A stretch of DNA of 64,000 nucleotides from Haematococcus lacustris (lineage: Eukaryota; Chlorophyta; Chlorophyceae; Chlamydomonadales; Haematococcaceae): the NCBI GenBank assembly GCA_030144725.1, contig JASKMD010000012.1:11214621-11278620 (forward strand), given 5' to 3'. Below, piece by piece: positions 1-64,000 of the stretch. The translations under genes were made by a program, and so were the position numbers. Each line of letters opens with the position of its first letter. Positions within the stretch are counted from its first letter, which is position 1. The notes under the pieces were generated by a model that worked only from the letters and a program-made list of their open reading frames with translations, did not search any database and was not told the DNA's origin.

Positions 1-3000
1 TGTAGTTCTCTGCGGGCTTGCTTTTCCGCTTCTGCCGTGGTGCTGCATCTGCCGGATTGGTGCGCTTTGTGGAGCGCCGCTGTGGCGATGGTTTTGCTGT
101 GGGATATGATGAGGTGGCCCCAGTCCGAGTAGGCGGAGAGCTTGTCGGCCTGGCAGCGTAGATTGCTGATTGAGTTGCATAGGATAGCGATGTCGTCTGC
201 ATAGTCGATGCTGCCGATGGTAAATCGCCCGGCGCTGTCGGTTGTATCGGATGTGAATTTGTACCCCCGCGCTCCTACTTGGAGCCAACGCAGTAGGGGT
301 TCGATGTAGATGAGGAATAAGAAAGGTGATAGGGAGTCGCCCTGGATGGTACCCCGGTCAACGGGTACCGGGTCGGTGTGACCGTACGGAGTGTTGAAGC
401 GTGTCGTTGCCCCCGTGTAGAGGTCCCGCACCGCATCTGTAGCGTCGGTGGGAAAGCCTAAGTCATGCATAATCCATAGCAGTTTGTCTTGACAAGTGGT
501 GTTGAAGGCGCTAGTGAAGTCGACCAGGAGCGCATATATATCTACTTTGGCTAGCTTGGCGTCTTCGAGGGCCATGACCAGCATTTGGAGCTGTTGTGTG
601 GTGTCCCTATGGGAGCGGAAGCCTGCTTGGCAGTTACTTAGCATCCCATTAGCTTCAGCATATTCGCACAGCGCTCTAGTTATGAGGCTGGTCCAGAGTT
701 TGTAGATGGTGTTGGCTAGCCCCACAGGTCTGTAGGCGTTGAGGTCTGTTTCTTGGCCCTTGTCTTTGTATAGCAGGCAGGTGTCACTGGCTTTCCATGC
801 TGTGGGTGTGCAGCCAGTGGCCCACATGACGATAAACAGCTGGTGAATGGTGTCCCTCATCTCCCATGGCAGCATCTTGATGATCTCGTTTTCAATGCCG
901 TCCGGGCCAGGTGCTTTGCCACCTGACAGTTTGCTGATGCATTCTTGAAATCCTGCTTTGTCCATGATGGCTGTGTGCAGCCAGTGTACATTTTGGCAGG
1001 TGTGCAACGTGAAGGGGTCGTCGGCTTTGGGGCGGGTCCAGGGATAGTTTCTGGTCTGTGTGCTAGTGTAGTGACCGGTTTTGGGAGTCGGCGGCGTGAG
1101 CTTTTGTCTGTAGGCGGTGGTGATAATTCGGTTGAGGTCGGCCGGGGCGGTGCAGATGTTCTTGGTATCGGGGTCGGCTAGTGCCTGCAGTCCTTTGTGG
1201 TCGGTGCGAGAAGGGCGTAGTATGTATTTGTTGGCTTTTTTGGGTTGGGTGCTGATGAGGTGTTGCATTCTGAGACGCGCCTGTGCAATGGCAAGTGCGG
1301 AGTCGTCGTCATCTAGTTTGTGGATTTGGTCGCGGTAGGAGTTGGTTAGCTGGGCGAGCGCGGCTTGCACGTGATTTTCGGTTGTACCGTCGCCCTGGCG
1401 TGCTTGCACCGCCTCCCTTACCTCCGCGTTGGTCGTGTCTGTTTCTGGGAGTAGGTCATCGACAGACGGGTGGACGCCGTTTTGTTTGTATAACCTTCTA
1501 GCCTTCCGGCTGAGTTCTCTGGTGGTTTTGAGCTTTTTCCCTAGTGCCAGTCTGATCTTGCACATGCTCCTGCGTTGGTAATGCTGGCCTCCTCTGGTCA
1601 ATGTCTTGGTGTTGCATGTCTGCATGGCAGTTCCCCTGCAGGTTTCCAGGAGCGTTGTGAGCATGGTGGCTGCGGTGTCGACAGCTGCTCTAGCCGGGAG
1701 GCCTGCCACTAGTGTTAGGCGTTGTGGTTGTTGTGGGTTAGCCTTGTCTAGTGTGGTCAGGAAGTGGATAGCGTCTGTGTACATGGGAGCTAGGTATGCT
1801 GTCAGGTGTGCATGTAGTTGTGGAGCGCCTGAGCTGGGTTGTTGCACTGCCAGGCGGTAGGCTTCCCTGTCATTATTGGTAATTGGGGTTGTGAGAATGG
1901 TATGGCTGTGTTTCAGGGGTTTATGTGTGGCTGCTAGTTCTATGCCCAGCCTGGTTGTGGTCAGTGTGGCGGTGAGCGGTCTGTGGTCACTAAGGTACGC
2001 TTGTGTGTCGACATGCGTGCGGTGCCCAGGGCCGTGTCTCGCGTCGCGCGTGAGAATGGCGTCAATGCGGCTGTTGCAGTGTGGCTGCTGGTAGGTCCAG
2101 GCCCGGTCGCCGGAATCAGCTTCGGACAGGCGCATCTCTGTGGCGAACTCCCTCATCATGTGGTCTTGTGGGTATTCAGTGTGTTCGGAGCGGTCCTCTG
2201 CTTTCATCGTGGCATTGATATCTCCCGCCAGGATGAGTGAGCCGGGCAGTTGTCCAGTGGCAGTCCGTATGTGCTCCTGCATCTTCTTCCTTAGCGGGAT
2301 CGCGTCGTCGTTGTTCCCTGACGGCCAGTACGTGGCGACGAGTGTGAGTTCCTCGCTTTGTCGTTGGCGAAGGTTTAGGATGACGCATCGGGTGTTCACG
2401 TTCGCATCTGTGCACGGCGGCATCATGGTGGCTTGCATCTGGATAGCTAGATCGTGTCTGATGCCAATGAGGACCTCACTATGGCCTTCGTGACGGTGGA
2501 CGGTGTAGTTGGGCATAACCCTCTTCAGCCAGCCAGAGCTAGAGTTGTTGCTCTTGGGTTGGGTCATAGTTTCTGTGAGGATTAAGATGTCCGGACTTTG
2601 TTTGTGCACCAGGTTAAGGACTTCGTTTCTAGATCTGTGTAGGCCTCTGACATTGAAGGTTGTGAGGGTGATGTGTTGCCTGTTGAGGGTTGCTTGGGGC
2701 AGTCCGGTTGGGGGTCTGTGGTGTTGGCTCATTCTTGGGTCACTCTCTGGCGTGGTTAGCGGTGTCTCGTCTATGATTGGATTTGTTTCTGTGGTGTGGA
2801 TCCCCGTAGTGGGTTTGGGGAGGTATTGGGACATGAGGGTTTGTGTGTGCGTGTCCTTGCAGTGTGCCTTGGTGGCTCGTGACCGCTTAGTGGATGGGCG
2901 TGTGGTATTATCGAGAGGCGTGGTGGATCGATTGATACGTGGCTGGCCCTGAGGTATCGGCGGGCGGAGGGTGACCTCGGGAGTGTCCTGGCGCTGTCGT

Positions 3001-5801
3001 GCCGGGGCAGGTTCTTCACGTAGTGGGGTGGTGTCTTTCGTAGGTATGCGCTTGTTGTTTAGTGTGTAGTTGTTTTCAGCGTTATTGGTGGTCACGTGCA
3101 GGGGGGCGGTGGTCTCCCTTGCCGTTGTGTTGTCTTTGGTCAGGTCTATTGGGTCGGTGTGGTCTTGGAAGTGTGCTGCTAGCGCTGATGTGGTGGTGGC
3201 CTCCAGCGGGTCCGCTATCCAGATCTCCCTTCTAATGAATCTTGTGTGTTTCACGTTGCCTGTGCAAATGGTGAGCAGGTTCCCTTGGAGGCGCCTCCAG
3301 TCGTTAGGTGTGGAAAGTGGCTTTGGCCCCCGGTTGAGTGAGTCCAGCTGGTACCAACCATGTTGCGTATGTTTGATGACAGTTGCATGGTGGTGTGATA
3401 GTAAGAGGACAGCATCCGTGTTTGTCGCGCCGGTGCTTGCGATGGTTGAGGTGATTGTTTCTGGTGTGATACTGTGGGTTGGTAGGTAGGTTGTTGCTGG
3501 GTGCAAGTATGTGCGTACCTCATGGTGTTTGCGGTACAGGTAGTGGTTCAGTGTGTCGGTGGAAAACTTGCCTTTCTCGCTATAGATGTGGTCGGTTGTG
3601 AGGGTTCGGATAGCATATCCTTCTTCTCGTGCTTTTTGTGCAAGGTGTTGCAGGTGCTCTTTTAACTGCTTGCAGTGGTCAATGACAGCGTGGTAGTCTA
3701 TGTATTTCTTTCCCATGGCCATGTTCAATGCATGTACTAGGCAACACTCTTCGTATTGCCCTTCCATGTACATATGAGTGGGGTGGTGGGTCGGGGTGTA
3801 CGCGGGGGCGGATGCTATTGGGTTGGAGTCATGATCGCCTGTCTGCTCCACATGGCTGATGATGTGATGGATGCCCTTTTCCTCGCATCGGCGTATCTGC
3901 TCCCGTGAGCGGGTATTGGGCGTGATGATAAAGAGTTGGTGCATAGTCCGCTTGGTTGCAGCAGGGATGTGCGAGAGAGGTGTAGGTATCGTTTTCATGG
4001 AGTCCAGCAAGTTCCATGTGCCGTTCATGCACTTCATGGCCATGCTGTGGCCTGGCTTTTTGCACAAAAACGTGTGTGTGCCGTACTGGCCAGCTAGGTG
4101 CCCTAGATTATCAGCGGACCAATCAATGGGTTGGTTGAGTTGGGCAATGCTTTGTACTGTAAGTCCGTAATGGGTACGTAGGTACATTTCAATGACTTCG
4201 TCGGAATAGCCATCAACGCCTCGTGCCATCAGCCATGCGCCGCGCTCAAGGTGGTCAGTAAGTTGAGGGAGCCTGGTCTCGTAAAAATTGTCTATGTCAT
4301 GCGTGGTGACCCATTCATGTCCCGCAGCATTGTTCAGGGAGTAGATCTGGCATTCCGAGCTATCTTTGTCTTGCTTAAAGTGCTTGATGGTTGGGCCTGG
4401 ATTAGCTTCAACATCCCCAGCGGCTAGTAACAGCCAGGCCACGTAGACAGCTCTTGCGACAGCTATGGGGTTGAAGGTGTATGTGGTCCAGTTCTTGTCG
4501 CTTGTTGTTGTTTGATAACAACAATAGACTTGCAGGGTGCTATTAAATTGATAGACTGTGTATGGTCTGCCGTTTTTAGCTCCGTGCATGGAAAGGTGGA
4601 ATCTGTTGGCAAGCTTGCATAGAGAGCTAGAGGCGGTTAGGGTGCCATCTATGCCTGTCATGAGATTGTATCCGATTGTTCGTACTATGGCTCTACATGA
4701 GCCCAATCGTCTTCTGTGCCGCCTTAGGCATTGTTTGGATTCTCTAGTTGTGGGTATGTGTCGTTGTTGGAAGCTGGTGTTGAGGATGTAGGTAATTATC
4801 ACAGAGAGTAGCAGTTGGGATACTAGGCTGTTCTGTCGGTAAATGATTCTGCCCGTGTGCGTGGGCCCGCACTGATGAGCAGGTCTGATGTTCTCGTTAC
4901 GGTGTTGTTGTTGGGTGGTCACGGTTAAGCTGTTTACATGGGTTACACGAGTTGAATGCTTACATGGTGTCTTGCTAACCACACAGGCCTGTGACCTAGC
5001 GCCATAGTGGGATGCTGGGATGTGTGGGGATGTGAGCCACTCATGACATAGCCTCGTTAATCCATCTGATGAGACTGTGTGAGGATGGGTGGGTAGCGAG
5101 TGTGCTGCCCAAGTTGTCCTTACACAATGCTGAGGCACCCCTGCATCGGTTGTACCGTGGCATCCTGGACCTGTTCCTAAGGGGCATGCCTGGTCTGGTT
5201 CCACATGTTTCCATGTCATGGCTGCGTTCCAGTATCTTGCTGGCAGCTCACGAGGCACCTCCAATGTTTGTGCCCCGACCCGGTGAGGCGCATCAGGCCT
5301 GCAGCAGGGTGACATGGTGAGGTTAGGAACCGGTGAGGCGGCAGGTGGGGCGAGGAGTATAGCTGCATGTAGGGCAGTAGGTGCATGTAGGGCAGTAGGT
5401 GCATGTAGGGCAGTAGGGCAGTAGGTATAGCTGCATGTAGGGCAGTAGGTGGGGCAGCATGTAGGTGCATGTAGGGCAGTAGGTGCATGTAGGTGCATGT
5501 AGGGCAGTAGGTGCATGTAGGGCAGTAGGGCAGTAGGTATAGCTGCATGTAGGGCAGTAGGTGGGGCAGTCGATGGGGCAGCCGATGGGGCAGCCGGTGA
5601 GGCAACATGTGGGGTGTGAGATGGGGCGGCTGGTGGGGTGGGAGGTGTCGTGTCGGGTGGGGCAGCAGTTATGGGGGCAGGTGTGGGTGGAATGTTGTGT
5701 GGTTTGGGGGTGACCCGTTGCTGCTCATGTTGGGCAACATCTAGTTGGCAGGCCTGTTGTGAGATGTGGTGAGTAGTATGCATGTGGTGAGTAGTATGCA
5801 T
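1..5801 (-). CDS. Non-LTR retrotransposon ORF2: 2A motif, two Josephin-like peptidases, APE endonuclease, reverse transcriptase (partial)
   Basis: The minus frame is open from 5825 to position 1 with no stop; I scanned every in-frame triplet. The protein therefore runs off the left edge after at least 1933 residues if it starts at the ATG at 5801; starts at 5783 or 5219 are possible. Domains in order: a Pro/Thr/His-rich low-complexity leader (5800-5340), a basic region, a 2A motif (about residue 470), two tandem peptidase-like domains (4355-3960 and 3770-3290), a Thr/Pro-rich linker, an APE/EEP endonuclease (about 2675-1960: FNVRGLHR, ILAGDINA, RIDAIL, SDHRPL) and a reverse transcriptase (about 930 to the edge: GKAPGPDGIENE, VDFTSAFN, GDSLSPFLF, YADD at 192-203). 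Endonuclease plus YADD RT marks a LINE. Any C-terminal RNase H, restriction-like endonuclease or zinc finger lies outside the window. The start overlaps the end of ORF1 by about 75 nt in another frame. Confidence 0.9.
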   Translation of the reverse strand, partial: MHTTHHMHTTHHISQQACQLDVAQHEQQRVTPKPHNIPPTPAPITAAPPDTTPPTPPAAPSHTPHVASPAAPSAAPSTAPPTALHAAIPTALLPYMHLLPYMHLHAPTALHAPTCCPTYCPTCSYTYCPTALHAPTALHAPTALHAAILLAPPAASPVPNLTMSPCCRPDAPHRVGAQTLEVPRELPARYWNAAMTWKHVEPDQACPLGTGPGCHGTTDAGVPQHCVRTTWAAHSLPTHPHTVSSDGLTRLCHEWLTSPHIPASHYGARSQACVVSKTPCKHSTRVTHVNSLTVTTQQQHRNENIRPAHQCGPTHTGRIIYRQNSLVSQLLLSVIITYILNTSFQQRHIPTTRESKQCLRRHRRRLGSCRAIVRTIGYNLMTGIDGTLTASSSLCKLANRFHLSMHGAKNGRPYTVYQFNSTLQVYCCYQTTTSDKNWTTYTFNPIAVARAVYVAWLLLAAGDVEANPGPTIKHFKQDKDSSECQIYSLNNAAGHEWVTTHDIDNFYETRLPQLTDHLERGAWLMARGVDGYSDEVIEMYLRTHYGLTVQSIAQLNQPIDWSADNLGHLAGQYGTHTFLCKKPGHSMAMKCMNGTWNLLDSMKTIPTPLSHIPAATKRTMHQLFIITPNTRSREQIRRCEEKGIHHIISHVEQTGDHDSNPIASAPAYTPTHHPTHMYMEGQYEECCLVHALNMAMGKKYIDYHAVIDHCKQLKEHLQHLAQKAREEGYAIRTLTTDHIYSEKGKFSTDTLNHYLYRKHHEVRTYLHPATTYLPTHSITPETITSTIASTGATNTDAVLLLSHHHATVIKHTQHGWYQLDSLNRGPKPLSTPNDWRRLQGNLLTICTGNVKHTRFIRREIWIADPLEATTTSALAAHFQDHTDPIDLTKDNTTARETTAPLHVTTNNAENNYTLNNKRIPTKDTTPLREEPAPARQRQDTPEVTLRPPIPQGQPRINRSTTPLDNTTRPSTKRSRATKAHCKDTHTQTLMSQYLPKPTTGIHTTETNPIIDETPLTTPESDPRMSQHHRPPTGLPQATLNRQHITLTTFNVRGLHRSRNEVLNLVHKQSPDILILTETMTQPKSNNSSSGWLKRVMPNYTVHRHEGHSEVLIGIRHDLAIQMQATMMPPCTDANVNTRCVILNLRQRQSEELTLVATYWPSGNNDDAIPLRKKMQEHIRTATGQLPGSLILAGDINATMKAEDRSEHTEYPQDHMMREFATEMRLSEADSGDRAWTYQQPHCNSRIDAILTRDARHGPGHRTHVDTQAYLSDHRPLTATLTTTRLGIELAATHKPLKHSHTILTTPITNNDREAYRLAVQQPSSGAPQLHAHLTAYLAPMYTDAIHFLTTLDKANPQQPQRLTLVAGLPARAAVDTAATMLTTLLETCRGTAMQTCNTKTLTRGGQHYQRRSMCKIRLALGKKLKTTRELSRKARRLYKQNGVHPSVDDLLPETDTTNAEVREAVQARQGDGTTENHVQAALAQLTNSYRDQIHKLDDDDSALAIAQARLRMQHLISTQPKKANKYILRPSRTDHKGLQALADPDTKNICTAPADLNRIITTAYRQKLTPPTPKTGHYTSTQTRNYPWTRPKADDPFTLHTCQNVHWLHTAIMDKAGFQECISKLSGGKAPGPDGIENEIIKMLPWEMRDTIHQLFIVMWATGCTPTAWKASDTCLLYKDKGQETDLNAYRPVGLANTIYKLWTSLITRALCEYAEANGMLSNCQAGFRSHRDTTQQLQMLVMALEDAKLAKVDIYALLVDFTSAFNTTCQDKLLWIMHDLGFPTDATDAVRDLYTGATTRFNTPYGHTDPVPVDRGTIQGDSLSPFLFLIYIEPLLRWLQVGARGYKFTSDTTDSAGRFTIGSIDYADDIAILCNSISNLRCQADKLSAYSDWGHLIISHSKTIATAALHKAHQSGRCSTTAEAEKQARREL
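3290..3770 (-). other. Josephin-like cysteine peptidase domain 2 (within ORF2)
   Basis: This is a second copy of the same pattern. Cys is in ECCLVHALNMAMG (catalytic Cys probably codon 3741), His in HHATVIK (codon 3387) and Asp in WYQLDSLN (codon 3342). Spacings are Cys-118-His-15-Asp. The C-L-V-H-A-L-N-M-A-M-G string aligns residue for residue with C-Q-I-Y-S-L-N-N-A-A-G of domain 1, so the two look like a tandem duplication. Both retain a full triad. An APE endonuclease follows after about 200 residues of low-complexity linker. Confidence 0.6.
3960..4355 (-). other. Josephin-like cysteine peptidase domain 1 (within ORF2)
   Basis: It begins about 12 residues after the 2A proline. The proposed catalytic Cys is in ECQIYSLNNAAG (codon 4350), His in GHSMAMK (codon 4047) and Asp in TWNLLDSM (codon 4002). 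Spacings are Cys-101-His-15-Asp. Ataxin-3 Josephin has Cys14, His119 and Asn134, i.e. 105 and 15. The CxxxxLNxAxG helix start and the WxxLDS strand also resemble papain-fold deubiquitinases. OTU or another C-peptidase family is an alternative; the assignment is by eye. Confidence 0.6.
4392..4418 (-). other. 2A-type ribosome-skipping motif in LINE ORF2
   Basis: In the ORF2 frame the codons read LLLAAGDVEANPGP followed by TIKH. This matches the D(V/I)ExNPGP consensus exactly, with a hydrophobic run before it, as in active 2A sequences. In known 2As the ribosome fails to form the final Gly-Pro bond, giving two proteins from one ORF. Here it would separate a roughly 469-residue N-terminal product from the peptidase-EN-RT part. 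2A-like sequences are known from some other LINEs (trypanosome L1Tc/ingi and several animal clades). Activity here is inferred. Confidence 0.85.
5365..5565. repeat. Imperfect GCATGTAGGGCAGTAGGT-type tandem repeat inside ORF2
   Basis: Short units of the type GCATGTAGGGCAGTAG recur about ten times with internal reshuffling (for example 5365, 5382, 5400, 5432 and 5483). The array stays open in the ORF2 frame and encodes Ala/Pro/Thr/Tyr-rich sequence, so it is a variable part of the ORF2 leader rather than a separate gene. Confidence 0.8.
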
Positions 5802-8541
5802 GTGGGCTGTGCAGCCCAGCGTATCTCACCTCAAGGTCCCGATCCGCTAATGTGGGCGGCCTCAGCTGCCAGGCTGGATGCCAGGCGTGCGGACAGGCTG
5901 CCAGCTCCCCATGCTCCAGCGTGGCGTTTACGGCGACGTGCATCCGGGGGCTGCAGGTAGGGGACATGGTAGCATATGTTGCAGCCACTGTGGCTCTTCT
6001 TGATGGCTGATCTGTGGGGTTGAGGGTGGTGATGAATGTGGTGCGTGTGTTGTGCGGTCTCTTGCGGTGTGTGTTGACAGGGGTGGCTGTGGGTCTATGT
6101 CGGGGTTGGCAGTGACTCACCGTGTTGGGGGGGGGGTCCATGGCGGCTCCAGCGGATGACGCCTCCTCTGCCAGGGAGCCACGGGCTGTAGTGCTGGGCT
6201 CCTCCTTTGCTGCCTCTCGTGACGGTGGGAGGTTACCTTTGCCGGGGGGAGGTAGCGTGGCGGAGGCAAGGACAGTCCCCTCAGCAATGTGGGCGTCCAT
6301 GGTGTCCAGGTGCGCCTTGATGGTGGCCCTGGTGGCCTCCCTGCCGCCAGGCTGGCTGTAGTAGCTGAGCATGGCTGTAATAAGGGGGGGGGTGGTGTCC
6401 AACACCTTCTGCAGGGGGGTGGGTGCTGCCTCCTCTTGTGTGGCGTGTGCAGCCTTGCCCACTTGCAGGTGATGGGCAGCGAGGGGTGACAGGGTCTTCA
6501 TGATGCTCATAATCCTGGGGGCAGCCTCCGTGCCCACAATCCGGTGGGCTGCTGCCATGGCGACACTGGCAGCGGTGCTCAGCTGCTGGTAGATCAGGTG
6601 GGCGGCAGTGGTGGGGGAGCCCACTGCTTTGCCTGGCCCCATGTGGCTGCCCGCGTGCCCATCCACAGTCATGGGCAGGCCAGAGGAGTCCGTGACGGGG
6701 CTGTTGTTGCTGCCTGCATTGGCCATGACGAAGGTTAGGGCTGCCTGCTGAGCCAGGCTGCCAGGCACCAGGATGAGGAACTGTCTGGCCCCTCCGCTAG
6801 CCTGTGGCAGCTGAACGCCTGCCAGGGCGCGTATCTTGTTCCCAGTGGCGATACCCACATAGCGTTGCACATCCGGCACCCCCTCAGCTGTTACAGATGC
6901 TGCATTGGCTGGGGTCCCTCCCCCTAGGGCTGTAAGCTGTAGGTCCTGGCCCCACTGGCTGTGGTAGGCAATGGCCAGCTTCTGGATGCTGGTTGCTAGG
7001 GACTTGGGCTGCGTGGCAGCCCATGACACGCTCAGGCTCACCCCGTCCCGGGTGAGCAAGCCTGTGGCCTGGCTGCTGCTGGCCGTAGCTAGGGTGAAGC
7101 TAAGAGAGTCTGTTGCATCAATCGTGATGCGCTCCAGCTGTTCAACGGCTGAGCTGATAGCGGCCTCCGCAAAACCGACCTCCATGTATGCGTCTACATC
7201 CCTGATGGAGACGATGCTGTTGCACAGCAGGAAGGCGGTGTTACGCGTGTGCTCCTGCCCTGTGGTGACCTCTATGGCCTTGTTGATAACATACTGAAGT
7301 TCCCCCCGGAGGCATGAGGCCCTGCTGCCCCTGGTGCTGATGGAGCTGGCTGCCTTGGCTGCAGGCGATCCATCAATCATGCGGCAATGGTAGCGCACGG
7401 ACATCTTGACAGGGTGGCAGGGGGGTATGGCAAAGGTCAGCAGGGGCCTAGCGGTAACCACACTAGCTGGGCGGCCTTGTGAGGGCCCCTGTACGCACGG
7501 CATGGAGGATAGGGGCCCTTTGGAGGCGATGACAGCCCCTACCAGGCCGATGAATGCCAGGCTGCTGTGAGCCTCCTCAGAGCTGATGGTAACCGCCACG
7601 TCGAAGCTGGCTAGGTCTCCGTGGCGCTCAGCCGCGCTGATCGTGGCCTTCTTGATCTGAAGGGTGTTCCTGATAAAAATCTTGAGCTCCTTCATAACTT
7701 CTGCAGTGCGCAGGCATGCATCATGCTCCTTGTTATGGGTATGAGTGGGCAGGTGCCCGTCTTGGTACAAAATATGCACGGGCAGTCGCATGTTGTGTTG
7801 TGCTAATGTGTTGTGCACGTGGCTAGGTGTGTGCCCAGCAACATTCACTGTTTTCTTACTGATTTTGTTATCTTCGGTAAGGTAGATGTCCCTGATGGTC
7901 ACGGCTGTGCCAGTCCGGAAAGCGGGCGTAAAGGTGGAGAAGATGGCCCCCTCGGGTCCAGCGTTGGCAATGCTGGCGATGATGATGTTTGCCTGCTCTT
8001 CTGACACGCTGTTCAGACTTGGGTCGGCTGTGCGCGGCCCACGCGGAAGAGGTGCAGCAGGTCTTGGTTTGCCGCAGGGGAGGGTGTAGAGAGCTCGGAT
8101 AGTCGCAGACATGGGTTGGTTCTTTGGCAGCAGCAAGCTACCGAGGGCGTAGCCCGTAAGGGCCGAGTCAAGTCGTGAGTCTTTGGTTAGACCGAAGCCT
8201 TCTAGTTCTGGCGGCTTCCCGCCTGTGGTCAGGGCACCGCGTCGCAAGACGGGGCTTGTTTGTGGCAGATTGTTGGAATAATGGCTCAGGGCCGCAGGTT
8301 GGCATATAGCCAACGCCATGTTTGCGCGGCTTGGTAAGCCTTCTGGGCGGTGCTCAAGCTGCGGGGGGGTCTCAAAGGACCATGTCCCCATCGCAACTCG
8401 GCGCCGCCCAGCGCAGAACAGGCACAGAACAACGCATATGACAATCAGCCATCGCCTGCATCTACCTGCAGGCGTGTCGACTGCCATCGCCGCTGTCTGT
8501 CCACGGAGGTTACAACTCGGCGTTGATGATTCGAGGCTCAT
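5725..8541 (-). CDS. LINE ORF1-like protein, 938 aa, function unknown
   Basis: A single 938-codon ORF starts at ATG 8541 and ends with TGA at 5725. It lies directly upstream of ORF2 on the same strand and overlaps the ORF2 start by about 75 nt, the arrangement expected of ORF1 in a two-ORF LINE. Visible features: a hydrophobic segment near residues 30-45 flanked by Arg (WLIVICVVLCLFC), a long mid-region of ordinary globular composition rich in Ala, Thr and Ser, and a Pro/Ala/Thr-rich tail (last roughly 200 residues). I see no CCHC knuckle, RRM or esterase motif of the kinds known in LINE ORF1 proteins. A membrane-anchored or structural role is possible but not shown. It could also be an unrelated captured gene. 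Confidence 0.65.
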   Translation of the reverse strand: MSLESSTPSCNLRGQTAAMAVDTPAGRCRRWLIVICVVLCLFCAGRRRVAMGTWSFETPPQLEHRPEGLPSRANMALAICQPAALSHYSNNLPQTSPVLRRGALTTGGKPPELEGFGLTKDSRLDSALTGYALGSLLLPKNQPMSATIRALYTLPCGKPRPAAPLPRGPRTADPSLNSVSEEQANIIIASIANAGPEGAIFSTFTPAFRTGTAVTIRDIYLTEDNKISKKTVNVAGHTPSHVHNTLAQHNMRLPVHILYQDGHLPTHTHNKEHDACLRTAEVMKELKIFIRNTLQIKKATISAAERHGDLASFDVAVTISSEEAHSSLAFIGLVGAVIASKGPLSSMPCVQGPSQGRPASVVTARPLLTFAIPPCHPVKMSVRYHCRMIDGSPAAKAASSISTRGSRASCLRGELQYVINKAIEVTTGQEHTRNTAFLLCNSIVSIRDVDAYMEVGFAEAAISSAVEQLERITIDATDSLSFTLATASSSQATGLLTRDGVSLSVSWAATQPKSLATSIQKLAIAYHSQWGQDLQLTALGGGTPANAASVTAEGVPDVQRYVGIATGNKIRALAGVQLPQASGGARQFLILVPGSLAQQAALTFVMANAGSNNSPVTDSSGLPMTVDGHAGSHMGPGKAVGSPTTAAHLIYQQLSTAASVAMAAAHRIVGTEAAPRIMSIMKTLSPLAAHHLQVGKAAHATQEEAAPTPLQKVLDTTPPLITAMLSYYSQPGGREATRATIKAHLDTMDAHIAEGTVLASATLPPPGKGNLPPSREAAKEEPSTTARGSLAEEASSAGAAMDPPPNTVSHCQPRHRPTATPVNTHRKRPHNTRTTFITTLNPTDQPSRRATVAATYATMSPTCSPRMHVAVNATLEHGELAACPHAWHPAWQLRPPTLADRDLEVRYAGLHSPHAYYSPHAYYSPHLTTGLPTRCCPT

Positions 8542-9944
8542 TTGGAAGCTCTCAGCTTGCTCCTTATCGCCCTGCTAACAGGTCGTTTAGAAGTAGCGTA
8601 GATGCTCCAGGACTTCGCGTCGAAAATTCAAACCGAAAATTGTGATATGGTGCCCCCATACGTGTCAAGCCTACCCTTCCCCTCTCCCACCCTTCGATTG
8701 ACGTGGCATCGCAACCCCCACCTCACCCCACCTTCCCTTCCCTACACCCTACACTCCCCACCGCAGTCCCACCCCACTGGCGCATGGGATATGTTGCCTG
8801 GTGTGAGCAGGTAGGAGGCCAGGAGGACCACAAAGGTAAGGCCACGGTGATAGCTAACACAGCGCCCAGCCTGGTCACACTACAGCACGTGTATGCCCCT
8901 TGGTTGCAGGTCTAGTGGGCACCTCCCTTCCACTTCCCTTTCCCCTACACAACCACCCCCTCCCAATTCATCCTCCCCCGCCCCCGCCCCCGCCCCCGCC
9001 CCCGCCCCCGCCCCCGCCCCTGCCCCCACCCCCACCCATGCCCCCACCCACCCCAACCCATGCCCCCAACCCATGCCCCCACCCACCCAAACCCATGCCC
9101 CCAACCCAACCCACCCCCGCCCAGCCCAACCCGGTTGAGCCTCCCGCCTCCCCACCTCCCGCCTCCCTGCCTCCCGCCTCCCCGTCCCCCGCCTCCCTGC
9201 CTCCCACCTCCCGCCTTCCAAGAAAGAAGAAAGAAGAAGAAGAAGAAAACTACTCCGGTACAAACCGGCGTGCATTAAGGGAGGAGCTTCCGCCTGTGGC
9301 GCGGCCTGCTCCCACCTCCAAACGTTGGACACAGGCTGGACATGTCCCCATCAAGCTGCCCTAGCTGTAGCCACAGACCACAGCTAGCACCCAAGGCAAA
9401 CAAGAGGCATTAGAGGAGCAAAGACTAGTGCACTCGGCAGCTGGCCTTATCTCTTCTCCTCGTTGACGAGAGCAATTCCAGCCTTGTCCGCCGGATGTCG
9501 CACTAAAAGCTGAAGTTCAGGCTCCAAAAGTCCAAACTTCAGCTGTCAGCCAACGTCCCGCGTTGAGGTAGCTCTGCTCCCTCCTTGACGACGCCAGCAA
9601 CTCCACAGCAGCTCGATGACCCGCAGCGGTCGTGTGCGGCACCCGGACCTCATTTGTATTCCGCTGGACAAAGCGGTGCCCGTTCAAGCCTGGGAAGGCT
9701 TTCCCGTTGCATCCCAATTTATATACCGCTGGGTGCGGTGGTGAGGTAGCTTAGCCAATCCGTGCGACCGAAGTCAACGCGGATTGTTACCAGGGCCACC
9801 GCGTGGAGGTGCCTCACCGCCAGCCCCCCCGCCTTCCACATCTACCCCCCCTCCCCGCCTTCACTCTTCCACTCCCCCCCCTTCCTAGCAGCAGTCATCA
9901 AGCAGCCAAAAAGGTAGGTAGGTGCTACAGTGCCCCTACTATAT
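8542..9944. other. Probable 5' flank of the LINE with C-rich and GAA-rich low-complexity DNA
   Basis: No gene is supported. From 8978 to about 9020 the sequence is nearly pure (CCCCCG)n. It continues as CCCAACCCATGCC-type repeats to 9130 and CCTCCCGCCTCCCTG units to 9220, then a GAA-rich run at 9226-9250. ORFs across this stretch are artefacts of composition. The LINE 5' UTR or promoter should lie in the first few hundred bases. Confidence 0.6.
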
Positions 9945-10004
9945 CTGCTGCTGCTGCGCCCCTGCTGCTGCTGCTGCTGCCCCCCTGCTGCTGCTGCTGC
10001 CCCC

Positions 10005-10063
<59 letters not shown>

Positions 10064-10105
10064 CTCTGCTGCTGCTGCTGCCCCCCTGCTGCTGCTGCTG
10101 CCCCC

Positions 10106-10158
<53 letters not shown>

Positions 10159-10236
10159 CTCTGCTGCTGCTGCTGCCCCCCTGCTGCTGCTGCTGCCCCC
10201 CTGCTGCTGCTGCTGCTGCTGCCCCCCTGCTGCTGC
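9945..10236. repeat. CTG microsatellite interspersed with CCCCC blocks
   Basis: Runs of (CTG)n, up to about 15 units, alternate with GCCCCCC or GCCCTCTG interruptions in a repeating higher-order pattern. The poly-Leu, poly-Ala and poly-Cys ORFs here are not credible genes. Confidence 0.95.
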
Positions 10237-10632
10237 CTACAGTACTGTAGAGGTCTACAGTACTGTAGAGGTCTACAGTACTGTAGGTGTCTACAGTACT
10301 GTAGAGGTCTACAGTACTGTAGAGGTCTACAGTACTGTAGGTGTCTACAGTACTGTAGAGGTCTACAGTACTGTAGAGGTCTACAGTACTGTAGAGGTCT
10401 ACAGTACTGTAGAGGTCTACAGTACTGTAGGTGTCTACAGTACTGTAGGTGTCTACAGTACTGTAAGGGTCTACAGTACTGTAGAGGTCTACAGTACTGT
10501 AGAGGTCTACAGTACTGTAGAGGTCTACAATACTGTAGAGGTCTACAGTACTGTAGGGGTCTACATTACTGTAGGTGTCTACAGTACTGTAGACATCTAC
10601 AGTACTGTAGACATCTACAGTACTGTAGGTAC
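10237..10632. repeat. 18-bp palindromic minisatellite, about 22 units
   Basis: The unit is CTACAGTACTGTAGAGGT with variants (GTGT, GGGT or ACAT in the last four bases). The first 14 bases, CTACAGTACTGTAG, are a perfect palindrome, so every unit can form a hairpin and the array reads alike on both strands. The spacer is a constant 4 nt, so it is not a CRISPR array. Confidence 0.97.
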
Positions 10633-11748
10633 CTACACTCCAACTGCTCACATACTCAGAATTTCAACACGCGTCAAGTGGCGTTGGAGTCGCAAGGACA
10701 ATCCGAGGCGAACCGCATCAAAAAACTACCCCCCTAGGATGACGAATATCCGCACTAATTTGCCTGTCTTAAGGGGTCAAGAACAAACATTACGTATCGC
10801 TTTTTCTATGGGTGCAGCGGGTGCAACACAGTGGAGGTCACCCCCGCCATTGGCTGCACCCCTGATAGAGTCCGACCGGTCTTTCAGAGTTTTACAGCGA
10901 TTTTTGTGCAGGGCGGTGCAGCTCATCAAAGCGAAGCTAGCGGGCTGCTCGGGCTGATGTGCACCTGTGCCGGGGCGGGCGGGGGTGCTGAGAGATTAGG
11001 TCGCGTTGTGCCGGAAATGGCCTGCTTAGTGGGGCTGTGATCAGCGAACAGCTAACGCGCTCAGCGGCCCAACTTTTCAAATGTTTGAATTTTCGTCGGG
11101 CGCAGTAGGTCACCCCCGCCATTGGCCCCGCAATTCACTTTTTGGCACCGTCTTTGATCCGCTGCGTGTAATTCTTTCACCTTTGGGCTCTACATCTCAC
11201 AGCGGTGTCGCTTGCAGGTTAGGCCCTCTTTTGTCGATTGTACTGCACTGTCTCGACGACATGATTAGCTTCGCAATGCCATTCTCTATCTATTTATATG
11301 CGTGTCGCAACAGGAGAGATGAATTGGTGGCCGGAGGCATTTCCGCGCCGAGCAGCCTTTGCTGCCGTCGAACTGGCAAGTCGCGATTACTTCCCAGGCA
11401 AGCACGGGGTGCTGTTTCTTAGTGCGTTTTGCATACAATGTCAACACATGCAACCAAATCTGCTGACCTCCACAGGTGCTTTGCAGTTGTGAGGATCAGC
11501 ATCAAACCCACAGCAGCCCAAGGCTCTTCCAAGCAGGAGTGCAACAAGGGAATCAGATCTTGAAAACAGTGAGCAAGAGGTGAGTAAGTTTGTTTGACGC
11601 AAATGAGGTAAGGGGTGCCATCATGATCATCATGAGGTAAGGGGTGCCATCATGAGGTAAGGGGTGCCGTCATGATGCAGCTGATATTTGCATAGAGTCA
11701 TGCCGCGACGCAAATGAGGTAAGGGGTGCCAGCTGGCTGACTTGTACT
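10633..11748. other. Non-genic spacer with short dispersed repeats
   Basis: No gene is visible. The motif GGTCACCCCCGCCATTGG occurs at about 10837 and 11107, and again at 14954. Between about 11595 and 11730 there are several direct copies of ATGAGGTAAGGGGTGCC. The last three bases before the adjoining transposon (11746-11748, ACT) are its left target-site copy. Confidence 0.6.
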
Positions 11749-12406
11749 CAGGTTAGACAAGCAAGGGGAAATTTGGGTACCATGCTGTTCTCCACATTCA
11801 GACCACTATTTGCTACCGCGATTGCACCGCTAGCTTCGGCGTGCTAGAAAAGTTAGCGGCTTCGAAGCGCAGGCCCGCAGGCTGAACATGGTTGTTTGGG
11901 CCTAAAGTTGTGTCCACGCAACAAGGTCGCTATAGGTAGCTACAGACATACGTATTAAGTCTAAGGCCGGGGCCCGTCTCTCTCGCTAGCCAGGTCCGTT
12001 CAGTCGGTTGTACTGGGTAGCTCGGCTTCCTAGCTCCCGCAAAGCTGTGTATGTTAGTTATGCCCCGCAATCACAATAACCATCTCCGAACCCTCCTATC
12101 TCATAACATGTGCGGTGGACTTTGCCTAAAAAGCTGTTTGCGGCTGGCCCGTCCGGCCCTTAACCATACATCATTACATTCAACCTCACATCATTACATT
12201 ATAACATCCAACCTACACTTGTGTTCTCTGTAAACTGTCACTTGTGTTCTCTGTAACCGGTCACTTGTGTTGTGTGGCATTCACTGCATGCATGCTAGGG
12301 CTCTGGCACTTGCAAGGGCTAGGCTCAGGGTCAACACCGTATCCAAGGGGCTGATTAAGGCTGGGCAGGGCAGGGCTGGGCTCGGCAACAAAGGCAAGCT
12401 TTGTTG

Positions 12407-13465
12407 TCAGCGCATTCGCATAACGCTGTCGGGAGCATGGCGCTTCGAAGGGATGAGTGCTGCCACTGTTGGTGCTTGCTGATGCTGCTGTTGCTGATGC
12501 TGTGAGATTGCTTCCAAGCACTGGATTCTACTCTTTGTACCCTTGGTGGCTAGGTTCAGTCGGACACAAAGCTGCTTGCGGTGACTCAGCGTGATGCCCT
12601 TCTGTGGCAAGGCTGGTAGGTGTGGCTGCTGACTATTGTACACATGCCTAGCTGTGTCTTCAAGATGCTGCAGTTTGTTGGTGATGTCCGCCTGTCGTTG
12701 CTGTCGTGCTGTGTTTTGATCCCTTGCGCTTGCTGCTGAGCTGTACTCCTCCCTTGTGGGTAACTTAACCGGGAGGGTGATGCGTTGCATAGCCCGCAAC
12801 ACCTTGCGTGCCTGTGATGCCTGTTTGGCTGTGTGCAAAGGCTTAGACACTGCACCACCCTGAGCACTTGCAGGGCTGGCTGCACCACCCTGAGCACCCG
12901 GAGGGCTGGCTGCAGCTCCCAGGGCACCCGCATGGCTGGCTGCAGCTCCCAGGGCACCCGCAGGGCTGGCTGCAGCTCCCAGGGCACCCGCATGGCTGGC
13001 TGCAGCTCCCAGGGCACCCGCAGGGCTGGCTGCACCACCCAGGGCACCCGCATGGCTGGCTGCACCACCCTGAGCACCTGCAGGGCTGGCTGCAGCTCCC
13101 AGGGCACCTGCAGGGCTGGCTGCACCACCCAGGGCATCCGCAGGGCTGGCTGCACCACCCAGGGCATCATCTGACAAATAGTCACTCAACCAGCTGTTGG
13201 TGTCCTCCACTGTCATCTTGATGCGTCCTGACACACCCTCCTCTTTCATGCGTAACACCTTGTCGTCATTGAGGGGCTTCAATGCTGTCTCGCTTGCTGC
13301 ATTGGTGATGTGGACTGGCCTGAAGTAGCGGCTGAGTAGCTGTTCCAATGGTGTTGTGATTATGCCTGTTGCCTCCAGCTCCTGAGCAACACAATCAGGG
13401 CCATGTGGACTGTGGCGTTGCAAAAGCATGCAGTGCAAGAACACCATGGTGTTGGCACCATACAC
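12407..13465 (-). CDS. Transposon-borne ORF with GAASPAGAL-type repeats, function unknown
   Basis: A 352-aa ORF lies inside the TIR element. Residues 1-100 look globular and contain an acidic stretch. Residues about 100-200 are roughly ten 10-residue repeats of the type ALGGAASPAG, encoded by a tandem array at 12870-13165. The C-terminus is basic and Gln/His-rich. The start is uncertain; it may be a downstream exon of the coiled-coil ORF at 13560-14009, because in copy 2 a deletion fuses the two in frame. No known family recognised. Confidence 0.4.
   Translation of the reverse strand: MYGANTMVFLHCMLLQRHSPHGPDCVAQELEATGIITTPLEQLLSRYFRPVHITNAASETALKPLNDDKVLRMKEEGVSGRIKMTVEDTNSWLSDYLSDDALGGAASPADALGGAASPAGALGAAASPAGAQGGAASHAGALGGAASPAGALGAAASHAGALGAAASPAGALGAAASHAGALGAAASPPGAQGGAASPASAQGGAVSKPLHTAKQASQARKVLRAMQRITLPVKLPTREEYSSAASARDQNTARQQRQADITNKLQHLEDTARHVYNSQQPHLPALPQKGITLSHRKQLCVRLNLATKGTKSRIQCLEAISQHQQQQHQQAPTVAALIPSKRHAPDSVMRMR
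12870..13165. repeat. 30-bp GCTGGCTGCAGCTCCCAGGG-type minisatellite
   Basis: About ten tandem units of roughly 30 bp (GGGCTGGCTGCAGCTCCCAG and variants with CACCACC) occur in the middle of TIR element copy 1. They are absent from copy 2, inside its deletion. Confidence 0.9.
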
Positions 13466-13559
13466 AGTGTAGTGCCCTCAATGCCTCATACAATGATGTT
13501 TGTTACACACCTGCAGATCAGCTTGGAGCTTGAAGAGCTGCAGAGGGTCGCCCTCCATG

Positions 13560-14009
13560 TCAAGGGCAGGTCCAGTGGTGAGCCAATCGAGCTTGGGCTA
13601 CATTGAGTTGTTCCTGCACAATCAATGGGGGGGAAGGATAAAATGCAAGGTTATAAGTTGGCTGGATGGCAGGAACGAGGCTAAGTATGGCTGGCCGTAC
13701 CTTCAATCGTGCCAGCTCATTTGCAGCAGAGACAACAATGATGTGGGCATGGATGTCAGCCTGCTGCAGAAGGTCATGGAGCTGCTTCTCCAACAGCTGC
13801 TGCTGCTGCTGCCAGTCCTGCTGCCGCTGCTGCCAGTCCTGGTGCTGCTGCTGCCAGTCCTGCTGCCGGTGTTGCAAGTCCTGGTGCTGCTGCTGCCAGT
13901 CCTGCTGTTGTTGCTGCCAGTCTTGCTTCTCCCGTGCATGCTCATCCTCCACCTCTTGTAGCCGTTGTTTGGTATCATTCAACGCCTGAAGACAACAATG
14001 CAACACCAC
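13560..14009 (-). CDS. Transposon-borne Gln-rich coiled-coil ORF
   Basis: The 149-aa ORF contains about eight repeats of the heptad-like string QDWQQQHQ (residues 25-75), preceded by LNDTKQRLQEVEDEHAREK. This is a strong coiled-coil signature. It is conserved in element copy 2, where it continues into a different C-terminus. The function is unknown; an oligomerisation or DNA-binding accessory protein of the transposon is a guess. Confidence 0.45.
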   Translation of the reverse strand: MVLHCCLQALNDTKQRLQEVEDEHAREKQDWQQQQQDWQQQHQDLQHRQQDWQQQHQDWQQRQQDWQQQQQLLEKQLHDLLQQADIHAHIIVVSAANELARLKVRPAILSLVPAIQPTYNLAFYPSPPLIVQEQLNVAQARLAHHWTCP

Positions 14010-14950
14010 ATCGTATGGGGGAGTGCACGATGGCTAGGCTGGGCTGTCCTGCCTTGCCTGGGCTTGATTCGCGATGAAGCCAGCAGTGCGGGACCATGGA
14101 GCCCGGCCAGTGGCTACTCGCTCGGCCATTCGAGCGGACCCAGCTTGGCTTCGCTTCGAGCGCCCGGTCATGGCTTAAAACCATCTTTTTGCGGCTGGCA
14201 TCGACCAAAAGGTAAGCGGACGGCTACGATGGGCGGAGAGTGGTCGTAGTTTCAATTCTTATAACTATGGCGGGCTGAAACGACTTCAGTTTTGGGAAAA
14301 GGCCCCTGGCATGGCCAAATCTTAGCTGTTTTTCATGTTTTACCTGATTACTACTAGCACACGCATCAGTTTGCAGGCATAATTACAAAGTCGATGGAAG
14401 TACTTGATGCGGTTCCCCGGTGCTCATTGCAAGGCATTGGGCACATGTGGCATGCATAAACATCTCTTGACAGTGTGTCCTTCACCACCACTCGCCATAG
14501 ACCGAGCTGATGCATGTTAAGGCCAAGTCAGCGCCAAGGTGCGAGTGTGTGGTATAGCTAGCTGCTGCAGAAGTTTCAGGCCCAAAGCCTCACGGCGTAC
14601 CCCCTCAACCCGGCCATGAGACAAGCCTCTAGCAAGCAGCATGTAGCACACACTGTAGACACCCAGGAGGCACCTGGACATCGCCGAGGACATCGCCGCA
14701 ACAGCACACATACTTTAAGGCGCAAATGAGAGCGATAGAGCGCTCCTAGCGTTGTGTGCTGGTCGGGGCCCCCGAACATTGGACGGGGTCGCGGGCCAGC
14801 CGATCACCATAGGCCTGTTCCTCTGAGCCGATGCTAAGCTCCGCGGCGCTGCGTCAAGGCGTGCCAATCTTACATCCAGAAGCGGTGTATAGAGTCAGTT
14901 AGGTCCGTCCGAAAAATGGGCCTTTTTTGGCTTGCTTGTCTAACCTGACT

Positions 14951-15229
14951 CCAGGTCACCCCCGCCATTGGCTGCACCCCCATGGCTCAAGACATCACAT
15001 CTAACTCATTTTTGCACGGATGAGGCCGCCGAATCGTGCGATGAGCTGCTTATGGCTTGACTAGAGTGCGGCCAGCCCCAGCGGTTTGCCGGGTGGCTGG
15101 CCCCCAACACGCGACGTGTTCTGGCGCCACGCAGACACTCTTAGCGACAGCTAGAGGCAGCCTGGACCCAGCGCGGCGTGATTGGCGCATCCAAACTATT
15201 TTTTAAATCAGCATGCAACAGCGCTTTAA
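14951..15229. other. Short spacer between two DNA transposons
   Basis: It holds a copy of the GGTCACCCCCGCCATTGGCTG motif (14954) and otherwise nothing recognisable. It ends with TAA (15227-15229), the left target-site copy of the next element. Confidence 0.6.
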
Positions 15230-16261
15230 CGGCGCGTTTCCAATGGACGGAGAAAAGAGAAAAGAGATCGCCCATGTGCATGAATTCAAACGCGTTTCCA
15301 ATGGACGGAGAAAAGAGAGAAGAGATGCATGGAGGCCACTTTCCAGCCGCCGCCTACGCCTTCATTGATCTACACACGAGCTACAGTGCTTCATTGATCT
15401 ACACACGAGCTACAGTGCTCGGCTGGTGTTTCACTATGATGTAAATGTGCTTGGAGCATGCCATGGCTGGTCGGCTGTAGCTTTGGGGGTTGGCTGTAGC
15501 TCTGGGGGCGATCTTTTCATATGGTATGGGAACAAGGACGCAATTGTCCCGTTAGCTGGGATGGTGGCAGGTATGATGGGGTCAAGCATCGCAGGCGCAA
15601 GTGCACAAAGTGCGCCGTGCAAGTCAGTCGTGCAAGTCAGTGCAGTTGTGCAAGTCAGGCTGCGGGGCTTATCAGGCTAACTAGTCAAGCACTCTCCGCA
15701 CTAGCGGGACTAGCTAAGTATGCTCCGGGGGGCTACAACTCTCTATGGCACTGCTCCGCGTTGAAATTGCGGTGCTCGTCAAACAGCTGATGCGCCCTCA
15801 GCTGATGCGCCCTCAGCAACAATACGGACGAGGACCATCTCCTGGGCATTTGTCCTCTTCATCAGCTCCTGCGGCTTAGGTGGCGACGCAGAAGCGGTAA
15901 CGGGACATTGGCAACGGGACGTCAAACAGCGATGCCCTGGAGAAACAGCCCAGCCTAACCCAGCTCTCGCTGCGGCTCCGGTGCAAAAGGTCACATCTCT
16001 CGGTCACATCTCTTTTTCTCCTGGGGGGGTCGGCCTGGAGGACCCTAGCGGAGAAAAAGAGATGAAATGGAGCTCACTCTAGGAGAGTTATTCGTCTCTA
16101 TCTCCGCGCATTGGAAACGGGAGAAAAGAGATCCGGACCGTTGGCGGCAGTTAGAGGGACATGGGCTGGCGGCGATCTCTTTTTCTCTTTCTCTTTCTCT
16201 CTTTTTCTCTTTCTCTCTCCGATCTCTTTTCTCTTTCTCTCCGTGCATTGGAAACGCGCCC
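15230..16261. mobile_element. PIF/Harbinger (Tourist)-like non-autonomous element
   Basis: The left end CGGCGCGTTTCCAATGGACG matches the reverse complement of the right end (16242-16261) apart from two mismatches, and both continue into purine-rich AGAGAAAAGAGAT tracts. TAA flanks both sides (15227-15229 and 16262-16264), fitting the TWA target duplication of PIF/Harbinger. Further TIR-like copies occur internally (about 15290 and 16100), suggesting nested or duplicated ends. There is no transposase; short ORFs are not credible. Confidence 0.6.
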
Positions 16262-16288
16262 TAAATCGCATTCTTCAACACGGGTTCA

Positions 16289-16727
16289 GTCCACCGCACA
16301 TGTTATGAGATAGGAGGGTTCGGACGGGCCAGCCGCAAACAGCTTTTTAGGCAAAGTCCACCGCACATGTTATGAGATAGGAGGGTTCGGAGATGGTGAT
16401 TGTGATTGCGGGGCATAACTAACATACACAGCTTTGCGGGAGCTAGGAAGCCGAGCTACCCAGTACAACCGACTGAACGGACCTGGCTAGCGAGAGAGAC
16501 GGGCCCCGGCCTTAGACTTAATACGTATGTCTGTAGCTACCTATAGCGACCTTGTTGCGTGGACACAACTTTGGGCCCAAACAACCATGTTCAGCCTGCG
16601 GGCCTGCGCTTCGAAGCCGCTAACTTTTCTAGCACGCCGAAGCTAGCGGTGCAATCGCGGTAGCAAATAGTGGTCTGAATGTGGAGAACAGCATGGTACC
16701 CAAATTTCCCCTTGCTTGTCTAACCTG
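16289..16727. mobile_element. TIR DNA transposon, truncated inverted copy 3
   Basis: This is the reverse complement of the first roughly 400 bp of the 3.2-kb TIR element, ending in CTTGCTTGTCTAACCTG at 16711-16727. The inner end is rearranged: a block starting TCCACCGCACATGTTATGAG occurs twice (about 16290 and 16356), so a local duplication accompanied truncation. The other end of the element is missing. Confidence 0.85.
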
Positions 16728-17943
16728 ACAAATGGCCAGGCGCCTACGCCACACCACCGCCTTGTATGCTCCATGCACAGGTACCAGGTGCTGATCCAAC
16801 AGCAGCAGGGCAGGGGTCCCGGCAGGGCTGGGGGTGCAGGACTGAGCTGGGGCTGAGTTCACAGGCTGACATAGAAGTTACAGGCTGACATAGAAGTCAC
16901 AGATCCAACGGGCCTATTCCCAAGTTTTGTTTTTGCTCATTTGCTCGGATTCTCGGCGGTTGGGGCAGTTGTGGGTAACCGCCTCCGCCCAGTCTGCGCC
17001 TGCGCCTGCCTGCGCCTGCCTGGCTGGCTGAAAGCAGCGATCCCGGAGACTCACAGCAGAGTGCTTGGTTTCTGCCGCATTGCTTTGCCCGCTTTGCTAG
17101 TCCATCTAGTCCAGCTGGTGCGGAGAGTCTGACTTGCAGCCTGACTTGCACGACTGCATTGCACCACAGCTCGCATTCTGCGCACTTGCACTTGCGATGC
17201 TTACCACCATCACCCCCGACACCACCCCCGCAAACGGGAGTTCGGCGCACCTAGAGCACCTGCATCGTTGCACTACCACTAGACGAGACAGAGGATAGTG
17301 CACTCACGTGCAAACTGTAGCTCTGTACTGCAGCCTGACACAACCTGCTGAGTTGCATTGCACTCCTGTTGCATTGCACTCCTGTACAAGGCGGAGAGCA
17401 TAGACAACATAAGCCTCTTACTGCAGCCAACCTTACACGTACAACCTGCCCCTAGCAGAGTTCTAACACAGCCTAGCCTGAACATAGCATCATTTACATC
17501 TGCCAGTCAGGCGCCCCCAACATGGGGTTGGTAATATGCATGCAAGTACTCTCTAAATACTGCATCGTTTTCGATAGCGTTTGGCACATTGGTAGCTGCA
17601 AATCAATGCGCGTCATCTGACCATCAGCGCACGACATTGGAGTCTTTGCTCGCGTACTGCCACATGTGCCCGCGAACAAATCACATCGCCGAGACGGGTC
17701 TCCTTGGCACGGTGAGCCACATCGCTGTGACCCCAGGTGTCTACCTAGCGTAGTGAGCTGATTGTGCACAAATGGAATGTCCGGCCAACACCCAACGCGA
17801 TGTCTGCCGGGCGTGCAGGGCACCTTGACGGGGTGATTGAAACATCTGGGCGTATTCGCTTTCGCCGAACACACCATTTGGGTCGGCGCACACTAAGGTA
17901 TCACCGGCTTACACCCCCCCCTCCTCCACTGTGTCCTCCAGGT
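16728..17943. other. Spacer with a diverged inverted repeat, no gene
   Basis: About 17100-17260 is related, in inverted orientation and with many differences, to about 15540-15720 inside the Harbinger-like element. Both strands then encode a short Cys/Lys-rich string (HRKCKCAEC versus HRRRKCTKC). This suggests a decayed relative of that element. Nothing else is recognisable. Confidence 0.5.
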
Positions 17944-20145
17944 CAGGTTAGACAAGCAAGGGGAAATTTGGGTACCATGCTGTTCTCCACATTCAGACCA
18001 CTATTTGCTACCGCGATTGCACCGCTAGCTTCGGCGTGCTAGAAAAGTTAGCGGCTTCGAAGCGCAGGCCCGCAGGCTGAACATGGTTGTTTGGGCCCAA
18101 AGTTGTGTCCACGCAACAAGGTCGCTATAGGTAGCTACAGACATACGTATTAAGTCTAAGGCCGGGGCCCGTCTCTCTCGCTAGCCAGGTCCGTTCAGTC
18201 GGTTGTACTGGGTAGCTCGGCTTCCTAGCTCCCGCAAAGCTGTGTATGTTAGTTATGCCCCGCAATCACAATCACCATCTCCGAACCCTCCTATCTCATA
18301 ACATGTGCGGTGGACTTTGCCTAAAAAGCTGTTTGCGGCTGGCCCGTCCGGCCCTCAACCATACATCATTACATTCAACCTCACATCATTACATTATAAC
18401 ATCCAACCTACACTTGTGTTCTCTGTAAACTGTCACTTGTGTTCTCTGTAACCGGTCACTTGTGTTGTGTGGCATTCACTGCATGCATGCTAGGGCTCTG
18501 GCACTTGCAAGGGCTAGGCTCAGGGTCAACACCGTATCCAAGGGGCTGATTAAGGCTGGGCAGGGCAGGGCTGGGCTCGGCAACAAAGGCAAGCTTTGTT
18601 GTCAGCGCATTCGCATAACGCTGTCGGGAGCATGGCGCTTCGAAGGGATGAGTGCTGCCACTGCTGGTGCTTGCTGATGCTGCTGTTGCTGATGCTGTGA
18701 GATTGCTTCCAAGCACTGGATTCTACTCTTTGTACCCTTGGTGGCTAGGTTCAGTCGGACACAAAGCTGCTTGAGGTGACTCAGCGTGATGCCCTTCTGT
18801 GGCAAGGCTGGTAGGTGTGGCTGCTGACTATTGTACACATGCCTAGCTGTGTCTTCAAGATGCTGCAGTTTGTTGGTGATGTCCGCCTGTCGTTGCTGTC
18901 GTGCTGTGTTTTGATCCCTTGCGCTTGCTGCTGAGCTGTACTCCTCCCTTGTGGGTAACTTAACCGGGAGGTCATGGAGCTGCTTCTCCAACAGCTGCTG
19001 CTGCTGCTGCCAGTCCTGCTGCCGCTGCTGCCAGTCCTGGTGCTGCTGCTGCCAGTCCTGCTGCCGGTGTTGCAAGTCCTGGTGCTGCTGCTGCCAGTCC
19101 TGCTGTTGTTGCTGCCAGTCTTGCTTCTCCCGTGCATGCTCATCCTCCACCTCTTGTAGCCGTTGTTTGGTATCATTCAACGCCTGAAGACAACAATGCA
19201 ACACCACATCGTATGGGGGAGTGCACGATGGCTAGGCTGGGCTGTCCTGCCTTGCCTGGGCTTGATTCGCGATGAAGCCAGCAGTGCGGGACCATGGAGC
19301 CCGGCCAGTGGCTACTCGCTCGGCCATTCGAGCGGACCCAGCTTGGCTTCGCTTCGAGCGCCCGGTCATGGCTTAAAACCATCTTTTTGCGGCTGGCATC
19401 GACCAAAAGGTAAGCGGACGGCTACGATGGGCGGAGAGTGGTCGTAGTTTCAATTCTTATAACTATGGCGGGCTGAAACGACTTCAGTTTTGGGAAAAGG
19501 CCCCTGGCATGGCCAAATCTTAGCTGTTTTTCATGTTTTACCTGATTACTACTAGCACACGCATCAGTTTGCAGGCATAATTACAAAGTCGATGGAAGTA
19601 CTTGATGCGGTTCCCCGGTGCTCATTGCAAGGCATTGGGCACATGTGGCATGCATAAACATCTCTTGACAGTGTGTCCTTCACCACCACTCGCCATAGAC
19701 CGAGCTGATGCATGTTAAGGCCAAGTCAGCGCCAAGGTGAGAGTGTGTGGTATAGCTAGCTGCTGCAGAAGTTTCAGGCCCAAAGCCTCACGGCGTACCC
19801 CCTCAACCCGGCCATGAGACAAGCCTCTAGCAAGCAGCATGTAGCACACACTGTAGACACCCAGGAGGCACCTGGACATCGCCGAGGACATCGCCGCAAC
19901 AGCACACATACTTTAAGGCGCAAATGAGAGCGATAGAGCGCTCCTAGCGTTGTGTGCTGGTCGGGGCCCCCGAACATTGGACGGGGTCGCGGGCCAGCCG
20001 ATCACCATAGGCCTGTTCCTCTGAGCCGATGCTAAGCTCCGCGGCGCTGCGTCAAGGCGTGCCAATCTTACATCCAGAAGCGGTGTATAGAGTCAGTTAG
20101 GTCCGTCCGAAAAATGGGCCTTTTTTGGCTTGCTTGTCTAACCTG
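17944..20145. mobile_element. TIR DNA transposon, copy 2 (2202 bp, internal deletion derivative)
   Basis: It has the same 17-bp terminal inverted repeats and nearly identical sequence to copy 1, in the same orientation. It lacks about 997 bp corresponding to roughly 12776-13772 of copy 1. The junction reads GGGAGGTCATGG and shows only a few bases of microhomology and no GT-AG, so it is a deletion, not a spliced copy. The flanks (GGT left, CCA right) do not give an obvious 3-bp duplication. Confidence 0.88.
18602..19207 (-). CDS. Fused coiled-coil ORF of TIR element copy 2
   Basis: A 201-aa ORF joins the Gln-rich coiled coil (QDWQQQHQ repeats, residues about 25-75) in frame to the basic C-terminal part of the other copy-1 ORF (from LPTREEYSSAASARDQ onward). 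The fusion results from the internal deletion. That the frame is kept may be chance or may indicate a selected coiled-coil product. No family is recognised. Confidence 0.4.
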   Translation of the reverse strand: MVLHCCLQALNDTKQRLQEVEDEHAREKQDWQQQQQDWQQQHQDLQHRQQDWQQQHQDWQQRQQDWQQQQQLLEKQLHDLPVKLPTREEYSSAASARDQNTARQQRQADITNKLQHLEDTARHVYNSQQPHLPALPQKGITLSHLKQLCVRLNLATKGTKSRIQCLEAISQHQQQQHQQAPAVAALIPSKRHAPDSVMRMR

Positions 20146-21797
20146 CCAAATGGCATTTGCCAGAAGTTGCTGACATAGCAGAAGCTGGCGCGGGGGGTAC
20201 TCAACGGGAACGTCATAGAGAGCCTCTCATGATCAGGCCAGCTTGGGCAGGCAGCGAGTATCATGCTGCACCTCAAACTGGAAGATGTACACAGGCTCAA
20301 GAGTCGTCCTATCCCATCCCTTCAGCAACCCTATCACACCCTCTCTCGCCCAGCGCGCAAATGGTAGGCCCATAAACCATACCCTTGAAGAGCTAGGGGC
20401 GAGGGGGTGTTAGGGCTTGACTTATCCCTTCACCTTGACCATGAAATATGTCAACTAATTGGCTAATGGCTAGTCAATGGAAAACCACACTATTTCACGC
20501 GAGCATAAACGCGCGGGCGTGCTGCCATCTTCTTTCAACACTCTCAACAACACAACTGGCAATTGCGACAAATCAACTGGCAACAGCAACAACAACAACG
20601 GCAATTCTGAAAGCAATGGGTGAATGCTTGCATAGCGCTGCTGCACGCTACCCAGCCCTGACAACGCTGCTGTGACCATTGTGACTGCCTTCTCTGAGTC
20701 CTGACGCAACACATTTTTCTGCTACTGCATGCACCTGTACAACTTCCCCCACTGCACTCCATGCATGCATGCATGCATCCATGCCATATTCAACCTTGAG
20801 AATGCCTGTGCCAATGCCTGCGGTGTGCCTCTCCTTGCACTGCAATCAGGACCACTTGCACTTCCTCTCCTCTGGCACTGCTGTTGATTGCCTCCTATAA
20901 CAATGAGCTGCTTCAAACATTAAACCTCCTTGCACCTAATGCTTCTCACGTTGGCAACTCTCTCAACTTGTCATGCAGCGTTACCGTCCCCCTCATTTTA
21001 GTGTACTGCCCAACATTGTGGCTTATGACGTGGCAGCCCTACACCATGACAAATGCAAGCCAAGGCCAAGCATGCATGGCAGCTGCATGCACTGCCCCCC
21101 CACCATCTTCAGGTCCCAGGCCACCCCCCTAGGGTGAAGTCTGCGCACCTCACACCTCCCCTGCCATGCCATGCCTTGCCCCACACGGCCCCTCCAACCC
21201 CCCCTCAGCTGCCTCAGTGCACCCTACCCCACCCCACCCTCCTCTGTGCCTGCTCCACCAAACTGTCTTGTCACCAAATCGCTCTCTCTCCCGTGAAGGT
21301 GACCAGCAGACCACCCTCTCGCCACCCCCTCCCACCCGCAACCAAGCGCTGCCCAGTTCCCAGGTGATGCTGGATTGGTCAGAGTACCCCACCCTGCTTG
21401 CCACCACATGTGAGTGGTGCCAGTCCAAAGCAGGCCGCTTGTGCCCCTGGTGCTAGAGCCACAGGCCTGGTGTGCTGGTGCTGTGCCCCTGGTGCTGGTT
21501 GGCCCTGGCTGCGGCGTACTGAAGTGCAGTGATAGGGCGTGTCCAACCTTGAGAATGTCCAACCTCACCTGAACAGGGTGATCAGACCGATTCAAATCTA
21601 GCTTGCAGCTGGAGGGGCGAAGAGCTGGCTTGAAGCTGGCTAGAAGCTGGATGAAAGCTGGCTAGAAGCTGGCTAGAAGCTGGCTAGAAGCTGGGGTGCT
21701 CCAGCCCACCGATGCATTGAGGGAACATTGACTGCGGTGGGGAACCACACCTTAGCCCAGCACAGCCTCCAGGCCCCTCAGCCAGCCCCCCTCCCCC
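20146..21797. other. Non-genic spacer
   Basis: Nothing is recognisable beyond simple motifs: (TGCA)n at about 20760-20780 and five direct copies of GAAGCTGGCTA at 21630-21690. No ORF with family resemblance. Confidence 0.6.
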
Positions 21798-21859
21798 ATG
21801 CTGCCCCCCACCCCAGCCTGGCAAACCCAGGGGGTGGGAGCTAGGAGCCAAATCCTCCC

Positions 21860-24800
21860 CTACCCCCCCCTTCCCCCCTCCAGCCCCAGGGCAGGCAGGG
21901 CTGCAGCCACCCCTGACAGCCTGCTTCCTCCCCCCCCCGACCCCCTCCCCACCTTCCCCCCACCCCCCTCCTGCAGGGGCAGCGTCAGCGCTGGCCAGCC
22001 GCCCGCCCGCCCTCCCTCCAGCCCACTGCCCAGGCTCCAGTCCAGCCCCGAGCTGCCAGCACGCTGTGACAGCAGCAGGGGGGCGGCAGGCCCCCCACCC
22101 AGGGGTTCCCTGGGTACCCCTCCCCCCCCCAGCCCCAGCCCCAGCCCCAGCCGCAGCCCAGGCCTCAAGCCCAGCCCCAAGCCCAGCCCCTCCCCCATCC
22201 CCACGAGACCTGAGGCGGAGGCGCTGTGCAGCAGGGGGCCGGACCCTGAGCTGTACAGACCTAGCAGGCCCTGCAGCCGCCGGGCACCCCCCGGGGGTAC
22301 CCCCTGCCCCTGCCCCCCCAGGCTGGTCAGCAGCTCCGCCCCCAGGGTGACCCTCCTGGGCACCTCTGGGGGGGGGGCGGCTGGGGGGGCGGCCAGCCTG
22401 CTGAACCCTCTAGCTGCCCTGCTGCTGCTGCTGTCAGCAGGTGCTGAGGCAGGGGGGGGGAAGAGGGGGGTCGCCCCCATGCTCCCCCTGGGTGCCTGGG
22501 GGGGTGGAGGAGCTGGTGGGGGGGCTGGAGGCAGAGGGGGGGGCAGCAGGGGCCAGGGAGGGGGCCTCAAGGGAGAAGGGGGAGGCAGACACTGGGGGGG
22601 TGGGGGCAGGTGGGGTCAAGGGAGTGTGTGCCCCCCCCCCCTCTGCCTCAGCCCCCTCTGCTGCCGCTGTGTCCTGGCTGCTGAGGTGGGAGGCTGGCAG
22701 CGGGTCCGCCCCGGCTGGTGCCAGCAAGTGTGCCACTGCCATGACCTGCTGCTGCAGCTTGGGCTGAGCCTGAACAGGGGCCTGCCCCAGCTGCTGCTGC
22801 TGCTGGTGGTGATGTTGGACCTGCTGGCCCTGACGGCCAAGGGTCTCAGCAGCAGCAGGTGGCGCAACAGACACTCCCCCACCCCCCCCCACCAGCTGCC
22901 TAGCGGCGGCGGGCATGGGGGGGGGCGGGGGAGAGCCGGCCCCTGGGCGGCTGCCCATGTTGCCAGAGGGGGCTGCCAGGGCGGCAGAGGCTGCTGCTGC
23001 TGCTGCTGCTGCTGTAGCCAGCGCCCCTTGCAGCACTTCCTGCTGCTGCTGCTGCTGCTCTTGGCCGCCCTGCTGCTGCTGGTACTGGGGCCGTTGCTGC
23101 CGCTGCTGGTACTGCTGTTGGTGTTGCGGTTGTGTCGGTTGGTCGCGAGGAGGTGAGGACGCTGGCCAGGGCTGGGCCAGGGGGTTGAGGCGGGAGGGGC
23201 TGCTGGCCGCAGTGCTGCCCCCTGCCCCCCCCAGGCCCCCCCCACCCACAGCATATGCCCCTGTGCTGTAAAAGTTACTGTCAGTGGGGCCTGCGGTGCA
23301 AGACAGGAGCAGTACAAGCGGTACGTGACACGGGCAGTACAGGCGGTACGTGACAGGGGCAGTACAGGCGTTATGTGACAGGTGCAGTACAAGGGGCAGA
23401 GGAGCCAGCCTGGCTGCCTATTGAGTGTGAGGAGGGGTGGGGTCCACGTGTCAGGTCAGGGGGCAGCAGGGACAAGACAGCTGCATGGAAGCCACCTGGG
23501 GGGCGGGGGGCAGGGACAAGGGGCAGCAGGGGGCAGCAGGGGGCAGGGGGCAGTAGGGGGCAGCGGGGGGGGGCAGGAGGCAGGAGGGGGCAGGGGGGGA
23601 GTCAAAGGGCAGGGGGCAGGGGAAAGAACAATGGGTGTCACATGTGGTGCTGTTGAGTTGATGCTGGGTTCACCAGCAGCAGCCTGCAGACTTATTGTGT
23701 GTGACGTCACTCAGCAGAGGCTGCAGTGACATTGCCTTATCAGGCACATTCTAGGTCACACAGGTCACACCCCAGGAGGTCCCAGTCCCACAGCCACCCT
23801 TGCTGCTGATGAGGCTCGCCATTCCAATTTCAGGGCTGCAGCCGTCAGGGTTCGAACCTGTGACCCCCACAGCCCTTAGCCTTCCTGCCCTCTGCCGCTT
23901 GAAGCTGGTGATGAGCGGCAGCAGGGGGGCTGAGGGAGGTTGATGTGTGAACAAGGGTGATGTGAGAGAGCAGTGTCAGGGCCAGATATGCCAGGCAGCA
24001 GTGGTTGTGAGGCGCCCCTTGCCCTTGCTGCCTCACTCACCAAACGACTCAAATCCAGGCAGAGGGCTGAAGCTAGGAACGTAGCCTGCCATGTGCAGCA
24101 GCTGCTGCTGCTGCTGCTGCTGCTGGGAGAAGCCACTGAGCAGGCCCCCCTGGGGAAAGGCAGGCAGGTGGGTGGGTGGGGGCATGTTTGAGGGGCCGGC
24201 AGGGGAGGGGGGGGTACCACATGAGGTGGCTGCCTAGGCCACCAGGGGAGGGGGACCCCCCCAGCATGGAGCCAGAGGCATAGCTGGGGCTGAGCTGAGC
24301 AGGCAGGCCAGCCGCCATGAAGCCCCCCCCGCCCCCAGCGTTAAGGTGGTAGCTGCCCCCCAGACCCAGGCCCATGGAGGGGTCCGCATGGGGGGAGGGG
24401 TGGCTGACGTACCCCAGGCCCTGGGGGGTCCCCAGGGGGGGGTACCCCCTCATGGCTAGGGAGGCGGCGCTGCCCAGCCCCATTGCCCCTCCCCCATCAG
24501 CAAAGTCCTTGACCCCCCCCCCCACCCCGCTGCCAACTGACCCAACCACCTCGCCATGCACCAACTGACCCGGCTCCCCCCATGCAGAGGGACCGAAACA
24601 AGGGAAGCTGGGCCCCTCCCCACTGCGCCTGCCCCCCCCTCCGCTGTTGTCTTGGCTGCCCTGCTGCCGTCTCGCCCCCCCCCAGCTGCCAGGCCAGTTG
24701 AGGCGCTCACTCTCCCCCCCCTCCCCCCCGCCCCCAAAGCCCCCAAAGGCCACCCCACCAGCAGCCATGCGCTGGCCATGACCCCAGGCAGCTGCTCCCG

Positions 24801-25036
24801 CCCCCCCCTGGGCACCACTGCCCTCAGGGCCAGGGGGGCTGCCGTACCCAGGCCTGGCCTCCCTGCTGCTGGGGTACAGGCGGGGGGGGGGGGCCTGGGC
24901 CACCCAGGCCAGGCAGGTGTGGCCCCCTCCCCCCCAGGCCCCCACTGGCCCCTCCGCCCCCTGCAGTCAAGCGTGAGGGGCGGCCTAGTGGGGGCCACTG
25001 CCTGCTGATGGCCACTGGGGCCGCGGTGCGCAGAGG

Positions 25037-25080
<44 letters not shown>

Positions 25081-25159
25081 GAGGGGCATGAGGAGGGGCA
25101 GGAGGGGCAGCAGCAGCAGCAGCAGCAGCAGGAGGAGGGGCATGAGGAGGGGCAGGAGG

Positions 25160-25197
<38 letters not shown>

Positions 25198-25334
25198 GAG
25201 GGGCATGAGGAGGGGCAGGAGGGGCAGCAGCAGCAGCAGCAGCAGCAGGAGGAGGGGCATGAGGAGGGGCAGGAGGGGCAGCAGGGGCAGCAGCAGCAGC
25301 AGCAGGAGGAGGGGCATGAGGAGGGGCAGGAGGG

Positions 25335-25365
<31 letters not shown>

Positions 25366-25391
25366 GAGGGGCAGGAGGAGGGGCAGGAGGG

Positions 25392-25422
<31 letters not shown>

Positions 25423-25436
25423 GAGGGGCAGGAGGG

Positions 25437-25467
<31 letters not shown>

Positions 25468-25760
25468 GAGGGGCATGAGGAGGGGCAGGAGGGGCAGCAG
25501 CAGCAGCAGCAGCAGCAGGAGGAGGGGCATGAGGAGGGGCAGGAGGGGCAGCAGCAGCAGCAGCAGCAGCAGGAGGAGGGGCATGAGGAGGGGCAGGAGG
25601 GGCAGCAGCAGCAGCAGCAGCAGGAGGAGGGGCATGAGGAGGGGCAGGAGGGGCAGCAGCAGGGGCAGCAGCAGCAGCAGGAGGAGGGGCATGAGGAGGG
25701 GCAGGAGGGGCAGCAGCAGCAGCAGCAGCAGGAGGAGGGGCATGAGGAGGGGCAGGAGGG

Positions 25761-25791
<31 letters not shown>

Positions 25792-28700
25792 GAGGGGCAG
25801 GAGGAGGGGCAGGAGGGGCGGCAGTGGCGGCAGCCGGGCTATCACACGTACCACATCATGGCACAAGATGACCATGCTACTCACAACTACATACCAGCCT
25901 CTTCCACCACCGCATACCCCCATCACCTGCCCCCCTGCCCTGCCAGGCCGCCCCACCCTATGACCCCCCCACCCCCCCTCCTCACCACCCCCCACCCCCA
26001 ACACCTGCCCCTTGGCCCCCCCGGGTCCCCCCTTGCCTCTATCCCTGGCCCCCTTACCAAAGTACTTCCCAGGGGAGGGCGCCCCCATGAGCTGCTGCAG
26101 GGCACTCAGCCCGGCCGGGTCGAGCTCTGGGGAGCGGCGGCCAGGGCCCCCCCCGTACAGCAGGCCACCTAGGGGGCAGCAGGGGGGGGAGAGGGGGGAG
26201 TGGTTGGCAGGGGGTCAGCAGGGGGAAGGCAAGGGGAGGGGGCACGTGGGGCCATGGCATCAAAACCACCCTGAGGGGGGGGGGGGGGGATAGGGGGGGG
26301 GGGGCGGGGGCAGCCAAACCTGTCCACCAAAACAAGCAACAAGAAAACGGAACCTGAACCAGGAACAAACAATGGCAACAGTGCAGCAGCTGCCCCAGCA
26401 GCAGCAGTGGGCTGCACACTGGAGTCAACTTCAGGCTTGGTCGGGTCACTGGCACAGGGCCTCACCGCCCTCACTCGCTGTCTCAGGGCTGCACCGCCAG
26501 CCAGCTGCTAGGGACACTGGAGCACACCACAAGACACACCCTGCAGCCCCCCCCCCCCCAGCCTGCCACAGCCCAGACTCAGATCACGGCCACCACAGCT
26601 GCCCCTGCCCCATACCCATCCCATCCCTACCTCCCACCCCCCCCCCCCCCACCCCCCCCCACCCCACCCCACCCCACCCCACCCCCACCCCCCCCCCCCC
26701 ACCCCCCCCCACCCCCCCCCACCCCCCCACCCCCCCCCCACCCACCCCACCCCACCCCACCCCACCCCACCCCACCCCCCCCCCCCCCCACCCCCCCCCC
26801 CCCCACCCCACCCCACCCCACCCCACCCCCCCCACCCCACCCCACCCCACCCCACCCCACCCCACCCCACCCCACCCCACCCCACCCCCACCCCACCCCA
26901 CCCCACCCCACCCCACCCCACCCCACCCCACCCCACCCCACCCCACCCCACCCCACCCCACCCCACCCCACCCCACCCCACCCCACCCCCACCCCACCCC
27001 ACCCCACCCCACCCCACCCCACCCCCACCCCACCCCACCCCACCCCACCCCACCCCACCCACCCCTCCCCCTCTCCTCCCTCCCTCGCACCCCTGCCCCA
27101 CTCGCCCCTCCCCTTCCCCCTCCCCCCCTCCCCCCCTCCCCCCCACCTGCTGCTCCCTGCATGGCCCCCCCAGCGCCTGCCGCCATAGCCGTGAGGAAGG
27201 CGGGGTGCAGGGCGGGGTAGCCTGCCTGGCCCAGGGGGTTGAACCAGGGCTGCGCCTGACCGGGCATGAACGGCAGCAGGCCGGGGGGGAGGAGGCCAGC
27301 CATGCCTGCTGCCGCCGCCGCCTGCTGCATGTCCAGCGGCAGCCCCAGGGGGTAGTCTGGTGCTGAGGGGGCCGTGACGCCGTGTGGGGCTGCGGGCAGA
27401 CAGGCAGAGGGGGGAGGAGAGTGGGACCAGGGGCAGGAGGAGAGGGGGGGGGGAGGGAAGGGAAGGGAGGAGAGGGGCAGGAAGGGAGGGTTAGGAAGGG
27501 AGGAGCGCAACTCCACATGGCCCAGGCTCATAACCTCAAGTTCATAGCTCGACCATAACTGGCTTCGTTCAAAATTCACGGCTCAGGTCCACAATCCAGC
27601 CAAAAACACTGGTACACAACTCAGCAGGGGAGGGAAGGGAGGAGAGGGGTAGGAAGGGAGGGTGTGGAAGGGAGGAGAGGGGCAGGGGGAGGAGGAGAGA
27701 GGCAGGAGTATGAACACAACTCAGCAGGGGATGTCAGCAGGCGGGGGGTCCAAGGAGGGGCTTGTAACGTGCAGGGGAGGTTATCCTTTCCTCCTCATCC
27801 TCCCCTCTGGCACCCTCCTCCCCTTCCCTGCCACCTTCCCCCACCACCCTCCCCTCCCCTCCCCTCCCCTTCCTTCCACCCACCCGGGCACATGACCCAG
27901 GAGAGCTGCAGCAGAGGGCACCACGTTGCGGGGTGGGGGCTGGTAGCTGAAGTCCACCCCCAGGACCTGCTGCAGGCGGGGCACGCACTGACCTGCAGGC
28001 GCACAACAGGTGGCTGCGCGCTGTTGGCCATGAACCCCCGCACTCCCTCCCTCCCCCCCTCCCCTCACTTCCGCCTCCCCCACCCCCTCCCCTCATCCTC
28101 CGACTGCCATCCCCTCCCAACCTCCCTGCATCCCCTGAACCCCCTTCCCCTCCTCATCCCTCTGCCTCCCCCCTCCACCCCAGCCGCTCCCCCCCTCCCT
28201 CTGGCCCCAGCAGCCAGCCTCAGTGGCCCCTCCGCCCACCTTGGCGATGCCCTTGATGCTGCCCCCTGGCCCCTGCACCTCCCCCCTCCCCTCTCACCCT
28301 GACACTTTCCCTCACACAGCTCCTTGTAGCGGTCAATGGCGGCGCACATGATGTCCAGGGCCTGCATCACGGCCTCCTCCCCTCCTTCAAGCTGAAACAC
28401 GCGGCAGGGCCGGCGCCCCGCCCCCCGCGCCCCATGGCCTTCCGTCCAGCTGCGGATGTCGGCTCCTGAGTGGCGCATGATGTCTCGCACAGAGGCGCCG
28501 GAGGGACCTGGGGGGCAGCAGGGGCAGGGCAGGGTGGGGGAAAGGGGCAGGGGAGGAAGGGAAGGGGGCAGGGCAGGCCAGGGCGGCGCAGGGAACAGGG
28601 GGCAGGGGGCAGGGCAGGGCAGGGCAGGGCGGCAGGGCGAGTGGGCGGGATTTGTCAGTGTTGGTGCCCCCAGCTTGCCACACTGGTCCAGGGGTGTCAG

Positions 28701-28859
28701 GGGTGTCAGGGGTGTTAGCTGTCAGCAGGTCAGGCGCACCAATGATGAACCCAGCTGCTAGAAGAGTGACGCTAAGGGTGATGGAGTTGGGAGAGGACTG
28801 CTCTGTCTTGATGATGCCCTGCTCTTCGTTCTCGACTCCCTCCCCTGGCCGCCTAGGTC
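21860..28859 (-). CDS. KH-domain RNA-binding protein, multi-exon, Gln/Pro/Gly-rich tail (5' end not resolved)
   Basis: Exons that join in phase on the minus strand: about 28859-28740, 28507-28298, 27992 to about 27897, 27389-27147 and 26168-26058. Further exons are approximate: about 24965-24220, 24152-24038 and about 23250-21860. The KH domain spans the first two exons: ITLSVTLLAAGFIIG joins PSGASVRDIMRHSGADIRSW, giving the I-I-G-x-x-G loop and S-G-A-x-I strand, then a long C-terminal helix ending DRYKELCEG. KH domains bind single-stranded RNA, so a post-transcriptional role is likely. The remainder is low-complexity: PLDMQQAAAAAG, poly-Gln and GLGLG repeats. An unbroken frame through the 24.9-kb exon needs a 1-nt shift at a long C run (about 24881-24893), probably a sequencing error. 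The first exon(s) upstream of 28859 are not certain. Confidence 0.75.
21900..23250. repeat. Poly-Gln/Pro/Gly coding low-complexity of the KH gene 3' end
   Basis: CTG/CAG clusters (22789-22804, 22990-23060, 23070-23130) and C/G homopolymer runs are dense here. On the minus strand they give a 271-codon frame starting near 23249 (QPQHQQQYQQRQQRPQ, then poly-Ala). The poly-Q frame is the credible coding one; the other frames are composition artefacts. The stop is not certain. Confidence 0.5.
23780..24037 (-). repeat. tRNA-derived SINE-like or tRNA-relic sequence in a KH-gene intron
   Basis: On the minus strand at about 23908-23835 there is a box A-like AGCTTCAAGCGGCAGAGG followed some 35 nt later by a perfect box B, GGTTCGAACCC, in a CAGG/CCTG T-arm. 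No acceptor stem can be paired and the anticodon arm is poor. It is therefore not a functional tRNA; a tRNA-derived SINE fits. It lies just downstream of the GTGAGT donor that follows the poly-Gln exon. Confidence 0.45.
25030..25830. repeat. CAG/GGGGCAGGAGGAGGGGCAT minisatellite in a KH-gene intron
   Basis: Around 14 to 15 higher-order units of about 50-60 bp alternate a (CAG)4-9 run with GAGGAGGGGCATGAGGAGGG and GGCAGGAGGGG. It lies between two exons of the KH gene and produces spurious Ser/Arg or Leu/Pro ORFs. Confidence 0.95.
26634..27062. repeat. (CCCCA)n array, about 430 bp, in a KH-gene intron
   Basis: Nearly pure CCCCA pentamers with long C runs in the first 200 bp. On the transcribed (minus) strand this is GGGGT, a strong G-quadruplex-forming sequence, inside an intron bordered by exons at 27147 and 26168. 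Pro- and Gly/Trp-repeat ORFs here are spurious. Confidence 0.95.
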
Positions 28860-29290
28860 CTGCAGGATCACGAAGTGTGACCAAGTGTGTGAGGAGGTGG
28901 AGAGTGTGACCGAGGAGGTCTCACCAGATCTTGCGAGGCAACGAGGCTAAGCAAGGGTGAGGCCAGCAAGACAACATGCTCGGGGGCTGGGAAAGGGTGG
29001 AGGGAGGGGAGGTGGGTGGGGCTGCGATGGGCTTGAAGGACAGGTGTTGGGCAGCGGCAAGGGAGGCCAAGGCAGACATGCCTGACCGCTGAGTCCTGCC
29101 AGGCTGGTTAGGCATCACCTGGGCAGCCAGCTGCAGCGTGCTCACTGATGCCTGGCTATGCACCTGCACGCCCAGGGCACTGCCTCCCACCAGGCTGCCC
29201 ACCAGAGGTCAGCCTGGGGGCCTGCCTGTCTTTGACATGGCGACCTCAGGCCATGCCCCAGTGGTGACCTCTCCTACCGGTAGGGTAGTA
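28860..29290. other. 5' region of the KH gene, unresolved
   Basis: A minus-strand ORF at 29202-28921 starts MGSLVGGSALGVQVHSQASV and ends at a good donor (CTG|GTGAGA, about 28920). It may be the first coding exon, but its phase does not join cleanly to the exon at 28859, so it is left open. Confidence 0.35.
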
Positions 29291-29298
29291 GCAGAGCC

Positions 29299-29594
<296 letters not shown>

Positions 29595-30094
29595 NNNNNN
29601 NNNNNNNNNNNNNNNNNNNNNNNNNNNNNNNNNNNNNNNNNNNNNNNNNNNNNNNNNNNNNNNNNNNNNNNNNNNNNNNNNNNNNNNNNNNNNNNNNNNN
29701 NNNNNNNNNNNNNNNNNNNNNNNNNNNNNNNNNNNNNNNNNNNNNNNNNNNNNNNNNNNNNNNNNNNNNNNNNNNNNNNNNNNNNNNNNNNNNNNNNNNN
29801 NNNNNNNNNNNNNNNNNNNNNNNNNNNNNNNNNNNNNNNNNNNNNNNNNNNNNNNNNNNNNNNNNNNNNNNNNNNNNNNNNNNNNNNNNNNNNNNNNNNN
29901 NNNNNNNNNNNNNNNNNNNNNNNNNNNNNNNNNNNNNNNNNNNNNNNNNNNNNNNNNNNNNNNNNNNNNNNNNNNNNNNNNNNNNNNNNNNNNNNNNNNN
30001 NNNNNNNNNNNNNNNNNNNNNNNNNNNNNNNNNNNNNNNNNNNNNNNNNNNNNNNNNNNNNNNNNNNNNNNNNNNNNNNNNNNNNNNNNNNNNN
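29595..30094. other. Assembly gap, exactly 500 N
   Basis: Five hundred consecutive N. The round number suggests a placeholder of unknown true size. A different repeat abuts each side ((CTGC)n left, (CTG)n right). Confidence 1.
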
Positions 30095-33136
<3,042 letters not shown>

Positions 33137-33213
33137 TATTCATTTGCACAGATGGCGGTGCTGCTGATGCGTGTGGTCCTCCTGCTGGTGCTGGTATCAA
33201 TGGTGCCATGCAG

Positions 33214-36200
33214 ATGGCAAGGAGGCCAAGATGCTGATGCACCACAGCCGCAACACGGAGCAAAAGCAGTGGGAGGAGTCGCTGATGCTGGCCCTGGGCG
33301 GGGCGGCCAAGGTGCTGCGGGCGCATCTGCCTGCTGTCGTGCACATGAAGGACTTTGCGGACGCCTGGAGCGAGCTGATGCGGGTAGGGGCTGGAGGACC
33401 AGGCAGGGGTGGAGGAGAACCTACCCCTACCCCTACCCCTACCCCTACCCCTACCCCTACCCCTACCCCTACCCCTACCCCTACCCCTACCCCTACCCCT
33501 ACCCCTACCCCTACCCCTACCCCTACCCCTACCCCTACCCCTACCACCCCCCCTTCCTGCTGCCCCTGGCAAGCTCAGCTGCACCCTGCCCCTGCCACCC
33601 CCCTCCTTCCCCCCCCTAGGTGTGCGCTGCAGTGCTGCTGGCCGCCCAACGAGGTGTTGCCTCCGCCGCCACCTCCCTCCTGGTCACCCTCATCAGCAGC
33701 CACGGGGCGAATGACACGGTGATGGCGCCCTGGATGTGGCGCCAGGCCCTGCTGGCCATTGACCAGGGCGTGACCACCATGGCGGCCCCAGGCACAGCCG
33801 CACCCCTACAGGTGAGCGCAGCGGCGGTGGGGGGAGGAAGGGGGCTAAGGGGAGGCCAGGAGTCAGGGGCCGGGGCAAGGGAAGGAGGTCATCAGAAACG
33901 TGCTGCTGCTGCTCCTGACACCACTGCTTCTCACCAACGTCTGCATCTATGCCTGCCTGCCTGCCTGCCCGCCTGCTCTGGACCCACGTCTGCAACTAAG
34001 CCCGCCCTCCCGCCCGCCTGCCCTCTTGCTTTCACAGTGCCGAACAGAGCTGTTGGCCGGGATCACCACAGTGCATGCGGTGCTGAAGCAGCAGATGAAC
34101 AGCGAGGACTTGCGCATGAGCATCAGGTGGCTGGACGCCTTTGCACGCAACCCAGTTGGCCAAGGTGGGGCACCACCTACACCACCGACCATGAGGAGTT
34201 GATGGGGCAGCAAACCAGCGCATGCTGTGTGGTGGTGGTGATGATGAAGGACCAGCTCTGACCTCATAGCCACATGGACCATCTAGTGCCCACCCTGCTC
34301 GATGTCATGCAATGTCATCACCATCGCATTGTGTACTGCCTTGTACCGCCATGTACTGCCATGCTTGCTTTGCACGCCTTCCTACTCCCCCCTCATATCT
34401 CACACACTTCCCCCCCTGCCACCACCCGCTGCCTGCCCCCCCCCCCCCCCAATCACCAACCACCCTGCTCTGGCCCAGCTGTTGACCCTGCCATGGCCCT
34501 GAGCCTGCCCCCGCGAGCCTTGCCCTGCAGAGGACGCGTCGCTGCTGGTGACGGGCGTGCCCCCTATCCAGCGCGCCACCCTGGTGGCCCTGCAGCAGCT
34601 GGCGCCGCCCCCGGCCCAGGCCCCTGAGGTGTGGCTGGACCTGCTGCACACCCTGTGCGCCATGATGGTGCCCTTCAGGCTGCTGGAGGCAAGGTGGGGC
34701 AGGGGGAGGGGGAGGGGGGAGGGGGAGGGGGAGGGGGAGGGGGAGGGGGAGGGGGAGTCCCTGCCGCCTACACCCTTGACCAAACTGGGTCCTTCACCTG
34801 CACCTGCACCTGCCTGCCTGACCCACCCCCGCCCCCCTGCCTCCAGCCAGCCCCCTCTGCTCCTACTCACAGGCAGCAAGCCCTGCAGAGCCCAGCTCGC
34901 CCCACCTCACGCACCTCGCTCCAGCTCAGTGCTGGCGCCGCCCCCCTGTCCTTCTCTTCAGAGCAGCAGCCTGGCAGCACTTCACTGCCCAGCCCCCCTC
35001 CACGCCTTTACAACACCGCCTCAGCCCCCCTCTCCGCCCTGCTGTCCTCCCTGCCCTCCCCCTCAACCACACCCTCCTCCTCTTCTCCTGCTGCCGCTGC
35101 TGCTGCAGCTATGGCTGCTGAAGCCAACCAGCCCAGCGGCAGCGACAGCAGCAGCAGTGGGGCGCAGGTCACCCAGGCAGGCCAGGGGGGTTTGCAGCCT
35201 GGTGTGCCCGGCATGGTCCCAACAGCGACTCAGGGGGCAGCCGAGCAGCAGGGGGGGCAGGTAGGGGGGGCTGGGGGGCAGGTGACAGCCGGAACCAATG
35301 ACAGTTTGGCTTCAGAGGCGCGCAGCCTGAGCACAGCCTGGATGGCTAAGTGTGCTGAGCTGGCTGCTTGCTGGTACAGGGACCTGGTGCCCTGGCAGGT
35401 AGGGGGGCCAGAGGGGGCGGGTTCCAATGGTTGAGGGCAGGGAGTCCCAGGTCTGGCAGGTGGGGGCCTGGGGTGAGTGAGTGAGGAGTGAGGAGGCTGG
35501 CCTGACAAGAGGCGGGGCAGGTGGGGGGCAGGGTGGCAGGTGGGGGGCAGGGTGGCTCTGGCAGGAGGGGGGCAGGGTGGGTAGGGGAGGACCCAGGCCG
35601 GGGTCATGGCCTGGCAGGAGGCGGGCCGGAGTGGGGCAGGGGCAGGGCAGGCTGTGGTGCCGGTGCCCTGCGCCTCAGGGTCAAGCCTCAGGGCAGTGGT
35701 AGGTTGGGGGCCAGGACAAGCCAACATGCGGCAGCCCTGACCTCCCCTGAGGTCCACAGGGCAGCAGAGCAGCGGTAGACCTGGCAGGCAGCCCCTGGCA
35801 GCCCCTGCCTGCCCCTCACCCCTAGGGCACCAGGGTACTAGGGCAGCGCACCGCCTTGCACCTGCCTGGCCCTGTCAGGCCCTTGGCCCCTTAGGTCAGA
35901 CACGCTGGCTGCCTGTTCCTTACCTGGCATGGCATGGCATGGCATGGCATGGCATGGCATGGCATGGCATGGCATGGCATGGCATGGCATGGCATGGCAT
36001 GGCATGGCATGGCATGGCATGGCATGGCATGGCATGGCATGGCATGGCATGGCATGGCATGGCATGGCATGGCATGGCATGGCATGGCATGGCATGGCGC
36101 TGCCACTGCCACTGCCGCCACCCTGGCCCCTGCCCTGCCCCTGCCCTGCCTCGTGCCCCTGCCCTCCCTGTGCTGCAGTACCGCGTGGCCACCTTCCCCC

Positions 36201-38487
36201 GCCTGGTCACCTGCCTAGGCGAGTGCATGGCCCTGCGGCATGTGGACCCCGCAGACCCCCTGTGGCGGGTGGCCTCCCGCGCCTTCGTAGCCGTGCTGCA
36301 GTCTGGGCTGCCCTCCATCAACATCGCCTCACACCAGCAGCTGGCATCCGGCCACACCCCGCCAGCCCCTGCCAGCCCCCCAGCCCCCTCCGCACACACC
36401 CTCCCCTACGGCATCCTCACCGCCTCCATCACCCAGGTCCTGTCCAGCCCCCCGCTGGCGGCAGCAGCAGCAGCGATGACCGGGGAGGGCCTGGGCCAGG
36501 CAGCCAAGCCCTCCCTGCCCCACCCAGGCCTGGTGCCGCCCAACACCTGGACCTGCCTGGTGCGTGCCTTTGAGCAAGCGCTGCTGGGCCGCAACCTGCC
36601 TGGCCCCTTGCCACCCGGCACCAGCCCAAACCCACCCTTTGCCGCCCCCACCGCCACAGCCACCCCAGCCGACCCAGCGGCAGCCAGCAGTGCCTGGGGT
36701 GAGGAGGGGGGCGCCAGCACCACCAGTGGGCAGCCCAGCACCACACCCCAGCCAGGCCTCCCAGCCCTGACCTCCCCAGGCGCAGGGGCAGGGGCCAGCG
36801 ACCCGGAGATCCTGGCTGCGGTGCTGGACTGCCTGGCTGACTCGGTGCTGACCTCCTGCCAGTACGCCCCTGCTGATGTGCGGCGGCGCCTGGTGGGTGT
36901 GGTTGAGGCCGGGGCTGCGGCCCCTGCCTTGGCCCAGGAGAGCGCCCTGCCGCCCTCCTCACGCTTCAGCCACGCCTGCATGGCCAAGCTGTACGTGTTG
37001 TGCAGCAGGGGCTGTGAGCATGGCCTGCCGCCCCGCTCCCGCAGCACCACCCCCCACATGGCGCCCCAGCGTGATGGCGGAGGTGGCGGGCAAGGAGGGG
37101 GGGAGCCGGCCTCAGGGGCCTCCACCCCCTTGTTGCAGCGCAGCAGCTGGGTGGACATGGGTGGGTCGGGCAACGCCACCGGCTCCATGCAGGTGTCTCA
37201 ACGCAGGGCCACTTCTAACGGGGGTGCAGGCGAGCAGCATGGGGCTGGGTCACACTCGCAGCTCACAGGTCACACCACACCCCCTGGGGGGCGGGAGCTA
37301 CAGGGGTCCGGGGTGCCGCGGGACCAGAGCGCACGCTGCCAACTGGAGGTCGCCCAGCTGGCCATGCCCCTGTTCCTGACCCAGTGAGTGGGAGCAGCAG
37401 TCAAGGAGGAGGTGGAAGGAGGAGGGCTGCCGTGAGGGTAGGGGCTGGGGTGTGGCTGTGGGCTGGGGTGTGGCTGAGGGCCCTGGTCATGGCCTGTCCA
37501 GGGATGGCCAAGGGTGTGCGGAGCAAGTTGCCTCACCACCTACCTACCTGGGCCACTCAAGAGCAGCTGTAGCAGGCATCATTTCCATACCCCCTGCTGA
37601 CGTGCAGCTCCCCAGCCCTGCGGCTCATACACCCCAGACTACACAGTAATTTGCCTAATTCCGGCTGATCCTTTGCGTGGTGTTCTCTTGCTTCTTCACC
37701 GATAGCCCCCGAGCAAAGAAATGGCCGGGTTCAGGCAACTTACTGAGAACATGCTCTCCAGGCTCTCACACAGCCCACAAACGGGCATAGGGAGGAGTAG
37801 GTGTGGCCGCACAGCTGGTGTCAGGGGGTGAAGAGGTGTGTGGCCCACGGTGGTGGTGTGTGGCATGCCGGCGCTCCCAGGTGTGAGGCAGTGCTGCGGG
37901 ACTATGTCAGGGCTGAGGGCCAGAGCCGCTGCGCCCATGAAAGAGGCGGCATGGCGTCAGACCTGGAGCCGAGCTTGGTGGCCCGCAGCCTGCAGGTGGG
38001 TGCCCTGCCGCAGCTCACCCAGCGCCCCTGCTGCCATGCCACTGGGGCCCTCGCCTGCCGCCAGCACTTCTTGGCTCCCTCCACCCACCACCCTGTGTGC
38101 TCGCCCTTGGGCCCTGGCATCGTTGCTCTGCGGCAGCGCACCTACCTCAGCGGTGTTGTGCAGGTGCTGGAGCTGCTGGCGGCGTTGCGCATCGCTCCGT
38201 CCGTCATGGACGCGGCGCTGGACCGAGGTCTCAAGCTGGATGTCAGGCACTGGGTGGAGTCGGCACGAGCCTGGCGGCGCAAGCATGCCATGGGTGGGCC
38301 GGCATCAGGGTGGGGAGCCATGGGTGTGGGGCTGGATGACGAGGGGCAGGAGGCCACGCACGTGCTGCCCCTGTATGGCTGGTTGGTTGCGCTGGTGCCG
38401 GCGTCTGACTCTCGTGTGCGGGAGCTAGTCCAAAGGTTGTTGGCCATTGTGGGCAAGGAGTTGGGGCTGCCCTCCGCCACCCTGTGA
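33214..38487 (+). CDS. MON2: MON2-type endosome/Golgi trafficking protein, C-terminal 948 residues
   Basis: Eight exons join in phase with GT-AG borders: 33214-33383, 33620-33811, 34038-34164, 34531-34693, 34873-35398, 36179-37383, 37881-37995 and 38137-38487 (stop). The first segment, with [20 protein letters not shown] and [12 protein letters not shown], closely resembles the plant MON2 region around HHSRDTxxKQWxETxVLVLGG. The last exons ([36 protein letters not shown]) match the end of MON2, where a short helix pair and a final HEAT-like repeat occur. MON2 is a large HEAT-repeat scaffold related to Sec7 ARF-GEFs but lacking Sec7. It acts with DOP1 at the trans-Golgi/endosome. The middle (36310-37270) holds Ala/Pro/Gly-rich inserts. 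The N-terminal half is missing, probably in the gap at 29595. Confidence 0.8.
33421..33544. repeat. (CCCCTA)n telomere-like hexamer array in a MON2 intron
   Basis: About 20 perfect units of CTACCC (TAGGGG on the other strand) lie in the intron between 33383 and 33620. The unit resembles telomeric DNA but differs from the algal TTTTAGGG type, and it sits in the middle of a gene. Confidence 0.97.
34697..34756. repeat. (GGGGGA)n array in a MON2 intron
   Basis: About ten GGGGGA units lie just after the donor at 34693. A potential G-quadruplex on the sense strand. Confidence 0.9.
35926..36098. repeat. (ATGGC)n pentanucleotide array in a MON2 intron
   Basis: About 34 uninterrupted GGCAT units occur in the intron 35399-36178. 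Because the unit is 5 bp, all three frames stay open and produce MAWHG or AMPCH repeat ORFs that are not real genes. Confidence 0.97.
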
Positions 38488-39141
38488 AGGGTGCAAGGAG
38501 CATAGGCACGCTTGGTGCCAGCGGATACGGGCCTCATGCTGTTGTTGGGGCGGGGGTGTGGCCTGGGCGAGGTGTGTGAGCTGAAGGTGGGTACATGCGC
38601 TGATGTGGGTGTCGGATCTCAGCAAGCCATGAGCGCCGCTATTGCCTGTTGCAGCCTTGCCATCTGTACATTTTTAGCCGGTCAGCAGTTTGGGGGACCT
38701 CTTCTGGCTGTCAATGGGTTATCAAACCGTTATTAGGATGCCAGGCTGAGCGAACTCGTGTAAGCTACAGTTTTTGTGGTGGCACAGCTTAATTGCTGGA
38801 CTAGTCTTGCCCTGCTTGCCGCCAGCCTTGGCGAGAGTTGGCGCAAGGTTTTAGAGGACCCTTCCTGATGTCCTTGCTCCCGTCCTCCCTTGCGGCAGCA
38901 CCATGTTTAGGAAGATGTGCTGATGTTGACTGCATGATGCGGTATTAGGTGCCGTCGGCCAACCCTGTCAATGCAATATCCATGCTTCCATGAGCAGACT
39001 TTGATCCTAGGTCACATTTCAGATAGTCCCTCTAGGCTTTGTCGTTGCCGACGATGCAGCCTGCCATCAGTCACAACTCACTGATGACGATCAAGGCGCA
39101 TGAGGGCAGGTAGTTTACAGCAATCCTCGACGGCAATAAGT
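38488..39141. other. MON2 3' flank, no gene
   Basis: Presumed 3' UTR and intergenic DNA. No canonical poly(A) signal was recognised with confidence. Confidence 0.6.
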
Positions 39142-39222
39142 CGAGTCGTGCAGGATTTGAACCTACGCGGGAGCACCCAACGGATTTCAAGTCCGTCGCC
39201 TTAACCACTCGGCCAACGACTC
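39142..39222 (-). tRNA. tRNA-Ser (anticodon TGA)
   Basis: The acceptor GAGTCGT pairs perfectly with ACGACTC. The D-arm is GCCGAGTGGTTAAGGC and the anticodon stem ACGGA/TCCGT encloses loop CTTGAAA, giving anticodon TGA (reads UCA). The long variable arm GGGTGCTCCC is the hallmark of class II tRNA-Ser. The T-arm is GTAGG-TTCAAAT-CCTGC. There is no intron. CCA is not encoded, as is usual for eukaryotic nuclear tRNAs. Confidence 0.95.
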
Positions 39223-39301
39223 TTGGCTTACTGACTTTACTTGCATGCAAGCTCAGCCTAACAGTATTGCCATGTCGGTATGACACGTAGGCAAAACATG
39301 T

Positions 39302-42300
39302 ATTTTTTTTATTTTTTTTTTTGGAGGAGAGTTACAGAGGAAGATAAGGAACCAAAACAGCACTAGGTGAGAGGTCAGGAGAGAAAACCGTCAAAGGAGA
39401 GCAAAGCAGGCAAACCAAGCGACAAGACCACACAAGACAGGAGTCGAAGACTGGAAGGCCCCCAAAAGACACAAGCCCTCCTACTACACGTTAACGAGGA
39501 AACGACTCACCCTCCCGACCCATCCCCAGAAAATCCCCCACCCGTGAGAGCCCCCCCGCCCGCAAGAGCTCCCCCTAGCTACCCAGGGGACAAAAAGACA
39601 ATGCCCCTCTTCCCCCTCCCTCCCAACCCCAGCCTTACCACCCCCCCGCTCTAAACTACCCAGCCTAAACAACAGACAGGCACTACTCCCACTCCCATAC
39701 CCTGGCCTCCCGTACAGGCAACAACCCCCTAGCCGGGCTCCGCTGCGGCACCTAGGATGGGGGGGGCGGGCACAGGCCACTGCAAGGACAAACGCACAAC
39801 CAGCTCCCCCTGCTGCCGCTGAAACCACCCTCCCGACGCTGCAGGCCACAGGCTCGCGAACTTCCTCTCATCCAGCCGCGGGTCTCTCCCCTTGAACCAC
39901 GTGGACGGGACGGCGCCGCCCAGCCCCACCCGAATATCCCTACCCACCCGGTACCAGTCCCGCTGCACCGCCGATGACAGGGTGAAGATGACTCCCTGCG
40001 CCACCCGATGGGCGAGCGACTGCGTCTGAAGCGCTGCAGCTGGGCCCAAACACCGGATGCGCCACACCGACCCCAAGTAGGCAACGCGAAGGCGCAGCCA
40101 CAGGTGGGCATCGGGGGGGTGAAAGGGGCCATCCTCGCTGTGCGTAGGGCGCCCGCTGAGGAGCAGGAGAGCGTCGCTTGAGGGAGGGCGGGTGCCTGTG
40201 AGGCGTTCGTACACGTCCAGCACCCACTCCCAAGCGGGAGCCACGGAGGGACAGGTAAGGAAGGCATGGGTGAGCGTCTCCAGGGGTCCCAGCTGGCAGA
40301 GGCGACAGACTGATGAAGCAGGGGCCGCAGCTTCTTTCAGGATGTGGCCCCACATGGCCCCCACCATGAGGCTCCCGTGCAGCACCCGCCACGCCACAAT
40401 GACATGCTCCCGGCGGAGGGTGGGGTCCAGCAGCTCCTGCCACACCTCTAGGCAAGGCTGGCCGGCTTGGGCTGAGCGGGCTAGTTCGTCCACCATGCCA
40501 TCCAGAGCTCCATGCCCGGCAGCGGGCAGCGCGCCTGCTTGCCTGTTGCCGCTGTGCCTGCCCCCCCTTCCCGGTCGGATCTGGGCGTCTAGCTGCCGCT
40601 GTGCCCGCTGCACCGCCCTAAGCTCCGGGGTGGGCCGCGGAGGAGGTCTAGCGTTGGTGGCACGCCAACGCGGTGTCTGGCTGCCCTGCACTTCCTCCGG
40701 GAGCAGCTCCTCTACATCCCTGCCCTGCTGCTCCCGCTCCCCCGCTGCCCGTTGCGCTGCCAGGAGGGTGGCGCTATCTAGCCAGCGCTGCTCCAGGGTC
40801 CGAAGGCCAGCTCCCGTGACGGCTAGCCCCTGAGGTGGCTCAGCCCCTGGCGGCGGGCGCGGCCCCCACAGGGCTGGCCATAGGCCCCCACTAGCAGGAT
40901 AGGTGGGGTCGAAGCGGGCCCGCTGCAGCTGCGTGAGGCGCAATCGTGCTGCCTTGACGGTGAGCACCAGGAGGGAGGTGTTGCCCATGCCCCAAACCTG
41001 AGGGTCTAGCTGCACTTGGGACCAGGGTCCGAGCAGCCACTCCTCCCTAGGCCAGGAGGGGGGGGCCTCCCTGCCCGCTGAGCCTGCCCCCCGCTCCCCG
41101 CTGCGATCCCCATCCCTCCCACGACCCCTGCCCCCACCCCTACCCCTACTGCGCCCAATACCCTGTGCCCTTCCCCCCTCCGCTGTCTGCCCGTTGTCCC
41201 TACCCACACCCTCGTCCCCCACCTGCCCCCCCCTAGGCTCCAACGCTGCAGGGGCAGCTGCCCCCCCCCGCTGCTTCGGGAGCGGCCGCATGTGGGCGGC
41301 ACGCTCCTCAGGGGACAGCCGATAGTGGGGCTTGTCCAGGAGCACCACTGCTGCAGCCTGCCACTCCTCCCCGGGGAGAACCCCTACAGCCCCCAAGGGA
41401 CCCTGCCCTTGAGCGTCCAGGGCCACCAGCCTACCGCTAGGTAACACCCAGTGGGTCGGCCGCTGAGAGGGAACGCGACGCACCAGGAAGCCCGTCCCGC
41501 CCCACGCACACTCCCACTCCGGTGCTGGGAGCTGCCGAACATCCACCACCTGTTGCCACGGCTCCGGCAGGGTGGCCCGCGCCATGTCAGCCTCCCACCT
41601 CACGGCTGCCTGCTGCTCAGCTAAGACGAAGGCGGAGCGGGGTCGATGGAGGGCCTCGCGCACGTGCCGGACGTGGGTCCAGCACAGGGCCTCAACTGCC
41701 AGGGGGTCACTGTCTGGCCTGCCCCGCAGTCTGACCAGAGCGTTGAAGCGCAGCGGCTCCGCGAGCACCGAAAAGTGAGATTGGGCGGCCGGGGCCACCA
41801 CGCGGTGGAGCTTGAGCTGTGCAATGGCTGTGACGTGGGCCTGTAGGCGGGGGCTCAGGTTGGGCACGGGGGAGGCTGTGGGGTCCGTGACTACCCAGGA
41901 GCTAAGGCTGTGTTGGGGATCGGCGAGCAGGCTGTGCAGCAGGGGCTGCCACTCCCGGACTCTGGGCGAGAAGAGCTGGGCCACAGTTTTGGCTAGCATG
42001 GCGGTGCTGGTGATCTCCAGGTCTGGCAGCCCCAGCCCACCCTCCCGTCGGGGCATCACACAAGTAGCGTCGTTGGGGTAGAGGCAGGCCATGTTGGGGC
42101 TACGCTCCTGGGGTAGGTCCGAGGCTGCCACAAAGTGCTTGACCGCCTTGCCCATCGCCACTCCGGCTGCAGCCAGGGGCTGCACGAACGCCATCTGGTA
42201 AATGGCCTTTGACGCTAGGCATTGCTGCGCCACTTGCACCCGACCAAGCAGGTTGAGACCTTGCGGTCGCCAGGGAAGGGAGGCGGCCACCATGACTGTT

Positions 42301-44170
42301 GCTGCCCTTCCAAAGGCAGCCTCGCTCATGGCGGAGTAGCTAGGTGCCCCGAGGGGCACCCCCAGGTGCCGGACGGGTACGCCCTGTGGCGAAGGGGGGA
42401 TGGTCACGGCTCCAGCCCCGGTCCCTGGCCCTGCACCACCTTCACCCTCACCCGCCCCCTGGCCCTCCCAGACCTGGCCCCCCCGCTCCGCCCCGCCCTT
42501 GCCCCGGCCCCGCCCTCTGCTCCTAGCCACCCCCTCTCCCCCTGCCCCGCCACCTCCCCCCTCCACCTCAGTCCTACCACCCCCAGCTGAGGCAAGCTGG
42601 GAAGGGTTGGCGGCAACTGTTGAGGAAGGGGGCACCTGCCTGAGAGACCTGTGCTGCTGATGCTCCTGACCACCACCTCCCTCGTCCAGCCTCTCTCCTC
42701 CTCCGTCCTTGCTGCTGCCAGCCCCTCTGCCATGCCCCGCTCCTGTGCCTCTGCCCCTCTCTAGGCTCACCGTCCCGCTCTTGTCCCTCTGAGCCCTGTC
42801 CGCCCCCGTCCCACCCTCCCCGCTGCCCCCCACCCAACCTGTGACCCTGCCCTCCCCTGTGCTGGCCGCCCCTGCGTTGCCCTCCCCCCTTTGGCTGCCC
42901 GCCCCTGCTCTGCCCCCCTCCTGCCCCGCTGCCGAGACCTCTACCGGCTGACCACAAGAGAGCGCTGAGCTCTTGGCTACGCTGAGGGCCGGCCCCCCTG
43001 CAGCTCGGAACAGGCCAAGGGCCTCCAACACCACCGCCCCGTCCCTGACCCTGTCCAGCACCGCGATGGTGAGGTCGTCTGCATACTCCTTGGAGGGGAG
43101 GACTGGAAGGAGGGTGGGCTGACACATGGAGAGAGGGCTGTGGGGGATGGTGGGCGTGTAGATGCGGCCTGCCAACTGCAGGGAGCTGAGGTAGCTGACG
43201 AGGGGCTGGAGCGCGATGCACCAGTACAGCGGGGAAGCCCCGCTGCCCTGGAGTAGCCCTGAGGCTAGGGGGAAGCTGTCGGTGAGACGGCCGTTAACCA
43301 ACACCTGACTGCTCGCCCCTCGGTGCAACAGCTGGGCCCAACGCACATGCCCGTCCCGGCGGAAGCCCATGGCCTCCATGGTGTCTTGGAGCAAACCCCA
43401 AGACACGTTGTCGTAGGCCCCTGCCAGGTCCAGCAACAGGAGCCAGGCTGGGCTCCCACGCTGCTGCAGGTACTCTAGGAGGCTGAGGTGGAACTGCACG
43501 TTATCGTTGATGTCCCTCCCAAGGATGAAGGCCGACTGGGAGAGGGACACTAGCAGGTCCAGAGGTTGTTGCAGCCGGTCCTCCAGCGCCCTGGCCACCA
43601 ACCGCACATCGCAGTTGAGAAGCGTGATGGGGCGGTAACCGGCCACCTGGTCCCTCGGCTTGCCAGCCTTGGGCACCAACGTGATGACGCCGGTGAGGAA
43701 CTCTGCCAGAGGGGCGGGGTCTGTCGTATCTGCCAGAGCCTCCCTTAACATGGCCCGCAACGGGCCCACCAGCTGGGGCCACAACCGGTCGTACACCTCC
43801 ATAGGGAGGCCGTCCTTGCCAGGGGCCTTGCTGTGGGCGCACCCCTGCAACGCGTGGCCCAACTCTTCCGCTGACAGCATGGGGTCTGTTCCGGGGCCCT
43901 CGCAGCTGTTCGCCTGGGCGGGGGTAAGGCGGGACGTGAGGCTGGCGAGGAGGGTGGCCCGAGCTGCTGGGTCGACCGGCTTGGCGGCGTACACCCCTGT
44001 GGGAGAGGAAGCCGAGAAGTGCTGCTCAAAGACACGGCAGGCTGCCAGGACGCCTGCAGGGCTGGAGAGGTCTGCTACCTGGCCCGGCTGGGTGGGGAGC
44101 TGCAGGGAGGAGATGAGAGTAGGGGTGTGCGCCGGCTGGTCGCGGTGGTAGAAGTAGAAAGCAGTGTTAA
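39302..44170 (-). mobile_element. 5'-truncated L1-type LINE with poly(A) tail
   Basis: On the minus strand the element ends in a roughly 20-nt A tract (39303-39322, one interruption) preceded by a 3' UTR of about 400 bp. It begins inside the linker between endonuclease and RT, near 44165, where unrelated hAT-end sequence starts. This is the standard outcome of incomplete target-primed reverse transcription. The tail lies 80 bp upstream of the tRNA-Ser gene. I could not find a convincing target-site duplication. Confidence 0.8.
39729..44150 (-). CDS. L1-clade LINE ORF2: reverse transcriptase and zf-RVT, endonuclease missing
   Basis: The open frame runs to 44285, but the first roughly 45 codons derive from adjoining hAT-terminal DNA; LINE-type sequence starts at about FYHRDQPAHTPTLIS. 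RT motifs: SKAPGKDGLPMEVYDRLWP, GYRPITLLNCDVRLV, LLLDLAGAYDNVSW, GLLQGSGASPLYW and the catalytic EYADDLTIAV (about 43080). After the RT core comes a roughly 200-residue Gly/Arg/Glu-rich insert (42960-42380), then the LINE thumb/connector (HLGVPLGAPSYSAM) and a C-terminal zf-RVT module with VCRLCQLGPLETLTHAFLTC (C-x2-C...H-x4-C, about 40300). There is no APE domain, so it cannot be autonomous. The frame is otherwise free of stops, indicating a recent insertion. Confidence 0.88.
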   Translation of the reverse strand, partial: YHRDQPAHTPTLISSLQLPTQPGQVADLSSPAGVLAACRVFEQHFSASSPTGVYAAKPVDPAARATLLASLTSRLTPAQANSCEGPGTDPMLSAEELGHALQGCAHSKAPGKDGLPMEVYDRLWPQLVGPLRAMLREALADTTDPAPLAEFLTGVITLVPKAGKPRDQVAGYRPITLLNCDVRLVARALEDRLQQPLDLLVSLSQSAFILGRDINDNVQFHLSLLEYLQQRGSPAWLLLLDLAGAYDNVSWGLLQDTMEAMGFRRDGHVRWAQLLHRGASSQVLVNGRLTDSFPLASGLLQGSGASPLYWCIALQPLVSYLSSLQLAGRIYTPTIPHSPLSMCQPTLLPVLPSKEYADDLTIAVLDRVRDGAVVLEALGLFRAAGGPALSVAKSSALSCGQPVEVSAAGQEGGRAGAGSQRGEGNAGAASTGEGRVTGWVGGSGEGGTGADRAQRDKSGTVSLERGRGTGAGHGRGAGSSKDGGGERLDEGGGGQEHQQHRSLRQVPPSSTVAANPSQLASAGGGRTEVEGGGGGAGGEGVARSRGRGRGKGGAERGGQVWEGQGAGEGEGGAGPGTGAGAVTIPPSPQGVPVRHLGVPLGAPSYSAMSEAAFGRAATVMVAASLPWRPQGLNLLGRVQVAQQCLASKAIYQMAFVQPLAAAGVAMGKAVKHFVAASDLPQERSPNMACLYPNDATCVMPRREGGLGLPDLEITSTAMLAKTVAQLFSPRVREWQPLLHSLLADPQHSLSSWVVTDPTASPVPNLSPRLQAHVTAIAQLKLHRVVAPAAQSHFSVLAEPLRFNALVRLRGRPDSDPLAVEALCWTHVRHVREALHRPRSAFVLAEQQAAVRWEADMARATLPEPWQQVVDVRQLPAPEWECAWGGTGFLVRRVPSQRPTHWVLPSGRLVALDAQGQGPLGAVGVLPGEEWQAAAVVLLDKPHYRLSPEERAAHMRPLPKQRGGAAAPAALEPRGGQVGDEGVGRDNGQTAEGGRAQGIGRSRGRGGGRGRGRDGDRSGERGAGSAGREAPPSWPREEWLLGPWSQVQLDPQVWGMGNTSLLVLTVKAARLRLTQLQRARFDPTYPASGGLWPALWGPRPPPGAEPPQGLAVTGAGLRTLEQRWLDSATLLAAQRAAGEREQQGRDVEELLPEEVQGSQTPRWRATNARPPPRPTPELRAVQRAQRQLDAQIRPGRGGRHSGNRQAGALPAAGHGALDGMVDELARSAQAGQPCLEVWQELLDPTLRREHVIVAWRVLHGSLMVGAMWGHILKEAAAPASSVCRLCQLGPLETLTHAFLTCPSVAPAWEWVLDVYERLTGTRPPSSDALLLLSGRPTHSEDGPFHPPDAHLWLRLRVAYLGSVWRIRCLGPAAALQTQSLAHRVAQGVIFTLSSAVQRDWYRVGRDIRVGLGGAVPSTWFKGRDPRLDERKFASLWPAASGGWFQRQQGELVVRLSLQWPVPAPPILGAAAEPG

Positions 44171-45717
44171 CAAATACGGTCCAAGACGGTCCGTTTTTGC
44201 CGTATAACCGTTTTTTCGAAAATGGCCTTGTATTTTTCCGTTTATACAGACCGTCTATACGGTGGTCCGCGGCCTTTGGCGGCACAGAGCGATGCCCCTA
44301 CCCAAGGAGCTAAACAAAGCTGTACATGATTCTTATCACCACCTTCAGCAAGATAGCGGGTCCCCGAGGTTCCAGTGCCGAAATTGCAACTTGGAGTTCG
44401 CCGCATCTAGCGTCACTCGCCTTGCCAGCACATCACGGGCAGCGGAAGAGATGTCGCGACATGCCTGATGCCCGACAGCGAACTGAAGTCTCAGCTTCTG
44501 GCAAAGGAGGCAGAACGCAAGCGAACTACAAGCCCAGAAGACAGCCCTCGGCAAAAGCAACGCGGGGAGGTGCATGCTGAAGAGCTGGACGACTTGGTAC
44601 GTTACAGCCGCATCTGTCGTTGTAGACCAGTTGCAGTTGCAATATGCTAGCAAGTAGGAAGCATGCTGCAAGTTGCAACTTGCAAGACTACAACATCCTG
44701 AGCTATTCTACCTTGATTGTACGCAGTGCATGGACCTCATTGCTGAGCGAGGGTTGTCCATTAATCTCATGAGGAGTTCCATCTTTGCATGTCTACTAGA
44801 GAGGGCGTCACTATATGAAGGTGGTGTGTACCGCCCTCCAAGCTCCGAACGCTTGCGGACTGTGCTCTTGCAACGGGTGAGTGCTAAGTTGGTGGACATG
44901 GCAGCCCATTCTTAAGCCTCAACATTATCACTAGACAAGGCGCTTCTACCCCCACCTCCATGCTAAGACCCACACCCTTATGCTAAGACAACCACCATCA
45001 CCCCAAAGCTATCCTCACCACCATGCTACCCTCACCATGCTACCCTCACCATGCTACCCTCACCATGCTACCCTCACCACAATGCACTTGGATGCCTGGC
45101 TATTGTGTTTAAGAAAGCAGCCTAGCGTTGCATGCGCAGGCTGTCCAACGCATGGACGACAAACTGGAGCCCATGCGTCTTGAGCGCCAGCGATTTGGCT
45201 GTGGCGTTGCATGCGATGGCTTCACAAACACATCCATTCGGCCCTTGCTGTGCTTCACAATCTGCAGCCCTTCTGGAGCTGAGCTGGAATCAGTCATCGA
45301 CACCAGCGGCCATGCTAAGACAGCTCAGTTCTACTATGAGCAGCTGAAGGCAGCCATTATGCGAGTGGGGGTTGACGATGTGGTAGCCGTCTTCTCCAAC
45401 AATGCTCGTGCCTGTGTGAAGGCTGGCCAAAAGCTGGAGGAGGATGATGAGCTACGTGTGTTCTTCATGCCATGTGGCTCCCACAGCCTAGACCTCGGGC
45501 TTGAGGACATCGGCAAGTTGCCATGGGCTGCAGAGACGGGGAGGAGGAGGAGCCAGGAATGTTTGCAAGGCTGTTGGCTGTGAATGAGCCAGCTCTCAAT
45601 GAGATGATGGCTCGCGATGCTATGCGATTGCAAGTGGAGCAAGCGGCTCAGGATGCAGAGGAGGCAACACTCGTGGAGAATAAGGCCGAGTCGGCGATTT
45701 TAGTTAAGGGGGACTGA
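44171..45717 (+). pseudogene. hAT-type transposase gene, BED finger plus DUF659, frameshifted and truncated
   Basis: It starts at ATG 44292. A BED-type finger has FQCRNCNLEF then, after a 1-nt frameshift near 44425, HITGSGRDVATC. Inferred exons: 44292-44596, 44727-44876 and from 45140. Introns 44597-44726 and 44877-45139 have GTACGT and GTGAGT donors and join in phase, giving AERGLSINLMRSSIF and PPSSERLRTVLLQR, then the DUF659 core: GVACDGFTNTSIRPLL, SVIDTSGHAKTAQFYYEQL, VVAVFSNNARACVKAGQKL, PCGSHSLDLGLEDIGKL. These match the N-terminal half of plant-type hAT transposases. The C-terminal catalytic and dimerisation parts are not visible. AT-rich CCGTATA-type subterminal motifs lie at 44171-44270. 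Confidence 0.75.
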
Positions 45718-45799
45718 TAGCCCTTTCAAAGGCCGTCCCATCGCCGTATGTTTCATGATTTTAATCGACGTGGTTGGCCTGTAATCGGCCTTTAGCTGA

Positions 45800-46235
45800 A
45801 GCGGTCAAACCTTGTGCAGGGTTTCGCCAAACCGTGCACAGGGTTTCAACTGGCTCAGCCCCTAGGTGGCAGTCAAGCCAGTTCCTGACCGTGTGCAGCG
45901 TTTCATAGACCGTGTGCAGGGTTTCGCTGACCTTGCACAGGGTTTCAAAGACCGTGCACAGGGTTTCATAGACCGTGCACAGGGTTTGGTGTGGCTCAGA
46001 TCCTAGGCGTTTCTGACCGTGTGCAGGGTTTCGCTGACAGTGTGCAGGGTTTCAAAGACCTAGTGCAGGGTTTCATAGACCTAGTACAGGGTTTCATAGA
46101 CCGTGCACAGGGTTTGGTGTGGCTCAGTTCCTAGGCGTTTCTGACCGTGTGCAGGGTTCAGCTGACCTTGCACAAGGTTTCAAAGACCTGGTGCAGGGTT
46201 TCATAGACCGTGCACAGGGTCTCAAAGCATGAGTG
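45800..46235. repeat. GACCGTGCACAGGGTTTCAT tandem array (forward orientation)
   Basis: About 18 degenerate 20-bp units of the type GACCGTGCACAGGGTTTC (with GTGTGCAG, CTAGTGCAG or CTTGCACAG variants) are organised in a higher order of about 130 bp separated by GTGTGGCTCAGNTCCTAGGCG. The same unit occurs in inverted orientation at 59680-60165. Confidence 0.92.
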
Positions 46236-46653
46236 TATAGTCAGCATTGGCTTACAACCTACATGCCTGCTGACATCTGCTGCCTCATGTGGCCTCCTAC
46301 ATCAATGTAACATCACACGGCATCACCATTAGAGTCATGCCTAGCACACAAACTGACTCATGGCTATCAACTGCTGTTTGCACACTGAAACTGGTGCTGC
46401 CAGGCATGCACCACATGACTGAAGCCACTAGACTCAGGGCTGCACACGCCATGCACATCGTCTCATAGCATCTGTCACACTGCTACACACGCCATGCATT
46501 GCTCATCTCATACCAGTTGACTCATGGCTACTCAAACTATATACTTACGACACACAGCAGCAAACACATGGCTAACGAAGCCATGCACCTCATGACACAT
46601 GGCAGCTGACTCAGGGCTACACATGCCTTGCCACACCTGCCACATGGCAGCTG
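46236..46653. other. Spacer, no gene
   Basis: Weakly repetitive sequence with recurring CACACGCCATGCAC and CATGGCTA words. No ORF of interest. Confidence 0.5.
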
Positions 46654-47322
46654 TGTTATTGCTTGGGATAAGGGAAGGGCTGTTGCCCGGCTGGTGCCTT
46701 GTGGTGATGGCCTGGGAGGTGGTGGTGGTGGGAGATGGGAGGGTGTGATGGAGGGCTAGCTCCGGCTGAGGCTGTGTGCTGCCACAAACAGCATGTCACG
46801 ACGCACAAACACTTCGAAACAACTCAGTACACCTCGCTAAACCACATGGCACGGCGCTCGACAACCCCGCAAAGACATGTACAAGACACCACTCATGGCA
46901 TTCGCAATCCTGGCTGCCACTCATGGCATGCGCACCCCTGGCTGCCAGTTCTGGCTGCCGGTCCTGGCCATGGCACTTGGCTGCTGTTGACAGCTAGGAG
47001 GTGGTGGTGGTGATGGGGGGAAGGGTGCACCAGCCGCGCTGCAGCTGCCTCTTGGCTGATCATGCCCTGCACCACCTGCCCCATAGCAGCTGGCTCCTTG
47101 TTGCTCATGCCTTGCCACACCTGCCACATGGCAGCTGGCTCATGGCTACACACGTCATGTACCACCTCACGGCTGCCACTCCTAGCTGCCGCTCCAGGCT
47201 GCTGCTCCGGGCTGCTGCCCTGGGCTGTTATTGATGGCCTGGGAGGTGGTGGTGGAAGTGGGGTAAGGTGAGGGTAAGGTAGGGGAGGGGCTGCAGTGTA
47301 GCGGAGGAGGGGGGAAGCGGAG
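46654..47322. repeat. 669-bp direct duplication flanking the Copia element, left copy
   Basis: It starts TGTTATTGCTTGGGATAAGG and ends GGGGAAGCGGAG immediately before the LTR. It is essentially identical (I saw two differences) and equal in length to 57618-58286, which begins immediately after the other LTR. There is no gene inside. Confidence 0.92.
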
Positions 47323-47663
47323 TGAAAGAGGAAGAGGCCCTCGCTAAGAGGCAGCGCTTCACCGGACAAACACAGTTACACACTATAACAAGCATAAAGC
47401 CCACCTGAAAGAGGAAGAGGCCCTCGCTAAGAGGCAGCGCTTCACCGGACAAACACAGTAAAGCACTACGTCACTGAGCGGAGCCTAAAACAAAAGTCAC
47501 ACTTGAGATACAGTTAGCTCAACCCCTGATGGGCTGGCTGAACCTAGCATGCCTTGCTCCAACACACCCCCTCAGGCCAGGCCATCAGACCTCACAACAC
47601 CAATGCCACTGGGTCTCAGCCCTATGTCACAGCTTCACCATCCCCATGCCAGTCTTGCAAAAC
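47323..47663 (-). repeat. Copia 3' LTR (about 341 bp)
   Basis: Matches 57277-57617 with two visible substitutions (CACTGAGCGG versus CACTAACCGG). On the minus strand it ends in CA next to the flank. The TG that would start a canonical LTR is at 47659-47658, with four further shared bases outside. An internal 84-bp tandem duplication (GAAAGAGGAAGAGGCCCTCG at 47324 and 47407) is present in both LTRs. The last codons of pol lie inside it. Confidence 0.9.
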
Positions 47664-48413
47664 TCAAACTTGACAGAAGGCAGAGCCTTGGTGAACACAT
47701 CAGCCACATTGGCTGCAGAGCCACAGAACTTGAAGACCAGCTCACCACGCGCCACCCGCTCACGCACAAAATGATGCAGGACATCAATGTGCTTAGAACG
47801 AGCAGATGCAATGGGATGCTTGACCAGAGTGAGAGCAGCCTCATTGTCACACATGATGGTGACAGGCTGCACCACCGCAAGGCCCAGAGACAGATCAGCC
47901 AACACACCCCGCAGCCACAGACCCTCCTTCCCTGCTGCTGAGCATGCCATATACTCAGACTCGGTGGTGCTTGCTGCGACTGTGGGCTGCCGGCGGCTAG
48001 ACCAGGACACTGCACCCCCATGCAGCATAAACACATGCCCCGTGGTGCTGCGGCGGGTATCTGTGTCACCGGCAAAGTCGGCGTCACAGAACCCCACCAG
48101 CCCAGCTGAGGCCCCATACATCAGCCCCATGGCTGCTGTGTCAGCCACATAGCGCAGCACCCCGCGCAGAACCCGCCAGTGCTCCTTGGTAGGAGCAGAC
48201 ATGAACTTGGCGAGCACCCCCACCGCATGTGCGATGTCTGGCCGTGACACCACAGCCAAGTGTTGCAGACTGCCGATCACCTCCGCAAAGCTGTGACCTC
48301 CCTCTGACTGCTGCTGTACCCCTTCCCGCTGCAGCTGCTCAGCTGTGCTCAGTGGCACAGCCCGGGGTCTGCTGTCAGCCAGACCATAGCGGTCTACCAC
48401 GGACAGAGCGTAC
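47627..48413 (-). CDS. Copia polyprotein, 3' part (RNase H), separated by hAT insertion
   Basis: This continues the polyprotein after the hAT insertion: SVVDRYGLADSRPRAVPL, the RT-RH connector (SFAEVIGSLQHLAVVSRPDI, APTKEHWRVLRGVLRYV) and a Copia RNase H with FCDADFAGD, TTESEYMA, CDNEAALTLV and ANVADVFTKAL, so all acidic catalytic residues are present. It ends KTGMGMVKL with the stop at 47627, about 12 codons inside the LTR. Removing the hAT and one 8-bp target copy joins this to 53381-57249 in frame. Confidence 0.93.
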
Positions 48414-48599
48414 CAGGGTTCGACCCCCCGTACGGGGCCCGTACTTTTGACCCATTTTGGCGAGGGCCCCCGTAACTGGGCCGAAGGCCCAGTACGGGGG
48501 CCCGTGGTTTTCAAAATTTGGGTTACGGGGGGGAGTTCACGGGCTATCTACGGGCGCCTGTTATTCTTAGTTGCGCCCGTACATATCTCAAACTTAACT

Positions 48600-49100
48600 C
48601 ACGGCTGCGTTATCAGATATGGGAAAGCCAGGCAAGAAAGTAAGGCAGACTCCGTCGGACCAGCGACAGATGACAATTCAGATGGCGCTTGGTGGGTACC
48701 ATCGCATCGTTGACATCTTCGACGTTGACATCTCCGCGTTCACATGTTAACTCATGTTAACTTCTTGAACCGCGCAGACCACGCAGCCCGCAATCCCGCC
48801 TTTCCCGATGAAAGTGGCCTTGTCAGCCCAATGCGCCCAATGCGGGGAGGATTAAACTGGTTTGGGGTATAATATGTTTGATAATTATCATTTAGCATTC
48901 TTAATAAGTGCTGCAGCAGGTCCTGCACGTCAGCAGCAGCAGGGCAGCATCACGGTAGCAGCAGCAGGGCAGCAGCATAATGGCAGTGGAGCAGCAGCAG
49001 GGCAGCAGCTGCAGCAGCAGGGCAACAGCTGCATCAGCAGGGCAACAGAAGCAGGGCAGCAGCAGCAGGAGCAGGGCAGTAGCAGCATCAGCAGGGCTGC

Positions 49101-49138
<38 letters not shown>

Positions 49139-49679
49139 GCAGCAGCAGGGCAGCGGCAGCAGCAGCAGGGCAGCATCAGGGCTAAAATGCTGCCATGCTG
49201 CTGCTAAAGTGCTGCACCATCGGCAGCAGCAGCGGCAGTGAAGCTACAGCAGGGCAGCAGCGGCAGCAGCAGGGCTGCAGCAGCAGCCGCAGCAGCAGGG
49301 CAGCTACAGCATGGCAGCAGCAGCATGGCAACAGCAGCAGTAGGGCATCACAGCATCAGGAGAGCAGCAGCAGGGCAGCAGCTGCAGCGGCAGGGCAGCA
49401 GCAGCAGGGCAGCGGTATCAGGGGCAGCGGCAGCAGCAGCAGCAGCAGCAGCAGCAGGGTAGAAGCGGCAGGGCAGCAGCAGCAGCAGCGGCAGGGCAGC
49501 TACAGCAATGCAGCAGCGGCAGCAGCGGCAGCAGCAGCAGCGCAGCAGCAGCAGTGCAGCTACAGCAGGGCAGCAACGTCATCAGCAACAGGGCAGCATC
49601 ACGGTAGCAACAGCAGGGCAGGAGCCCAGCCCCCTCCCCTTCCAGCCCAACCTCTTCGGCTCCGTCCACCCCGCAGCCA
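48600..49679. repeat. Interrupted CAG/CAGCAGGG repeat in the hAT element
   Basis: About 700 bp (48910-49620) of CAGCAGCAGGGCAGCAG-type sequence with many substitutions, upstream of the transposase. Ser/Gln- or Leu/Cys-rich ORFs here are composition artefacts, though a Gln-rich N-terminal extension of the transposase cannot be excluded. 48600-48900 shows no feature. Confidence 0.8.
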
Positions 49680-50685
49680 GTGGCCAGCCTTAGCCCAGAC
49701 GATCCTATTCTCATTGACCAAGAGCCAGCACCTTCCAGCATTCGCAGAGGCCACAAGACTGCAATGACTGAGGCTAAGCAGAAGGAGTTGCAAGCAAAGT
49801 ACCCATGGTGCAGGTTCAGTGGCGGATGCAACGAGAGAGGCACCCCCCAAGCCCACTGCTCCACTTGCTTGGAGCACAAGCCCAACTCATCTCTATTCGC
49901 AAAGGCGAGTGGTGGTGGTGGGGCTGTGACGTGTGAGGCGGAGCTGGCTGAACACGCCAAGAGCAAGGCCCATTCAGAAGTCATCGGCATGACACAGCGT
50001 GCTGGGGGGGGTGCCGGCTCCATCAAAGCAGCTGTGAAGGCTGCAACAACAACAGTGGTTCAAGGCACCTACCGCCGCATGGTGTTGGCAGCCCTCTTCA
50101 TGGTGTTGTGGGGCCACTCAGCCATGTCCTTTGCAGCCCACCTCCAGTTTGCCACTCACAGTGGGGCACCAGGTATGCCGCATGATTTCAGTGCCACCCG
50201 TTACTTCAATGCCGCCCTTTACTCTATTAGCCAAACCCTCCTCACTCAACAGCTAGCAGCTGTACGAGCCAGCCCCTATTCAGCTTGTTAGCTGACAGCA
50301 GCACGGATGCGGGAACTGAGGTCCATTTGCTCCTCTACGTGCGCTATCTGGAGCCATCGTCCTTTATCTACCAAACCTCATTCTTATGCGCTGTCAAAGT
50401 GGTGGGGGCCACATCTGACAGCTGTCATACTGCGTGTGATTGACACCCTCAGCCTAGATGTTGGCAAGCTTGTGGCTTTCTGCTCTGTTGGTGCCAGCAC
50501 CTTCATGGGGGCTCACAATGGGGTCATGGGGGCTCACAATGGGGGGAAGAGAGCGCGCAAGAAGAGCATGAGTGAGAGCATGAGTCAAGTGATGTAGTGG
50601 ACGAGGCCTTGTTTGGCACGGAGGCAGGTGGTGTCCCAGAGGACACCTTTGAAGCCTCCTTGTTAGCTGCTGTAAGCTAACATGC
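49680..50685 (+). pseudogene. Decayed hAT-type transposase
   Basis: The open frame 49680-50291 holds a zinc-finger-like region (WCRFSGGCNERGTPQAHCSTC, then HAKSKAH) and a lead into the transposase. After a frameshift near 50285 it continues LLADSSTDAGTEVHLLLYVR, which matches the hAT D-x-S-T-D core. After another shift near 50425 it reads DTLSLDVGKLVAFCSVGAS then FMGAHNGV, where hAT proteins have FGSDGAS; the Asp of the catalytic region is replaced by Val. The C-terminal domain is not found. The element was therefore probably mobilised in trans, or the copy decayed after insertion. Confidence 0.7.
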
Positions 50686-51660
50686 CTCTTCCAATCAGAG
50701 CCTCCCAACTCTCTTGAAAAGAGGGTGTGTCCTTTACACGAGGTTTATTTCTCGCTCAGGTTGCCGATTGAGCATCGAAGCACACCATTAGGTAGAGGAC
50801 TCGCTTGGCTACACGGGATGCCTGTCCTAAACTCTATCGAATGTGTACAGATGCACTGCTTAGGCGTGAACCCGGCCTACATTTTGTGGGCAGATATCAC
50901 CATGCACGCCTCCTCCACCCTCGACCTTCTTACTGATGCTGTGATGACGCAAACCCAAGTATGTATGCGGTCGCGCTTTGTGTTGCGATGGCCGAAATCG
51001 CGAGTTTGAAACCTAAGAAGCTGAAATGCCCCTTTAACGCACCCACACCACTACTTATGCTGCGATTAGGACAGCTGCATACTTCTTAGCATCTATTAGC
51101 TTTCACTCGTCATTTGTGTCGCTCGCGCTGTCACGCGTAAGACGGAGTAGTTGTATGCTCTAGCGGTTCAACAAGACACTATGTGCACCCTTCAACTTTA
51201 ATTACAGTAGACTATCTGGCCTGATAGTCAAACTGACCGGGGGACCCTTCATACTCAAGCCTTTTCTGCTCGTTTCGCTGTCTACGCCCCGTATTCGTTG
51301 TAGCTAGAGCATGTGTGCAGATGCACAATCTTCGTTCTGTCGCTAAAGCGATTTCGGACATCACCACCGAGACATGTGGTTCGGTCCACGGTGCTAATAC
51401 CAAATGCACTCCCTCGCCCACCATGCCCTCCCACCTGGCCCGACTCGCACCCCATGGCAAGGCAAGGCCTCTACACTCCATAGCAAAGCCCCCTGGCAAC
51501 ACCACTTTTCACATCCACGTTGACCACTTGCATGCGCTGCCTCTACCAAGATGCCATGGCCCAGGTGCCACTGCCAAACCCCTTGCCCTCGTCCCTGTGC
51601 AAAGTCAACAGCGCCGCATTGCTGCATGCATAGGCTGCAGTGTAGGCTCCCGTCGCAGTA
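50686..51660. other. hAT interior without recognisable gene
   Basis: Short ORFs only. 50720-50990 could be further decayed transposase sequence, but no motif is convincing. Confidence 0.4.
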
Positions 51661-52212
51661 TCACGCTCCTTGTGGCAGGGGGGGGGGGGGGACCTTCAAG
51701 GCTGTTGCTGGGCTGGCTGCTTGTGTGCATGGCGGTGCACCCCACATGGCATGCCAGCGCTTCAAGGTGTAGAGTGACACCTCATTGCGTTGCAGCCAGG
51801 ACATTTTGTCACGCACGTCCTTGGGCATGGCCCTCTTCGCTGTTGCTAGCTGTGCCCGCATGGCTGCCAGCTGGATCCCCATGCTTGTGACCTCACTCGT
51901 GCATGCTGCCAGCTCTTCTTTTGCAGCTGCAGATTCTGCTTCACTGCGGTGCAAAGACACTTGCATGGCTAGCACTTCGTTAGACTGGTGCAATTGCTCT
52001 TGGCACACTTGCAGGTCGGTGGCGGCGCGCATGTTGACATCTTGGCATGAGAGAAGCTGGGATCTGGCCTCTTCAAGTTCTGCCTGTGTGGCAGCAGCTG
52101 CTGACATGAGTATTTGTTGCTGCTGGGCCGTTGCTGCATGTAGCTGCTGCTGCAGCTGTCCTTGAGCCCCATTAGCCCTGCTGGCCTTGGCGCGTTTGCT
52201 GAGAGCACCCAT
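51661..52212 (-). CDS. Transposon-borne coiled-coil ORF, 183 aa
   Basis: Starting at ATG 52212 (the frame is open further upstream), the protein begins MGALSKRAKASRANGAQGQL. It is almost entirely a predicted coiled coil: AAATQAELEEARSQLLSCQ, DLQVCQEQLHQSNEVLAMQ, EVTSMGIQLAAMRAQLATAK. It ends in a basic aromatic segment (SWLQRNEVSLYTLKRWHAMW) and a Pro-rich tail. It lies inside the hAT element opposite to the transposase. Function unknown; no family recognised. The 3.2-kb TIR element also carries a coiled-coil ORF, but sequence similarity is not evident. Confidence 0.5.
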   Translation of the reverse strand: MGALSKRAKASRANGAQGQLQQQLHAATAQQQQILMSAAAATQAELEEARSQLLSCQDVNMRAATDLQVCQEQLHQSNEVLAMQVSLHRSEAESAAAKEELAACTSEVTSMGIQLAAMRAQLATAKRAMPKDVRDKMSWLQRNEVSLYTLKRWHAMWGAPPCTQAASPATALKVPPPPLPQGA

Positions 52213-53352
52213 AGGGTGGCTGGCTGAAGTGAGATGAGGGGGGGGTAGGTGGAGAGAGGCTAGGAGGTGGTGGCGATGGTGGTGGTGGCTGAGATTTGGT
52301 AAGCGGGCTCCTGCAACAATTGCCAACAATGGTGTTGGCAGGATATGGTGCTGGTTATGGTGCTGGATATGGTGTTGGGAGGATATGTTGCTGGATGACA
52401 ATGGTGTTGGGAGGATATGGTGCTGGATATGGTGCATGGTGCATGGCAGGGTAGGGCCAAGCGATGTTGCATTCAAGTAACTTACCAGCAGGTTGGTGAA
52501 GGGTGAGGGGGCTTGATCTTGGCTGCTGGGTAGGGAGAGGGCTGCACTATCAGAGGGGAGGGAGAGGGGAGAGGTAGGAAGGCTGGGCTGGGCTGGGTGG
52601 TGGTGGTAGGCTAGGAAGTGGTGGTAGTGGTGGTGGTGGTGGCAGCTGAGATTGGGTAAGAGGGCTCCTGCAACAACAGTCAACCATGGTGTTGGGGGGT
52701 AGCTATGCACGAGTTTAAATAACTTTTTAGTAACATCAGCATTTTCTACATTGACAGCGGCAGCAAGAGCGGGTCATTCTGCTTCACACAACCTAGGGCT
52801 TACAAGCAACAAAGCAAGCTGTACTGTCAACATATGTCCGTCCTTACCCCGAGCTGAGAAGAAATTATGAGCTGAAGGACCATTTGGGACCTTTGACCCC
52901 GCAGAAAGAGGACTAGGTGCGCGCCTACGCAAAGGAAACAGCGTCGGGTTCATTGAGCCGGGAGAAATCTGTAACGCCGGCTGTACTTGCCCTTACAGCG
53001 TCAGGAGACCACCACGTCATTGCGAAGCCCCTTCACAATGCACTTGCGCTGCGCGATGTCGTGAGAGCGACCGGCTGATTGGTGGGCGCACTTTTTTCGT
53101 TTACGGGGTTCCTGGCATTACGGGCGTATAGCAGACTAAGCGTTCATCGCATGCCGCACGGTGTTACGCCAATCGCACAGTTCCCGGCGCCGGAATGTCC
53201 ATGACATGGTTGTGCAAAAGCTTTTATCAGAGTTGGGAGGGTCTGACTTCCAAGCCGGCCGCAGGCCGGCAAATTTTTTTGGGGGTATGAACAGTGTATA
53301 GGGTCCCCGTAGTTTACCCTGACATCAGTTAAGGGCGCCCTTAGACCAGATA
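52213..53352. other. hAT interior and right subterminal region
   Basis: 52270-52700 is GGTGGTGG and GATATGGTGCTGG-type low-complexity DNA. 52740-53350 is unique and more AT-balanced, ending in subterminal motifs (TTTACGGGG, ATTACGGGCG, GCAGGCCGGC). No gene. Confidence 0.5.
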
Positions 53353-53380
53353 TCACCAACTGTCGAACCCTGGAGCGTAC

Positions 53381-56300
53381 TGCTCCTGGCTCAACACCAG
53401 CTGCCGTGCAGCACGGTCCCGGCTGATGCGCATGCCCAGAAACTGCTCCACAGGCCCCAGCTGATGGATATCAAACACAGCTGCCAGCTGCTGCTTGACC
53501 CACTCGAGCGTCCCCATGTCCCCCTTGCTGACTGCTAGCAGGCAGTCGTCGACATAGACTGCCAACAGCACCTTGCTGCTGCCCTGCATCATAGTGAACA
53601 GGCAGCTGTCTGCAGCTGAGGCTGTGAAACCCAGCTGCTCCAGCTCCTCCTTGAGACGCGCATGCCAGGCACGCGGGGCCTGGCGCAGGCCATAGAGAGC
53701 ACGGTGGAGGCGGCAGACCCGCCCCGAGCCATCCTCATACCCGGCAGGCTGGTGCATGTAGATGACCTCTTCGAGCCTGCCATTGAGAAAGGCTGTCTTG
53801 ACATCCAAATGCTCTAGCTCCATGTCCTCAGCTGCTGCTACAGCTAGCAGGGCCCGCACCGTGGCATGCTTGCTGACCGGGGCATGCAGCTCATGGAAGT
53901 CAATGCCCTCCCGCTGCAGAAACCCCTTGACCACCAGCCTTGCCTTGAACCGCACTATGCTGCCCCGCCCATCCCGCTTGACTGACCACACCCACCGGTT
54001 AGCCAGGGGACGGCACCCCTCGGGCAGCTCAACCAGCTCCCAGGTGCCATAGCTCAGCAACGACTGCATCTCCTCATCAGCAGCCAATGACCACTGCTCT
54101 GACTGCGGCCCAGCCAAAGCCTCCTCAATGGTAGCTGGAATTGTTGGCCCCTCTGCAGGAAGCTCTGCCACAGCCACAGATCTAACACCAGCGAACTCAG
54201 GCTGAATACCCCGCAGCCGGCTGGATTGGCGCAGGAGGTTTGCAGCACCACTACCTTCCCCACCTGCTGCACCCGCTGCGCCACTGCCTCTGCCAACAGC
54301 CTCTGTGCCCCCACCACTACCAGCAGCACCGCTGCCAGCCCTTGCGCTGCTGCTGCTGCCAGCCCCTGCGCTGCTGTTGCTGCCAGCCCCTGCGCTGCTG
54401 TTGCTGCCAGCCCCTGCGCTGCTGCTGCTGCTGCTGCCAGCCCCTGCGCTGCTGCCGCTGCCAGCCCCTGCGCTGCTGCCGCTGCCAGCCCCTGCGCTGC
54501 TGCTGCTGCCAGCCTCTGCGCTGCTGGTTGCACCACCTGGTGGTGCTGGCGCGCGCTCTAGCGGAGCTGGTACAGCTGCTGGCGGTGCAGGCAACTGCAC
54601 CTCAACCGGCACATGCACAGCATGCGGCACCAGCACCCCCGGCTCTGGCTCAGGCTGTGGCAAGAGCATAGCCAGATCTGCCTCCCGGGTGGGCAGCCCC
54701 CGGTCAAGCTCATCGAACACCACGTCCTTGGTGATCAAGAGCTTGCCACCAGGTAGCAGCACCTGGTAAGCCTTGCTGCTCAGCTCATATCCTACAAACA
54801 CCCCCTGCACCGCTTTACTGCCCAGCTTGCTGCGCATGTGCTCGGGCACGTGGGCATACGCCCGTGCCCCGAACACCCGCAACGCTGACAGATCGGGCCG
54901 CACCCCCCAGAACAGCTCCCAGGGAGTGCCCGCCTTGCCTCGCACCAGGGACAGGTTGCGCACATAATTGGCAAAGCGCAAGGCATAGGGCCAGAAGTTG
55001 ACTGAGAGCCCACTGCTGTATAGCAGGCACCGACCCTTCTCAAACAGCGTGCGGTTGAGGCGTTCTGCGCTGCCATTCTGCTGCGGGCTGTACGGTGCGG
55101 TCTGCTGGTGGATGATGCCTTTCCCACTGAGGAACTCCCTGACAGCCTGGTTGACATACTCAGTCCCCCGGTCGCTGCGCAACACCTTGACCTTGCGGCC
55201 CCCCTGTGTCTCAAACCACTCGACTGCATCCCTGATGGCTGCTGGCACCTCTGACTTGGCCTTGAGAAGGGCGATGAGTGACAGCCCACTGTGCTCATCA
55301 AGGAAGGTGAGCACAAAACAGTAGCCAGCAGCATTGGGAATGCGGAGGGGACCGCACACATCAGTGTGCACAAGGTCGCAGGGTGCCGCAACCCGGGCAG
55401 CAAGGGAGGGCAGCGTGTCGGCTACACGCCGGTGCAGCTTGCCCGCTACACAGCCAGGACACACCCCACTACCTGCTGCTCTGCACTGCCCCGCGCTGAG
55501 TTCCACCCCTTCCACCATTCCCTTGCTGATCATATCACCCATGGCCCGGTAACTAAGGTGGCCCAGCCTCTCATGCAGCAACTGCGGTGTAACCGCAGTC
55601 ACAGCTTGCGCTGAGGCGGGCGGCTCACATGCCACCACAGCAGGCTGCGCGCTACCGCTGAGCTGATACTGTCTCCCAACCACCTTGCCTTTCACCACCT
55701 CCCCCTTGCTGGACTGCATGGTGATGCTGTCAGCTGACTGCCTGATCTCCCAGCCCTTCTGAGCTGCTGCGAGGGTGGAGAAGTAGTTGGTGCTGGCCTC
55801 GGGAGCCCACAACACATCCTGCAGCTCCATCTGCACCCCATCCACAGCCAACCGCACCCTGCCCTTCCCATAGGCATACAGCTGCACTGAGCTCTTTCCC
55901 AGCCCCATAGGGACTGGCTGCGCAAACCCTTGATACCCATGCAGCAAGGAGCGCTCAGGGGTAATGTGGTGACTAGCCCCAGAATCTGCCACCCACACCC
56001 TCATGCTGCTGTCCAGCTGCTGGGTAGAGGCAACAGCTAGCAAGGCTGGCTCTGCAGCTGGCTCAGGGGCAAGGGAGGCATGCTTGTCAACCACACAGGG
56101 CAGCATGGGGGAGAGCCCTACTGCATGGCTCCAACAGCATGTCATGTCCCCACAGCTGACCACACTGCCCCCTTTTGCGCTGCTGCTGTGCACATCAGCC
56201 CCACCCACTCCCACACCTGCCTCAGCAGGCATGCAGGCAGGCAAGGGGGGGGCTGTGCCAGCCACATGGCTGAGTGTGCTCGCATGCACAGCAGCAAGGG

Positions 56301-57249
56301 TGACGCTGGATAGCCCGGCTGACCCACTGCTGCTCTTGCCCGCACCAGCCCAACCACCCGCACCACCCCCGCTTGCACCACCACCCTCACCACCAGCCCC
56401 AGGCCCCGCCATACCACCATCTCGTGCGGGGTCTGGGCAGTCTCGTGCGTAGTGGCCACGCTTGCCACATTTGAAGCACTTGACGTTGGCGGCTGCCCGT
56501 GAGCGTGGCGGTGCGGTTGAGGATGAGGAGGAGGCTGCCGGCACGGCAGCCGGCTGCGTGCGGCTGCTGCCGCCACCGCTGCTGCTGCTGCCACCCCCAC
56601 CACCCCCACCACCCCCACCCTTGCCCCGGAGACGCACTGCAGCCAGCTGGGCTGACACTCCAGCCTGCTGCGCACGGGATTCAGCAATCTGCAGCGTGCG
56701 CTTGACTTCGGTGAGGGAGAGCGGGGAGCGCAGAGACCCAAATGTGATGAAGTCCCTTGCATTCTCATACTGCGGCAGGGGAGGCATGGCCTTCAACAAG
56801 GCCATGACCTGCTGCGGCTCGCTAACTTGCTCCTTGACCGCTGACAGCTGCCACACAATCTCCAGCAGCCTGCTGTGCACCTGCCCCACAGTCTCGCCGG
56901 GCTGCATCTGCAGGCTGTTGAGCTGTTCCCACAGCTGGTAGCTGTCCGGCTGCTGGTCCGCCAGCAGGGCTTTCCAGGCTGCAGGTGCTGTCTCGGCTGC
57001 CACTACAAGTCGCAAGTAGTGCGACTTGCAGTTGCACAGCAGCCATGCATACGCACGCTCACTGCGAACTGGGTCTGTGTCCTCGCCAACCATTGCCTTC
57101 CACAGCCCGGCCAGCCTCAACTGGCCCATCGCCCCATGTCGCCATTCGACAAACGAAGTGGCTTCATTCAGGGGCAGTGGCTGTGGCATAAGGACTGCCA
57201 TCTGTGGCTGCTCGGCTGGAGCGCTGACGTCTGCCTCCGATTTCACCAT
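53381..57249 (-). CDS. Copia polyprotein, 5' part: Gag, protease, integrase, reverse transcriptase
   Basis: Translation probably starts at ATG 57249 (MVKSEADV), 11 nt after the primer binding site. Order: Gag with retrotran_gag helices and a CCHC knuckle CFKCGKRGHYARDC (about 56430-56475); aspartic protease VWVADSGASHHITPE (about 55960); GAG-pre-integrase HERLGHLSYRAM; integrase D,D,E (HTDVCGP, LRSDRGTEY, QQNGSAERLNRTL; about 55350-55060); a low-complexity SSAGAGSG linker (54310-54530); and RT (FKARLVVKGFLQREGIDF, LDVKTAFLNGRLEEVIYM, YVDDCLLAVSKGD near 53545). The PR-INT-RT order defines Ty1/Copia. The frame is intact up to the hAT insertion at codon QEQYA. Together with 47627-48413 it is 1552 codons. 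Confidence 0.95.
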
Positions 57250-57260
57250 CGGCACCCGTG

Positions 57261-57276
57261 CCGTGGGCCCATAACC
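57261..57276 (-). promoter_or_regulatory. Copia primer binding site (initiator tRNA-Met, internal)
   Basis: Directly after the LTR CA on the minus strand comes GGTTATGGGCCCACGG. GGTTATGGGCCCA is complementary to the anticodon-arm region of initiator tRNA-Met (anticodon CAU), as in Drosophila copia, where a half-tRNA primes reverse transcription, rather than to a tRNA 3' end. Confidence 0.8.
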
Positions 57277-57617
57277 TGAAAGAGGAAGAGGCCCTCGCTA
57301 AGAGGCAGCGCTTCACCGGACAAACACAGTTACACACTATAACAAGCATAAAGCCCACCTGAAAGAGGAAGAGGCCCTCGCTAAGAGGCAGCGCTTCACC
57401 GGACAAACACAGTAAAGCACTACGTCACTAACCGGAGCCTAAAACAAAAGTCACACTTGAGATACAGTTAGCTCAACCCCTGATGGGCTGGCTGAACCTA
57501 GCATGCCTTGCTCCAACACACCCCCTCAGGCCAGGCCATCAGACCTCACAACACCAATGCCACTGGGTCTCAGCCCTATGTCACAGCTTCACCATCCCCA
57601 TGCCAGTCTTGCAAAAC
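57277..57617 (-). repeat. Copia 5' LTR (about 341 bp)
   Basis: Pair of 47323-47663, with the same 84-bp internal duplication. It ends ...TTTCA next to the primer binding site. It carries the pol C-terminal codons (CKTGMGMVKL) as a non-coding copy. Confidence 0.92.
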
Positions 57618-58286
57618 TGTTATTGCTTGGGATAAGGGAAGGGCTGTTGCCCGGCTGGTGCCTTGTAGTGATGGCCTGGGAGGTGGTGGTGGTTGGAGAT
57701 GGGAGGGTGTGATGGAGGGCTAGCTCCGGCTGAGGCTGTGTGCTGCCACAAACAGCATGTCACGACGCACAAACACTTCGAAACAACTCAGTACACCTCG
57801 CTAAACCACATGGCACGGCGCTCGACAACCCCGCAAAGACATGTACAAGACACCACTCATGGCATTCGCAATCCTGGCTGCCACTCATGGCATGCGCACC
57901 CCTGGCTGCCAGTTCTGGCTGCCGGTCCTGGCCATGGCACTTGGCTGCTGTTGACAGCTAGGAGGTGGTGGTGGTGATGGGGGGAAGGGTGCACCAGCCG
58001 CGCTGCAGCTGCCTCTTGGCTGATCATGCCCTGCACCACCTGCCCCATAGCAGCTGGCTCCTTGTTGCTCATGCCTTGCCACACCTGCCACATGGCAGCT
58101 GGCTCATGGCTACACACGTCATGTACCACCTCACGGCTGCCACTCCTAGCTGCCGCTCCAGGCTGCTGCTCCGGGCTGCTGCCCTGGGCTGTTATTGATG
58201 GCCTGGGAGGTGGTGGTGGAAGTGGGGTAAGGTGAGGGTAAGGTAGGGGAGGGGCTGCAGTGTAGCGGAGGAGGGGGGAAGCGGAG
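57618..58286. repeat. 669-bp direct duplication flanking the Copia element, right copy
   Basis: Same sequence and orientation as 46654-47322. It begins at the outer LTR edge and ends GGGGAAGCGGAG, after which the flank is CGACACGGGTGAG. Confidence 0.92.
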
Positions 58287-59679
58287 CGACACGGGTGAGT
58301 TTGTGGGTAAGGAGAAGGACAAGGGAAGGGTGTGACCATTAGACCTGCAACAAACAAGGGGCATGCTAGCCATCAGGCTTGGTACCAAGAGCCACAAATC
58401 TGCTTCATGCTGGCCACTCACCGTTTGCTGGGGTGGGGTGGGGTGGGGTGGATCACACCTGCAAGCAACAAGGGGCGTGATCACGGTAAGGCTGGGCAAT
58501 GGGGGCCACTGATGTGCAAGGGGCTGGCCACTCACTGTTATCTCCATGTGCCATTGCTGACTCCTTGCTGCCTCCTTGTTGGCTGCTGCTCCTCCCTCCT
58601 GGCTGTGCCTCCTGGCTGTGGGGGGCATGGGCCTCTTGGCCTTGGCCAACCACTTGCCTTGCCCATGCCTCCTGGCTGCCACTCCTGGATGCCGCTCCTA
58701 GCTGCTGCTCCTGGCTGCCGCTCCTGGCTGCTCCTCTTGGCTGCTCCTCTTGGTTGCGCCTCCTGGGGAGTGGTGGGTCTGGCAGGTGGTGCCACCAAGG
58801 GTGAGGGTGAGGGTGAGGATGACAGCCACCAAGGGTGAGGGTGAGGATGAGGAGGAGGTGAGGAGGGGGTGGAGCGATGGTCGCACGATGAGCGCACAAG
58901 GGGGAGCCAAGGGGTTCAACATGGCAGTAACACAGTCCTTACCTCCATGTTCCTCCTGGCCTGGGTAAGGGTGAGGGAGAGGAGGAGGAGGGGAGTGTGA
59001 GGGAAGGAGGTGAGGGGGAGGAGGTGGGTGAAGAGGCATGGGAAAGGAGAGGAGGGAGGAGGGAGGAGGGTACGCTTTTGCTCTTGTCCGCCGCCCTGGC
59101 TGCCGCTACTTGTTGCCGTTGTGGTTGCTGTTTCTGGCTGATGGAAGGTGCCACTGCGCCTTGGCACCGAACCTGCTCAAGCAACACATGGCACATGACA
59201 CATGCCACGCTCCAACCTCGCGGTCGCACCTCAGAGTCGCATCTATGCATCGCACCTTTGCAAGCTACCTTTGTGCCGTTCGCCCTCAACTCTGTGCTTG
59301 ATCACAAATACCCTATTCCTTTCGCTGATCGCTAATGGCTGCGAAACCGAGCTGCATGTTGGCCTCTTGGCTGACGACTGATGGCTGCGAAGGCTAGCTG
59401 GACCGCATTTCATGGCCGGCTGCGAGGCTGCGCATTTGGGCGCTGTCGATGTCGCTGCTGCTGAGTTTGGGATGGACGTGTCGCGTGTTGCGTGTTGCTG
59501 CATTACTGCGGGCTTTGCGAGGTCGACATGGTTTCCCCTCATGGCGCCTCGCGACCTCATGGCACACCAACGGCATGCTTGGTGGCAGCTAGCGCAGATC
59601 CCAATACCAAGCCCGTCAAATTCGCGCTCTTGCATGCAAGTCACATGCACCCTGCAAGTCACATGCACAAAGCGGGGTT
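58287..59679. other. Low-complexity spacer, no gene
   Basis: It contains (GGGGT)4 at 58430-58450, GAGGGTGAGGGTGAGGATGA runs at 58800-58860, and AGGAGGAGGG-type purine tracts at 58970-59070. A word CCTGCAACAAACAAGGGGC (58346) recurs as CCTGCAAGCAACAAGGGGC (58458), and similar words at 62630 and 63110 suggest a decayed dispersed repeat. Confidence 0.55.
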
Positions 59680-60165
59680 GGCGAAACCCTGCACAGCGTC
59701 TTTCAATGACTTAGGAGACATCAACACAAGGAACGAAACCCTGCACAAGGTCGGCGAAACCCTGCACTAGGTTAGCGAATCCTTGCACAAGGTCAGGTTG
59801 ACTTAAGTGAAATCGAGGCTTTGACCGAGACCCTGCACAAGGTCGGCGAAACCCTGCACTAGGTTAGCGAAACCTTGCACAAGGTCAGGTTGACTTAGGT
59901 GAAATCGAGGCTTTGACCGAGACCCTGCACAAGGTCGTCGAAACCTTGCACAAGGTTTGCAAAACCCTGCACAAGGTCAGGGTTGACTCAGGTGAAATCG
60001 ATGCTTTGAGCGAGACCCTGCACAAGGTCGGCAAAACCCTGCACACGGTCTTAAAACCCTGCACAAGGTTTGCGAAACCCTGCACAAGGTCAATTGAAAC
60101 CCTGCACTAGGTTTCAAAGGCTAATTGTGCCTCAAAGAGAGATTAAACCTAGTGCAGGGTTTCAG
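59680..60165. repeat. GAAACCCTGCACAAGGTC tandem array (inverted orientation)
   Basis: About 18 units of the type GAAACCCTGCACAAGGTCGG, the reverse complement of the unit at 45800-46235, in a higher order of about 110 bp that includes GGTTGACTTAGGTGAAATCG. It ends with a single unit in the opposite direction (CCTAGTGCAGGGTTTC at about 60148). Confidence 0.9.
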
Positions 60166-60540
60166 TAAACTGGCCCCCATTTCTTACTGGCTTTGACTTT
60201 GCACATGCTACCTACTAGGTTGTGCTTCTATTCTGATGCATGACAACTCCTGATACTCAGAAATTTTAAAAAGTCACTTCAGTCAGTTAGCACCATCTCC
60301 CTTAGCCAAATTCGGGGTGAGGGCTCAGCCACTGGTCCAGCAGCTCCGCAATGAACACGAATTTGACTTTGGCCCAAGGGAGTCTTCTCCTCCACTAGGT
60401 CACAGCAGCCTACATACCAAGTCTCAGACCTAAACTCGCAAGTTTGCCGAGCCAGCCAGCCCTTATTTGCCAGGAGTGAAGGCGAAGCCACCCTGGTCAG
60501 CAACCCACGACCAGCCGGAGCTCTAGGGCCGCCGCATCCC
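60166..60540. other. Spacer, no gene
   Basis: Unique-looking sequence with no recognisable feature. Confidence 0.5.
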
Positions 60541-61128
60541 AGTCCTGCCCCACCCCCTCCCAACCTTGCGTTGCCCCTCCCCTCCCTGCCCAACCCTGCC
60601 CCACCCCCTCCCAGCCCTGCCCCACCCCCTCCCAGCCCTACCCCACCCCCTCCCAACCTTGCGTTGCCTCTCCCCTCCCTGCCCAGCCCTGCCCCACCCT
60701 ATCCCAACCCTGCCCCACCCTATCCCAGCCCTGCCGTACCCCCTCCCAACCTTGCGTTGCCCCTCCCCTCCCTGCCCAGCCGTGCCCCACACCCTGCCAG
60801 CCCTGCCCCACCCCCTCCCAGCCCTGCCCCACCCTATCCCAGCCCTGCCCCACCCCAGCCCTGCCCGGCCCGGCCCTGCCCTGCCCTGCCCTGCCCAGCC
60901 CTGCCTTGCCTTGCCCTGCCCAGCCCTGCCCAGCCCTGCCCCCCCCTCCCCCAGCCCTGCCCCACCCCCTCCCAGCCCTGCCCCACCCCCTCCCAGCCCT
61001 GCCCCACCCTATTACAGCCCTGCCCCATCCCAGCCCTGCCCTGCCCTGCCCTGCCCTGCCCTGCCCTGCCCTGCCCTGCCCTGCCCTGCCCTGCCCTGCC
61101 CTGCCCTGCCCTGCCCTGCCCTGCCTGT
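60541..61128. repeat. CCCTGCCCCACCCCCTCCCAG minisatellite grading into (CCCTG)n
   Basis: A 20-25 bp C-rich unit (60590-61030), with TTGCGTTGCC-containing variants, passes into a pure pentamer (CCCTG)n at 61034-61124. All three frames stay open as Pro-rich ORFs; these are artefacts. Confidence 0.95.
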
Positions 61129-61510
61129 AGGTGTGTGGCAGTGCAGGCTGCATGTAGCAGCAGGCTGTTGGTGTGCTACACTGCATGAGCAGCAGCAGTA
61201 GGAGCAGGCTGTAGTGCATGAGCAGCGGTGCAAGGACAGCTGCAGCAGCAGGCTGTGCGCTTGTAACAGTGCAGGTAGCAGCAGGCTGCAGGTGTGCAGG
61301 CTGCAGGTGTGTGCAGGTGTGCAGGCTGCAGGTAGCAGCAGGCTGCAGGTGTGTTGCAGTGCATGAGCAGCAGCAGCAGGCTGCAGTGCATGTGCTTTAG
61401 TGCATGAGCAGCAAGAGCAGCAGGCTGTAGTGCAACGAGCAGCAGTGCATGGACAGCAGCAGCAGGCTGTAGGTGTGTGGCAGTGCAGGCTGCAAGTAGA
61501 GCCCACAGTG
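61129..61510. repeat. GCAGCAGCAGGCTGYAGTGCATG imperfect repeat
   Basis: Degenerate units of GTGCAGGCTGCAGGTAGCAGCAGGCTG and AGTGCATGAGCAGCAGCAG. No gene. Confidence 0.85.
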
Positions 61511-61689
61511 CAGTCAGAGCCCATCTGAGAAGAATGTTGCATGGTACAAAAGCCTTCAAGAGGCTGTCCTGAGCGTCCGTTCAGTTCCATGCCACACAAC
61601 GTGAATTGTAAGCTGTGAATGGTCAAGATGTAATGAAGAAAACGGTGGTGGTCATTAGCCGTGTATCCTCTTCTCAAACGATTCCTACG
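61511..61689. other. Short unique spacer
   Basis: No recognisable feature. Confidence 0.5.
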
Positions 61690-62105
61690 CCCCTTGTATG
61701 GACAACACCACCACGCGGTGATGCGCTAATGCTGCAAACGTGGTAGCCACCTGCTACAAACCCCCTTTGCATGTATGCATCACGGTCATGCTAAGCAAGT
61801 GCAAGCCTGGCAGTGATCCACACCCAATGTGTCACAGCTTGCTGGACCACGGATGGTACCTATAGTGGAGGCTCACCGCGTCCAGCCACATGCTAGGGTG
61901 TGGTGCGCCACATGCCCCTTGTATGGACAACACCACCACGCGGTGATGCGCTAATGCTGCAAACGTAATAGCCACCCGGTACATACCCCCTTTACATGTA
62001 AGCATCACGGTCATGCCTAGCAAGTGCAGGCCTGGCAGTAATCCAGCCACATGCTAGGGTGTGGTGCGCGTTATGCCCCTTGTATGGACAACAACATACA
62101 GCTAG
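61690..62105. repeat. About 225-bp tandem duplication, 2 units plus a fragment
   Basis: Units begin CCCCTTGTATGGACAACACC at 61691 and 61915, and a third, truncated one at about 62077. The second unit lacks about 60 bp (the CACACCCAATGTGTCACAGC part). Each ends in CCACATGCTAGGGTGTGGTG. Confidence 0.9.
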
Positions 62106-64000
62106 GTCCTGGAGACGCATCCATAACAATGTAGTGTGTGCATGTGGTCGGTGCATGAGGGCGACACTAGGGGTATCAGGCTTGCAGCTGCAAACCATGC
62201 TATCACTTGCGTCTCGTGAGTAGTGCATTACATCAAGGCTTGGTAAGGCACGTTATGCTAGCAAGGGCAAGAACACGAGAACGGTGCGAAGATGGGTTGT
62301 CCGTATAAGCGGGCCATCCATGCACTAACCGGTTGTCTGCTTTACACAAAACATCCTACCCTCCCACTATTACATTAGAAGACTAGTTATCATTGAGACT
62401 ACAAGGCTGTGTGACGTACTACAAGGCTGTGTAACGTACGCTTGCATCAACATGATGTTGCATACTCAACATGATCTTACAGGAGCCAAAGTTATGATGC
62501 ATGGCAAGTACATGACACACATCACCCCAACCCTTTTCAATGCCATTCACAAAGCCAAGCAGCCCAATGTCTCTTCATCATCTGTGTCTTTTCAATGCCA
62601 TTCACAAAGCCAAGCAGCCCAATGTCAGACCTGCAACCAAGGGGCATGCACATGGGGGAGGAGGTTAGGCTGGGTATTGGGTGTCAGCCACTTGCCGGCA
62701 TGCGATTAGCTAGAAAGGGACGAATGAGAAGGGGCAGGGAGAAGAGGGCTACTACTAGCTCTAGGCTGCCCGCTGGGGTGGGGGACTTGGTGGTAGTGGT
62801 TGGACGGCAGAGGGAAGGAGCAAGAAGCCAAGGGGCAGGAGGCCAGCTGGGCTGGGCTGGGTGTCAGCCACTTGCCGGCAGGCCGTTAGCCAGGCGGATA
62901 ACCAGGGCAGGCAGGAGAGGAAGAAGAGGAATGAGATTGGGCAGGGAGAAGAGGGACAAGAGGGGGCTTCCTCCTGGCTGCTGGGTAGGGTAGGGAGGGG
63001 ACCACGATGTCCGGGGGGAGGTGAGGGGTAGTGGGGAAGTGGGGGCGTAGGAGACTTGGAGGTGTTGGTGATGGGTAGGAAGGGGGAAGGGGCTATGTGA
63101 CTGTTACACCTGCAGCAAGCAAGGGGCACGCTTGTGATTAACAAACAAGGACATGCATGACTAGAAGTTGGCAGGCTGGCCAAACACCCCGACAACGCCT
63201 GGCTGCCGCTCCTGGCTGTGCTGTGTTGGGAATGCTGTGCTGGGAATAGACACACAGATAGGCACACATGATGGGACACACAGATAGGAACACGCAGGCA
63301 CAAGCGTGAGCACTAGCACGAGACATGTGTACCTGGACATTCCTAGAAGATTGCCGACATTGCTGACTTGTATCGACATTTCCGCTGCTCCTGCCGCCAC
63401 TGCCGCCGCTGCTGCCGCTATAGCCGCCACTGCCGCTGTCGACGCCTGTTGATGTCTCTGTCGCCTCTGCCACTGCTGCTGCCATCGTCCTAGTTGCAAC
63501 CCTCTGGTATGCTGCCCGCTTGCCCCTGTCCCCCACTATCTGCCTAGCCATTCTGTGCTTGCCATCGTTGTTACAAGGGCCTACTCCTGTTATGCTGCCG
63601 CCACTGCTGCCACCATTGCTGCTGCTGCTAGCACCGCCTCCCCCACTGCTGCCGCCATCACATCATGCGCCTTGGGCGGGCATCTGCACAAGCACCAGTA
63701 GGCACAAGCATGGACATATTCTTCCCTGTTGATAAGCAAAGCATGCCTTTCTCTGATACTCTATCCCTGCTGCGTTTGCCACTGCAGCCCTGAGTGTATA
63801 CTGTTGTCTTGCCTGGCTGCCGCTGCCCCTCCACCGCCTGCCTACCCAAGCTGCATGCAACCCGCATGCCCCTGCTGTTGTGCCTGCTTACTCCTGCAAT
63901 GCTGCCTGCCTACCCCTGCTGCACCTGCCCCGGCTGCGCTTCATACCTGCCCCTGCCCCTTGTGGGCCAGCTGTGCTTACTGCATGCTCCTGCTGTGATG
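62106..64000. other. Non-genic right end with short duplications
   Basis: A direct duplication GTGTCAGCCACTTGCCGGCA occurs at 62680 and 62863, and TTTTCAATGCCATTCACAAA at 62535 and 62589. 63390-63660 is rich in CTGCCGCCACTGCC. No ORF resembles a known family; possible exons of a gene beyond the edge cannot be excluded. Confidence 0.5.

Follow-up and report, generated by a model that had tools for sequence, protein, structure and literature searches.

The second open reading frame (ORF2) of a non-LTR retrotransposon in the genome of the green alga Haematococcus lacustris contains a pair of Josephin domains located between a 2A (StopGo) motif and the APE-type endonuclease. By its domain layout, the element is a Dualen/RandI-like LINE; the second domain of the pair (hereinafter Jos2) is likely to be an active enzyme, and we consider it likely, with a probability of roughly 0.6, that the pair removes ubiquitin from the element's own polyprotein or ribonucleoprotein complex (RNP) or else from host factors. 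Ubiquitin/UBL-type proteases are present in several LINE lineages, for example, Ulp1 in NeSL and Utopia, according to PMC4640811. The element described here offers a protease with structurally solved relatives, predicted active sites in both domains and at least 104 genomic places that harbor the tandem, which makes self-deubiquitination of a LINE RNP directly testable; if this activity is real, Josephin enzymes would reach into mobile elements.

Organization and copy number of the element

Within the window, that is, the entire 64,000-nucleotide stretch of DNA that was analyzed, the stop-to-stop frame of ORF2 spans positions 3..5825 of the minus strand and accounts for 1941 amino acids (residue r starts at window position 5825-3(r-1)). 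The frame stays open beyond the window, up to C22:11210234 of the Haematococcus lacustris assembly, for a total of 3403 amino acids. ORF1 (5725..8574, minus strand; 949 amino acids stop to stop) lies in a frame different from that of ORF2; a Pfam scan of ORF1 yielded nothing above any cut-off, and, judged by eye, it is similar to the N-terminal part of P0001.

A segment of ORF2 that is conserved among copies (4416..4730, minus strand; residues 366-470; median dN/dS of 0.187 with all pairs used) precedes the sequence DVEANPGP (4392..4415, minus strand; residues 471-478), which fits the D[V/I]ExNPGP motif of 2A (StopGo) sites. Of 51 copies, 45 retain the first and last residues of this motif, and six have no letters at these positions. 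APE-type LINEs with a 2A site have reportedly been described (Odon et al. 2013, cited in PMC12846837 and PMC4981915), with D[V/I]ExNPGP in a LINE protein as in the present ORF2; here, in contrast, the motif sits ahead of the Josephin pair. The putative 2A site would free a downstream protein that starts just before the first Josephin-like domain (Jos1), with the order Jos1-Jos2-APE-RT-PHD-like-RNase H-RLE.

The APE-type endonuclease (1956..2672, minus strand; residues 1052-1290) matches PF03372 over residues 1056-1281 with 45.3 bits (cut-off 24.5), and the reverse transcriptase (RT; 81..743, minus strand) matches PF00078 over residues 1695-1915 with 77.3 bits, the ORF extending past the window edge. 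In the continuation of this copy, RNase H is recognizable by eye only; in the relative P0004, this domain scores 54.8 bits against PF00075. For the C-terminal RLE (CCHC, RHN and PD..ExK motifs), the C..C, H, RH, PD and ExK columns are invariant in seven relatives, and the motifs recur in the continuation of this copy beyond the window. The RLE profile is weakly similar to sequences in the PDB, the best two matches being R2 proteins, both colinear (E = 0.2 and 0.39), and P0099 matches Pfam PDDEXK_9 under the cut-off (E = 0.07). It is this layout (APE, RNase H and R2-like RLE) by which the element is classified as Dualen/RandI-like.

Kojima and Fujiwara (2005) reportedly described a "cysteine protease" for Dualen. 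APE together with RLE, RNase H and a cysteine protease are common to Dualen/RandI, as reported, and the present element, in which a 2A motif lies directly upstream of the pair. Hosts of Dualen/RandI include green algae according to PMC8226300, a further feature in common with the element described here. NeSL and Utopia, with their N-terminal Ulp1-like protease, likewise combine an RLE with a cysteine protease of the ubiquitin/UBL type that lies before the RT, but the protease belongs to another family, and these LINEs are of the RLE type without APE by the classification given in PMC4640811. The titles and abstract openings listed in our literature searches contained no transposon-borne Josephin, and, by title, none of the papers found on retrotransposons and LINEs of Haematococcus dealt with this element; a plasmid search yielded no match, as expected.

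At least 150 Josephin matches were scored in the Haematococcus lacustris assembly. Gene models of this alga in databases fuse domains of other transposons, and we therefore considered whether the pair, instead of belonging to the element, is a host gene captured next to a LINE or an artefact of gene models. No support was found for this explanation, which we regard as highly improbable: genomic DNA, without recourse to gene models, gives one uninterrupted frame; the tandem as query scored in at least 104 genomic places, with the query covered from residue 4 or earlier in 101 of these 104 and no stop inside in 97; and the domain is also present in relatives outside this genome.

The two domains of the pair and their catalytic residues

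Jos1 (3906..4382, minus strand; residues 482-640) is a divergent Josephin-like domain, and Jos2 (3276..3767, minus strand; residues 687-850) is a canonical one. A sequence-only reading had noted two consecutive domains with similar motifs, Cys-101/118-His-15-Asp spacings and a putative triad in each, and these features are found as described in the ORF2 frame. The triad of Jos1 consists of Cys492 (window position 4352), His593 (+101; 4049) and Asp608 (+15; 4004), with the motifs CQIYSLNNAAG and WNLLDS, and that of Jos2 of Cys695 (3743), His813 (+118; 3389) and Asp828 (+15; 3344), with the motifs CLVHALNMAMG and WYQLDS. Five residues before the catalytic Cys, the position of the oxyanion Gln in Josephins, Jos2 has Gln690 and Jos1 of the window copy has Lys.

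The relationship to Josephin proposed in that reading is borne out by Pfam and by profile matches to solved structures, which support an assignment to the Josephin family of cysteine peptidases. The complete ORF2 matches PF02099 in two stretches (54 bits, E = 2.2e-14, cut-off 26), with 50.3 bits for Jos2 alone, and all 14 tandem regions scanned match Josephin (best 1.8e-21, limit E <= 1); in a 14-sequence alignment (397 residues in the window row), the six triad positions are all among the 23 invariant columns. The tandem alignment finds ataxin-3 (5.7e-9), Josephin-2 (1.2e-8) and PaJOS (5e-5) among solved structures, and a profile from 33 Josephin-like stretches of relatives outside this genome, iterated on the same relative set and mixing both domains, finds Josephin-2 (7.6e-14), ataxin-3 (7e-12), PaJOS (5.6e-9) and BpJOS (5.4e-7). 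Ataxin-3, Josephin-1/2, PaJOS and BpJOS are deubiquitinases, and they show the same Gln-Cys-His-Asp(Asn) arrangement with similar spacings; what sets the present domains apart is the tandem arrangement inside a retrotransposon polyprotein and a Jos1 that mostly lacks the oxyanion Gln.

Jos1 of the window copy scored alone reaches 14.8 bits, under the PF02099 cut-off of 26, and is therefore not filed as a member of this family on its own; of three related Jos1 domains scored in the same manner, two pass (28.5 and 32.8) and one fails (16.7). Direct comparison of Jos1 with Jos2 gave next to nothing (no hit with phmmer; 26 residues only, E = 0.005, with BLASTP), so that their kinship derives from the profiles and the tree. 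In the tree, Jos1 clusters with the first domains of P0083, P0089 and P0120 (SH-aLRT 97), several decisive rows being flagged as long branches of unsure placement. Given its relatives, triad and position in the tree, Jos1 appears to be a divergent Josephin-like paralogue.

Conservation and selection among copies

Had Cys, His or Asp varied among related copies, the sequence-only reading would have been undermined; instead, both triads are invariant wherever letters exist in the 51 copies, of 60 fetched, that were counted in the column-wise analysis. By motif, 59 of the 60 copies have a complete Jos2, and 53 have the Jos1 Cys along with its His-Asp. In Jos2, all 51 copies carry Gln at the fifth position ahead of the Cys. 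In Jos1, counted by distance from the Cys, this Gln is present in 15 of the 53 copies with the motif (1 of 51 by alignment column, a gap displacing this column in some of the families), and the related first domains of P0083, P0089 and P0120 lack it as well. These absences would suit domains that serve mainly as non-catalytic ubiquitin-binding or scaffold modules and recruit the RT complex to ubiquitinated chromatin or the proteasome. We consider such a role unlikely in view of the entire catalytic set in Jos2 and the retention of Cys, His and Asp by both domains despite 20-28% identity.

Both Jos1 and Jos2 evolve under purifying selection that is weaker than the selection on the APE endonuclease. 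In the preferred set of one pair per family (91 possible pairs per region, with between-family dS near saturation), the median dN/dS values are 0.27 for Jos1 (52 pairs), 0.25 for Jos2 (65 pairs), 0.42 for the Jos2-APE linker (80 pairs) and 0.12 for APE (90 pairs); the Jos1-Jos2 linker, at 0.26 (12 pairs), equals the domains themselves. The within-family values are 0.27 for Jos1, 0.27 for the Jos1-Jos2 linker, 0.25 for Jos2, 0.47 for the Jos2-APE linker and 0.12 for APE, and the medians for all pairs with dS of 0.05-1 are, in the same order, 0.13, 0.25, 0.17, 0.49 and 0.13.

Related elements and the possible function of the pair

Josephin-like matches were detected in 25 of 45 relatives outside this genome, with two matches in eight of these, which indicates that the domain predates this genome; in the other 20, our own profile found none, some of these sequences possibly being cut short at contig ends. 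Pfam recovers 24 of the 33 Josephin-like stretches found with the profile (E <= 1), and P0099 has no Pfam Josephin at E <= 0.1. One relative shows, ahead of APE, a Ulp1 match over the cut-off along with a weak OTU match under the cut-off, so that this position can hold another ubiquitin/UBL-type protease.

With its full Gln-Cys-His-Asp set, Jos2 is predicted from sequence to be, most probably, active as a ubiquitin isopeptidase, whereas Jos1, with the triad kept and the oxyanion Gln absent in most copies, probably serves as a module that binds ubiquitin or as a protease that is weaker or retuned. The pair would deubiquitinate the element's own RNP and very large polyprotein or, alternatively, host factors at the target, and the RT complex would thereby survive the proteasome.

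Location inside a single very long frame, directly after the 2A motif, is also compatible with a virus-like processing protease that cuts the 3403-residue ORF2 product into protease, APE, RT and RLE pieces, and the window copy, like the three Haematococcus relatives listed (P0004, P0015 and P0023), indeed has a ubiquitin-tail-like LTRGG between APE and RT. Yet the 8-sequence consensus of distant relatives has NPGG-x-H at this place, LTRGG is in no row listed for the 45 relatives outside this genome, and the best solved-structure matches are Josephin deubiquitinases; processing thus seems improbable. Self-cleavage at LTRGG as a general mechanism was rejected in view of the distant consensus, and no conserved cleavage site emerged from the examination of this one RGG candidate. 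Of the functions first suggested, deubiquitination appears better supported than self-processing because the distant consensus lacks the RGG and because of the Ulp1 and weak OTU matches in one relative.

The deubiquitination reading suggests an element that shields itself from host protein disposal. Its extension to Dualen-type LINEs in general, to which we would give somewhat less than even odds, is that these elements deubiquitinate for themselves, with a pre-APE position that is swappable (occupied by a single Josephin, by a pair, or by Ulp1 together with OTU) and kept under selection because it counters a defence in which ubiquitin marks the retrotransposition complex for destruction, Jos2 being the cutter and Jos1 its retuned partner. 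Our confidence in both readings is tempered by the long branches in the tree and by the dN/dS of the Jos1-Jos2 linker.

A PCIF1-like methyltransferase module is no more than noted here, NPP[FWY] being absent in all 24 proteins searched. PF02099 was not listed for any of the seven new proteins, and no further named alga appeared, in an additional protein search that returned 13 proteins, six known ones and the seven new ones, three of the latter being named oomycete proteins.

Two Josephin-like domains in the LINE polyprotein

The open frame of ORF2 occupies positions 3-5825 on the minus strand of the window (1941 aa) and, in the home assembly, extends past the window edge for a further 1462 aa without a stop, for a total of 3403 aa. 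The host is Haematococcus lacustris or a very near relative, and all 33 matches of an initial protein search belong to this species by name. From the N-terminus, ORF2 consists of a pre-2A segment, the 2A motif DVEANPGP (residues 471-478), the first domain (Jos1; Cys492/His593/Asp608), the second domain (Jos2; Cys695/His813/Asp828), the APE endonuclease and the reverse transcriptase (RT); in the extension, inspection by eye shows a cysteine cluster resembling a PHD finger, then RNase H and, at the C-terminus, a stretch with CCHC, RHN and RPD..EIK. About 140 aa ahead of the 2A motif lies a hydrophobic stretch (window 4416-4840), also present in several, not all, of the examined proteins, and a second hydrophobic run immediately precedes 2A in the same region of the window and of several relatives; the hydrophobic stretch could be a signal anchor, in which case 2A skipping would yield two differently targeted products. 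A minisatellite-like Cys-Pro-Thr/His-Ala-Pro repeat is visible by eye in the region where ORF1 and ORF2 overlap and the reading frame changes (window 5200-5700).

The sequence-only reading had proposed two consecutive Josephin-like domains with intact triads in a LINE polyprotein, and this is borne out, with Jos1 only as a divergent paralogue: ORF2 matches Pfam Josephin with 54 bits (cut-off 26) in two stretches. Each of the 14 tandem regions scanned with Pfam gives a Josephin match within the limit of E <= 1, and the best matches of the tandem profile among solved structures are ataxin-3 (5.7e-9), Josephin-2 (1.2e-8) and PaJOS (5e-5), with a weaker match to a C39-like peptidase (0.065). By sequence, we assign Jos2 to the Josephin family because, scored alone, it exceeds the cut-off (50.3 bits) and the catalytic residues are present. 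Jos1 is classified as a divergent Josephin paralogue because the window copy alone scores 14.8 bits, below the cut-off of 26, and two of the Jos1 domains from three other families pass (28.5 and 32.8 bits; the third, 16.7, fails).

Conservation and selection among genomic copies

At least 150 Josephin hits in the assembly were scored out of 800 candidates, one of the 150 with an internal stop. With the whole tandem as query, at least 104 places were scored out of 871 candidates; 101 of the 104 cover the tandem from residue 4 or earlier, the other 3 beginning past the Jos1 Cys, and 97 are free of internal stops. Among 60 copies taken for comparison, 9 with an open piece shorter than 1100 aa were left out of the column counts. 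In the remaining 51, the Cys/His/Asp residues of both domains proved invariant wherever letters exist: the Jos1 Cys in 47 copies (4 without letters there), the Jos1 His and Asp in 50 (1 without letters) and the Jos2 triad in all 51. Counted by motif, 59 of the 60 copies have a complete Jos2 and 53 a complete Jos1.

The median dN/dS ratios (Nei-Gojobori, one pair per family, with dS between families near saturation) are 0.27 for Jos1, 0.25 for Jos2, 0.26 for the stretch between them (12 pairs only) and 0.42 for the linker joining Jos2 to APE; APE itself has a median of 0.12. Thus, both domains are under purifying selection that is weaker than that on APE and no stronger than that on the intervening stretch.

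Josephin-like domains in related elements

The RT/APE protein search, in which part of the candidates were scored, yielded at least 179 relatives, 120 of them listed; the Josephin survey used P0081-P0130, namely 5 proteins from Haematococcus and 45 others. A profile iterated on this same protein set found 33 Josephin-like stretches in 25 of the 45, with two in each of 8 proteins (one of the pair in P0100 being a short fragment). At E <= 1, Pfam by itself recognizes Josephin in 24 of these 33 stretches; two of them match UCH (best 0.0013); in P0099, Pfam detects no Josephin at E <= 0.1. Against solved structures, the 33-stretch profile matches Josephin-2 (7.6e-14), ataxin-3 (7e-12), PaJOS and BpJOS; weaker matches follow, at 0.0023 to a ubiquitin hydrolase, at 0.0079 to a C39-like peptidase and at 0.1 and 0.15 to TssM deubiquitinases.

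A quick tree, with SH-aLRT support only, was built from 53 domains: the Jos1 group includes the first domain of each of P0083, P0089 and P0120 (97), and Jos2 shares a group with the second domain of P0083 and that of P0120 (90) but not with that of P0089; the first domain of P0083 and both P0120 domains are flagged for long branches and unsure placement. The Gln five residues before the Cys is also absent from these three first domains. The tree gives moderate support for a tandem that predates Haematococcus. The two P0103 domains pair with each other (91), and those of P0111, P0123 and P0124 are placed elsewhere; therefore, these tandems look like separate duplications.

In P0103, the 2A-like GIEPNPGP immediately precedes the first Josephin, and 2A motifs adjoin the matches in P0100; P0116 has a 2A motif and no Josephin match by profile. 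At the position before APE that Josephin occupies in relatives, P0128 (1054-1360) instead contains an Ulp1 match (25.4 bits, cut-off 20.7) beside a weak OTU match under the cut-off (18.8 bits, cut-off 23.3).

Element type and possible role

The combination of APE, RLE and RNase H, shared by the element in the window, is the Dualen/RandI layout, described in part in PMC4640811. Kojima and Fujiwara reportedly described a cysteine protease in Dualen in 2005. RLE was assigned on the basis of motif columns invariant in 7 relatives and of colinear, albeit weak, matches to R2 proteins, the best two in PDB (E = 0.2 and 0.39). According to PMC8226300, every species curated there has Dualen LINEs; PMC4640811 reports Ulp1-like proteases from NeSL families of nematodes and from one Utopia family. 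Among the literature matches listed (titles and abstract openings), none presents a transposon-borne Josephin; one deals with ataxin-3 retrocopies in primates, and many of the matches probably reflect the personal name Josephine. Neither PMC12846837 nor PMC4981915 uses the word Josephin in its main text.

Many relatives carry a PCIF1-like domain (Pfam PF12237, a cap methyltransferase family) between RT and RNase H, for example, P0099 (2060-2217), P0128 (3290-3437) and, weakly, P0085 (2322-2414); NPP[FWY] was not found with this domain in the 24 proteins searched.

The sequences show the family identity of the pair, its conserved active sites, the selection on it and its occurrence in distant relatives. 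We propose that 2A would free a downstream protein starting just before Jos1, and that Jos2 would cleave ubiquitin, its target being either the RNP of the element itself or a host factor close by. Deubiquitination is supported by the Josephin enzymes being the best solved-structure matches and by the alternative proteases of P0128, likewise of ubiquitin/UBL families. Alternatively, the pair could cut its own polyprotein; the sole site examined, the ubiquitin-tail-like LTRGG in the APE-RT interval, is, however, NPGG in a distant consensus of 8 sequences, which argues against self-processing.

Surroundings of the element

Just upstream of the element, 77 bp (window 9240-9316) are 90% similar to its 3' end, with a TTCTT-type tail seen by eye, and are probably a remnant of another copy. 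A segment of about 514 bp (window 8655-9167) is 80% similar to the flank beyond the other end of the element, in the opposite orientation. Farther away lies an extraordinarily long and pure (CTG)n run (window 30095-33134; about 1013 units, 100% match), which either is a genuine expansion or arose during assembly.
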